Made by a program: the position numbers and the translations under genes
DNA from: a virus
Virus record (IMG/VR): IMGVR_UViG_3300047356_000823
Location: 1 to 45,962 of that record
Length of the DNA stretch: 45,962 nt
Reading direction: 5' to 3' (one strand)
Shown here: in pieces, positions 1 to 45,962 of the stretch
How positions within the stretch are numbered: the stretch's first letter is position 1
How the letters are laid out: the number at the start of each line of letters is the position of its first letter
The notes under the pieces: generated by a model
Told to the model about the DNA's origin: nothing
Database searches by the model: none
The model's input: only the letters and a program-made list of their open reading frames with translations

Positions 1-3000
1 TTAAGTTCTAACTCTACACGTTTGTTAATATCTAGTCCGCCATATTCGCCAACACGAACTGCCCATTCTTCATACATATCAATATTTGAAGTAGTGTTAT
101 CGAGTTTGGCACGAAGTAACTTATCAATTGCGTTGCTTGTGCCTTTCTCTTTAATCATACCTTGATAGAATTTAACTTGTGAAGTATCATCTAATCCAAG
201 GTTTTCTAAATAATTTCTGCTTTGATATCCAATAACACTCTTACCAAATTTGTCTGCACTACTTTCTAAGTTCACAGTATCGACATCGTAATAACTTTCA
301 AAATCGCCACCTAGTGTGTCCCAGTTAGGAAGTAATCCTAATTTGAAACTATCAGTTGGTGTCCACTTATCAAAGTCAAATGTTAACCCACTAGTATGCG
401 TTTCACTTGCAGTATACAACTTGTCGTTGTTTTTAATAATTTCGCCTTTTGCGTAATCTGTATTTTGTATCCATAGGTCAACTTTACCTTGGTTAAGAAC
501 AAATCCTTGAGCTGTTAAACTGCCATCCCAGTCACTTGTTCTCCAACCAACAAGTTTTAATCTGTTTTGTCTATTACCTAATTCTGGTTGGTATATAATA
601 TCGTTAAAGATTGTACTATTATTAAGAACAAGTGTGTGTTCGTATTGAACTGTTTTAATGTTAGCAAAATACAGTCCGCCTACAGTTGCTTCAGGTGTAA
701 CTTCGAACTCACCATCTTCTCTTGTAGTTTTAAATTTGTCTACAGTTAAGTTTTCAAAACTTTGATTCATTATAGATTTACCATTGTAATGATTAACTAA
801 ACTATCAACCATACTATCTGCTCTTCTAAATGTAAGTCTGTTTGCACTTGGACTTAATGTGATAACTGCATCAGTTCCCCACTTTTGTTGAACCCAATAT
901 CCAAATTCTTTACCTGCCATTGTCCAGTTAGCAACTTCAATACCACCAGCCATTTGTTCGCTGTTGTTTGCAAAATCATATCCTAATGATGTTAGATATC
1001 TACCGTAACTAACTAAAAAGTCAAATACTTGTTGCGGTGTACTTAATTCTGTTCCGTATGGTACAGTTAATACTGAATCTTCTTTATCTTTGTATTCAAT
1101 AAACCTTTGATCTAAAACTTGGTGTACATTAATGTTTCTAGATTGTCTACTTGGGATAACATTAAACACAGGATTCTGTGTGTCATATCCGTATATTGCA
1201 TAACCACTATCAGTTTGCTGTACAATTACACCACTGTAAGGTGCACTTACAATAGGACTTGTTTTAGTAACAACTAGCTCATAATCCTCATCAGGGATCA
1301 TAACGTTTTCACTAATTGCATTTGGACTTACTTGTTCAGCAAGTACTTTTAAGAATTTTTTATCTGTGTATCCACTTAATTTTACTGCAAGATTAATATC
1401 TACTCTATCAATAATATCTTTTAGTACACTAGGTGCTACACCTAAAAAGTTTAAATGATTAGCAACATAGAAACTGTATCCATTAATTACATTCTGATCA
1501 ACTAACGGAGTTTCGAAATCACTTCTTTGTAACTGTTTGTTTGTAGTAACACTTACAATATTATTTGTAATTGGTGTTCTAATAACCTTGTCTGTATCAA
1601 AAAGTAAACTAAAATATTTTGCAGGTTTCATTACTGCGTTAGCAATTTGTTTCATAAACGGAAACTCACTAGACTTTTCCCAAGCCGCTTGAGCAGGACC
1701 GCCGTCTCCAACTGCCCACTTGTCGTTTAATTCAAATACAGTACTTCCTGTTGCTAATGATTTCCATGGACTAACTAGTGTTCCATTTTCATTAACAGGA
1801 ATCATATCTAGTAAATCTGCTCTTTTATAAAGATTATTTACAGTATATGTTTGTGTTGTTGCGTCGTAAATTTTTCCATCACGTAGGTCTTCCCACATAA
1901 CTCGGTTACCACTTGTATAAGGTGCAGGACCGTATTGCGTTTCCCACCAAGTTGGTTTAACATCTATACCTAACATTTCCCACGGATGTGTATGTGGTCT
2001 ATCTGTATCGTAATAATGTTTGTAAATTTGTCTCCAGCCGCCTGGTAATAATTCGCCAGATATTTTATCTGCCATCTTATTATAGTTCCAAGTAAATTCA
2101 TTACCACGCTCGTATCCATCGTGCGTACTCCAATCAATTCTATTTTTAATTGACCATTGTAAAAAATGTCTACTTAAAATTGACTGATATTCAGATCTAC
2201 TATATCCAGTATCTCTCCAACGTCCAGGTTGTGTTTCGTGTATATTGAAAACATCTGGTTTGTATGTTGCTTTAATATTATTATAAATTCTTTTTTCTAA
2301 TTCTAAGATAACATCATCTAAAACATCACCGTATGCTTTTGTTAAACTACCATCGTGTCCTTGAATAAAGTCGACGTTAGTTACATATGTATCGTCAGTA
2401 TATTTAATTGGTTCGTATTTAGGATACATACCCATCTTACTAGGTGTAGGCGGGATATAATTTCCTATAGTATTATTGTAATCTACAATTTTAATAACAG
2501 TAGCCAATGCAGGTTCGTTAACCATTTCAATAGCAGGTCTTGTTGCATTGAAAGTGTAATCTTTGCCTAGTACCGCTTGTACTCCATTAATGTAAACTAA
2601 TACCGAACGATTTGTATTTGTTTTTGGATTAAAGGTAGATCCCATTTGATAACTTTTGATTCTGTTATCTGTTACTGTGTATGTGTAATTCTTTTTATTT
2701 GTACCGTGTCCAACCATGTCGCTGTAGTAAAATGGAAAAGATGCACTTTTTGTACTATTAATACTTGCTAAAATTTTATCAACTGCTGTTGGTATATCTT
2801 CAAAGTCTAAGTCCAACGTTTCTGCCGCGGCAATAAACTTCTGTTTAAATTTTGTATATTCGTCTGAAGCATATTTTAATGCAGTTGTGACATTTAAATG
2901 ATCTTCTTGTAAAAATATTCCAGGAAATACTAACCCACTTGAGTGATGTAAAATTTTACCTGCGTACTTTCCTGCATTGCCAATATCTCGTAAATTACCT

Positions 3001-5654
3001 GCTCCAGGATACACACCTGAAAATCCGTCAACAGTTTTAATAATTTCGCTAACGTGCGAACGCATTTGTCCTAACGTAATGTCGCTAAAGTTTTTATTAA
3101 AAGCGTTGTTACTTAAATTGTTTGGAACCTCATAATATCCAAATGATGTTTGGTTATCAGATAATACTTTAATTGTTATTTGTGTTGAAACTGTTGGTGC
3201 AGTTGTAAATTCGATAATATGTCTTCCACTATCTAGTTTATATTCCCAACCTGTTTTAATTTCTGTGCTATCTGTAAAAACAATAATTTCAGGTAGTTCT
3301 CCAACTGTTGGTGCAACACCTATTTCAAATTGTTTAGCAGTACCATTAGCAACGTATGTTACTACTTGATACTGTACACTTGGTGTATCAATCTTTTTCC
3401 AGCCATCAATGTAAGATACAGTTTTGTTACTATCTGTAACTTTAATAAACCCTGTGCTTACGTTTAATGTTGAACTTCCTGTTGTTGCTGTATATGTAAA
3501 TGTGTCTAAACTATATTTGTTGTCGAATACAATATCACCTATATTACTAAAGTTTTTATACTTTAAGTTAATACCTAATTCAGGATCTAATGTTGTTCCT
3601 GATCCTTTACCATATGCAAACAAAGATGTTCCTGCAAAATTTGATGATTGGTAAGTAGTTTTATTAGTATAACTTTTACCATTGTTATCAAAGATGTCAA
3701 AAAGAGGTTCTTGGTTAACAAGTGTTTTTTGTTGACCTACTACCCAGTTTGTTCCGTTGAACCAATATGTTTTACCTTTTAATTTTTCACCATCTTTAGC
3801 AACAACTTGGTCGCCATTAACTAATGATGTTGTACTTGGAATTAGTTTTACTTCTGATGTTCCATCATTTTGAAAGTCCACCATACTAACTGTAAATATT
3901 TTATTTTTAACTTCTAAATCTGTATCAGCAGTAAAAATAACTTTCATTCCATTAGTTACTGCTTTACTATCAATAAAAAATGACGGGCCGTTGTTAATAT
4001 TACTTAATGCATCAGTTGTAGTTGTATCAATTAAATCAACAGAACCTGAACTCATGTTACCTGAGTTTAATAATGCAAGGTCTTTTTTAAATTCTATGAT
4101 AGGACGTTTTGCTCTATTGTCTTGGTCAATAACTGCACTTTCGTTGTTATATCCTGCAATAGTAGTAATAACATCTTTATGGTACCAGTTATTATTTCTG
4201 GCCCATGCGTTACTATCAGCACTACCTACAGAACTAACTATATAATCTTTTGTTTCGCTTGTTTCTAATTCGTATGCAACATGGTTGTCTTTTGGTACTA
4301 ATCTAATTGATTCCCCAACACCGTCTACAATATATGTTTTGCTTCTGTAAGATATTGGACTTACCGTTGTATCAGTTTGTATATGCATACCATTAGAAAA
4401 TACAACACCGTTAGGTGTAGTGTAATTCTTTTTACCAATAATATCAGTAGTAACATCAATAATTTTTGTAGTAGAATCTAATAATTTAATTTCACCATAT
4501 TTGCTACTGTCTGTAGGATCAACATAATAAAATGTACTCATAGGTGCTGTAACGGCTGGTACTTCTAATAAAGTTGTACTATCAGATGATCTATAATATT
4601 CAAATGTACTAAAGTTTTCACCTTCTTGTATTTGTACTTTTTTATTAACTCCAATAAGTGTAACACCTTGCAAACTAATTGTTCCGCCACTTACTAAAAT
4701 TCTAAATACTTGAAACTTCTCATCATTAGAAAATGTATTGGGCCATGCATTAGAAGTATTAACATCGGCATTGAAAATAACAGTTTTGTTTTCTAAATAT
4801 AGTTGTCCGTCAATACCACCTGCATCCATTACAGTCTGTAAAGTTGCTCCGTTTAAACTTTCGTAAGTATATTCACTACATCTTAAATCAACATCAGAAA
4901 CATTTACAACAGTTTTTGTAAAAAAGTTTTGGTCTGTTGATTGAGGTACATTAAATGTAATTGTACCAGTTGATGTTCCGTTATTAATAACTCCATAAAC
5001 ATCTCTTGTAGTTCTATTGAAACTAACTGCACTTTTACCTGTAGTCCCTAATTCTGTTTGTATCCAAAAAGGATTAGTTTGGTCTACTGCAAAAGTATAA
5101 CTACCACCACGTACTAGATAGATAGTTGGATTTTTTGTAGTTCCGTATGTTGGTGTAACTGAATACTTTTTTGCAGTACTAGTTACTGTAAAATCTTGTG
5201 TTGTTGGAACTTCAGCCGCTGTAACGTTAGCAGTACCTGGTCCACTTGGTAACCAATAGTATTCGCCAAAGTTAATTAATTTATCATAATTAACAAAGCC
5301 GTCCCAATTATAATACTCTTGGTCAAACAGTCTACTATGTTTGTTTGTTTTTCCGCCTGCTTCTTTAATAGAATTAAGCAAGTCATCATATGTAATTAAT
5401 GTTTGTACTTCTTTTTTAATATCTTTATATACAACACTTGGCTCTAATTGATAAGATGTTCTATATTGTCCAACTGTTGTTAAGTATGGATCTTTGATAG
5501 AATAACTTGGCCCAAAGCGTCTCCCAACATAACCATCTACTCTTTCTAAACTTTTAGAATTAAGTAACTGGTCAAGTGTTGAATGTAAGAACTTTTTGTT
5601 CTTATCTGTTTGTAACCACTTGGGTAGGAAGGATGCGGATTTACGTTTTGCCAT
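1..5654 (-). CDS. Giant baseplate/tail structural protein (gp7 position), 3' end outside window
   Basis: The reading frame opens at the ATG 5654-5652, whose A is also the last base of the gp6 stop (TAATG overlap), and stays open to the left edge, so at least 1884 residues are present and the C-terminus is missing. The N-terminus begins MAKRKSASFLPKW. The last visible part reads VRVGEYGGLDINKRVELEL, a sequence style I recall from very large tail proteins of marine T4-like phages. It follows gp25 and gp6, where T4 has gp7, so a baseplate-wedge or baseplate-periphery role is inferred from position. No enzymatic motif was recognised. It is already much longer than T4 gp7 (1032 residues), so it may be a different giant structural protein rather than a gp7 orthologue. 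Confidence 0.75.
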   Translation of the reverse strand, partial: MAKRKSASFLPKWLQTDKNKKFLHSTLDQLLNSKSLERVDGYVGRRFGPSYSIKDPYLTTVGQYRTSYQLEPSVVYKDIKKEVQTLITYDDLLNSIKEAGGKTNKHSRLFDQEYYNWDGFVNYDKLINFGEYYWLPSGPGTANVTAAEVPTTQDFTVTSTAKKYSVTPTYGTTKNPTIYLVRGGSYTFAVDQTNPFWIQTELGTTGKSAVSFNRTTRDVYGVINNGTSTGTITFNVPQSTDQNFFTKTVVNVSDVDLRCSEYTYESLNGATLQTVMDAGGIDGQLYLENKTVIFNADVNTSNAWPNTFSNDEKFQVFRILVSGGTISLQGVTLIGVNKKVQIQEGENFSTFEYYRSSDSTTLLEVPAVTAPMSTFYYVDPTDSSKYGEIKLLDSTTKIIDVTTDIIGKKNYTTPNGVVFSNGMHIQTDTTVSPISYRSKTYIVDGVGESIRLVPKDNHVAYELETSETKDYIVSSVGSADSNAWARNNNWYHKDVITTIAGYNNESAVIDQDNRAKRPIIEFKKDLALLNSGNMSSGSVDLIDTTTTDALSNINNGPSFFIDSKAVTNGMKVIFTADTDLEVKNKIFTVSMVDFQNDGTSEVKLIPSTTSLVNGDQVVAKDGEKLKGKTYWFNGTNWVVGQQKTLVNQEPLFDIFDNNGKSYTNKTTYQSSNFAGTSLFAYGKGSGTTLDPELGINLKYKNFSNIGDIVFDNKYSLDTFTYTATTGSSTLNVSTGFIKVTDSNKTVSYIDGWKKIDTPSVQYQVVTYVANGTAKQFEIGVAPTVGELPEIIVFTDSTEIKTGWEYKLDSGRHIIEFTTAPTVSTQITIKVLSDNQTSFGYYEVPNNLSNNAFNKNFSDITLGQMRSHVSEIIKTVDGFSGVYPGAGNLRDIGNAGKYAGKILHHSSGLVFPGIFLQEDHLNVTTALKYASDEYTKFKQKFIAAAETLDLDFEDIPTAVDKILASINSTKSASFPFYYSDMVGHGTNKKNYTYTVTDNRIKSYQMGSTFNPKTNTNRSVLVYINGVQAVLGKDYTFNATRPAIEMVNEPALATVIKIVDYNNTIGNYIPPTPSKMGMYPKYEPIKYTDDTYVTNVDFIQGHDGSLTKAYGDVLDDVILELEKRIYNNIKATYKPDVFNIHETQPGRWRDTGYSRSEYQSILSRHFLQWSIKNRIDWSTHDGYERGNEFTWNYNKMADKISGELLPGGWRQIYKHYYDTDRPHTHPWEMLGIDVKPTWWETQYGPAPYTSGNRVMWEDLRDGKIYDATTQTYTVNNLYKRADLLDMIPVNENGTLVSPWKSLATGSTVFELNDKWAVGDGGPAQAAWEKSSEFPFMKQIANAVMKPAKYFSLLFDTDKVIRTPITNNIVSVTTNKQLQRSDFETPLVDQNVINGYSFYVANHLNFLGVAPSVLKDIIDRVDINLAVKLSGYTDKKFLKVLAEQVSPNAISENVMIPDEDYELVVTKTSPIVSAPYSGVIVQQTDSGYAIYGYDTQNPVFNVIPSRQSRNINVHQVLDQRFIEYKDKEDSVLTVPYGTELSTPQQVFDFLVSYGRYLTSLGYDFANNSEQMAGGIEVANWTMAGKEFGYWVQQKWGTDAVITLSPSANRLTFRRADSMVDSLVNHYNGKSIMNQSFENLTVDKFKTTREDGEFEVTPEATVGGLYFANIKTVQYEHTLVLNNSTIFNDIIYQPELGNRQNRLKLVGWRTSDWDGSLTAQGFVLNQGKVDLWIQNTDYAKGEIIKNNDKLYTASETHTSGLTFDFDKWTPTDSFKLGLLPNWDTLGGDFESYYDVDTVNLESSADKFGKSVIGYQSRNYLENLGLDDTSQVKFYQGMIKEKGTSNAIDKLLRAKLDNTTSNIDMYEEWAVRVGEYGGLDINKRVELEL

Positions 5655-8600
5655 TAATAGCCAGAGCCTCCAGAACTAGTTGTATTAGTTGTACTTTGTG
5701 AAATGCTCGATGTTGTTGCTGTTCCAGTGTTAACTGTTCCAGTTGCTTTAATACCTGCGGCTGTAATTGCATCAATGATTGTAACATCATTAACTGTTGC
5801 CGCATTGGCAAATATTTCATCATGCTCACAACTTATTTGATATAAACTACCAAACCCTTGTGAACTGTCATTAGGAACTAGTACTACACTGTTTAAGTAC
5901 GGTGTAAGAGCTGAATGCAAGTATGCACTTAACTCTGAGAAATAAAATGTTTCTCCGAAGTCCCAATTTGAAACTTCAAAATATTCGTTTAATGCCGCTA
6001 CTAGTTTTGACTTGATTTCACTATCACTAATACTAAAGCCTGGATTCTTAACTACTTTAAATGTTGCTTGTAGGTTTGATGTTGCTTTTGTACCAAATAA
6101 TGGTTTAAATTTTGCACTGTGTAGAACAAGTGCGTCACTTAATGTTTTATAGCCTTCTAGTGTACCAAACTGCGAACGTAAACTATTAACTGTTGGTTTA
6201 GTTGGCTCTGTTACAGTACTTGTTGTATCTGTAATGTATTGTGTATACGAGTCGCTATAATTTTTAGTTAATACAAATATATCAATAATATTACCTGGGC
6301 TCGGATCAATACGTCTGTCATTTGGTGCATTATGTGTATAATGAAATTTAAGTCCGGCTCTGCCTGTATATACTTTGTAGTCTAAACTTTCAACTAGTGA
6401 TTTAACATTATTGTTTTCTGTTACTACATAAAATTTATTATCCGTTACTGCATACAATACTGAATTAGTAATTAAACTATTAATAACACTTTCAATATTT
6501 CCTTTTGTTGAGTAATCATGATTGATAACTGAATCTGCAACTGTAACATATTTGTTAAAATTATCATAATCTGTTTGACGTTTTAAGAATACAAACTTTC
6601 GTAAATTGTTTGCTAGTGTAGTTGCTTCATCACCTACTACTTCGTCAAATGCATTTGGATTATCAATAACACCGTCGTCATCGTTATCAGCAAACGTAAC
6701 TAGGATTTTTGTATTGTCTTTGTATCCGTCTGTATCTGTTACAACGTCATAAACATTGAACGGAATATTTCTTACTAACGAAGTGTTTGCATCTGGTTTT
6801 GTATTAATACCTAAAACTTCAATATTATCTTTTTTACTTAATCCAGTTACTGGATCAAAAATCTTACTGGCTTTATCAAAGTAAAAACGTGTTTCTTCTA
6901 CACTACTAAAGAAATATTCTAAACCTCTATATGCAACATTGTAAATTGCTCCATCAGTTGTAAATTTAATCAACCAACTTGCATCTTTGTTTGTGTTTGT
7001 TTTATCTTTTGCAAAGGCATTGTCAAATGTATTTGATACACTAATATCTCTATTAGAAATAGTGTACCAAGTTCCTGCTAGGTGATCAAAGCCTAATGCA
7101 AAATTTTTATATTGTTTAATATTTGTAAACAGTTCACTTTCAATCACTGAAGGTAAATCAGAAACAAATGTTGGTAGTACTTTTGAAACTACTGCACCTG
7201 TTGGTACATTTTCGTTCAAACTCACTGCTCCTACAAATGCAGTAACTTTACCGTCGTTAACACCAATACCATTGTTGTTGATGCTAATAACACCTGCATA
7301 TGCTTTATCTGTACTTCCTTTATGATTTGCACTACCTGACATTAGTGTACCATTATCCATAAAGTGTTGATCTGCAGGTGCAGTAAATGTTACAAGTCCA
7401 GCATTTTTTAGATATTGTAAGTTATTACTACTTACACTGCCTACTTGTGCTACATTGTTTTCACTGTCGTTAAAGTAACCTGTACTTTTATTTGTTCCTA
7501 CACTAACTCTTTGCCAAGTTGTGTTAAGTGTACTAACGTCTACTTTACTAAAGTTTTTAAAATAAAAATGTTCCATTTCTTTACTTCTAAGAACTGGTTC
7601 AACTGTATTCCTAATTGCATCATAGATGTCATTATCATTAATCCAATTGAATGTTTTATTTTTTAAGAATTCGTTTTTATAAATTGCACCGTCATTAGAA
7701 AAAATGTTTGTACTAGAATATTTTCCAGTTACATCTTTAATATCTAAAAATCTACTAATACCACTGCTTGTTCTATTCACACTTTTACTTTTAATAATAT
7801 TGTTAAAGTTTGTTAATGGAAAAATATTATAATCTTCGCCATTAACCATTCTATTTTGTGTATAGTATTGTTGTGGTGCTTTTAGTTTAATATCTTCAAT
7901 TGTATCTCTTGCTGTTGCATTGTCGATAGTATATTGTAAACTTAAACCAACTGTTAAAGTTTCAACATTGCCCGTTCTACTTACATAAGGAATATCAATT
8001 TTAATTCCTCTAATATCATTAGGCTTAACTCTATATGTTCTTCCATTACTTACTCTGTGATAACTTCTAAAGTTACCAACCGGAATATCTGCAAATACGC
8101 CATCACCAAATAATAAATCAATTTGATCATTTGCTCTGCCGTTAATTGCATATAGTGAACGAACACTTTCACTTAAACTATTGTATATAACATTAGCACC
8201 TGTTACTGCTGGAACTTTTGTCCATTCTGTACTAACGTTTCCGTTATTGTCTAAATTAAATAACCAAACATCATCATTATTAATTCCGTTTTTATCAACT
8301 TCAACAATACGATTACTTAATGCGTTTTGTAAATTAAATTCTACAGTTTCTAATGCACCTTGTTTAAAGTATACAAAGAAACCTGTGTTACTTGAACTTG
8401 CACCTTTACCATCTTGTCTATAAAACATATTAAATGTGTTACCTGGTTTAGGACTTTGTTCGTAAATAAATTCTTTATTTTGGAATGTTCCATTAACAAC
8501 TTCAAACTTCATACTTTCTCCTGCCACATCAGCAGTGAATGGCAATACTGGAATAGTATTCGGTAAAGTGTTAATTTCGTATAATTCTGTTTTGATATCG

Positions 8601-9139
8601 CTTAATGTTTTAGTTAATGCAGGATTTCCAAAACTTTGAGCACTTGACATTGCCGCATTCATTATTACTGCAAAATGTTCTAAGTAATCTGGGTTTGTAC
8701 TATCATTGTATACAATGAAACTATCTGATAAGTTGCGTCCTGAACTATCATAAACATCTTCAGTTGTTTGTATGTTAGCAATTTTTAACATACCTCTTGC
8801 TGGCTGATTTCTTTTAGGTTGATAACTTAAAAGTTTTGCCAAACGTAATACACTGTCTCTTCTTTGTGCTGTCTCTAAAAAGTTTTCTCTAGAATTTAGA
8901 TCTTGTCTAAATGCTAAACTTTGCCCAAAGTATGCAATCAAGTCCATTAGAGCTACAAACTCTGAACTTTCAATGTAATCGTTAAAATCTTCTGGGTAAT
9001 TGTTGCGTAGGTACTGAACCATTGTCGAACGCAAAGTTTCATAGTCATAAGACTGGAAGTCTGCATCACGGAATGTCTGATAGATTTTAGTCCAATCTTC
9101 AGATACAAATAGACTATTTTGTCGCTTACTGGTGCTCAT
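5654..9139 (-). CDS. 6: Baseplate wedge protein gp6
   Basis: This 1161-residue protein has the typical gp6 opening: an N-terminal region with EDWTKIYQTFRDADFQSYDYE, then a segment on residence in the wedge dimer with EFVALMDLIAYFGQSLAFRQD and RRDSVLRLAKLLSYQPKRN. In T4, gp6 forms the inner iris ring of the baseplate together with gp7 and gp53. The homologue here is far longer than T4 gp6 (660 residues), and the extra length lies in the middle and C-terminal part, which I could not assign to a known domain. The tail end is a Ser/Thr/Gly-rich stretch. A late-promoter-like box lies 28-35 bases upstream, in the gap after gp25, so gp6 and the giant gene downstream can be transcribed independently of the upstream baseplate genes. 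Confidence 0.92.
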   Translation of the reverse strand: MSTSKRQNSLFVSEDWTKIYQTFRDADFQSYDYETLRSTMVQYLRNNYPEDFNDYIESSEFVALMDLIAYFGQSLAFRQDLNSRENFLETAQRRDSVLRLAKLLSYQPKRNQPARGMLKIANIQTTEDVYDSSGRNLSDSFIVYNDSTNPDYLEHFAVIMNAAMSSAQSFGNPALTKTLSDIKTELYEINTLPNTIPVLPFTADVAGESMKFEVVNGTFQNKEFIYEQSPKPGNTFNMFYRQDGKGASSSNTGFFVYFKQGALETVEFNLQNALSNRIVEVDKNGINNDDVWLFNLDNNGNVSTEWTKVPAVTGANVIYNSLSESVRSLYAINGRANDQIDLLFGDGVFADIPVGNFRSYHRVSNGRTYRVKPNDIRGIKIDIPYVSRTGNVETLTVGLSLQYTIDNATARDTIEDIKLKAPQQYYTQNRMVNGEDYNIFPLTNFNNIIKSKSVNRTSSGISRFLDIKDVTGKYSSTNIFSNDGAIYKNEFLKNKTFNWINDNDIYDAIRNTVEPVLRSKEMEHFYFKNFSKVDVSTLNTTWQRVSVGTNKSTGYFNDSENNVAQVGSVSSNNLQYLKNAGLVTFTAPADQHFMDNGTLMSGSANHKGSTDKAYAGVISINNNGIGVNDGKVTAFVGAVSLNENVPTGAVVSKVLPTFVSDLPSVIESELFTNIKQYKNFALGFDHLAGTWYTISNRDISVSNTFDNAFAKDKTNTNKDASWLIKFTTDGAIYNVAYRGLEYFFSSVEETRFYFDKASKIFDPVTGLSKKDNIEVLGINTKPDANTSLVRNIPFNVYDVVTDTDGYKDNTKILVTFADNDDDGVIDNPNAFDEVVGDEATTLANNLRKFVFLKRQTDYDNFNKYVTVADSVINHDYSTKGNIESVINSLITNSVLYAVTDNKFYVVTENNNVKSLVESLDYKVYTGRAGLKFHYTHNAPNDRRIDPSPGNIIDIFVLTKNYSDSYTQYITDTTSTVTEPTKPTVNSLRSQFGTLEGYKTLSDALVLHSAKFKPLFGTKATSNLQATFKVVKNPGFSISDSEIKSKLVAALNEYFEVSNWDFGETFYFSELSAYLHSALTPYLNSVVLVPNDSSQGFGSLYQISCEHDEIFANAATVNDVTIIDAITAAGIKATGTVNTGTATTSSISQSTTNTTSSGGSGY

Positions 9140-9166
9140 TTTTTAATATCCACGCTTTATTAATAG

Positions 9167-9174
9167 TATTTATT
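9167..9174 (-). promoter_or_regulatory. Late-promoter-like box AATAAATA upstream of gp6
   Basis: On the minus strand AATAAATAC lies 28-35 bases before the gp6 ATG, in a 55-base gap between gp25 and gp6. It resembles the T4 late promoter consensus TATAAATA recognised by gp55-RNA polymerase, and leaves room for a short leader. Confidence 0.55.
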
Positions 9175-9194
9175 CGTATTATAAACTGGGTATA

Positions 9195-9572
9195 TTATAC
9201 TTGAACTGCTGAAGTGGAACGTTGGTCAAAATTGACTTTCATTGTTTCTACTTCATTAGTTTCTGCATATACCAAGTCTAGTGCTACGGATAAACCATGT
9301 TCATATTCAGCAACATCAATATCTCTTAATACTACTCTAGGATCCTTAGCCACAATTTCCTGGAGGTTTTCAATTATATTAAATTTAGCATTATCAGTGA
9401 ATGGGTCGAACAAATATTGCCACACTAAACAACCAAATGTCGGTTGCATAACTCTTTCACCCTGTCTTGTATTAAAATGATTTAACAAGTCAGCACGAAC
9501 TAGAGCAGTGTCTACAACTTCTGTACCACTAAAATTTCTACCTACTGATGAATAACCTTTATATATTGCCAT
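9195..9572 (-). CDS. 25: Baseplate wedge protein gp25 (tail lysozyme-like fold)
   Basis: The 125-residue product matches the length and sequence style of the gp25 family: SSVGRNFSGTEVVDTALVRADLLNHFNTRQGERVMQPTFGCLVWQYLFDPF, followed by the IIENLQEIVAKDPRVVLRDIDV segment. gp25 is the small wedge protein that joins the gp6 dimer and anchors the first sheath ring; homologues occur in all contractile systems (TssE in type VI secretion). Despite its lysozyme-like annotation in databases, the family is structural. The gene sits between the spike gene and gp6, the usual order. The leader is short, and a GTAAATAC sequence overlaps the region before the ATG, so a strong Shine-Dalgarno site is not evident. 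Confidence 0.95.
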   Translation of the reverse strand: MAIYKGYSSVGRNFSGTEVVDTALVRADLLNHFNTRQGERVMQPTFGCLVWQYLFDPFTDNAKFNIIENLQEIVAKDPRVVLRDIDVAEYEHGLSVALDLVYAETNEVETMKVNFDQRSTSAVQV

Positions 9573-9589
9573 ATTAGTATTTACCTACT

Positions 9590-10672
9590 TTAAATTCCAC
9601 ACATTTGTAGAGCGCCTTGACGCTCATATGTAAATCTATTTGCCACACTTTGTTTAACTTTTGCTGTAGAACTAGCAAAGTATTTGTTAACGTTGTCTCT
9701 TTCATCAAAGATTGCGTTAATAATATCATCATCTGTTGGATTTGCTCCTGCATTGGCTATTCCTAGTGTAGGTATTCTACTACCAGGACCATGTTGTACA
9801 GATATACTCCATACTGCGTCTTGTAGCCCGTTACAATGCGTTCCATCACATATGTCTATGCCAGTATCGTTTTTAATTTTTTTAACTAATTTATCATAAT
9901 GTGTTACTTGTATAAAGTCATGTTGTGCTTGTTTAAATTGTGGATCTGCGGCTAACGATACCCAAGTATTTTTAAATGCTGTTGTTCCGTTTGTTGCACC
10001 AGTATTTCCACCTGCACTTTGTAATTGACTATACATATCTGTATACTGCTTCATATATGAAAGGAAACTATTCATAGTTCCTACTTTTGTTGCAATTTGA
10101 TATGTACCATAACTGTAACCACCTGTTCTATCTCTACCTATTGCGGCAGGATCTCCGTTACTCTCGTACCTTTCAGATAATGTTCCAATATCTGTTCTTG
10201 TACAAAGGCTTGGTTCGCCTGGAGTAAACTCTACACCTGCATTAACAAACGGACCTCCATCTACTCTAGGAGCAATAGCGCCACCACCTGGTGTGTTGGA
10301 TTCTGCTCTATCTGGTTGATCAGTAATTGGTGTTTGTGTTGGTTGGTCTTCTAATTCAAAAGCAATAGTTGTTGGACTTAATGCTCTTGCAGTTGGAAAG
10401 CCAACGAATATAGTTCCACTTCCGCTTGACGCTGGTGTACTAACGTGACCAGGTACAGGATCAGCCGCACCAGGATCACCATTTCTAATAACTAACTTAC
10501 CTTCAACATAAACTCCATTTGCTTGTGAACTTAATGCTCCACCGCCATGTGAGTTTTCATCTGGTTCTACAGAAACTAATAATCCGTCTGCTGTAACTGT
10601 ACTTTGATTAGATACAACTGTTGTTGCTCCACAACTTCTGTCATCACTGTGTCTGTGAATTGCAATTCCCAT
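9590..10672 (-). CDS. PAAR-repeat spike tip fused to a VgrG3-like peptidoglycan hydrolase
   Basis: The 360-residue protein has two parts. Residues 1 to about 95 look like a PAAR spike-tip domain (MGIAIHRHSDDRSCGATTVV, then GVYVEGKLVIRNGDP and VPGH). After a Pro/Gly/Thr-rich linker, residues 160-360 resemble the lysozyme-like C-terminal domain of VgrG3-type spikes: SERYESNGDPAAIG, GGYSYGTYQIATK, and a conserved QDAVWSISVQHGPG. Glu170 is a reasonable guess for the catalytic acid. The protein would cap the central spike and cut peptidoglycan during tail penetration. It starts within the stop of gp5 (TAATG), so the two are translationally coupled. In T4 the lysozyme is inside gp5 and the PAAR tip (gp5.4) is separate; here the lytic domain seems to have moved to the tip protein. 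The domain assignment is by eye. Confidence 0.78.
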   Translation of the reverse strand: MGIAIHRHSDDRSCGATTVVSNQSTVTADGLLVSVEPDENSHGGGALSSQANGVYVEGKLVIRNGDPGAADPVPGHVSTPASSGSGTIFVGFPTARALSPTTIAFELEDQPTQTPITDQPDRAESNTPGGGAIAPRVDGGPFVNAGVEFTPGEPSLCTRTDIGTLSERYESNGDPAAIGRDRTGGYSYGTYQIATKVGTMNSFLSYMKQYTDMYSQLQSAGGNTGATNGTTAFKNTWVSLAADPQFKQAQHDFIQVTHYDKLVKKIKNDTGIDICDGTHCNGLQDAVWSISVQHGPGSRIPTLGIANAGANPTDDDIINAIFDERDNVNKYFASSTAKVKQSVANRFTYERQGALQMCGI

Positions 10673-12021
10673 TATGAATCATCTTTCCCTGCATTCTTTT
10701 CTTCATGTAATGTCCAAGGTTCGTGTTGTGGTACACGTTTTGAAATATATGCTTTAGGTTGTCCAGCAGTACCTGTCGAGTCTACTGTTGGTAATTCTTG
10801 TGTTGGTATCCGTGCTGATTGACTTGCCGCTGTACCACCATTCATATGAATTGCTGTTGCAGTTTCTAAATGACTTGTACCTGAATTAATATGTGATGTT
10901 GCACCTGAAGTAATTTTTGTATCTCCTTGTGCTACTGAATTTAAATTATTAGTATCTAAATTTATATCAGTCATTGATTTAATGTTTACACTTTCGCCTG
11001 CTTCAAGATTAATATTTTTATCTGCTGTCATATTAATATTATTTGCAGTACGAATACTAATACTATCTTCACTATAAACATCTATCTTACCATGCTCTGA
11101 TAATTCTATCCATGCTTTACCATTGTTAGTTCCAATATACATTAAATTGTTTGTATCATCCATTAAGATTTGATGACCTGTGCTTGTACGCAAACGAACT
11201 AATTTACTATCACCATTAACATCTCCGTCATCTAAAACAAGACTATGTCCTGGCATACGTTTTCTAATTTCTAAATCTTCAGTAGTTGCTTCGCCTGATT
11301 GCATTCTTGATTTTAATGCACTATCGGTAGCAGGATCTTTATCTCCTCTACCTGGTGTACTAATTCCAAACACTGCACTATTGTTTTCTCTTTGCGGTGT
11401 ACTAAAACTTTGTCCTCTAATAGTATCTCCTAGAAGACCTTGTCCTTTTAAAATTCTTGCTAGTTCAATGTTAACTGGTCTGTAAATTTGATGAGTTTGT
11501 TTTGTATCTCTTTCAACTTTAGTATTAAATTCTGTTACAGGTAAAAAATGTTCATCGGGGTTATATCCTGGAAACTCTGTTTCTACTTCTGCTGTTTTAA
11601 CCCATTTTTTACTACTAGCCAAGCCAGGTGTCATATGATTTGCAACATCATCGATAATTGATCCTATTACAACTCCGTTATTCTTTTGTCCTTGAATAAA
11701 GATAACAAGTACTTTACTTTCAGGATCAGGCAATGTTGCCCACATACCATAACTGTATACTCCTGAACTTTCTTGTTTATCTAATAATTTCTTATCCGTT
11801 GTTCCTAAGAATGGACTCATATATTTTACAGGTGTCCAACTTCTAGGATCGGTTGGTATACCACCTAATGCAGGAATATAAACATCCATACGTCCAGTTC
11901 GTCTTGTGTCATTGTTATTTTTAACATAGGCTTCGTAAGGACCAGGATCGACAATAGCGCCTTTTTTATTAACGTCTAAGTCTGGATTAATTTTATTAAT
12001 GTATTGTTGGAATGTTGGCAT
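10672..12021 (-). CDS. 5: Baseplate central spike protein gp5, without lysozyme domain
   Basis: The 449-residue protein has the build of a gp5/VgrG spike. Residues of about 15-140 carry an OB-fold-like part (GRMDVYIPALGG, KVLVIFIQGQKNNGVVIGSI). The C-terminal third has the octad repeats of a trimeric beta-helix (for example GKIDVYSEDSISIRTANNINMT followed by similar strands). The middle lysozyme domain of T4 gp5 is not apparent; the next gene supplies one. The spike would sit under the hub, pierce the outer membrane and be tipped by the PAAR protein. The start overlaps the stop of the hub gene by one base. Confidence 0.85.
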   Translation of the reverse strand: MPTFQQYINKINPDLDVNKKGAIVDPGPYEAYVKNNNDTRRTGRMDVYIPALGGIPTDPRSWTPVKYMSPFLGTTDKKLLDKQESSGVYSYGMWATLPDPESKVLVIFIQGQKNNGVVIGSIIDDVANHMTPGLASSKKWVKTAEVETEFPGYNPDEHFLPVTEFNTKVERDTKQTHQIYRPVNIELARILKGQGLLGDTIRGQSFSTPQRENNSAVFGISTPGRGDKDPATDSALKSRMQSGEATTEDLEIRKRMPGHSLVLDDGDVNGDSKLVRLRTSTGHQILMDDTNNLMYIGTNNGKAWIELSEHGKIDVYSEDSISIRTANNINMTADKNINLEAGESVNIKSMTDINLDTNNLNSVAQGDTKITSGATSHINSGTSHLETATAIHMNGGTAASQSARIPTQELPTVDSTGTAGQPKAYISKRVPQHEPWTLHEEKNAGKDDS

Positions 12022-14777
12022 TACTCTACTATCTCTCCTTCAGCACCTTCGTTAAAAGAGTCATTTAAAAATTTATCAGCAGTGTTAACTACTTCTTCAA
12101 CTGGTGCTGGTGTAACTACTGTACCAGGTTTAGGATTCCATTCTTGTCCTACTGCCTCAGGTCCATCTGTTGTATTGACATCCATATTAGATAGTTGTCC
12201 TCTTTCATCTGCTGTTGTGTAATTATTAGGTGTATATTCATATGCACTAGCACTTTTATAATTACCCATACTACTTAATGCGTTTCGTTGTTCACCTGTT
12301 AACCCTGTGCCAATTGTATTACTTTTAACATCAACCTTTTTCTTTGTCGCTGTTCTCATAATAGCATCTTGGTATACTTCTGTTCTTTCAGTTGATGTTT
12401 TTTCTTTTTTATCAATAGTGTTAAGTGGTTGCTTACGTTCTCTTACACATTCTAAATTTTGTGTAAACTGTCCGTTACTAAAGTTACTTGTTACTTTAAT
12501 TACTTTATATTCTCCGCTAATACTCGGTGTGTTAACACTTGTCTTTCCAGTTTCATCAATATTAAAACCTTTCATAAGTCCTGTACTTGCATCTAAATCA
12601 GTTGGGTTTCTAAACTTAATGTATATGTGCCATTCTTTATCTGTATTTAAACTTCCGTCTGGCAAACGATAATCTAAATTATCTTGCACTAATACACTTC
12701 TAAAATCTTTTGTTTGTATGTAACTCATATCGCCTACAATACGCATATTCATTTGTAATAAGTCAGCACCTGTATCAAATACATTTTGCATAAAGTTATC
12801 GATGGTTACACTTTTATGACTTGAACTTGGATCATTAATATCATTACTTGTTGCTGTTTGTGTTACAACATTTCTAACATAAGGTGTCCATCTTGCAAGA
12901 GGATCATTTCCTGCTTTTGCAGTTTGTCCTTCGTGTATTGTTTCATTAAGTTTTGTCTGTGCTAATGGTGTGGCAAAAGATCCTGCTTTTTCCATTTGGT
13001 TATAAGTGTACGTTTGAAAATAAGCCGCATTAAAGTCAATATCAAAACTTAAGATATCTTGATTGTTTCCTGTAAAAAAGTAATCATAATATTTTGAAAT
13101 ATATTCAACTGGTTTTTGACCTAAGTTTTCAAAGTCTTTACCATGCATTTGATATTTTTTAATAACAAACGTAATAAATTTAGCATACATATTTCTAATT
13201 TTATCAAAAGGCCCTAATGTTATTCTAGGAACAATTCTATAAAAATCAATTGGCTTATCGTCGACGTCTTCGTAACCTTCAACACCACTATCTTTTTGCT
13301 TTTTTAAATCTGCACTAATCACCTGATCTGTCATATATTCTGATGAACGTAAGATACTATGTATTGTTTGAATAATACTAGTTCCTGCTCTAATACTATA
13401 TGTTTTAGTTGTTTCATCAAATATAAAGTTTTCAGAAAAACGTTGTTGTGCAACTTTACCTGGATCACTTGTATTTGATGTTTTGGCTAAATCAACTGCT
13501 TCTTGTGTTACAATTTTAGAATTTGCAATGTCAGGATCTATTTCAAAAGAATAAATGTCTGGTACGCCTTTTAATTTTGCTTCTACATGGTCATCTTCTA
13601 ATTTATTTAAATATCCTACTAAACCTTTTTCTAATTGTTTTACTGGAATCATTGGTTGATTGGGCGGACCGTTTGGTCTCATATCTCCATTGTCAACTCT
13701 TAATGCTACATTAAAAAAGTCATGTACTGTTTTTGCTTCAATTTGTATATCAACAGGAATAGTTGTTGCTGTTGATTGTACACCCATGCTGTTATATGGA
13801 ACCGCAGTAACATCATAAGTTGTACCTTGTTCTGTAACTCCAAATTTAAAATCTGTAAATCTAATTGGAATATATCTTGTACGTTGTCCTATAGAGTTTC
13901 TAGATCCTACTGGTTTTCCAAAACTATCGTATCCTGTTATAAAAACTTTTAGTAAGTATGGCTGTTCAATATAATTGTATGATCCAAAATGATTCGCCGA
14001 TAGTACAAGACTATTTAAAAGTGTCATACCGTATGGTTCTGTAATTTTAAAACTTAACCCTGTGTTAACTGCACCTTTGTTTTGACCGCCTGGACTAATA
14101 ACACTATCAATTTCTAAATCGTCCATATAAAAATCATTAGTAAAGAACGGATTTCTCATACCGTAATTACCGCCACCTGATTTTATTAATAATCTTCCTG
14201 GGCTACTTTCTATTGTAAATTTAGGATCGTTTACAAAATTATTATAATCATCGTATGTTAAAATATATAACTCAAAGTTATAAGTGTACGACGCTAATCC
14301 GTGTAATATGTTTTTCTTTTCATTTTCATTTAATAATGTTTGTGATAATACTGGTTTTGCTTGATTATTATTAATGCTTGTTGCTGTTGCTTTAATTGTA
14401 GAACCAATGTTACCTAACGCACCACCTAAATTTTGTAAGCCTGCATCTTCTAAATTTTCTTTGAAAGCATTTATGTCAATGTTTGATTCTAAATTTATTC
14501 CTTGAACAGCCGCATTTATTGACTTGGTAGCATCATCAATAGGAAATACTGTGTCACCCGCTACTATCTGTGGAAACTCTCCTAGTTTAGGAAGTCCGTC
14601 TCCGAGATTTAATTCGTTTGCTACTCCTGAGATTTCGTTCTGTACCCAATTTCTGGCATCTTCTAATTTTGCAATTCCACTCGATACGATTTGATCACTA
14701 TCACCAACAGTGATAGGTGTACCATCTTTGCTTCTTACCGGATCACCGAACTCATCATAGAGAGGAAAGTCAGCCAT
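12021..14777 (-). CDS. Large baseplate hub-like protein (probable gp27 functional counterpart)
   Basis: This 918-residue protein lies between gp53 and gp5, where a hub protein that docks the spike is expected. The C-terminal part has GEYKVIKVTSNFSNGQFTQN followed by LECVRE, which resembles the closing strand pattern of gp27/GpD/XkdQ-type hub proteins. The central part contains a predicted beta-rich region (YLLKVFITGYDSFGKPVG, RYIPIRFTDFKFGVTEQGT). No enzymatic motif was seen. T4 gp27 is only 391 residues, so the extra N-terminal 200 and C-terminal 100 residues are unexplained. The hub role is inferred from position and the C-terminal signature only. It starts one base after the gp53 stop and overlaps gp5 by one base. 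Confidence 0.65.
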   Translation of the reverse strand: MADFPLYDEFGDPVRSKDGTPITVGDSDQIVSSGIAKLEDARNWVQNEISGVANELNLGDGLPKLGEFPQIVAGDTVFPIDDATKSINAAVQGINLESNIDINAFKENLEDAGLQNLGGALGNIGSTIKATATSINNNQAKPVLSQTLLNENEKKNILHGLASYTYNFELYILTYDDYNNFVNDPKFTIESSPGRLLIKSGGGNYGMRNPFFTNDFYMDDLEIDSVISPGGQNKGAVNTGLSFKITEPYGMTLLNSLVLSANHFGSYNYIEQPYLLKVFITGYDSFGKPVGSRNSIGQRTRYIPIRFTDFKFGVTEQGTTYDVTAVPYNSMGVQSTATTIPVDIQIEAKTVHDFFNVALRVDNGDMRPNGPPNQPMIPVKQLEKGLVGYLNKLEDDHVEAKLKGVPDIYSFEIDPDIANSKIVTQEAVDLAKTSNTSDPGKVAQQRFSENFIFDETTKTYSIRAGTSIIQTIHSILRSSEYMTDQVISADLKKQKDSGVEGYEDVDDKPIDFYRIVPRITLGPFDKIRNMYAKFITFVIKKYQMHGKDFENLGQKPVEYISKYYDYFFTGNNQDILSFDIDFNAAYFQTYTYNQMEKAGSFATPLAQTKLNETIHEGQTAKAGNDPLARWTPYVRNVVTQTATSNDINDPSSSHKSVTIDNFMQNVFDTGADLLQMNMRIVGDMSYIQTKDFRSVLVQDNLDYRLPDGSLNTDKEWHIYIKFRNPTDLDASTGLMKGFNIDETGKTSVNTPSISGEYKVIKVTSNFSNGQFTQNLECVRERKQPLNTIDKKEKTSTERTEVYQDAIMRTATKKKVDVKSNTIGTGLTGEQRNALSSMGNYKSASAYEYTPNNYTTADERGQLSNMDVNTTDGPEAVGQEWNPKPGTVVTPAPVEEVVNTADKFLNDSFNEGAEGEIVE

Positions 14778-14778
14778 G

Positions 14779-15078
14779 TTATATTCCTAATTCGTTGAAT
14801 AATCTATCTTGCTTGGGCAAGAAAATTGTAGTTCCTCTTTTCATATCCCAAATTGGATCTTTAATTTCGTTTGGATTTCTTGCGGCAAAGACCCACCATA
14901 ATTTAGGATTGTCATATAAGTCATTTGCTAATAAGTCTGGTCTAAATTCATATGTTGCATTTATAATTAATTTTTGATCTGATGGGTAAGCACTAATTAC
15001 TCTGCGATCTAACACATCTAAATAATTTCCAAATGTTTCTGTTTTATAGAAAGGACTGTCTGCATTATAATCTGCCAT
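14779..15078 (-). CDS. 53: Baseplate wedge protein gp53
   Basis: The 99-residue protein has the family signature LLANDLYDNPKLWWVFAARNPN followed by IKDPIWDMKRGTTIFLP, which corresponds to the LysM-like core of gp53. gp53 clamps neighbouring wedges together in the baseplate. It is about half the size of T4 gp53 (196 residues), so it probably holds only the core. Its ATG shares a base with the gp48 stop. Confidence 0.88.
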   Translation of the reverse strand: MADYNADSPFYKTETFGNYLDVLDRRVISAYPSDQKLIINATYEFRPDLLANDLYDNPKLWWVFAARNPNEIKDPIWDMKRGTTIFLPKQDRLFNELGI

Positions 15079-16043
15079 TAGATGTGTCCTCCTGTTACAT
15101 TATTAATTAATGCACCTGCTGTTAATCGGTCTACACCAAATGACCTCATTTGTGCTCTGCTGTATACTGGAGTTAAACCAACGTTAATATCTAAACTTTT
15201 TGGCACTCTTGTTGTTTGTGCTTTTCCAGCCTGATCCATTCCGCCTGTTGGTATTGAAATATAATCAACATTGTTAGGCATAGTAATGGAAACTGTGTTT
15301 ACTACTACTGGAACATTTGGTAACATATATTGACCATGTCCAGTTAATCTTAATACAGGTGGTGGATTACCTGCTAGAGCATCTGTATTACTAAACATTT
15401 TAGTAACTGCTCTTAAAAATGTTATAACTGCAAGTACATATTGTGCATCTTGCCCGTTCTCACTTACAAATTCTCCAAACATTGATATGTCACTCACATT
15501 ACTTGCATTGTAATAATTTAAAGGATAATTACTATGTGTAGGACTACTACGACTATAATCTGCATTATGTTGGAATATAAGTTGTGGTGTATATGGAAAG
15601 ATTATACCATTAGTATCAATTAATGGTCTTAACAAATAAGGAACATTGGCTTTTTGGTAGTGAATATTAGCACCCTGGGGTAGAGACAATCTTACTCTAT
15701 GATCATCTTTGCTTTTACCGACTGCAGAACTTGAAGCCGCAATATCAGCCAATTTATCGTTAGGATTAGCACCTTTGTCAATGCCAGCACCTTTTAACCT
15801 AGCAGTTACCGGATCACCGTTAAATGCATCAGTAAATGCTCCTTTGGCTTTGGATAACATACCTGTAAAATCACTACTAAATTGGTCAATACCATCAGTG
15901 AATGCTTTACTGGCTCCGCCTATACTAAAGGCACCTGTTTGGGCTACCTTAGTAGTATTTGTTGCTTTAGCAGTATTGAAGCCTGGATTACCCGTTAATT
16001 GGATACCTGGCTTGTTCGGATCTTGGTCTGTAAATGTTGCCAT
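15078..16043 (-). CDS. 48: Baseplate tail-tube cap protein gp48
   Basis: This 321-residue protein is first in the minus-strand baseplate operon. After a low-complexity N-terminal part (Thr/Gly/Ala-rich, about 110 residues) comes DDHRVRLSLP and a beta-rich tube-like domain with GIIFPYTPQLIFQHNADYS, FLRAVTKMFSN and PPPVLRLTGHGQYMLPNVPV. This fits the gp48/gp54 tail-tube initiator family, which carries a tube-protein-like fold and starts tube polymerisation on the hub. gp48 is preferred over gp54 from the position beside gp53. The start is preceded by an AGAGGAAAG ribosome site and a GATAAATA late box. Confidence 0.7.
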   Translation of the reverse strand: MATFTDQDPNKPGIQLTGNPGFNTAKATNTTKVAQTGAFSIGGASKAFTDGIDQFSSDFTGMLSKAKGAFTDAFNGDPVTARLKGAGIDKGANPNDKLADIAASSSAVGKSKDDHRVRLSLPQGANIHYQKANVPYLLRPLIDTNGIIFPYTPQLIFQHNADYSRSSPTHSNYPLNYYNASNVSDISMFGEFVSENGQDAQYVLAVITFLRAVTKMFSNTDALAGNPPPVLRLTGHGQYMLPNVPVVVNTVSITMPNNVDYISIPTGGMDQAGKAQTTRVPKSLDINVGLTPVYSRAQMRSFGVDRLTAGALINNVTGGHI

Positions 16044-16073
16044 AATAAATTTAATCTTTCCTCTTGATATTAG

Positions 16074-16081
16074 TATTTATC
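16074..16081 (-). promoter_or_regulatory. Late-promoter-like box GATAAATA for the baseplate operon
   Basis: On the minus strand CGATAAATAC lies about 31 bases before the gp48 ATG. It has the TATAAATA-type late consensus and is the only good promoter candidate between the divergent gp48 and gp55 genes that points left. Confidence 0.65.
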
Positions 16082-16086
16082 GAGTG

Positions 16087-16105
16087 TATAATATGAGTAT
16101 ATAAT
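16087..16105 (+). promoter_or_regulatory. Sigma-70-like -10 elements upstream of gp55
   Basis: Two perfect TATAAT hexamers lie at 16087-16092 and 16100-16105, 18-36 bases before the gp55 ATG. Neither has a clear TTGACA. They suggest early or middle transcription by unmodified host polymerase, in contrast to the late box on the other strand. An AAGGA ribosome site follows at 16108. Confidence 0.35.
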
Positions 16106-16122
16106 TTAAGGAATGAAAAACT

Positions 16123-16959
16123 ATGGCAGTAAGAAATTACCTCAATAACAGAGATTTATTAATAGAAATTCATAAATCTAAGACAACTTTTGGTTCGTTT
16201 TTAGATGATGATGCTAAAATCTTTGATATTATTTTAACCTCAACAAAAGAAATTAAAAAAAGTACAATCGATCAAGCTCGTAAAAATAGAGCAGATAGAA
16301 TACAAAAGAACGGATATAAAGAGAATACTATAAAAGGAAAAAAGATGGCAGACTTTGCCGTTGATCCTAAGTCATTTAAAAAACAAGAACTTGTATTTAG
16401 AATTATGTCATACGAGCATATACCGTTAGACCCGGAACGTAAAAAGAATCCTAAAACAGTTGCAGATCATCATGTTAAATTAAACTTTCCCTCATATCAA
16501 CATTGGCGTTTTAATGAAGAAAACGATTTGATATGTTGTGGTAAGTCTCATTGGACAGGTGGTATGGATAACGGATACTTTAGTTTATCTGAAGGTAAAG
16601 TAACAAAGAAGTTAGCACATATGTATATGATGCTTTGTGAACGTTACAGTCATAGATATAACTGGAGAGGATACACATACGTTGATGAAATGCGAGGACA
16701 AGCATTATTACAATTAGCACAAATTGGTTTACAGTTTGACGAAAGTAAATCAGACAATCCTTTTGCATATTACACGGCGGCAATAACCAACAGTTTTACT
16801 AGGGTATTAAACATCGAAAAACGTAATCAAAATATTAGAGATGACATTTTAGAGATGAACGATTTAGCACCTAGTTTTACTAGACAACACGCCAACGATA
16901 GTGCGGCTGAACAAAAAAGAGTTCAAGCATTCAATGAGAAAACAAAGAAAAAGGCATAA
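16123..16959 (+). CDS. 55: Late-transcription sigma factor gp55 with long N-terminal extension
   Basis: The C-terminal half has the gp55 signature: KKLAHMYMMLCERYSHRYNW, then YVDEMRGQALLQLAQIGLQFDESKSDNPFAYYTAAITNSFTRVLNIEKRNQNIRDDILE. This is a reduced sigma-70 region 2, which recognises the TATAAATA late box and binds the polymerase clamp. The protein has 278 residues against 185 in T4. The first ~165 residues form an extra Lys-rich region (DLLIEIHKSKTTFGSFLDDD; HHVKLNFPSYQHWRF; LICCGKSHWTGGMDNGYFS), which I recall in marine relatives but cannot assign a function. It stands divergent to the late baseplate operon, and its own promoter looks sigma-70-like. Confidence 0.9.
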   Translation: MAVRNYLNNRDLLIEIHKSKTTFGSFLDDDAKIFDIILTSTKEIKKSTIDQARKNRADRIQKNGYKENTIKGKKMADFAVDPKSFKKQELVFRIMSYEHIPLDPERKKNPKTVADHHVKLNFPSYQHWRFNEENDLICCGKSHWTGGMDNGYFSLSEGKVTKKLAHMYMMLCERYSHRYNWRGYTYVDEMRGQALLQLAQIGLQFDESKSDNPFAYYTAAITNSFTRVLNIEKRNQNIRDDILEMNDLAPSFTRQHANDSAAEQKRVQAFNEKTKKKA

Positions 16960-16965
16960 ATCTGG

Positions 16966-16994
16966 TTGACTTTGAGTATATCTTACAGTATTAT
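16966..16994 (+). promoter_or_regulatory. Sigma-70-type promoter for gp47-gp46 operon
   Basis: TTGACT at 16966-16971 is followed after exactly 17 bases by TATTAT at 16989-16994, 33 bases before the gp47 ATG, with TTTAGGAAA as ribosome site. This matches an early promoter read by host holoenzyme. Confidence 0.6.
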
Positions 16995-17026
16995 AGTAAG
17001 TGTATGTAATTTAATTTAGGAAAAGC

Positions 17027-18040
17027 ATGAGCAATCTATTCAAGAAAGCCATTGCCTTTACTGATATTCACTTTGGTAATAAGTCTAATAGTTTAGCACA
17101 TAACGAAGATTGTGTAGACTTTGTAAAGTGGATAATCAAACAAGGTAAAGAAAAGAACTGCGAAACTTGTATGTTCTTAGGTGACTGGCATCACCAACGA
17201 GCTAGTATTAATGTTGCAACACTAAATCACAGTGTAGAAGCATTAACTTTACTCAGCAAAAACTTCGACCAAGTTATTTTTATTCCTGGCAACCACGACG
17301 AATACTATAGAGACAAAAGAGATTTCAATAGTATTACTTGGGCCAGACATATTCCAAATGTAAGACTTTTTAATGAGATCACTACAGAAGGTGATGTCGC
17401 AATAGTTCCATGGCTAGTAGGTGACGAATATAAGTCACTTAAAAAAATTGAAGCAAAATATATGTTAGGACATTTTGAACTTCCTAACTTTTATATGAAT
17501 GCAATGGTACAAATGCCAGACCATGGAGAAATTAAACATTCGGACTTCAGAGGTGTTGAGCGAATGTTTACCGGTCACTTCCACAAGCGTCAAGAAGTAG
17601 GTAATATTACATACATCGGAAATGCTTTCCCACACAACTACAGTGACGCTTGGGATGATGATCGGGGAGCAATGATATTAGAATGGGGCGAGCCACACTA
17701 TTATGTTAAGTGGGATAACGCACCTAAATACAAAGTATTAAAATTAAGTCAATTACTTGATAAGCCGGCAGAACTACTGCTACCTAAAACATATTGTCGA
17801 GTAAACTTAGATATCAATATTAGTTACGAAGAAGCAAACTTTATTAAAGAAACATTCTACGAACAATATGATGTAAGAGAAATTGCACTTATTCCACAAA
17901 AAGAAGTTGATACAAACTTTGATGAATCAGCAGAGATTAATTTTGAAAGTGTCGACAGTATTGTTATGAGTCAATTAAAATCTGTAGATTCAGAGTTATA
18001 TGATCCAAAACTTTTAATGGAAATATACAGGAACCTTTAA
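17027..18040 (+). CDS. 47: Recombination endonuclease subunit gp47 (Mre11/SbcD-like)
   Basis: All metallophosphoesterase motifs are visible in the 337 residues: DIHFG at 13-17, GDWHH at 52-56, GNHDE at 88-92 and GHFHKR at 183-188. The length equals that of T4 gp47 (339). With gp46 it forms an SbcCD/Mre11-Rad50-type complex that resects double-strand ends for recombination-dependent replication and degrades host DNA. The gp46 ATG follows three bases after the stop, so the subunits are co-translated. The start is supported by an AGGAAA site seven bases upstream. Confidence 0.97.
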   Translation: MSNLFKKAIAFTDIHFGNKSNSLAHNEDCVDFVKWIIKQGKEKNCETCMFLGDWHHQRASINVATLNHSVEALTLLSKNFDQVIFIPGNHDEYYRDKRDFNSITWARHIPNVRLFNEITTEGDVAIVPWLVGDEYKSLKKIEAKYMLGHFELPNFYMNAMVQMPDHGEIKHSDFRGVERMFTGHFHKRQEVGNITYIGNAFPHNYSDAWDDDRGAMILEWGEPHYYVKWDNAPKYKVLKLSQLLDKPAELLLPKTYCRVNLDINISYEEANFIKETFYEQYDVREIALIPQKEVDTNFDESAEINFESVDSIVMSQLKSVDSELYDPKLLMEIYRNL

Positions 18041-18043
18041 TTA

Positions 18044-19813
18044 ATGTTTAAACTAAACAACTTAACTGTTAAGAATTTCATGAGTGTGGGTAACAGTACT
18101 CAGGCACTAGACTTTAACAGAAATGATTTAACACTTGTACTAGGAGAGAACTTGGACACTGGAGGAGGTGACCATGGTGCTAGGAATGGTACAGGTAAAA
18201 CTACTATCATTAATGCATTAAGTTTTGCATTGTACGGAAATGCTTTAACAAATATTCGTAAAGATAATCTAGTAAACAAAACTAACGGCAAAAGTATGTT
18301 AGTTACTTGTGGATTTGAATATGGTGGAAAACAATATCGAGTAGAACGTGGCAGAAAGCCTAACGTACTAAAATTTTATGTAGATGGACAAGAACAAGAA
18401 GCATCAGATTCAGCACAAGGTGATAGTAGAGAAACACAAAAAGAAATAGAGATATTGTTGGGTATGAGCCATGAAATGTTTAAACACATTGTGGCACTGA
18501 ATACATATACACAACCTTTCTTAAGTTTAAAACACAATGAACAAAGAGTTATTATCGAACAGTTGTTAGGTATAACATTATTAAGTGAAAAATCTGATCA
18601 ACTAAAAGAACAGTTGCGTATTAATAAAGATTTAATTACACAAGAAGAATATAAAATTAAAGCAATTGGTGATGCTAATGAAAAAATTAGAGAACAGATT
18701 GACGCTCTTAAACGTAGAAGTAAGATGTGGTCAGATAAAAAGGTACAAGAATCTGGTCAATTACAAAAAGCATTAGATGATTTAACTCATGTTGATATCG
18801 ATAACGAAATACAATCACACAACTTGCTAACAGAATATGTTGAAAAAGCAAGACAGTTTACAGATTTACAAGATCAACTTGCAAGACTTGTTAATGAATC
18901 AGATAGATATATTAAGAATCAAGCAAAATTAGAAAAAGAAGTTGAATCTTTAGAAGAGCATAAATGTTATGCTTGTGGACAAGAATTACATGATAATAAA
19001 CATGAAGAAATACTTAAAGATAAAAAAGAATTATTAACTGAAGCAGTTTCTTTTATAGAAAACAGTAAAAAATCTGAAGAAGAACTGACATCTCAACTAG
19101 CAAGTATGGGAGATTTAGGCACAAAACCTGTTGTATTTTATGACAAAATTGAAGATGCTTACAACCACAGGTCTAGTTTAGAGCAGTTAAAAAGTGAATT
19201 AACCAGCCTTCAAGCACAGGAAGATCCATATCTGGAACAGATTCAAGAAATGGAAGAACATGGAATTGAAGAGGTTAAGTACGATACAGTAAACGAATTA
19301 ACTAGAGTTAAGGATCATCAAGATTTCTTGTTGAAACTTTTAACTAGTAAAGATTCGTTTATTCGTAAACGTATTATAGACCAAAATCTAGCATTCCTTA
19401 ACAAGCGTCTTGCTTATTATTTGGAACGTATTGGATTACCACATAGTGTTGTATTCCAAAATGATCTTACTGTAATAATTACGGAACTAGGACGGGAGTT
19501 AGATTTTGATAACCTAAGCAGAGGGGAACGTAACAGACTTATACTTTCTTTAAGTTGGGCGTTCAGAGATGTTTGGGAAAACTTATACCAGCCCATTAAC
19601 TTGTTGTTTATTGATGAACTTGTTGACTCTGGTATGGATAGCTCAGGTGTAGAAAATAGTCTGGCTATACTTAAAAAAATCAGTAGAGAACGTAAGAAGT
19701 CTGTTTGGCTTGTGTCACACAGAGACGAACTCGCTGGTCGGGTTAATAACATTTTATCCGTTATTAAAGAAAACGGATTTACTAGTTATAATACTGACAT
19801 TGACGTTGTATAG
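18044..19813 (+). CDS. 46: Recombination endonuclease subunit gp46 (Rad50/SbcC-like ATPase)
   Basis: The 589-residue protein has a Walker A motif GARNGTGKT at 45-53, a coiled-coil from about 185 to 435 interrupted by a zinc-hook CYAC at 308-311, the ABC signature LSRGERNR at 491-498, and Walker B LLFIDEL at 520-526. A late VSHRDEL supplies the switch histidine. This is the standard layout of the phage Rad50 homologue (T4 gp46, 560 residues), the ATPase partner of gp47. Nothing is missing. Stop at 19813 is followed by AGGAGAAAA and the next small gene. Confidence 0.97.
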   Translation: MFKLNNLTVKNFMSVGNSTQALDFNRNDLTLVLGENLDTGGGDHGARNGTGKTTIINALSFALYGNALTNIRKDNLVNKTNGKSMLVTCGFEYGGKQYRVERGRKPNVLKFYVDGQEQEASDSAQGDSRETQKEIEILLGMSHEMFKHIVALNTYTQPFLSLKHNEQRVIIEQLLGITLLSEKSDQLKEQLRINKDLITQEEYKIKAIGDANEKIREQIDALKRRSKMWSDKKVQESGQLQKALDDLTHVDIDNEIQSHNLLTEYVEKARQFTDLQDQLARLVNESDRYIKNQAKLEKEVESLEEHKCYACGQELHDNKHEEILKDKKELLTEAVSFIENSKKSEEELTSQLASMGDLGTKPVVFYDKIEDAYNHRSSLEQLKSELTSLQAQEDPYLEQIQEMEEHGIEEVKYDTVNELTRVKDHQDFLLKLLTSKDSFIRKRIIDQNLAFLNKRLAYYLERIGLPHSVVFQNDLTVIITELGRELDFDNLSRGERNRLILSLSWAFRDVWENLYQPINLLFIDELVDSGMDSSGVENSLAILKKISRERKKSVWLVSHRDELAGRVNNILSVIKENGFTSYNTDIDVV

Positions 19814-19824
19814 GAGAAAATAAA

Positions 19825-20001
19825 ATGGCAATACATGACGACATCGTAGCACACTACGACAATTATCTTAAAGAAAACGAAGCATTTGAAACTAAAGGTG
19901 TAAAAGCCGCGGCGGCAAGAGCTCGTAAGGCTTTAGGAGAAATGGGCAAACTTGCAAAAGCAAGACGTGCCGAGATCCAAGAGAAAAAGAACAGTATGTA
20001 A
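19825..20001 (+). CDS. Small basic Hc1 histone-like protein
   Basis: A 58-residue gene starts at an ATG eight bases after an AGGAG site and ends at TAA 19999-20001. The product starts MAIHDDIVAHYDNYLKENEA. It then has a basic Ala/Arg/Lys helix (GVKAAAARARKALGEMGKLA, then KARRAEIQEKKNSM). The spacing of Ala-Arg-Lys residues resembles the Hc1 histone-H1-like family found in many phages and chlamydiae. It would bind DNA or another acidic partner. The next gene begins directly at the base after the stop codon, so the two are tightly coupled. The family assignment is from sequence style only. Confidence 0.65.
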   Translation: MAIHDDIVAHYDNYLKENEAFETKGVKAAAARARKALGEMGKLAKARRAEIQEKKNSM

Positions 20002-21357
20002 ATGATTTCTATTACAAGATTATCTAATAATTTTGAAATAGTTGATCTTATTACTGATACCCAGTTAGACAAAACAAAGTTAATGCGTTTTGCTTCTGGG
20101 TATCAGCAACTGTTCCGTAAACATAATCTAAAAAAAGGTGACAGAATTGGCCTTGCTCTGCAAGAAGACTTCCATCATCTTGCCTGTGTCTTCGCGGCAA
20201 TTGATTATGGACTTATAATTGTTATAAGTGGTGAACATGAAATAACAGACAAATATATTTCTAGAAGACAAATAAAAGCATTTATATCACGGGGTGTACA
20301 ACCTTGTACAGTTCATGCAACTAATGTTAATCATATTGAATTAACAGAAGACGTTACTGAATCAAACAAAGATTACATTATCGATCATTCTGATATTTTA
20401 GTAGAAGCATTAACAAGTGGTAGTACTGGAGAACCTAAGTGTATTCAACATACACATTTTAGTGTAGAAAGTGCAACAGAAAATAGCATAAAACATTATT
20501 GGAAAGAAGCAGACACTAGTTGGTTTTTCCATAACATTGTACATTTAGGTGTAAGCAGTGTTTACTTTTTTCCTGCATTGTTTTCTAGTAAAAGAATTAT
20601 TTTACCTCCGTTAGATAATCCATATGATGAAGTATTACTGTCTAAGTATAAACCAGACATAATGTTAATATTTCCATCACATTACCAAGAGTATTCTAAA
20701 CAAGGAATACATTTAAGAGATTTAAGTCACGTTAAGTGGGTACTAACAGGCGGAAGTGTAATAGACCGTTCTTTTATTAGACGCATGATAAAAAATCAAG
20801 GCGTAGAAAAAGTTGCAGTAATATATGGACTTACTGAATGTTTACCACCTTTAATACATAAAGTTGTTGACAAAGAAAATTTAGACTCGTATAATGTTAA
20901 AGAGATGGGTTACATCATCGACAGTACAGGAACATACGATATTAACAAAGATGAAATACTTACAATTAAAGGTAGTAATCATTTATGTAAAAGTATAAAC
21001 GACAAACCTGTAGATACATTTATTACTCAAGATGTTGTAAGTGCAGGTAGTGATTCATTTTTCTTTGAAAAACGTAATAGCGATTTAATAAGAATAAATG
21101 ATACATTAATAAATCCACAACAACTAGTACCAAATTGGTTAGATGGTTATTGTTGTGTCTTTAGTACTTCACAGACACACGTTGTAGTGGTTATGCATCA
21201 CAAAAAAGTAAATGTAAAAGAGTTGATTCAGAAATTAACCGTTAACGGAATCAACCATGATAAATTAATTACGCCGATAAAACTTAATGTTCTCGGCAAA
21301 CCAGATATCAATAAATTAAAGGGAATCTATGATAGGGCAAATAAGGGCACATCTTAA
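20002..21357 (+). CDS. ANL-superfamily adenylate-forming enzyme (acyl-CoA synthetase / AMP ligase-like)
   Basis: The 451-residue protein has the main ANL landmarks in order: the phosphate-binding loop TSGSTGEPK at 138-146, the A5 motif YGLTE at 275-279, an A7-like region with TQD at 342-344 in place of TGD followed by FFEKRNSDLIRIN at about 354-366, and a possible A10 lysine in LGKPDINKLKG near 431-441. An N-terminal part has LKKGDRIGLALQ, typical of the domain start. Such enzymes activate a carboxylic acid as acyl-AMP and pass it to CoA, a carrier or another acceptor. Substrate is not predictable. It is shorter than usual (500-600), mostly by a compact C-terminal domain. It lies directly after the Hc1-like gene and overlaps the next gene by 29 bases, so it belongs to the gp47-gp46 operon. 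Its base use does not look foreign. Confidence 0.85.
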   Translation: MISITRLSNNFEIVDLITDTQLDKTKLMRFASGYQQLFRKHNLKKGDRIGLALQEDFHHLACVFAAIDYGLIIVISGEHEITDKYISRRQIKAFISRGVQPCTVHATNVNHIELTEDVTESNKDYIIDHSDILVEALTSGSTGEPKCIQHTHFSVESATENSIKHYWKEADTSWFFHNIVHLGVSSVYFFPALFSSKRIILPPLDNPYDEVLLSKYKPDIMLIFPSHYQEYSKQGIHLRDLSHVKWVLTGGSVIDRSFIRRMIKNQGVEKVAVIYGLTECLPPLIHKVVDKENLDSYNVKEMGYIIDSTGTYDINKDEILTIKGSNHLCKSINDKPVDTFITQDVVSAGSDSFFFEKRNSDLIRINDTLINPQQLVPNWLDGYCCVFSTSQTHVVVVMHHKKVNVKELIQKLTVNGINHDKLITPIKLNVLGKPDINKLKGIYDRANKGTS

Positions 21358-21571
21358 AGAAGCCGGCAAATCGTATTTCGCACATACAAAATTTGCAATC
21401 GTGGCTGGCTTAGACTTGATACTAACCGGTATCATCAGCATCATACACGGCATTGTTCCAACTCTGTTTCCTTTTTATGCAGAGAAAAAGATTGACGAAT
21501 ACCATCAAAAGGTGTTATTGTTAAACAAACATAGGAAGAAGAATGCCAAGCAAACAAAAAGCAAAAGGTAG
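21329..21571 (+). CDS. Small DUF6356-like membrane-associated protein
   Basis: The 80-residue product reads HLKEAGKSYFAHTKFAIVAG, then a hydrophobic segment at about 28-50 (LDLILTGIISIIHGIVPTLF) and PFYAEKKIDEYHQKVLLL, with a Lys-rich tail. The HLKE-x-x-x-SYF-H and IHGI-PxLFPFYA pattern fits the DUF6356 family as I remember it, found in phages and alphaproteobacteria; function unknown. One membrane helix is likely. It overlaps the end of the ANL enzyme gene by 29 bases and the nuclease gene by 29 bases, both in other frames. Confidence 0.7.
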   Translation: MIGQIRAHLKEAGKSYFAHTKFAIVAGLDLILTGIISIIHGIVPTLFPFYAEKKIDEYHQKVLLLNKHRKKNAKQTKSKR

Positions 21572-22052
21572 TAATTGGGAAAGAGACGTTGCACGTTTCT
21601 TATCTGATCTATATCAGGAATCTTTTATTAGAGCACCTGGCTCAGGAGCCTATGTAGGCGGAACTAATACTGTCCGTAAAGAAGTATTACATGAAGGTCA
21701 AATACGTGGATTCAAAGGGGACATTGTTCCTGGACAATCATTTCCAAAATTTAATGCAGAATGCAAATCGTATAAAGACTTTCCATTTCATCAACTGTTA
21801 ACTTCAGACAAAGTTCGTATGCTGGAAGACTGGCTGGACCAATTAATGGATGCGGCAGATGATGGTGACTTCAATATTTTAATAATGAAGTTTAACAACA
21901 AAGGCAAATTTGTAGCAACCCCCTCAACACATCAACTTAAAACAACACGACAATTCACATATCATTCCCCCAAGCACAACACATGGCTCATTACAGGCTT
22001 CGACGAATTTTGGCAAAGAAACGCAGACAGAGTTAAGACTCTGTGTGCATAG
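21543..22052 (+). CDS. PD-(D/E)XK-like endonuclease (Hjc/RecU-like fold)
   Basis: The 169-residue protein has the order of motifs expected of the PD-(D/E)XK fold: KGSNWERDVARFLSDLY with Glu13 as helix-one acid, then RAPGSGAYVGG, then FKGDIVP with Asp60, then FNAECKSY with Glu72 and Lys74. These are consistent with a metal-dependent nuclease such as an archaeal-type Holliday-junction resolvase. The recombination-operon context (gp46/47 upstream) supports a role in branched or broken DNA, but a DNA-degradation or defence role is also possible. It starts inside the previous gene and is followed by the structured RNA region. Confidence 0.65.
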   Translation: MPSKQKAKGSNWERDVARFLSDLYQESFIRAPGSGAYVGGTNTVRKEVLHEGQIRGFKGDIVPGQSFPKFNAECKSYKDFPFHQLLTSDKVRMLEDWLDQLMDAADDGDFNILIMKFNNKGKFVATPSTHQLKTTRQFTYHSPKHNTWLITGFDEFWQRNADRVKTLCA

Positions 22053-22494
22053 GCAAATCATTTAGCACATAAGGTTAGCGGGCCAGTTTAATATACCGCT
22101 GTGGAAAAACTTATAGAGATATAAGACACGCAACACACTATGAAACACGGCAGACCGTGAATGTCCATTCAAACAAATTGGGACGTGGATTGGTGTAGTA
22201 CGAATGCTAACGTATGACAAACGCACATAACTCTTAAAAACTGTAACGATAGGAACGAGGTTACAGACTGCTAACGCAGGATCAGTATAGGTTGGGAAAG
22301 GCTAGAGCCCATAGAGTTGCGATAAAATACCTATTTCCAATAAAGTCTGGCTGGGGCGAACTCACATGAAGACAGGACGGAACCTTAAAAGTGGTTCCGT
22401 CTGACTGAAACAATCTACATGATGACTATCGCTTCGCTCTTAACTTATATGTATTTCTAATTAAAAATAAACAACGAACGAAAGTGAAGTTGTT
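22053..22494 (+). ncRNA. Candidate large structured noncoding RNA in a gene-free interval
   Basis: No credible reading frame occurs here, but perfect hairpins follow one another. AGCGG/CCGCT (22077-22081 with 22096-22100); CTTATA-GAGA-TATAAG with a GNRA loop (22110-22125); CACGG-CAGA-CCGTG (22146-22159); GTCC/GGAC (22163-22184); TACG/CGTA (22199-22214); CTGTAAC/GTTACAG (22241-22266, 12-base loop); CTGC-TAAC-GCAG (22268-22279); ATAGGT/ACCTAT (22287-22334) enclosing a GGC-TAGA-GCC hairpin (22300-22309); GACGGAACC/GGTTCCGTC (22376-22401). The GNRA loop and the downstream terminator favour the plus strand. It does not match tmRNA, RNase P, group I intron or riboswitch patterns that I know. Exact ends are unknown. 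Confidence 0.6.
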
Positions 22495-22516
22495 AGATGT
22501 ACGAAGTACATCTTTT
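22495..22516 (+). terminator. Terminator-like hairpin after the structured RNA
   Basis: AGATGTAC and GTACATCT form a perfect 8-bp stem around a GAA loop, followed by TTT on the plus strand. It would end transcripts of the gp47-nuclease operon and the folded RNA, just before the convergent chaperone gene. The U-tract is short. Confidence 0.5.
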
Positions 22517-22528
22517 AATGTGAATCTA

Positions 22529-22759
22529 TTATAAGATAGGTAATCCAGTTTTATTAACTGTTTTAATATTCTCTTCGATAATATCGGCTATGTGTTTAGT
22601 GTCAGATCTCGACAACATATAAGCCTGATCTAAATTAATACCACCACGCATATACCATACGATTCGAGTAAGTTCTTTTTTTATAATTTGGGCTTCTTTG
22701 TCGTAGTCTTTAACCATCTGTGCAATTTCTTCGTTGGCGAGACTCAGAAGCCTTATACG
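22529..22759 (-). CDS. Tail chaperone -1 frameshift extension (T-like domain, gp51 position)
   Basis: In the -1 frame relative to the gp26-like gene, the sequence from 22759 is open for 76 codons to TAA 22531-22529. It reads RIRLLSLANEEIAQMVKDYD, then KEAQIIKKELTRIVWYMRGG, and ends KTVNKTGLPIL. A Met at 22717 could give a 62-residue protein, but it has no convincing ribosome site and the conserved-looking helix begins before it. The open frame joins exactly at a T TTT TTC slip site. This matches the lambda G/G-T layout in which a minority of chaperone molecules are extended. The fused product would have 353 residues. Independent initiation at 22717 remains possible. Confidence 0.75.
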   Translation of the reverse strand, partial: RIRLLSLANEEIAQMVKDYDKEAQIIKKELTRIVWYMRGGINLDQAYMLSRSDTKHIADIIEENIKTVNKTGLPIL

Positions 22760-23589
22760 AAAAAATTTGCGTTATCGAATAATATTGGAGTCGACAACTC
22801 CGTTTCACAGTTAGAACACTTACCTTCAAATTGTTTAAAACTGTTTTTATCTCTTTGTTGGTCTAGGTGATCTTGTACCGCTTTAAAAGTTTTTCTATCA
22901 ACGTTTGATACAAACTCTGCAATATGATTTGGATCCTCTACAACAACTCCATTAGACATTTCAATTTTACAAATTGTTTTTCCAATTAACCCTACTGTTA
23001 AGGCAGTAAGTCTTAAAAATGCATCTTGAAATAATTCACGCTTCTTTTCATCGTCAATAGTTTCATTATTAACAATTTTCATAATTTTTGATTCTTCAAA
23101 ATTACGCAAACTTTCAGCATTAATTTCTTTATAGTTTAATGGTTGAAATGTAATTTTTAAATCACCTACTTCAAGTAAGTCGTCAAATTTCCAATTTTTA
23201 GTTTCATCCATTAAATGTGTTAAGTCAATTCCAAAATCATTTTTGGTTTGACATTTAGGACAGCCGATGGTAATATCCATTTGCTCTCCATAAGTTGCAA
23301 TACGAACGGCTATTAATAATGCGTCCATGTCGATACTAGGAACTTGCCAAGGATCCGAGATCGCTGGTACACAACTTCTTATTACTTCAACAGTACTAGC
23401 ACCGTTGAGTAATGCATCTGGCGTTTTTAGGACTAACTCGTCCCTAGCAGTCATTGGGTAAATCCCAAGTTCGCCGTTAGGTGGCAAGTCTAAAACACCT
23501 TGTTTATAGTACTTTCCTTGACTAGGTAGTGCAATATAAACTTCTGGTTTACGAAAATATCCCACTAAAGGGTTTTGATTGTTTTCCAT
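22753..23589 (-). CDS. 26: gp26-like baseplate hub / tape-measure chaperone
   Basis: The 278-residue protein starts MENNQNPLVGYFRKPEVYIA and has two CxxC pairs, C110-PK-C113 and C258-SN-C261, that could bind a zinc ion, as in gp26-type proteins of marine T4-like phages. Further marks are LPSQGKYY, YPMTARDELVLKTPDALLNG and IRSCVP. T4 gp26 (208 residues) is needed for hub assembly. Here the gene stands back to back with the tape-measure gene, the usual place for a tail assembly chaperone that coats the tape measure. The last codons are AAT TTT TTC GTA TAA, which carry the slip site described separately. Confidence 0.8.
   Translation of the reverse strand: MENNQNPLVGYFRKPEVYIALPSQGKYYKQGVLDLPPNGELGIYPMTARDELVLKTPDALLNGASTVEVIRSCVPAISDPWQVPSIDMDALLIAVRIATYGEQMDITIGCPKCQTKNDFGIDLTHLMDETKNWKFDDLLEVGDLKITFQPLNYKEINAESLRNFEESKIMKIVNNETIDDEKKRELFQDAFLRLTALTVGLIGKTICKIEMSNGVVVEDPNHIAEFVSNVDRKTFKAVQDHLDQQRDKNSFKQFEGKCSNCETELSTPILFDNANFFV
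22759..22765 (-). promoter_or_regulatory. Predicted -1 ribosomal frameshift site T TTT TTC
   Basis: The heptamer T TTT TTC lies in the zero frame two codons before the stop of the gp26-like gene. Slipping back one base gives TTT TTT CGT and enters a 76-codon open frame. The heptamer has the canonical X XXY YYZ form; P2 uses TTTTTTG in its E/E' genes. Only weak pairing (CTTC with GAAG) is visible downstream as a stimulator. Confidence 0.75.
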
Positions 23590-23601
23590 GTTTTTGACTC
23601 C

Positions 23602-23652
23602 GATAAATAACTATATAAAATACTTCTTATGAAGTATACATAGTTATTTATC
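23602..23652. promoter_or_regulatory. Palindromic divergent late-promoter pair
   Basis: GATAAATAACTAT at 23602-23614 recurs inverted as ATAGTTATTTATC at 23640-23652, a perfect 13-bp inverted repeat. Inside it ATACTTC-TTAT-GAAGTAT (23620-23637) is a second perfect hairpin. Each outer arm starts with a GATAAATA late box, one pointing right to the tape measure and one left to the gp26-like chaperone. Each promoter must read through the other. Confidence 0.8.
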
Positions 23653-23662
23653 TGGGTATATA

Positions 23663-26020
23663 ATGGCAGTTGAAATAGATATAGACAATAATAAAGTCAC
23701 ACTCAATAATGTTGCTACTGAAGAAACATTAAAGCGATTAGTGGATAAAATGGAAGGTTCTTCTTCCGGATCTACTGGTGGCGTTGCTTTCAAAGACGCA
23801 GTTGAGCAAACCAACAAAATGGCAAAAGGCACTAAAAAGCTCAACGTTGAGCTTAAAGGTCTTACTAAAAGTGCTGACGATTTAGCAGAAGAATTAGATG
23901 ATGCGGCTGATTCTGCCCAAGGATTTGGCAGTAAAGTTGGTAACATGGCTAACAAAGTCATGGGTGCCGCCGAAGACGTAGTTAAATTTGGTGCTAGTAC
24001 AGCCGGCGTTGGCTTAACAATGAAAGACGTTGGTGGAGCAGTTGACAAGTTTGCTAGTGCTATTCCTTATGCCGGGGCGGCTCTTGGAGCGGCTGGCGGA
24101 GCCATTATTGGACATACTGCAAATTTGGCAGATAGTTTTGACCAATTATCTAGAACAGGTGCAAACTTTAGCGGTAACTTATTTGATATTGAACGTGCCG
24201 CGGCAAAAAGTTATTTAAATTTAGAACAGTTTGGTGGAATTATAAGAGAGAACTCAGCAAGTTTGGCTGTATTTGGTGGTAATGCTAAACTTGGTGCTAA
24301 ACGATTTGTAGACATCAATGTCGCAATGAATGAAACATCACGTGACAGATTGAGAATGCTTGGTATCAGTGCTGAAGAAAGTGCTGAAATGCTCGGTGAA
24401 TATATTACGATGCAACAGCGTAATACTGCTTTCCAAGGAATGAGTGTAAGGCAACAAAGTCAAGCGGCGGCAAATTATTCAGAAGAAATTACAAAACTTG
24501 CTACATTAACTGGACAAGACAGAAAACAACTTGCTGAAAAAATGGCAAGAGAAAAACAAGCGGCTGATATTGAATTACGTTTATCAGAGATGACTGCAAA
24601 AGGTAATACTGATACAAGAAATTCACTACAGTTACTAAAAGAAAAATTCGGCGATGTACCAGGTGCAATGGATCTTGTTACACAAGGTATGCGTGGATTT
24701 ACAGTTGGTGCAACAACTGAAGGTAACGTTTTATTACAAAGTCCAATGGGGCAAGAGCTTAATAAACTTGGACAACAAATGCGTAATGGTACATTAACGC
24801 AAGAAGAAGTTATTAAGCGAATGGGTTCAGTATATGAACAACAAAAAGGCACAATGGATGGTATGCGTGACTTGGGCGGATTTAGTCCTATAGCAGACCA
24901 AATGAACCAAAGTGTATTAGCACTTCAAGGTGTTAATCAGCAGTACAAAGTTATAATGGAAAAATTTGGCGGAGATATGACGGCATACTCCGAATCACTA
25001 AAACCAGATGTTAGCGAAGAAACAAAAACTGTGAAAAAGACACAGATGGTAATTGAGGATTTAGGTAAAACAACAAGACTTGGAGTTAATAAAGTAGCCG
25101 AAGGTGCAATAGCATCGATGGGTGGAGTTGTTACACAATTAAAAAATTTAGTTGACGGTGTTGAACTTGATGAAGATACTAAAAAAGAATTAACTAATTT
25201 CAAAACTAATACACAAGCGGCGGCTGGAGCGGCATCAGGACTTGCCAAAGCGGCAACAAAAGCGGCAACTACTTTAGGTGAGATAGCAGTTAAAAATGCC
25301 GAAACAGTAAAACAAGTTGCAAAAGCGGCAACGTCGACAGGATCGTCAGCAACAACAGGAGTTGCAAAAGCAGTTACAAGTAACGCAGATGAGGTTGCTA
25401 AAACAGGTGGTGCAGTAGCATCAGCAGTAAAAGGAACAGCGGCGGCAACTGGGTCAGTTGGATCTAGTGTTGCGGCAAATTTACTTAAAAAAATTCCAAT
25501 ACTAGGTGCTTTAGCAACAGGTGGTATTAACTATGCAACAAGTGACCAAGATACACAAGTAGGTAAAGTAGCAGAAGGTGTTGGTTCAGGACTTGGATCA
25601 TTTGGTGGTGGTTTAGGTGGAGCGGCGGCAGGTGCCGCAATTGGTACTGCAATTCTTCCTGTTGTAGGAACTGCCATTGGTGGTATTATTGGTGGTATTG
25701 CTGGAAGTTTAGCAGGTGATAAAGCAGGTAAAGGATTAGGCGGTTGGTTTGCAGATAAGTTTGGATTTGAAGATGGCGGTATTATTAGACAACCAACATT
25801 AAGTATGATAGGTGAAGGCGCAAGTGACGAAGCAGTTGTTCCTTTAGCAAATAACCGTAGTATTCCTGTAGATATCGACATGGCACCTATTGCAAATTTA
25901 ACAAAAAGTGTTGAAAAACTTGTAGAAATGCAAAATATGAAAGCCGATAATACAGAATTAGTTAATGAATTAAAGAAAATGAATCGTCAAACAGGACAAA
26001 TAGTAAAACTTCAATCTTAA
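23663..26020 (+). CDS. Tail tape-measure protein (gp29 counterpart)
   Basis: The 785-residue protein is rich in Ala, Gly, Lys and helices. It has a coiled-coil-like N-terminal part (EETLKRLVDKMEG; ELKGLTKSADDLAEELDDAA), an early hydrophobic block (IPYAGAALGAAGGAIIGHTA), a long polar helical middle, an Ala/Gly/Ser region, and a glycine-rich hydrophobic stretch (GGAAAGAAIGTAILPVVGTA, IGGIIGGIAGS) near residues 655-695. The C-terminus carries FEDGGIIRQPTLSMIGEGAS, seen in many tape measures. At about 1.5 angstrom per residue the tail would be about 118 nm, near that of T4. Position beside the frameshifted chaperone supports the role. The ribosome site (GGGT) is weak. Confidence 0.85.
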   Translation: MAVEIDIDNNKVTLNNVATEETLKRLVDKMEGSSSGSTGGVAFKDAVEQTNKMAKGTKKLNVELKGLTKSADDLAEELDDAADSAQGFGSKVGNMANKVMGAAEDVVKFGASTAGVGLTMKDVGGAVDKFASAIPYAGAALGAAGGAIIGHTANLADSFDQLSRTGANFSGNLFDIERAAAKSYLNLEQFGGIIRENSASLAVFGGNAKLGAKRFVDINVAMNETSRDRLRMLGISAEESAEMLGEYITMQQRNTAFQGMSVRQQSQAAANYSEEITKLATLTGQDRKQLAEKMAREKQAADIELRLSEMTAKGNTDTRNSLQLLKEKFGDVPGAMDLVTQGMRGFTVGATTEGNVLLQSPMGQELNKLGQQMRNGTLTQEEVIKRMGSVYEQQKGTMDGMRDLGGFSPIADQMNQSVLALQGVNQQYKVIMEKFGGDMTAYSESLKPDVSEETKTVKKTQMVIEDLGKTTRLGVNKVAEGAIASMGGVVTQLKNLVDGVELDEDTKKELTNFKTNTQAAAGAASGLAKAATKAATTLGEIAVKNAETVKQVAKAATSTGSSATTGVAKAVTSNADEVAKTGGAVASAVKGTAAATGSVGSSVAANLLKKIPILGALATGGINYATSDQDTQVGKVAEGVGSGLGSFGGGLGGAAAGAAIGTAILPVVGTAIGGIIGGIAGSLAGDKAGKGLGGWFADKFGFEDGGIIRQPTLSMIGEGASDEAVVPLANNRSIPVDIDMAPIANLTKSVEKLVEMQNMKADNTELVNELKKMNRQTGQIVKLQS

Positions 26021-26027
26021 CGGTTGC

Positions 26028-26035
26028 AATAAATA
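26028..26035 (+). promoter_or_regulatory. Late-promoter-like box AATAAATA upstream of portal
   Basis: CAATAAATAC lies 43-50 bases before the portal ATG, in the 57-base gap after the tape measure. The leader then has an ATAGGAAAA ribosome site. Confidence 0.55.
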
Positions 26036-26077
26036 CTACTATATGTTATAATAAAGCATTGAATATAGGAAAAACGA

Positions 26078-27763
26078 ATGAGTTGGAAAAAATATTTTAA
26101 AGTAGTAGACACTAATAGTATGACGGGATCTACAACTATGCCCAGAGATTCTCAGGCAGATGTAGGATTTAAAAACTATCAAAGTCATCTACCAGAAGTT
26201 TACACTGGACATCCAAATCGTATTGAAAGATATAATCAATATGAAACAATGGATAGTGACAGTGAGATCAATGCGGCATTAGATATCCTTGCAGAATTTA
26301 GTACTCAAGCAAACGTAGAAAATAGAACACCTTTTGATTTATTTTTTAAAGATGCACCAAGTGACTCTGAAGTAAAAGTTTTAAAAGAAGCACTCTTTAG
26401 TTGGGTAAGTCTTAACGATTTTGATAAAAGAATTTTTAAAATGTTTCGTAATACTTTAAAGTATGGCGATCAAGTATTTGTAAGAGATCCAGAAACATTT
26501 CAATGGCATTGGGTAGACAATGCAGACATTGTAAAAGTTATTGTAAACGAAAGTAAAGGTAAAGAACCTGAACAATATGTTTTAAGGAATATTAATCCTA
26601 ATTTTCAAAACTTAACAGTAACACAACCACAACACAGTGATTTAAAATCTGGTAGTCAAATGGGCGGACAAGGTCCAGTTAACAACCAAGGAAACATTTA
26701 TAATTTAAATCAACCTGGATCAACGGGAACAAGATTTAGTACACAGTCAAACGAAATGTCAATTGATGCAAGTCATGTTGTACATATTAGTTTAACAGAA
26801 GGACTTGATCCTAATTGGCCATTTGGTATTAGTGTATTAGAAAGTGTATTTAAAGTATACAAGCAAAAAGAATTATTAGAAGACGCTATTATTATTTACA
26901 GAGTACAACGTGCTCCGGAAAGACGTGTGTTCTATATTGACGTAGGTAATATGCCAGCACACATGGCAATGGGTTACGTTAACAGAGTTAAAAACGAAAT
27001 ACACCAAAGACGTATTCCAACACAAAGTGGTGGCGGTGGAAGTATGATGGATGCAACATATAATCCATTAAGTATTAATGAAGATTACTTCTTTCCACAA
27101 ACTGCTGAAGGTAGAGGTAGTAAAGTTGAAACATTACCAGGTGGAACAAACTTAGGTGAAATTGATGACTTAAAATACTTTACTAATAAGTTGTTTAGAG
27201 GTTTAAGAATTCCAAGTAGTTACTTACCAACAGGAGCAGAAGACGGAAGTTCGGTTGCAAGTGATGGTAGAGTAGGTACTGCATTAATTCAAGAATATAG
27301 ATTTAATCAATACTGTAAACGTTTACAAGCAACAGTATCAACATCATTTGACCATGAGTTTAAAATGTATTTAAACTGGAAAGGTTATAATATTGATAGT
27401 GCTATGTTTGAGTTGCGTATGAATGAACCACAAAACTTTGCGGCATACAGACAAGCAGAACTTGATAATCAACGTGCAACTTTATTCTCTAGTTTATCAC
27501 AAACTCCTTACTTGAGTAAACGATTTATGCTTAAACGTTTCTTAGGTATTAGTGAAGAAGAAATGGCTGAGAACGATAAATTATGGGCAGAAGAAAATGG
27601 AACAACAACGGCACAACAAACAGTAGGCGAAGACTTACGAAGTGTTGGAGTTACTCCAGGCGGACTTGGAACTGATTTAGAAACAGGAGCAGAACCCGAA
27701 GGTGGCGACACAGACATTGATGCACCTGAAGGTGGCGACACTTCCGACGACGTAGAACTGTAA
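26078..27763 (+). CDS. 20: Portal vertex protein gp20
   Basis: The 561-residue protein has the known gp20 sequence landmarks: MSWKKYFKVVD at the start; ERYNQYETMDSDSEINAALD; FGISVLESVFKVYKQKELLEDAIIIYRVQRAPERRVFYIDVGNMP; EDYFFPQTAEGRGSKVETLPGG; and LFRGLRIPSSYLP. T4 gp20 has 524 residues. It forms the dodecameric ring at the unique vertex through which DNA enters and to which the neck joins. An acidic, Gly-rich C-terminal tail (about 40 residues with GGDTDIDAPEGGDTSDDVEL) is longer than usual. It is first gene of the head operon. Confidence 0.97.
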   Translation: MSWKKYFKVVDTNSMTGSTTMPRDSQADVGFKNYQSHLPEVYTGHPNRIERYNQYETMDSDSEINAALDILAEFSTQANVENRTPFDLFFKDAPSDSEVKVLKEALFSWVSLNDFDKRIFKMFRNTLKYGDQVFVRDPETFQWHWVDNADIVKVIVNESKGKEPEQYVLRNINPNFQNLTVTQPQHSDLKSGSQMGGQGPVNNQGNIYNLNQPGSTGTRFSTQSNEMSIDASHVVHISLTEGLDPNWPFGISVLESVFKVYKQKELLEDAIIIYRVQRAPERRVFYIDVGNMPAHMAMGYVNRVKNEIHQRRIPTQSGGGGSMMDATYNPLSINEDYFFPQTAEGRGSKVETLPGGTNLGEIDDLKYFTNKLFRGLRIPSSYLPTGAEDGSSVASDGRVGTALIQEYRFNQYCKRLQATVSTSFDHEFKMYLNWKGYNIDSAMFELRMNEPQNFAAYRQAELDNQRATLFSSLSQTPYLSKRFMLKRFLGISEEEMAENDKLWAEENGTTTAQQTVGEDLRSVGVTPGGLGTDLETGAEPEGGDTDIDAPEGGDTSDDVEL

Positions 27764-27773
27764 GGAAACTGGA

Positions 27774-28337
27774 ATGATAGAATCTATCTTTCCTACTCCT
27801 TTATACAGTAATATTGCTTCTGACAATTTACTAGCAGACATACAAAAAGAAATTTCTAATGTTGTTGAAAAAACAAAATTAGATTATAAATCTGATTGGG
27901 GCAAGACCCATAAGATATCATCATTATCAAATAACATAATACAAGATAATAATTTAATAAACTTTAAAATGTTTTTAAATGAGAATCTGCATGACTATCT
28001 AACACAACTTGGATTCGATGCAAACAGACCACATAGATTAGAATCGTGGATTACGTTATTAGACACAGATGATTATGGTCATATACACGACCATGGAAAC
28101 GCAGACGTATCTGGCGTTTACTATTTTCAAACAAATGAACAAGACGGTGATATAGTATTTTATAATCCAGCACCACAAGTTGATATGTCAACAATCTTAA
28201 AAGCAAGTACTTGGCGTCATAAACCGATAATTGGAAAAATGCTTTTATTTCCAGGTTATTTAAAACATGGTATATTCAGGAATGAAACTACATCAACTAG
28301 GATTAGTTTATCATTCAATATATTTTTTAATAAATAA
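27774..28337 (+). CDS. 2OG-Fe(II) oxygenase superfamily-like protein
   Basis: The 187-residue protein has the double-stranded beta-helix pattern of phage 2OG-Fe(II) oxygenases of the TIGR02466/2OG-FeII_Oxy_5 type: IFPTPLYS at the start, WITLLDTDDYGHIHDHGNADVSGVYYF with candidate metal ligands in H103-H107, DIVFYNPAP, LFPGYLKHG with H165, and ETTSTRISLSFN with Arg176 to hold 2-oxoglutarate. Such proteins hydroxylate proteins, nucleic acids or small molecules; the substrate here is unknown. It stands between portal and prohead genes, ten bases after gp20, a place where cyanophages and pelagiphages often carry such a gene. Confidence 0.8.
   Translation: MIESIFPTPLYSNIASDNLLADIQKEISNVVEKTKLDYKSDWGKTHKISSLSNNIIQDNNLINFKMFLNENLHDYLTQLGFDANRPHRLESWITLLDTDDYGHIHDHGNADVSGVYYFQTNEQDGDIVFYNPAPQVDMSTILKASTWRHKPIIGKMLLFPGYLKHGIFRNETTSTRISLSFNIFFNK
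28329..28336 (+). promoter_or_regulatory. Late-promoter-like box AATAAATA overlapping oxygenase stop
   Basis: TAATAAATAAC spans the last codons of the oxygenase gene, 29-36 bases before the next ATG. This matches the spacing of the other late boxes in the window, but coding and AT-richness could also explain it. Confidence 0.4.
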
Positions 28338-28364
28338 CATTAAGATAAAGGTAAATATTATATC

Positions 28365-28580
28365 ATGGACTTAAACGATTTATTTGAAAAAAACCGCTAT
28401 TCTGTAGAGGACGATAAAAGTACACTAATTATAGGTGATACTCGTAAAGTCAAGTTGACTTTAGAACAAATCAATAAACTTAGACGTATTAAAGAAGCGA
28501 AGAAGTTTGAAGAGTATGAAAAACTACAGAAAGTTAAAGCACAATACGGTGCTCAAAAAGACGATAGTGGCGGTTTATAA
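28365..28580 (+). CDS. Small charged prohead-region protein, unknown
   Basis: A 71-residue protein (MDLNDLFEKNRYSVEDDKST, later KVKLTLEQINKLRRIKEAKK) with a strongly charged helical C-terminal half. No family was recognised with certainty. It lies between portal and the acidic core gene, where T4 has gp67/gp68, small prohead components. A similar role is inferred from position only. Confidence 0.6.
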   Translation: MDLNDLFEKNRYSVEDDKSTLIIGDTRKVKLTLEQINKLRRIKEAKKFEEYEKLQKVKAQYGAQKDDSGGL

Positions 28581-28674
28581 GTCCTAAAATAGGTGCATTT
28601 TTTGGTATATCTAAATAAAATATCGAAAAACTGCTAATATTTCACCTTTTAGACCCCTTTTTTAACTATCTAAT

Positions 28675-28682
28675 GTAAATAA
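28675..28682 (+). promoter_or_regulatory. Possible late box GTAAATAA upstream of gp67
   Basis: GTAAATAA lies 35-42 bases before the likely gp67 ATG; a second candidate, CTAAATAA, is at 28611-28618. Both differ from TATAAATA in the first bases. The 136-base gap 28581-28716 otherwise has only weak hairpins. Confidence 0.3.
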
Positions 28683-28716
28683 TATTACCGATAACTATCC
28701 TAATAGGAGTATGAAT

Positions 28717-29493
28717 ATGAGCGATAAATGGAAACAACTTGTTGACTTGATTGTTAACGAGGAAGAGCAAAAAGCAAGTGATCTGTTTCACGAAATCGTT
28801 ATTGAGAATTCACGTGAGATTTATGAAAATCTTATTTCTCAAGAAGATTTAGAAGAAGTATCACAAGACGAAGTGAAAGACTTTGAACAAGATATTAAAG
28901 CAGATGAAGAAGGCGTTTCTGAAGAAGACGATGATATGGAAAACGCTAGTGATGAATTAGAAGCAGAAATGGGTATGGAGCCAGAAGCAGGCGAAGAAGC
29001 ACCAGCAGATGCAGATAGTGAAGAACTAGAAGATCGTGTTGTTGATTTAGAAGATAACATTGCTGAACTTCAAAAAGAATTCGAAGAATTATTAAACAAA
29101 GAAGACGACGGTGATTCAGAAGAAGCACCTGCAGAAGAGCCAGAAATGGAAGAAGCAGTAGCAGAAACTGAAGAATCAGTTGAAGAAGCGAAATCAGATG
29201 ATGAAGCCGAAGCAGTAGAAGAAGCAAAAACTGAAACTGAAGAGTCTAAAGAAGACGAAGTTACAGAAGAAGCAGAAGAAACTGTAGAAGAAGATGCTGA
29301 AAAAGTTGACGAAAGTAAACTTGAAAAGGCACCTGAGGCTGATAAGGCTGACCATGCAGACAATAAAGCATCACCAGTTGCTAAACAGCAAAAAGGTGGT
29401 ATGAAAGTTGCTAAAGGCGAAGAAGCAGGCGCTCCTACACCTAAATCAACAAGCATGGGCGGTACTACTAAACCGGACGTAAAGAAAGTATAA
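28717..29493 (+). CDS. 67: Acidic prohead core protein gp67
   Basis: The 258-residue protein begins MSDKWKQLVDLIVNEEEQKA with a short helix (ASDLFHEIVIENSREIYENL) and continues as an extremely Glu/Asp/Ala-rich chain from 35 to 220, ending with a basic Lys/Gly tail (GGMKVAKGEEAGAPTPKSTS). Acidic, proteolysed core proteins such as gp67 fill the T4 prohead before DNA entry. It lies between portal and gp21 protease, as in T4, but is three times longer than T4 gp67 (80). An in-frame ATG at 28711 sits directly after AGGAGT, too close to be used; the ATG at 28717 has a seven-base spacing and is preferred. Confidence 0.72.
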   Translation: MSDKWKQLVDLIVNEEEQKASDLFHEIVIENSREIYENLISQEDLEEVSQDEVKDFEQDIKADEEGVSEEDDDMENASDELEAEMGMEPEAGEEAPADADSEELEDRVVDLEDNIAELQKEFEELLNKEDDGDSEEAPAEEPEMEEAVAETEESVEEAKSDDEAEAVEEAKTETEESKEDEVTEEAEETVEEDAEKVDESKLEKAPEADKADHADNKASPVAKQQKGGMKVAKGEEAGAPTPKSTSMGGTTKPDVKKV

Positions 29494-29521
29494 TAAAACT
29501 TTATTAAAGGAATAATTCAGA

Positions 29522-30157
29522 ATGAACTCAGTATACTTAAAAGAGAACTTAACATTTGACCAAGCAAGAATGGTTACAGAAAGTGCAAACGACGGCAAGG
29601 ACTTGTTCCTTAAAGGAATTTGTATTCAAGGTGGTGTGAAGAATCACAACCAACGACTTTACCCTGTTGATCAAATTGCAACTGCGGTTACTTCTCTTAA
29701 CGAGCAAATTACTGAAGGAAACTCTGTTTTAGGAGAAGTAGATCATCCAGACGATTTAAAAATTAACTTGGATCGAGTTTGCCACATGATTACTGAAATG
29801 TGGATGGATGGTCCAAATGGTTATGGTAAACTAAAAATTCTCCCAACACCGATGGGTCAACTGGTACGAACAATGCTAGAAAGCGGTGTCAAATTGGGAG
29901 TTTCAAGTCGCGGAAGCGGCGAAGTCAATGATGCAACCGGAGAGGTTAGCGGATTCGAGATCGTCACAGTAGACGTAGTCGCACAGCCGAGTGCCCCTAA
30001 TGCCTACCCAACTGCAATTTACGAAGGCTTATTGAACATGAAACATGGTCATAAGGTTTTGGGAATAGCGGCAGAGGCTAAAGAAGATACTCGTGTGCAA
30101 AAATTTTTAAAAGATGAGGTGGTAAACCTTATCAATGAACTTAAATTAAGGAGTTGA
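29522..30157 (+). CDS. 21: Prohead core scaffold protease gp21
   Basis: The 211-residue protein has the T4 prohead protease signature (peptidase S77 family): GEVDHPDDLKINLDRV with likely catalytic His75, then LGVSSRGSGEV at 125-135 with Ser128/129, then EIVTVDVVAQPSAPNAYPTA. T4 gp21 has 212 residues. It cuts scaffold and capsid proteins after the prohead is built, with specificity for (L/I)xE followed by a small residue. A site of that type, LTE-A, is present in gp23 here. The gene is coupled to gp22, whose ATG lies five bases beyond the stop. Confidence 0.95.
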   Translation: MNSVYLKENLTFDQARMVTESANDGKDLFLKGICIQGGVKNHNQRLYPVDQIATAVTSLNEQITEGNSVLGEVDHPDDLKINLDRVCHMITEMWMDGPNGYGKLKILPTPMGQLVRTMLESGVKLGVSSRGSGEVNDATGEVSGFEIVTVDVVAQPSAPNAYPTAIYEGLLNMKHGHKVLGIAAEAKEDTRVQKFLKDEVVNLINELKLRS

Positions 30158-30162
30158 CCAAA

Positions 30163-31254
30163 ATGTTTGACGCACTCAAACCATTGCTAGATAGCGGTAT
30201 AGTCAACGAGGAAACTAAGACTGAAATTCAAGAGGCTTGGGAAACCAAGTTAAATGAAACTAGGGAAGAGATCCGCGGTGAGTTACGTGATGAATTTTCA
30301 CGTCGTTATGAGCATGATAAAACCACTATGGTTGAGAGTCTTGACAAAATGGTGAATGAAAACTTAACTAAAGAACTTGAGAAGATTGCAGAAGAACGCA
30401 AAGCACTAGAGGAAGACAGAGTTAAATTCAATGTAAAAATGAATGAAAACACTGATAAAGTTAAAAACTTTATGTTATCTAAATTAGGTGCTGAATTAAG
30501 CGAACTGAATGAAGATCGTAAAGTTCAAGCAGAAACTCTTGATAAGTTACAAAAGTTTGTTGTAAAAGCTCTTGCAGAAGAGATCGCAGAATTCCATAAA
30601 GATAAGGAAGCGGTTGTTGAAACTAGAGTTAAACTTGTTGCAGAAGGCAAGAAACAACTTTCAAAACTTAAAGAGACTTTTGTTGAACGTTCAAGCAAAT
30701 TAGTGAAGGATTCAGTCGTTAAGAATCTTAACAACGAGTTGACTCAACTTAAAGAAGATATTGAGACTGCACGTCAAAATAACTTCGGTCGCAAATTGTT
30801 CGAAACATTTGCTGGTGAGTTTGCAACATCACATTTGAATGAAAATTCAGAGATTAAAGAGTTGCAAAATACAGTAGCAGAAGTTAAAAAACAACTTGAT
30901 GAATCGAAAAAAGACGCAGAAACGAAATCAACTTTAGTTGAAAGCAAAGAAGCAGAAATTCGTAAAATCAACGATCGCATTGTCCGTGATCAAAAATTAA
31001 ACGAAATGATGGGACCATTAAGCAAAGATCAGAAAACAGTTATGCAAGATTTACTTGAAAACGTGATTACTGATAAACTTGATGCAACATTTAACAAGTA
31101 TTTGCCAGCAGTTCTTAAAAACGAAGTTAAAGTAGACAGTAAAAAGTCTGCTATAATGGAGTCAAAAGAAGTAACTGGTAATAAAAAAGAATCCGTAAAC
31201 GCAGAAGATGAGGGCAATATCATTGAAATTAAGCGTCTAGCGGGACTAAACTAA
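30163..31254 (+). CDS. 22: Prohead scaffolding core protein gp22
   Basis: The 363-residue product starts MFDALKPLLDSGIVNEETKT and is mostly charged alpha helix, Glu/Lys-rich with long coiled-coil stretches. It ends with a short tail (EGNIIEIKRLAGLN) like other gp22 proteins. It is the main scaffold around which the capsid forms, later degraded by gp21. The frame also opens at TTG 30154, directly behind AAGGAG with no spacing; the ATG at 30163 has a nine-base spacing and is taken as start. Confidence 0.9.
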   Translation: MFDALKPLLDSGIVNEETKTEIQEAWETKLNETREEIRGELRDEFSRRYEHDKTTMVESLDKMVNENLTKELEKIAEERKALEEDRVKFNVKMNENTDKVKNFMLSKLGAELSELNEDRKVQAETLDKLQKFVVKALAEEIAEFHKDKEAVVETRVKLVAEGKKQLSKLKETFVERSSKLVKDSVVKNLNNELTQLKEDIETARQNNFGRKLFETFAGEFATSHLNENSEIKELQNTVAEVKKQLDESKKDAETKSTLVESKEAEIRKINDRIVRDQKLNEMMGPLSKDQKTVMQDLLENVITDKLDATFNKYLPAVLKNEVKVDSKKSAIMESKEVTGNKKESVNAEDEGNIIEIKRLAGLN

Positions 31255-31280
31255 AAATATATAATTAGGAGACTAAAAAA

Positions 31281-32528
31281 ATGTCTGATATTTTAGCAGA
31301 AGGTCGTTGGGACAATACTAAAGAAGCCCTTTTAGATGGTTTACAAGGTACTCGTCGCAAGACAATGTCTACTATCCTGGAAAACACTAAACGCCACTTA
31401 ACAGAAGCGGCAACTAGTGGCGCAACAGCGGCAGGTGGAGTAGCACAATTAAACAAAGTAATTTTACCCGTAATTAGACGTGTAATGCCTACAGTTATCG
31501 CAAACGAAATTGTTGGTGTACAGCCTATGCAAGGTCCAATTGCTCAAATTCACACTTTAAGAGTTAAGTACAACTCTGCAAACACTATTAACCCGGCAAA
31601 TGGTGCGGCTATCCAAGCAACAACAAATGACGGTACAAACTTAGGTGCTGGTGACGAAGCGTTAGGTCCAAAGGACATAGCGGCTGGTTATTCAGGTACT
31701 GAAAGTGCGGCAGGTGTTAAAGCGGCAGGTACAACAGCAAGTGGATACTTAGAAGGTGTTCCAGGTAATACTCTTTCTATTGAAATTCTACGTCAAACAG
31801 TAGAAGCTCAAACTAGAAGATTATCAGCTCGTTGGACTTTTGAAGCGGCACAAGATGCTCAATCACAACAAGGTATCGATGTAGAAGCAGAAATCATGGC
31901 GGCATTAGCCCAAGAGATTACTGCTGAGATCGACCAAGAAGTTCTTGCAAGTTTAAGAGCTTTAGCGACTGCTGGTTCAACGGCTTTCGGTGCAAACACT
32001 GAAGCATACGACCAAGCGGCAGTTAGTGGTACAGCGACATACGTGGGTGATGAACACGCGGCATTGGCTGTAGCAATTAACAGAGTATCTAACAAAATCG
32101 CACAGAGAACAAGACGTGGCGCAGGTAACTGGGCTGTTGTTTCTCCAACTGCATTAACAATGTTACAAAGTGCATCAACTTCAGCGTTCGCAAGAACAAC
32201 TGAAGGTACTTTTGAAGCACCAACAAATACTAAATTTGTAGGTACTTTAAACAGTGCAATGAAAATCTACGTTGACAGTTATGCGGCTGATTCAGAAGCA
32301 GTTCTTGTTGGTTACAAAGGTAGTTCAGAAGCGGACGCGGCGGCATTCTATTGTCCTTACGTTCCACTAATGAGTTCAGGTGTAGTACTTGATCCAGCAA
32401 CATTAGAGCCACTAGTAGGCTTTATGACACGTTACGGTTACAGTGAACTTTCACAAACTAGTAGTTCACTTGGAAACGCGGCGGATTACGTTGGTAGAGT
32501 AACTATTGCTAACCCAACATTTAGTTAA
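31281..32528 (+). CDS. 23: Major capsid protein gp23
   Basis: The 415-residue protein has gp23 hallmarks: KHLTEAATSGAT-like N-terminal region with RHLTE-A (cleavage expected between residues 42 and 43 by gp21), IRRVMPTVIANEIVGVQPMQGPIAQIHTLRVKY, and RWTFEAAQDAQSQQGIDVEAEIMAALAQEITAEIDQEV, plus the C-terminal GYSELSQTSSSLGNAADYVGRV. It folds as an HK97-type capsid subunit. T4 gp23 has 521 residues, so this is a compact version as in pelagic phages. An AGGAGA ribosome site precedes the ATG, and a strong terminator follows 48 bases after the stop. Confidence 0.98.
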   Translation: MSDILAEGRWDNTKEALLDGLQGTRRKTMSTILENTKRHLTEAATSGATAAGGVAQLNKVILPVIRRVMPTVIANEIVGVQPMQGPIAQIHTLRVKYNSANTINPANGAAIQATTNDGTNLGAGDEALGPKDIAAGYSGTESAAGVKAAGTTASGYLEGVPGNTLSIEILRQTVEAQTRRLSARWTFEAAQDAQSQQGIDVEAEIMAALAQEITAEIDQEVLASLRALATAGSTAFGANTEAYDQAAVSGTATYVGDEHAALAVAINRVSNKIAQRTRRGAGNWAVVSPTALTMLQSASTSAFARTTEGTFEAPTNTKFVGTLNSAMKIYVDSYAADSEAVLVGYKGSSEADAAAFYCPYVPLMSSGVVLDPATLEPLVGFMTRYGYSELSQTSSSLGNAADYVGRVTIANPTFS

Positions 32529-32576
32529 TAGATATCCTTTTTGGATATTATTGTTAACTAACTGAAACAATATTAG

Positions 32577-32602
32577 AAAGGCCCTTCGGGGCCTTTCTTT
32601 TT
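32577..32602 (+). terminator. Rho-independent terminator after gp23
   Basis: AAAGGCCC-TTCG-GGGCCTTT forms a perfect 8-bp stem with a stable UUCG loop, followed by CTTTTT. Confidence 0.95.
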
Positions 32603-32604
32603 GA

Positions 32605-32612
32605 CTAAATAT
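32605..32612 (+). promoter_or_regulatory. Possible late box CTAAATAT in front of the riboswitch
   Basis: CTAAATAT lies eight bases before the riboswitch aptamer, so a late start about seven bases further would begin the RNA right at the aptamer. The box differs from the consensus in its first base pair. Confidence 0.4.
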
Positions 32613-32620
32613 TTGTACAA

Positions 32621-32668
32621 CGTTCAGCCGATATAGGCCGGAAGTAAGCAACTATGCTGAAGGAACGC
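32621..32668 (+). promoter_or_regulatory. Glutamine riboswitch (glnA / Downstream-peptide type)
   Basis: CGTTCAGCC at 32621-32629 pairs its CGTTC with GAACG at 32663-32667 (P1). GCC/GGC at 32627-32638 forms P2. The conserved core CGGAAGTAAGC (32639-32649) is followed by a small GC-AACTAT-GC stem and CTGAAGGAACGC. These are the marks of the glnA/Downstream-peptide RNAs that bind glutamine, known from cyanobacteria and marine phages and usually upstream of a short ORF. The short ORF here starts 26 bases downstream. Confidence 0.82.
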
Positions 32669-32693
32669 ACTTAACTGTAAAAAGGAGAGTGTA

Positions 32694-32885
32694 ATGAACA
32701 GACATGATCATCTACTTAAATCATACCGTGAGCAAAAAATGAGAGAACGTAAAGAGAAAATCCTTATGAAAACTCGTAGTGAAGTAAACGTGTATGGAAA
32801 TGGTACGACTGGATATACTGTTACTGCTGGAGAAAATTCTGGTAAAGTTTTAAAACATATATCTGTTAACCACGACAACAAGTAA
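32694..32885 (+). CDS. Riboswitch-controlled 63-residue protein, unknown
   Basis: The 63-residue product starts MNRHDHLLKSYREQKMRERK and has a basic, highly charged N-terminal helix, then a polar C-terminal part with VNVYGNGTTGYTVTAGENSG. It has no membrane segment or motif I recognise. A strong AAAGGAGAG site lies before the ATG. Its leader holds a glutamine-type riboswitch, so its expression probably follows the cell's glutamine (nitrogen) state. Short proteins in this place are the namesake of the Downstream-peptide RNA, and their function is unknown to me. Confidence 0.75.
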   Translation: MNRHDHLLKSYREQKMRERKEKILMKTRSEVNVYGNGTTGYTVTAGENSGKVLKHISVNHDNK

Positions 32886-32905
32886 ACAATCTATAAGACA
32901 TATAG

Positions 32906-32913
32906 TATAAATA
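32906..32913 (+). promoter_or_regulatory. Late promoter TATAAATA
   Basis: A perfect TATAAATA, 76-83 bases before the next ATG. The leader then contains CTTATCAT-A-ATGATAAG (32920-32936), an uninterrupted inverted repeat, and an AAAGGAGAAA ribosome site. Confidence 0.75.
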
Positions 32914-32988
32914 GTATTGCTTATCATAATGATAAGTTTATGGGGAGCCATCCTCGTATTACATAGAACGTAACAAAGGAGAAATAAA

Positions 32989-33441
32989 ATGGGAAGACCA
33001 ATAAACAAAAGATTTTTCGGCGTACCTACAGCAGGTGGCAATGAAATTAAAGTTAACTTTCATGACGGTTCATCTGTTGTTGAAGGATATATTGCAAAAC
33101 AACTAGGTAGTAAAAAGTTTTCAGTTAAAGCAACTGGAACACCTGGTACTGCATACACTCGTACACTAACAACTGGTAAATTACCAGCGGCATTAACTGG
33201 AACAGAAATGATTATTTCTGTAAAAGGTGATGATGGTGAAACTTATGGTGTATCCAAAATTGCAGGACGTAAAGTAACATTAGCACAACCAAGTGCTACT
33301 GGTTCTAATGCATTAGACGGAAAGTCAGTGGCTTGGAACTTTGCAACATCTAATACTGATGGAGCAGTACAGTTTGAAGAAGCAGGTGACGACGATACTG
33401 CATCAGGTACAGACGATACAGACTTCACAGAAGACGCTTAA
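32989..33441 (+). CDS. Small virion structural protein, unknown
   Basis: The 150-residue product (MGRPINKRFFGVPTAGGNEI) is beta-rich with an acidic C-terminal tail (EEAGDDDTASGTDDTDFTED). Proteins with a MGRP(I/L)NK(R/K)(F/Y)FG start are common near the capsid gene in marine T4-like phages and are found in virions, by my recollection; their exact role is not known. It is a single-gene unit between a TATAAATA promoter and a strong terminator, which suggests high late expression. Confidence 0.7.
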   Translation: MGRPINKRFFGVPTAGGNEIKVNFHDGSSVVEGYIAKQLGSKKFSVKATGTPGTAYTRTLTTGKLPAALTGTEMIISVKGDDGETYGVSKIAGRKVTLAQPSATGSNALDGKSVAWNFATSNTDGAVQFEEAGDDDTASGTDDTDFTEDA

Positions 33442-33460
33442 TCTTAGGCTAAATGTATTA

Positions 33461-33484
33461 AAGTTGCCCTTCGGGGCAACTTTT
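33461..33484 (+). terminator. Rho-independent terminator
   Basis: AAGTTGCCC-TTCG-GGGCAACTT is a perfect 9-bp stem with a UUCG loop, followed by TTC; the stem's last T bases begin the T-tract. Confidence 0.93.
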
Positions 33485-33502
33485 CTTAATAGTTTATAAA
33501 GG

Positions 33503-33510
33503 CTAAATAC
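33503..33510 (+). promoter_or_regulatory. Possible late box CTAAATAC
   Basis: CTAAATAC, 22-29 bases before the next ATG and just after a terminator, where a promoter must lie. The sequence departs from TATAAATA in the first bases. Confidence 0.45.
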
Positions 33511-33531
33511 ACTATATAAGGTTTAAATTGC

Positions 33532-34332
33532 ATGGCAAATACAGAAAAAAGAATTTTAGGTGATTACAAAATAACAACAGATGCTGGTAGTACTGGTAAT
33601 GTTGAAATTGATACTCACACTTTAACAGTTGATGGTAATCTAGTTATTACAGGCACAAGCACAACTGTATCCTCGACTAATACATCAGTAGCAGATAACG
33701 TTATTGTTTTAAACAGTGGCGAAAGTGGAGCAGGAGTAACATCCGGAACTTCAGGTATTGAGATTGATAGAGGAACTTCAGATAACGCAACACTACATTT
33801 TGATGAAGCAAATGATGTTTTTGATTTTAAAATTGGATCAAGTTTTGCTAAAGTTAGAGGTGGAACACCAGTAGGCGGAGACGATTTAGCAACAAAAACA
33901 TATGTTGACAATCAAGTGTCAGGCGGTGGTGCAGTTGTTGATAAAATTAATGAAGGAAATTCTAAAGCAGAAGTGTTTGATGATGGTGTAGGTACTAGTA
34001 AGTTCTTTGTTAACATAGATGGAACAGATGTACTAGAAGCAACAGCAACTAACTTATCGTACGGAAATGTACAAATAAGTGGTAATACAGTAAGCAATAT
34101 TGCTACTGATGAGAATTTAATATTAAGCACAACAGGAACAGGCGAAATAGCACTAGAAGATGTTGCTAAAGTAACTGAACAAGGTTCAGATCCAACAGGG
34201 GTTTCAGGCTTTACAAAAGTATATGCTAAAGCACCAGCATCAGGTGGATCTGGTGTATTCGTAGCGAACATAAATACTACTGATGAATTAGTAACAAAAT
34301 CAAAAGCAATAGTTTTTGGATTAATATTTTAA
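33532..34332 (+). CDS. Fiber-like virion protein with shared N-terminal module
   Basis: The 266-residue protein has HTLTVDGNLVITGTSTTVSS, then TNTSVADNVIVLNSGESGAG and GIEIDRGTSDNATLHFDEAN, a beta-rich module also found in the proteins at 39981 and 43508. After a TKTYVDNQV helix, typical of trimeric phage fibers, comes a region ending with FVANINTTDELVTKSKAIVFGLIF. It is probably a trimeric fiber or fiber-associated protein on the particle surface. No receptor-binding or enzymatic motif is apparent. The ribosome site is weak. Confidence 0.72.
   Translation: MANTEKRILGDYKITTDAGSTGNVEIDTHTLTVDGNLVITGTSTTVSSTNTSVADNVIVLNSGESGAGVTSGTSGIEIDRGTSDNATLHFDEANDVFDFKIGSSFAKVRGGTPVGGDDLATKTYVDNQVSGGGAVVDKINEGNSKAEVFDDGVGTSKFFVNIDGTDVLEATATNLSYGNVQISGNTVSNIATDENLILSTTGTGEIALEDVAKVTEQGSDPTGVSGFTKVYAKAPASGGSGVFVANINTTDELVTKSKAIVFGLIF
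34269..34276 (+). promoter_or_regulatory. Possible internal late promoter CATAAATA
   Basis: CATAAATAC inside the end of the preceding gene, 66-73 bases before the next ATG. It is identical to the box at 43471. Confidence 0.45.
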
Positions 34333-34341
34333 GGTAAAGAC

Positions 34342-34650
34342 ATGGCAATAGCACAAGGACAAATAGGAACAACATCAACTACGATTTATACAAGTACGAA
34401 TAATACAGCCATTACTGTTATATTCTTTTGTAATACAACAGTTAGTGATGCAACATTGTCTGTTAATGTAGTACAAAGTGGCGGATCCGCTGGAGTAACA
34501 AATCAAATAATTAAAGATTTGACAATACCAGCAGGTGACACATATATTATGAATGCTGAAAAAATGGTACTAGCGAATGCTGATACTATTCAAGCAGTAT
34601 CAGGTACTGCTTCGGCAATTACGGCTTCAGTTAGTTACGTGAGTATTTAA
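34342..34650 (+). CDS. Small beta-rich virion protein, unknown
   Basis: The 102-residue product (MAIAQGQIGTTSTTIYTSTN, then AITVIFFCNTTVSDATLSVN) is made of alternating hydrophobic and Thr/Ser residues, suggesting a single beta-sandwich. Small proteins of this style occur among fiber genes of marine T4-like phages. It may be a fiber adaptor or decoration protein, but no direct evidence exists in the sequence. The next gene starts two bases after its stop. Confidence 0.65.
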   Translation: MAIAQGQIGTTSTTIYTSTNNTAITVIFFCNTTVSDATLSVNVVQSGGSAGVTNQIIKDLTIPAGDTYIMNAEKMVLANADTIQAVSGTASAITASVSYVSI

Positions 34651-34652
34651 TT

Positions 34653-35081
34653 ATGGGTTTCCTATTAAAGAACGATAGTAAGAAATTTGCTAAAAAATCT
34701 AGCAAAGCATCTTCTCCAGCAACTGGAGGAACTGCATCGAGACCTGCTTCACCTAATGCAGGTGATTTTCGTTTTAATTCAGACACTAATAAAGTTGAAT
34801 ACTATGATAGTTCTGCTTGGCAAAACTTATCACGTTCTGGTAATGCCGCAATTTCAAAAACAACAGTTGTAACTGGAGATGGAACTACAACTGCATTTAC
34901 AAACTTTTTTACAACAGCACCGAGCGATGAAAATAATGTTCTTGTTGTTGTAGGTAACGTAATACAAGAACCAGATGCGGCTTATACTATAAGTGGCAGA
35001 GATATTACATTTACAAGTCCCCCACCAAACACACATAGAATCTATGCTATCGAAGGCTTAGATGCTACTGATATCGCATAA
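34653..35081 (+). CDS. Small fiber-module protein
   Basis: The 142-residue protein has a basic start (MGFLLKNDSKKFAKKSSKAS), then the module RPASPNAGDFRFNSDTNKVE with YYDSSAWQNL, then a domain of the form TTVVTGDGTTTAFTNFF with NNVLVVVGNVIQEPDAAYTI and SGRDITFTSPP. The same pair of modules occurs in the C-terminal half of the proteins at 38582 and 39981, so this gene is a stand-alone copy. It is probably a virion protein attached to a fiber. Confidence 0.7.
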   Translation: MGFLLKNDSKKFAKKSSKASSPATGGTASRPASPNAGDFRFNSDTNKVEYYDSSAWQNLSRSGNAAISKTTVVTGDGTTTAFTNFFTTAPSDENNVLVVVGNVIQEPDAAYTISGRDITFTSPPPNTHRIYAIEGLDATDIA

Positions 35082-35101
35082 TAACCTTTCTTTATTATTA
35101 G

Positions 35102-35109
35102 CATAAATA
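35102..35109 (+). promoter_or_regulatory. Late promoter CATAAATA
   Basis: CATAAATAG, 51-58 bases before the start of the PKD-repeat fiber gene and in an intergenic gap. The leader holds CCC/GGG pairing around 35118-35133 and ends with a TAGGAGAA ribosome site. Confidence 0.65.
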
Positions 35110-35159
35110 GTTATATACCCAGGCACACCCGGGAATGAACAGTGGTGTAGGAGAATAAC

Positions 35160-38100
35160 ATGGCAATTGGAAGAATTTCCGGTGCTATGCTTAAGAGTAA
35201 TCTTGAGCGATTAGGCACGGATTTAGCAGTAGATACAGATTTATTATACCTCGACGTCACGAATAATCGTGTAGGTATAAACACTGCCACACCAAGTCAA
35301 AGCCTACAAGTAGATAACGTCACAATTCATGCATCACAAATTAGAAGTACAAGTGGTCCTTTAGATTTAGGAGCACCTACAGATCTCACTATATCTGGAG
35401 GAACAAATAATTATGTTCTTGCCACAGACGGTGCAGGAACTTTATCCTGGAAAGATGTATCAACTGTTTCAGGTGGTATAACAGGTATAACAACAGAATT
35501 AGGATCTCCAACAGATGGCAGTCTAACAACAGACGGTGCTTATTTAGGTTGGCAAACAACTACAAAAATTACAGATGCTATAGATGATTTAAATGAAGTA
35601 ACGGAAAATATTCGTAATAATACGTTTGTTCAAAGTGTTACTTTTACGGCAAGTGTAACAACCGGTGGTTCAGGATTTAGTACAACATTAAGTATATCAG
35701 CAGTTGGTAATGCGAACCGATATGTAATTGATTGGGGAGACGGTACAAGTAACACAACAACTTCTAGTACTAGTCCAAGTCACACATATACTAACTACTC
35801 TGGTAGTCCACATAGTATCACAGTTACAGCAAGTAATACAAGTGGTTCAGGTGCTGGTAGTAGTGCAAGTTTTACAAGAACAGATTACATTAGTGTATAC
35901 AGTCCAGATCCAACTGTAGACTTTGCCTTTTATGCCGCATCTAGTGGCGGAAGTCCAATTACAAGTTGGGACGACGGAGCAACAGTATACTTTCAGAATA
36001 ATAGTACCAATACAAACATTGGTGGATCAACAGTTCAATGGACAATTAATTGGGGAGATGGAAGTAGTAACGAAACCATTTCAAGTGATTCTGCAACAGG
36101 CGGATCAAGTGGTGCAAGATTGGCTCATACTTTTCCAACAGCCACAGAATCAGAACAAAGTTTTACAACACAACTTACTTTAGATACAATGAGTACAGCC
36201 AACCCGGCAGTTATACCGGTTGGACCAGACAGTACTACAATAAAAATTTATGATGATCATACGCCTACGGTATCATTAGATGATAACAGCGGAATTAATG
36301 AAGAAGCATCAAGCGGACATATTGTACAACTTACAAATAATTCAGAAGCAGGTATTGGAAGTTATTCAACATACGGAATACAATACCAATATCAATTTGG
36401 TGATGGAACAAGTAACGTAACAGTAAATGCAGGATCAGGTTCTGCAGGTGATAGAAATGTTGCATTAAGTCACACATATGCTTTAAGTAGTAGTGACCAA
36501 GCAAATGGAACTCCAAGAGATTATACAGGTAACGTTAGAGTTATAAGCAGTCATACTAGTAGTCCATTTATTAGTAGTACGTTTTCAGTACACGTTGAAC
36601 CAGATGTGAGAGCAAACATTTCTGGAACTGCAATTACAGTCAGTGACAGAAGTGGAGATAATCAGTATGATGTTTATGATGGAACAGATTATAATGGAGT
36701 TAATCGTGCATTAGTTCGTGCAACAAACACAACACAAAATGCAGATGATTATGTTTATAATTGGAATGATGGAAGTTCAAACGACGTAGTAACAGAAGAT
36801 GGTTCAAGTCCAGGATCAATTGGTGGAACATTAGACCATGACTTTACAGGTGTCAGTACAGGTAATAAAAATTTAAGTTTTACTGCAAATGGAACACCGG
36901 ATATAACAGCACAAACAGATACAGATACTAGTTTAACTTTTCAGGTAAATTCGATACCTAGTGCACCAGCAAATTTAAGTACTAAAAGTATAACACTTTC
37001 AGATAGTTATGATGGTACAAGTCCTAAACTAGCGGCAAATTTTACAGACAATAGTGATTCAAACCCATTAACAGCAGGAGCAAGTTTAACCACTACTACT
37101 GCAAGAAGATATACAAGTGGGACTATTGACACTAGTGTTGTAAATAATGCGTATAACGGGCTCTCAGGCACCTTAACTGCTAAAATAAACGGTGCTGATA
37201 GAGGTAATAAAACATTTAGTACAGCATTAAATGAAAACGGAACATTTACTTCTTTAGTTGTAAGTAATCAAGCAGATGCACACGATTCTATTAGTTCTAG
37301 TACATATCCAACAGGATTTTATCAAACGTTTGATGCTAAAATTACACAATCATTGTCAAATTATACTGTAGGTGTTAATGACCAACGTTTAGAACACAGT
37401 GCAACTGGAAATACAAATTATGTTGCAGTTGTGTATGACGATTTAACTAGTACTCCTACAACTAGTGTAGCAAGTGCTTCATTAACAGAAGCAACATCTG
37501 GAACTTATAGATATATTTCTGGAGTTCCTTATTATAATACAGGAAGTCCAACATTATCATTAGCAGGTGTAACAATAGAAAATTTAGTAGGACAAGCATA
37601 TAGAGATACAAGTTCAGTTTTAACTATTGCAAGTGGTACAAATTCAGAAGGAACTTCTAGTAGTGTTATTTCGACACAGAACAAGAGTTACTCAGATATT
37701 GATGGTGCAAGTACAATGTTATCTGGCAGTATACCTATTGCTAATACTGGAGTAGGAACTCCATATGCAATAGGAACACAAACAGTTAGTTTAACAAGTA
37801 GTAGCATTGCCGCAGTTGAAACTATTAAATTAAGAGCAACTAATATGAACGGTACTGGAAGTTATGCTGAAGTAACAAGTCCAAAAATTGCAGTACATAC
37901 AGCATCACCTTCTGGTGTAAATGAAGAAGATATTTCTGTATCAAGTAGTTTAGGTGATGGAACTTATGTTGACAACGGAAAAAGAATTTTTGACTTTGCA
38001 AGTGCAACAACTGATACACCATCATTTACTGGCTCAACAAACTTTTATACAAATAATTTATTTACTGGAAACAAAACAGTTGCAGGAACAAAAGAAGCAA

Positions 38101-38582
38101 CAGTACGTTGGGGTGACTTAGAATATAATGTATCAGATTATAGTACAGGATTTTTACCTGCTGGACCAGACAGAAGTGGTGACACAGGAACACAATATTT
38201 TACTTTTGCATTTAGAAGAAACATTGTTGCAAACTATGACATACAAATTACAAGTTCGACTGGAGTAGCAGGTGTATGGATTGCATTACCTGGAACAGGT
38301 ATTGACAGTTCAAGTGGACTTAACGGTTGGTTAGATTGTACAACACAATATAGTGGAGTAGGATTGCCTGGTAGTAACACTGGAAATGGCGGCAACGGCT
38401 CTGATGGTTGTGCATACACTGGCGGCGATGTTATTCCAACTGGTAGTAGTTTAAGTGGCGGATATACAATGACACTTGGAACAGAAAATATGGCAAATGC
38501 AACTGGTTATGTTTCACTAGTTAGAATAGCATTAACAAGTGGACAAAGTATATCTAGTTTAAGTATTGGAGTGGCAAGTTAA
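35160..38582 (+). CDS. Large adhesin-like fiber with PKD-type repeats
   Basis: The 1140-residue protein has an N-terminal particle-attachment part (MAIGRISGAMLKSNLERLGT; DNRVGINTATPSQSLQV-like; ATDGAGTLSWKDV). Four PKD-like domains follow, with the motifs DWGDGTSN near 191-198, NWGDGSSN near 297-304, FGDGTSN near 413-419 and NWNDGSSN near 534-541. More Ig-like beta domains make up the middle. The C-terminal 125 residues (from GVWIALPGTGIDSSSGLNGW) form a Gly-rich domain that I recall from other marine fibers. It probably binds host polysaccharide or surface proteins. Its stop shares one base with the next ATG. Confidence 0.8.
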   Translation: MAIGRISGAMLKSNLERLGTDLAVDTDLLYLDVTNNRVGINTATPSQSLQVDNVTIHASQIRSTSGPLDLGAPTDLTISGGTNNYVLATDGAGTLSWKDVSTVSGGITGITTELGSPTDGSLTTDGAYLGWQTTTKITDAIDDLNEVTENIRNNTFVQSVTFTASVTTGGSGFSTTLSISAVGNANRYVIDWGDGTSNTTTSSTSPSHTYTNYSGSPHSITVTASNTSGSGAGSSASFTRTDYISVYSPDPTVDFAFYAASSGGSPITSWDDGATVYFQNNSTNTNIGGSTVQWTINWGDGSSNETISSDSATGGSSGARLAHTFPTATESEQSFTTQLTLDTMSTANPAVIPVGPDSTTIKIYDDHTPTVSLDDNSGINEEASSGHIVQLTNNSEAGIGSYSTYGIQYQYQFGDGTSNVTVNAGSGSAGDRNVALSHTYALSSSDQANGTPRDYTGNVRVISSHTSSPFISSTFSVHVEPDVRANISGTAITVSDRSGDNQYDVYDGTDYNGVNRALVRATNTTQNADDYVYNWNDGSSNDVVTEDGSSPGSIGGTLDHDFTGVSTGNKNLSFTANGTPDITAQTDTDTSLTFQVNSIPSAPANLSTKSITLSDSYDGTSPKLAANFTDNSDSNPLTAGASLTTTTARRYTSGTIDTSVVNNAYNGLSGTLTAKINGADRGNKTFSTALNENGTFTSLVVSNQADAHDSISSSTYPTGFYQTFDAKITQSLSNYTVGVNDQRLEHSATGNTNYVAVVYDDLTSTPTTSVASASLTEATSGTYRYISGVPYYNTGSPTLSLAGVTIENLVGQAYRDTSSVLTIASGTNSEGTSSSVISTQNKSYSDIDGASTMLSGSIPIANTGVGTPYAIGTQTVSLTSSSIAAVETIKLRATNMNGTGSYAEVTSPKIAVHTASPSGVNEEDISVSSSLGDGTYVDNGKRIFDFASATTDTPSFTGSTNFYTNNLFTGNKTVAGTKEATVRWGDLEYNVSDYSTGFLPAGPDRSGDTGTQYFTFAFRRNIVANYDIQITSSTGVAGVWIALPGTGIDSSSGLNGWLDCTTQYSGVGLPGSNTGNGGNGSDGCAYTGGDVIPTGSSLSGGYTMTLGTENMANATGYVSLVRIALTSGQSISSLSIGVAS

Positions 38583-39850
38583 TGGCAATATCCGATAATC
38601 AAAAAATTGACTACCTATTTAAAAAATTAGGTTATGGTGCAACTAAAACCGATACCAATGCTAACAAGTTAGCGGCTAATGAAGCCATACCATCACCATT
38701 ATTAATTAGAGGTGACAGAGTATGGAGAGATTCGTCTAGTATTCCGGCTGTAAGTCCGTCAAGTAGTACAGGCGTTGTTACAACATATAAAGGTGTAAAC
38801 GTAGTCGAATGTACAGAAGATAACACGGCAACTGCAAACAGAACTTGGAAAACAGGATTAACAGGTTGGATACCACCACAGTTTGGAAGTACATATATTG
38901 TTAACGTTTATATACATACATCAAGTGATGCCACTAATGCCGCTAATATTAGTAATAAAGTATTTGTTACAGGTAGTGGTAATAATGATGAATGGTTCTT
39001 TGATTATGAATCAGGCGTATTAAATTTTATTGGTAGCAACTATCCCAATGGCGTAAACTTTAGTGGTAAAAGTGTTTACATTGAAGGTGCTAGATACACA
39101 GGTACTTATGGTACAGGTGGTGGTACAGGAACACTAGGATTTTCAGGTAACACTATTTCCCCTAATAGTTCTGGAGATGATTTAACATTAGATGTAGATG
39201 GTGCAGGTAATGTAGTAATTGATACAGACACTGCTATTGTTGTTCCAGTTGGAACAAATGCACAACGACCTACAAGTCCTGTAAAAGGAATGCTTCGCTT
39301 TAATGATGATAGTGATAAGATAGAAGTTTATGATGGAACAGATTGGGTAGCAGTTGGAAGTAGTGCAGGTGCAATATCAACTCAATCATTTACTGGAAAT
39401 GGATCTGATGTAAACTTTACACTAAACAGTTCGGCCGATAGTGCCACTGTAATGGTAACATTAAATGGTGTAGTACAAGAACCAACACAAGCATATAGTG
39501 TAAGTGGAACAACTTTAACTTTTACACAAGCACCGGTTTCGAGCGATAGAATTGAAGTAAGAAAATTAGGACTTGTAACTACTATTAGATCCGTTGTAGA
39601 TAGTGACAGTGATACTAAAATTCAAGTTGAAGAAACTGCAGACGATGATACAGTTAGAATTGACACAGCAGGTACTGAAGTTGTAAATATACAAACAAGT
39701 AGAAGTGCATTTAACAATGCAGTACAGTTAGCAAGTATGACTACAACACAACGTAATGCACTAACTCCAAGTAATGGTATGGTAATCTATAATACCACAA
39801 CAAATAAATTTCAAGGCTATGCAAATAGTGTTTGGGTAGACTTTCATTAA
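38582..39850 (+). CDS. Fiber-like virion protein with shared C-terminal modules
   Basis: The 422-residue protein has an N-terminal domain (DYLFKKLGYGATKTDTNANK) that resembles the anchor of marine phage fiber proteins, then a jelly-roll-like middle part (WIPPQFGSTYIVNVYIHTSS). From about 215 it has VPVGTNAQRPTSPVKGMLRF and KIEVYDGTDWVAV, followed by a FTGNGSDVNFTLNSSADSAT module; these match the genes at 34653 and 39981. The end has another short TTTQRNALTPSNGMVIYNTT copy. It overlaps the PKD fiber gene by one base and is likely part of the same fiber. Confidence 0.75.
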   Translation: MAISDNQKIDYLFKKLGYGATKTDTNANKLAANEAIPSPLLIRGDRVWRDSSSIPAVSPSSSTGVVTTYKGVNVVECTEDNTATANRTWKTGLTGWIPPQFGSTYIVNVYIHTSSDATNAANISNKVFVTGSGNNDEWFFDYESGVLNFIGSNYPNGVNFSGKSVYIEGARYTGTYGTGGGTGTLGFSGNTISPNSSGDDLTLDVDGAGNVVIDTDTAIVVPVGTNAQRPTSPVKGMLRFNDDSDKIEVYDGTDWVAVGSSAGAISTQSFTGNGSDVNFTLNSSADSATVMVTLNGVVQEPTQAYSVSGTTLTFTQAPVSSDRIEVRKLGLVTTIRSVVDSDSDTKIQVEETADDDTVRIDTAGTEVVNIQTSRSAFNNAVQLASMTTTQRNALTPSNGMVIYNTTTNKFQGYANSVWVDFH

Positions 39851-39905
39851 GTACTACTATTATAAAAAATAATCCTCTAAAACCAATACTGAGCACTTAA
39901 AAAAC

Positions 39906-39980
39906 AAGTGAATCCTATAAATACTATTGGTCCGACCAAACCAAAAAACGACATAACATATAAAGAGGAGTGATTCACTT
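39906..39980 (+). promoter_or_regulatory. Late promoter TATAAATA inside a long inverted repeat
   Basis: TATAAATA is at 39916-39923. A perfect 9-bp inverted repeat, AAGTGAATC at 39906-39914 and GATTCACTT at 39972-39980, flanks the promoter and leader. The right arm lies exactly between the GAGGAG ribosome site and the ATG at 39981. A hairpin TTGGT-CCG-ACCAA is at 39927-39939. RNA from this promoter lacks the left arm, whereas read-through RNA has both and could hide the start. Confidence 0.7.
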
Positions 39981-42900
39981 ATGGCCGTAACTCGTATTAA
40001 AACCAATCAGATCACCGACTCTGCGGTAACAACAGCCAAAATTGCTGATGCTAACGTAACAGGCGGTAAATTGGAAACAAACTTAACCTATGGCAGTAAT
40101 CTGACTGTCTCAGGTAACTTAACAGTAAATGGTACAACCACTACTGTTGACACAACAAACACTACAGTGGCTGATCCATTCATGCTATTGGGTTCAGGCG
40201 GTGCTGGTAACGTTGATGGTGGTATCATCATTAACCGTGGCTCTGCAGGAAACAATGCGGCAATGATTTGGGACGAATCTGAAGATCAATTCGCAATGAT
40301 GTTAACAACAGATGCAGGTACAACTGCAGGTAATGTTACAATCGCATCTTACGGAGATATTAGATTTGGAACAGCAACTGGTAACTTAACAGGTAACGTA
40401 ACAGGTAACGTAACAGGTAACATCGACGGTATCGTTGGTGGAACAACTGCGGCGGCTGGTTCTTTCACAACTATTGGTGCATCAGGCGCCATTACAGCAA
40501 GTGGTGGAGTAACTGGTGACTTAACTGGTGACGTAACAGGTGATGTAACATCAACTGGAACATCAACATTCACAACAATTGACGTAAACGGCGGTGCTGT
40601 TGACGGTGCAATTATTGGTGCCAACAGTGCGGCGGCTATTACAGGTACAACTGTAACAGCAACTACTTTTGTAGGCCCTATTGATGGTGTTGTTGGTGGT
40701 AATACACCAGCGGCAGGTACGTTTACAAACTTAACTGCTAACGGAACTATCACAATGGGTAGTAATGCAATTACTAACGTTAGTGATCCAAGCAATGCTC
40801 AAGATGCCGCTACAAAGGCATACGTTGACAGCCAATTATCTGGCGCGGCAAACGTTATTGAGCAATTAAACTCAAACGTTACTGTAACAGATACTGGTAC
40901 TAATGGTTTAATAACTTTCAACATTGACGGTGCTTCAGAAGGTACAATCAATAGTGACGGTTTAACTATTGGTAACATTAATGTTGACGGTAACACAATT
41001 AAATCTACTTCAGGTGACTTAACTATTGACCCTAATCCAGGCGGATCAGGCGGTACTGTTACTATCCAAGGTAGTTTAACTGTAACTGGTACAACTACTA
41101 CAGTTGATTCAACTGTTGTAACTATTGCTGACCCAGTATTCCAAATTGGTGCTGATTCAAATGATAGTTTAGATAGAGGTATCAAATACTTACACAACGA
41201 CGGTAGTTCAAAAAATGGTTACTTCGGTTTAGACGAAAGTGCTTCAGAATTCGTATTCATTCCTGATGCAACTGATACATCAAGTGTATTCAGTGGTTCA
41301 TTAGGTAGTGCGGCATTCGGTAGTATGCGTGTAACTGATTTAACAAACACAAGAGTTGTATTTGCAGGTGCAAATGGCGAATTGTCAGATGCGTCTTCAA
41401 TGACTTTCAACAGTGGAACAGGTGCTTTAACGGCAACTAAATTCATTGGTGAGTTTGAAGCGGCGGCAGGTTCAACTACTACTATCGGAGCAGGTCAAAC
41501 ACTTGACGTAGACGGTGTTGTAGATATTGATGCAAGTTCAGGAAACATGGACGGCGTTATTATTGGTGCAACAACTGCCGCGGCAGGTACGTTTACAACA
41601 ATCAATGCTTCAGGTACAATTACAGGTGACGTAACTGGTGACGTAACTGGTGACTTAACAGGTAATATTACATCAACTGGAACATCAACGTTTACTACAG
41701 TAGATGTTAATGGCGGTGCTATTGATGGCGCAATTATTGGTGCCAATTCAGCGGCGGCTATTACAGGTACTACTATTACAGCAACATCATTTGTTGGTCC
41801 TGTAACAGGTAACGTAACTGGTACACTTGACGGCGTATTGGGTGGCAACACTCCAGCGGCGGCAACAGTAACTACATTGACAGCAAATAGTAACGGTACA
41901 ATAGCAGGCACATTGTCTGTTGGTGGTACAACGGCTGTAACAGGTGCAACATTAAATGTTGATTCAACTGACTCAATGAAGTTACCAGTAGGTACAACTG
42001 CACAGCGTCCTGGTTCTCCAGCACAAGGTATGTTTAGATTTAACAGTACAACTGGTCAAATCGAAGTATACACAGGTGTTGAATGGAACGCAGGTGCTGA
42101 CTTTACTACAATTACTGCTGATTCTTTCAACGGTGATGCTAGTACAGTTGCATTTACACTATCAGTAAGTGGTACAACTGCAACAACTATTGTTTCTTTA
42201 AACGGTGTTGTACAGATACCAACAACTGCTTACGCAGTAAGTGGAACAACATTAACATTTACAGAGGCTCCGGCATCTGGCGATGTTATCGATGCTCGTG
42301 TATTAACAACTACATCAACAATCATTGCGATTGCTGACCAAGACGGTGATACACAAATCCAAGTTGAAGAAGGTTCAGATGATGATACTATCCGTTTTGA
42401 TGCGGCTGGTACTGAAATGTTCACAATCAACTCAAGTGGTATAGCAGGTGCAAGTGGTGCCAGAGCTTCTGTAATCTTAGATGAAGATAACATGGCTTCT
42501 AACAGTGCAACAGCATTGGCTACACAACAATCAATCAAGGCTTACGTTGACTCACAAGTAGTGGCTACTATCGATTCTGCTCCGGCGGCACTCGATACAC
42601 TAAATGAACTTGCGGCGGCTCTAGGTGACGATGCAAACTTTAGTACAACTGTTACAAACAGTATTGCTACTAAAATGCCATTGGCAGGTGGAACTTTCAC
42701 AGGTGACGTTACAGCAGAAAACTTAACATTGAGTGGTTCATATACTTTGACACTTGGTGGTATTTTAAATGCAAACTCACAACGTTTAACAAGTGTTGCT
42801 GATCCAAGTTCGGCGCAAGATGCGGCTACTAAGGCGTATGTTGACAGCGGACTTGCTGGCTTATCACAAGACAGTATCTCAGAAGGAGACAGTAAAATTG

Positions 42901-43391
42901 AAGTTACTGATTCTGGAACAGGTTCTGCAGTGGTAACACTTGATAACGCGACACACACTACATTTAACAGTTCAGGTATTACACTTGCAACTGGTGTGTT
43001 CTCTGGTACAGCAACATCGGCGCAATACGCGGATTTGGCTGAGATGTACTCTGCAGATGCAGACATCGAACCAGGCACAGTAGTATGTTTTGGTGGAGAC
43101 AAAGAAGTAACAACTTGTATGGCAGATGCTGACAAGAAAGTTGCTGGTGTTGTTTCAACTAATCCTGCTTACTTAATGAACAGTGACGCTGACGGTGTAG
43201 CAGTAGCATTACAAGGTCGTGTACCATGTAAAGTAACTGGCGCAGTTGCTAAAGGTGATATGCTTGTAGCGGCTGGTAACGGAATGGCTCGTGCAGAAGA
43301 AAATCCTGCAATGGGTTCTGTTATTGGTAAAGCACTTGAAGATCACGCAGAAGGCGAAGGCGTAATCGAAGTTGTTGTTGGACGTATGTAA
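39981..43391 (+). CDS. Large modular tail fiber protein
   Basis: The 1136-residue protein has a start like a fiber anchor (MAVTRIKTNQITDSAVTTAK), two copies of a LTV-x-GTTTTVD-x-T module (about 45-105 and 360-435), repeated TGNVTGNV/TGDVTGDV stretches, two copies of a DGAIIGANSAAAITGTT unit, and helix motifs AATKAYVDS at 273 and 953. The module FRFNSTTGQIEVYTGVEW with FTLSVSGTTATTIVSLNGVV follows at about 675-760. From 1016 (YADLAEMYSADADIEPGTVV) begins a C-terminal domain of 121 residues also found in the gene at 44476. It is the best candidate for the main long tail fiber. A strong terminator follows. Confidence 0.82.
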   Translation: MAVTRIKTNQITDSAVTTAKIADANVTGGKLETNLTYGSNLTVSGNLTVNGTTTTVDTTNTTVADPFMLLGSGGAGNVDGGIIINRGSAGNNAAMIWDESEDQFAMMLTTDAGTTAGNVTIASYGDIRFGTATGNLTGNVTGNVTGNIDGIVGGTTAAAGSFTTIGASGAITASGGVTGDLTGDVTGDVTSTGTSTFTTIDVNGGAVDGAIIGANSAAAITGTTVTATTFVGPIDGVVGGNTPAAGTFTNLTANGTITMGSNAITNVSDPSNAQDAATKAYVDSQLSGAANVIEQLNSNVTVTDTGTNGLITFNIDGASEGTINSDGLTIGNINVDGNTIKSTSGDLTIDPNPGGSGGTVTIQGSLTVTGTTTTVDSTVVTIADPVFQIGADSNDSLDRGIKYLHNDGSSKNGYFGLDESASEFVFIPDATDTSSVFSGSLGSAAFGSMRVTDLTNTRVVFAGANGELSDASSMTFNSGTGALTATKFIGEFEAAAGSTTTIGAGQTLDVDGVVDIDASSGNMDGVIIGATTAAAGTFTTINASGTITGDVTGDVTGDLTGNITSTGTSTFTTVDVNGGAIDGAIIGANSAAAITGTTITATSFVGPVTGNVTGTLDGVLGGNTPAAATVTTLTANSNGTIAGTLSVGGTTAVTGATLNVDSTDSMKLPVGTTAQRPGSPAQGMFRFNSTTGQIEVYTGVEWNAGADFTTITADSFNGDASTVAFTLSVSGTTATTIVSLNGVVQIPTTAYAVSGTTLTFTEAPASGDVIDARVLTTTSTIIAIADQDGDTQIQVEEGSDDDTIRFDAAGTEMFTINSSGIAGASGARASVILDEDNMASNSATALATQQSIKAYVDSQVVATIDSAPAALDTLNELAAALGDDANFSTTVTNSIATKMPLAGGTFTGDVTAENLTLSGSYTLTLGGILNANSQRLTSVADPSSAQDAATKAYVDSGLAGLSQDSISEGDSKIEVTDSGTGSAVVTLDNATHTTFNSSGITLATGVFSGTATSAQYADLAEMYSADADIEPGTVVCFGGDKEVTTCMADADKKVAGVVSTNPAYLMNSDADGVAVALQGRVPCKVTGAVAKGDMLVAAGNGMARAEENPAMGSVIGKALEDHAEGEGVIEVVVGRM
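40380..40427 (+). repeat. In-gene tandem 12-bp repeats (GGTAACGTAACA)
   Basis: Four successive 12-base units code for Thr-Gly-Asn-Val/Leu repeats. Related GGTGACGTAACT units occur at about 40515-40550 and 41627-41663. They encode a repetitive fiber shaft and are a likely place for copy-number change. Confidence 0.75.
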
Positions 43392-43420
43392 TCAGTACTA
43401 AAAACTTATACTTTATGGAG

Positions 43421-43446
43421 AAAGGCCCTACGGGGCCTTTCTTTTT
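43421..43446 (+). terminator. Rho-independent terminator after the long fiber gene
   Basis: AAAGGCCC-TACG-GGGCCTTT followed by CTTTTT. It is the gp23 terminator with one loop base changed. Confidence 0.95.
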
Positions 43447-43470
43447 GAGTGACAAGTAGAATAACTTCTG

Positions 43471-43478
43471 CATAAATA
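43471..43478 (+). promoter_or_regulatory. Late promoter CATAAATA
   Basis: CATAAATAC lies 30-37 bases before the next ATG, after a terminator. An ATAGGAAG ribosome site follows. Confidence 0.7.
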
Positions 43479-43507
43479 CTATAGAATAAGCACATAGGAA
43501 GTTTTAA

Positions 43508-44476
43508 ATGCCATTAACAAGACCTAAAGCCGCACAGGTTAATTTTGATGTTACAAATCTGTCTGATCCTTTAATACGTTTAAATAGCGGACAAAGTGGG
43601 TCTAACGATAAAGATACAGGTATAGTTTTAGAGCGAGGTAGTGATACCAATGTCGCTTTAATGTGGGACGAATCTGCCGACAGATTTGTTGCAATTACTA
43701 CTGCTGAAGATGGTACAACTAGCGGTGATGTTACTATTAGCGGTTATGCAGATATACAAGCAAACGCATTTCATGGTGACGGTTCTAACTTAACAGGAAT
43801 TACTTCAGGATTATTTACTGCAATTACAGATGGTGGAAAGTTAACTTCTACAGAAACCGGCAGTAATGCTGGACCAATTATAGAATTAGATAGAAACAGT
43901 GCTTCTCCGTTTAACGCAGATTACTTAGGACAAATAAAATTTAAAGGAAGAAATTCCACTGACCAAACTGTAATATATGGTAAAATTTCTGCAAAAGGTA
44001 GTGATGTTACAGATGGTGCTGAAGATGGTACTTTAGAATTTACAGTAATGAACAATGGGTCGCAAGACAACATTGTAAGAATTAATGAAAATGGTTTATA
44101 TTTAAACGCAGGTGCAGATTTAAAATTTGAAGGCACAACTGGCAATTCAAATGAAACTACAGTTACATTAACAGATCCAACAGCAGACAGAACAATTACA
44201 TTACCTGATGCAACAGGCACAGTTGCTCTTACAAACAGTTTTACAAGATTTCATAGTGCAACACAGACAGTAACAAGTTCAGAAGCATCAACAAATGTTA
44301 CAACTAGTGTCAATTATACATTTAGTGATTTAAGTTCAGCAATTCATTATAACGTTTATATGAATAGAATGCTTTTAAGACCTGCAGAATTCAGTGTATC
44401 AGGAACAACATTAACGATAAATATTGGTATAATCGATACAGATGACCAATTAGAAGTTACAGGATTTAAAGTATAA
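43508..44476 (+). CDS. Fiber-like virion protein
   Basis: The 322-residue protein starts with a variant of the shared module (NFDVTNLSDPLIRLNSGQSG; TGIVLERGSDTNVALMWDES; DRFVAITTAEDGTTSGDVTI). Then comes a beta domain (LGQIKFKGRNSTDQTVIYGK) and the phrase FEGTTGNSNETTVTLTDPTA with DRTITLPDATGTVAL, frequent in marine fiber proteins. The end (SSAIHYNVYMNRMLLRPAEF, SVSGTTLTIN) is a divergent copy of the C-terminal module of the genes at 34653 and 38582. Its stop overlaps the next ATG by one base, so the pair is coupled. Confidence 0.75.
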   Translation: MPLTRPKAAQVNFDVTNLSDPLIRLNSGQSGSNDKDTGIVLERGSDTNVALMWDESADRFVAITTAEDGTTSGDVTISGYADIQANAFHGDGSNLTGITSGLFTAITDGGKLTSTETGSNAGPIIELDRNSASPFNADYLGQIKFKGRNSTDQTVIYGKISAKGSDVTDGAEDGTLEFTVMNNGSQDNIVRINENGLYLNAGADLKFEGTTGNSNETTVTLTDPTADRTITLPDATGTVALTNSFTRFHSATQTVTSSEASTNVTTSVNYTFSDLSSAIHYNVYMNRMLLRPAEFSVSGTTLTINIGIIDTDDQLEVTGFKV

Positions 44477-45831
44477 TGGCTCGTAAAGGTAGAAAAATTA
44501 AAATTAACGGACAGATGAGATCCTTTGAAGATCTAGCCACACTACACTCTAGTGACTTGGCAGGTGCAAAAATTGAATCAAAACTTTGGCGTTATAAAAA
44601 AGATGGTGATATTGAATTCTTTAATGAATCCGATATGCAAGATGATGATATTATATTTGGTGGATCTAAATCAGACTTAAGAAGACTAGAAGATATTGAA
44701 AGAAATATTTCTGTTCTAGCAACAAAAACAGTTGTTGCAAGTTCAACAAGTGATTACGATTCAGACGATGATAATTTTGATAATGTATTTGATAAAGCAG
44801 TTAGATTTAAAAATGAAGATGTAAGATTTAGTAATAGTAATATTAAGATAGATGCTAACACAACAATAGATTTAAATAATGTAAAAATAACTGAACTTGG
44901 AACACCAACTGCAAACAAAGATGCGGCAACTAAAGCCTACGTCGATGGATTAATTGCTTCAACAAACGAAATTGGAGAATTAACGGACGTAACAATATCT
45001 AGTGCAAGTACAGGACAAATTTTAAAATATAACGGCGCCGCTTGGGTTAATAGTGCTGAAGTAAACGAGTTAAACGAATTAACCGGTGTAACTATTTCTA
45101 ATCCACAAGCAGACCAAGTATTAAAATACAATGGCAGTGCTTGGGTAAATGGAACAGGCGGAAGTGCAACAACTTATACTGCAAGTGCTGGTGCACCAAG
45201 TAGTCCAGCAGACGGTGATGAATGGTATGACACTGACAATGGTAACTTTTACAAGTACATTAATGACGGAACTACTAAACAGTGGGTAGAATGGTCACCA
45301 GGTCAAAGTGGTCCTATGTTAGATGGACAAGTTCAAATCTCAGGAGATATTATACCTGATGCAGATAACACAAGAGATTTTGGATCTTCTGGAAGAAATT
45401 TTAAAAATATTCACGCAGTATTATTTACAGGTAAAGCCACACAGGCCCAATATGCTGACTTGGCTGAGATGTATGCCGGTGATAGAGATTACGAAGTAGG
45501 AACAGTAGTTATGGTAGGTGGAACACACGAAGTTACAGAATGTAACAAGTATGCTAGTTCACAAATAGCAGGTGTTGTTTCTGATAAACCTGCTTACTTA
45601 ATGAATAAAGATATAGATGCAGAACATCCAGTTTGTGTAGGTTTTGTAGGTCGAGTACCAATTAAGGTTGTTGGACACATAGCAAAAGGCGACTTATTAA
45701 CATCTAGCGAAATTAAAGGATATGCAACAAAGTTTAGTGGTGATTATCAACCAGGCTGTATAATTGGTTTGGCATTAAATAACAAAGAAGATGGAAGAGA
45801 CACAGTAGAAGTACTGTTAAAGAGGAGTTAA
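44476..45831 (+). CDS. Fiber protein with conserved C-terminal LAEMY domain
   Basis: The 451-residue protein has a basic start (MARKGRKIKINGQMRSFEDL), an acidic region with NESDMQDDDIIFGGSKSDLR, a TKAYVDGLI helix near 145, repeats of the form ILKYNGAAWVNSAEVNEL/VLKYNGSAWVNGTGG, and from residue 326 a domain YADLAEMYAGDRDYEVGTVV that is a paralogue of the C-terminus of the protein at 39981. This domain is common at the end of marine phage fibers and may help trimer folding or bind the receptor; both are inferences. It overlaps the preceding gene by one base. Confidence 0.78.
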   Translation: MARKGRKIKINGQMRSFEDLATLHSSDLAGAKIESKLWRYKKDGDIEFFNESDMQDDDIIFGGSKSDLRRLEDIERNISVLATKTVVASSTSDYDSDDDNFDNVFDKAVRFKNEDVRFSNSNIKIDANTTIDLNNVKITELGTPTANKDAATKAYVDGLIASTNEIGELTDVTISSASTGQILKYNGAAWVNSAEVNELNELTGVTISNPQADQVLKYNGSAWVNGTGGSATTYTASAGAPSSPADGDEWYDTDNGNFYKYINDGTTKQWVEWSPGQSGPMLDGQVQISGDIIPDADNTRDFGSSGRNFKNIHAVLFTGKATQAQYADLAEMYAGDRDYEVGTVVMVGGTHEVTECNKYASSQIAGVVSDKPAYLMNKDIDAEHPVCVGFVGRVPIKVVGHIAKGDLLTSSEIKGYATKFSGDYQPGCIIGLALNNKEDGRDTVEVLLKRS

Positions 45832-45834
45832 TTT

Positions 45835-45962
45835 ATGGCGGCAGTTTTTCCAAGTAGTCCAACAAACAATCAAGTAGTTGTTGTAGGCGGAGTATCATTT
45901 ATATACAATTCAACTGATTCTGTATGGAATCAAATGAATACAGCAAACACATCACCTACATT
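45835..45962 (+). CDS. Start of a further virion protein, truncated by window end
   Basis: An ATG at 45835, ten bases after AGAGGAG, opens a frame that runs to the window end (42 codons). It reads MAAVFPSSPTNNQVVVVGGV then SFIYNSTDSVWNQM, a style like the shared NxVxxYNGxxW modules of the neighbouring fibers. The product is probably another fiber protein. Confidence 0.6.
   Translation, partial: MAAVFPSSPTNNQVVVVGGVSFIYNSTDSVWNQMNTANTSPT

Follow-up and report, generated by a model that had tools for sequence, protein, structure and literature searches.

A conserved slippery heptamer and −1 reading frame in a gp26-like gene of an uncultured T4-like phage: a probable programmed frameshift

Introduction

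In the lambda gpG/gpGT and P2 E/E' systems, a short open reading frame (ORF) slips near its end, the −1 extension yields a minor long form, and the tape-measure gene is adjacent. For T4-like phages, work by Vladimirov, Gautam and Davidson that appeared in 2022 in Virology (566:9-15) reportedly identified the tail assembly chaperones (TAC-N/TAC-NC), and its abstract is said to describe frameshifting as conserved in several T4-like groups, with T4 using genes 26 and 51. A 2025 paper (PMC12846349) mentions polyT −1 slip signals in the TAC-N genes of T4-like phages, citing Vladimirov et al. 2022, and also a conserved −1 frameshift with a polyT signal in the chaperones of Vandenendeviridae and Andersonviridae (phage Adele, Moogle). 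The frameshift arrangement in T4-like phages is already described, and the case presented here is a very well supported one.

We analysed a window of 45,962 nucleotides, positions 1 to 45,962 of one viral record (IMGVR_UViG_3300047356_000823). A first-pass annotation had proposed that a gp26-like gene in this window ends in a programmed −1 frameshift, that the design is that of lambda and P2 with the tape-measure gene next door, and that the arrangement would unify T4 gp26 and gp51.

Results

A gp26-like gene in a T4-like structural module

The zero-frame product of the gene (Table 1) matches PF12322 (T4_baseplate: gp26, gp51) over residues 40-277 (E 2e-18), and its whole-protein score of 67.4 bits lies above the Pfam cut-off of 24.5 bits by which we defined membership. 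It also matches the baseplate hub family phrog_150 (E 1.2e-19) and contains two CxxC pairs (110/113 and 258/261), and a GGAG lies 9 nt 5' of the ATG of its ORF. We modelled the zero-frame protein and the −1 extension separately. The AlphaFold2 model of the zero-frame protein has a pLDDT of 87, and its named fold matches are gp26-like viral proteins only; PDB searches with sequence and fold returned no match.

Table 1. Features of the frameshift locus, in window coordinates
Feature	Position	Strand	Remarks
−1 frame extension, 76 codons + stop	22529..22759	(-)	C-domain of putative long form, TAC-C equivalent
Internal ATG, codon 15 of extension	22715..22717	(-)	only candidate start near slip
Short stem-loop AGGCU-UCUG-AGUCU	22740..22753	(-)	predicted; starts 5 nt past heptamer
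gp26-like zero-frame protein, 278 aa	22753..23589	(-)	putative short form, TAC-N equivalent
Slippery heptamer T TTT TTC	22759..22765	(-)	in phase near 3' end of gp26-like ORF
Tape-measure protein, 785 aa	23663..26020	(+)	phrog_167 E 1.6e-11, phrog_794 E 3.4e-11
Portal protein gp20	26078..27763	(+)	PF07230 E 4.2e-109

The gp26-like gene adjoins the tape-measure gene and is transcribed divergently from it. As judged by sequence similarity, the gp20 portal gene near the locus confirms a T4-like structural module. Between the divergent gp26-like and tape-measure genes lies an imperfect palindrome, GATAAATAACTAT...ATAGTTATTTATC (23602-23652). Its arms are the sole window matches to ATAAATAACTAT at one mismatch or fewer, two matches being not above chance by count, and in sequence they resemble back-to-back late promoters.

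The structural-gene region of the phage also encodes an AMP-binding (adenylate-forming) enzyme of 451 aa (20002-21357; PF00501, E 1.2e-26), a gene present in one of 80 related loci examined. The major capsid gene gp23 (31281-32528) is followed at a short distance by two RNAs that are near each other, a glutamine riboswitch aptamer (RF01739, 54.6 bits; 32619-32671) and a freshwater-2 RNA (RF02980, 60.9 bits; 32920-32991).

The slippery heptamer is conserved in sequence and phase

The gp26-like ORF ends GCA AAT TTT TTC GTA TAA. Across the 12,561 codons of 30 window genes, TTTTTTC occurs in frame once, at this site. Relatives were taken from close IMG/VR matches and from 80 loci found by a family-alignment search, and in each we inspected the 3' end of the gp26-like gene. 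T TTT TTC is in frame in 85/85 readable relatives (63 non-redundant), at identities down to about 30%; these include the cultured jumbo phages Atu_ph07, Phosso, PA5oct, GAP32, Munch and BF (~30-33% identity). The zero-frame stop falls 1, 2, 3, 4, 6 or 11 codons past the heptamer, and the position of the heptamer is fixed. The codon 5' of it always ends in T and encodes a variable residue (Asn, Ser, Asp, His, Thr or Ala). Calculated from each gene's own codon usage and assuming independence, the joint log10 probability of NNT TTT TTC in all 63 is about −59, a value to be taken as a guide because the 63 loci share ancestry.

The same frameshift design as in the window is found in KVP40, Aeromonas phage 65, P-SSM2 and Syn9, and HTVC008M, Cr30 and phiM12 have T TTT TTT in place of T TTT TTC. 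Close to the 3' end of the first ORF, an X XXY YYZ heptamer in conserved phase is present in the window and its relatives alike. Comparison at the sequence level confirms that the heptamer at the end of the gp26-like gene is beyond chance.

The −1 frame encodes a conserved extension

After the slip, the −1 frame runs from 22759 to 22532, includes IVWYMRGGINLDQAYMLS and stops at 22529-22531; it is already open from 22771, just 5' of the slip. The heptamer and the 76-codon open frame named in the first-pass annotation are thus as described. That annotation had also called for a comparison of relatives, and among all usable ones both the slip site and the −1 frame are kept, with the extension homologous and open back to the slip. 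Complete extensions are all 70-77 aa, following directly after FF without a break, and the −1 product begins at once with a conserved FFR. Over the whole extension dN is lower than dS in the compared pairs, a measure that covers the extension only, the last 100 zero-frame codons being left out (indel). Within extension codons 3-14, before the internal Met, variable columns number 4, 4 and 9, mostly at third positions of the −1 frame.

The extension is predicted to form a four-helix fold (pLDDT 90.8; 56 sequences). The segment before Met-15 falls within the first two predicted helices and shares one predicted fold with the rest. Pfam and PHROG searches of the window-lineage C-domain returned no family, and a weak fold match was obtained to the tape-measure chaperone of Moogle (prob 0.77, E 0.76).

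We judge from its sequence context that the internal ATG is not used. As the first-pass annotation had noted, it has no ribosome site: a search for a Shine-Dalgarno sequence 5' of the ATG at 22717 (GAAATTGCACAG) gave no match. The residue at this position is Leu in 4/7 sequences of the nearest group. Among relatives, the first Met of the extension is scattered over codons 2 to 47, one locus has none at all, and Shine-Dalgarno matches for the second ORF are almost absent. The annotation had named, as findings that would speak against frameshifting, a well-spaced ribosome site for the second ORF combined with the lack of a conserved heptamer, or a frame not maintained before the Met; what the relatives display is a heptamer and frame that are kept, a Met that is not, and ribosome sites that are rare.

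RNA structure 3' of the slip site

The last base of the zero-frame stop falls inside the predicted short stem-loop. The 15-nt stretch that holds this hairpin hardly varies among eight near relatives, despite synonymous divergence elsewhere in the extension, and is too conserved for a covariation test in the window lineage. A different structure occupies the equivalent place in 23 marine relatives whose stop lies four codons after the slip: a stem of 10 bp, 3 nt past the heptamer, that is longer than the window hairpin and has compensatory changes, pairs 6-35 and 7-34 alternating between G-C and A-T. Pairing in this stem is 86.5%, against 79.4% in shuffled alignments (0/2000 shuffles as good) and 33-52% in slid versions. 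The same stem showed no excess pairing in a group of 25 whose zero-frame stop comes one codon past the heptamer, and an Rfam search at the slip site returned no family. Together these patterns hint at an RNA stimulator of frameshifting without proving one.

A conserved noncoding element beyond the −1 ORF

Between a PDDEXK ORF and the −1 ORF lies a conserved noncoding element of ~370-440 nt (window 22053-22430). In an alignment of the window copy with 10 relatives, 56 pairs are predicted on the + strand, and compensatory changes occur in 19 of these. At least 120 viral contigs contain an exact match to its 24-nt core, and a profile of the element matches 80/80 loci examined, spanning most of the element in 61/80. 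The element keeps its place in synteny, flanked by a gp46-like gene (58 loci) and by gp26 (49 loci). Neither Rfam at E<=1 nor 50,697 phage records yielded a match. From its sequence, the element seems to be a large structured RNA, new in kind, that uncultured T4-like phages carry, and it is more unusual than the frameshift gene.

The ORF directly before it is PDDEXK_15 endonuclease-like (21543-22052; E 1.1e-23) and is probably a local insertion, because tblastn found no match to it in the other 80 loci carrying the element. At the corresponding place 3' of the −1 ORF, 680-800 nt carry no annotation in GAP32, BF and Munch (L012:4053-4856, L014:4053-4855 and L013:4041-4723, respectively). These stretches are 74-88% identical in blocks among themselves. 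They match nothing in Rfam at E<=0.1, do not resemble the element of the window, and are possibly another structured RNA.

One gene or two: gp26 and gp51

We counted PF12322 copies in whole phage genomes at E<=0.01. Comparison separated genomes with one copy from genomes with two. P-SSM2, Syn9, HTVC008M, Cr30, phiM12, KVP40, Aeromonas 65, Vibrio 2.275 and RM378 have a single copy, as do the six jumbo phages and five long viral contigs. With RM378 as the sole exception, each of these has both a −1 extension and the heptamer (TTTTTTC or TTTTTTT). T4, RB43, Aeromonas phage 31 and KARL-1 have two (gp26 and gp51). T4 gp26 ends KEFFELL and is without the slip site. The two genes are divergent in T4 and tandem in RB43.

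T4 gp51 spans the whole PF12322 model (E 3.9e-52) and continues into a C-terminal tail. A profile of −1 extensions of the KVP40/cyanophage type, built from seven frameshifting phages without any T4 sequence, matches this C-terminus in T4 (E 2.8e-7), RB43, Krischvirus and Aeromonas 31, and weakly in KARL-1; gp51 aligns collinearly with the gp26-like domain plus the −1 extension. The window-lineage extension profile, searched directly against gp51, gave no match, and it is linked to T4 gp51 solely by a chain through cyanophage-type extensions, which it matches weakly (hhalign p 1.3e-4, 33 columns). The existing record of KVP40 notes a small downstream ORF resembling the gp51 C-terminus, and that of P-SSM2 names the downstream ORF gp51. 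A tree built from the PF12322 domain unites the gp51 sequences in a single clade (100) and places gp26 on long branches.

As gp51 is a gp26-like domain plus a homologue of the −1 extension, gp26 is the counterpart of the short form and gp51 that of the long form, and T4 therefore encodes the two forms as paralogous genes. The proposed unification of gp26 and gp51 holds in substance, with two amendments: gp51 is not merely the −1 ORF, having a full gp26-like domain and a tail, and the idea is not new in kind.

Rhodothermus phage RM378 (L114/L123) has TTTTTTTGG, and its second ORF (3498-3674 of L123) is in the +1/−2 frame relative to the gp26-like ORF. At the site, TCC TTT TTT TGG, the ribosome may shift by −2 or by +1, or the sequence may be wrong within the T7 run. 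We offer tentatively, and with somewhat less than even confidence, the view that a single recoded gene was ancestral to the whole T4 superfamily including its jumbo relatives, that duplication replaced frameshifting in T4 (essential genes 26 and 51), and that in an outlying member (RM378) the recoding has become one of another kind.

Discussion

Proposed mechanism and rival explanations

Programmed −1 ribosomal frameshifting very probably makes two proteins from the gp26-like gene. Most ribosomes would stop at the TAA just past the heptamer and release the 278-aa gp26-like protein. A minority would slip back one base on T TTT TTC, with both tRNAs re-pairing on TTT/TTT, bypass the stop and append the 76-aa helical domain, giving a 353-aa fusion. 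Comparison shows a heptamer and a −1 frame that are kept, a split between one-gene and two-gene phages, and homology of the gp51 tail; from there we infer slippage itself, how often it happens, a stimulatory RNA and the role as chaperone. Homology with gp26/gp51, together with the design of lambda gpG/gpGT, makes short and long tape-measure chaperones the most likely identity of the two products. By analogy with the lambda pair, the short form may coat the tape-measure protein, and the tail of the long form may bridge to proteins of the tube or hub while the phage tail is being assembled. In T4 and the phages nearest to it, paralogous genes 26 (short) and 51 (long) would supply the same two forms.

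The GenBank records of KVP40 and P-SSM2 annotate the downstream ORF as a separate gene, which would be expressed from an internal start or by termination-reinitiation and overlap the first incidentally. In Atu_ph07 and Phosso an ATG overlaps the zero-frame stop (ATGA), which would also permit reinitiation. Among relatives, however, the start is not conserved, Shine-Dalgarno sequences are almost absent, and the frame is open and conserved all the way back to the slip. A separate gene also gives no reason for an invariant heptamer, and it is largely refuted by four loci (L004, L007, L008 and L018) with no ATG before codon 37; we regard it as very unlikely.

Transcriptional slippage on the T6 run would yield a mixed mRNA population, and the homopolymer at the site, extended to T7 in HTVC008M, Cr30 and phiM12, is in its favour. 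Efficient transcriptional slippage needs runs of about nine, though, and the run here is shorter, with six T before an invariant C. Tandem re-pairing of tRNAs requires exactly the phase T TTT TTC, and the covarying RNA stem 3' of the slip in marine relatives also speaks against slippage of the transcript, to which we give slightly less credence again. Nothing besides the homopolymer favours an assembly error or a recent frameshift mutation that split one ORF. Dozens of independent assemblies and finished phage genomes share the arrangement, with residues conserved on both sides, and this recurrence already refutes such an error, whose probability we consider negligible.

Programmed frameshifting in this family would give a concrete role model, that of a short and a long tape-measure chaperone, to T4 gp26 and gp51, essential hub proteins whose role has long been obscure. 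It would also be a case in which a protein ratio can be set equally well by gene duplication or by recoding. The genome records we looked at either lack the −1 extension or annotate it apart from the gene.

Comparison with known systems

With lambda and P2 the window shares a short ORF, a slip site near its end, a −1 extension and an adjacent tape-measure gene, a likeness of design. The heptamer is another one, and the tape-measure gene, which is downstream in lambda and P2, is divergent here; therefore the two genes are not on one transcript as in lambda. The first-pass annotation was right that the tape-measure gene is next door, and its divergent orientation is a detail to add. A chaperone pair directly upstream of the tape-measure gene and co-oriented with it is not what the window has. 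GAP32, PA5oct and Munch likewise have their corresponding large ORF in divergent orientation, and in KVP40 and P-SSM2 the chaperone pair is followed in the same orientation by a large ORF, a tentative counterpart at most. Co-orientation with the tape-measure gene is typical, not required, and it is through PF12322 that the window is likened to the chaperone family. The chaperones of Vandenendeviridae and Andersonviridae are again alike in design, their signal being GTTTTT, unlike that of the window.

The closest counterparts are the T4-like TAC-N/TAC-NC proteins, which belong to the same protein family (gp26/gp51) as the window protein. The window belongs to a large lineage of uncultured phages, which has jumbo-phage kin, and the C-domain there is longer than theirs (70-77 aa versus 57-65 aa). 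In T4 itself, gp26 corresponds to the unshifted product and gp51 to the gp26-like domain plus extension; T4 differs in having two separate genes, a gp26 that lacks the slip site and an extension shorter than that of the window. Possible additions to what is known of these systems are the jumbo lineage, a C-domain outside the Pfam and PHROG families, the stem with covariation and the unusual reading frame of RM378.
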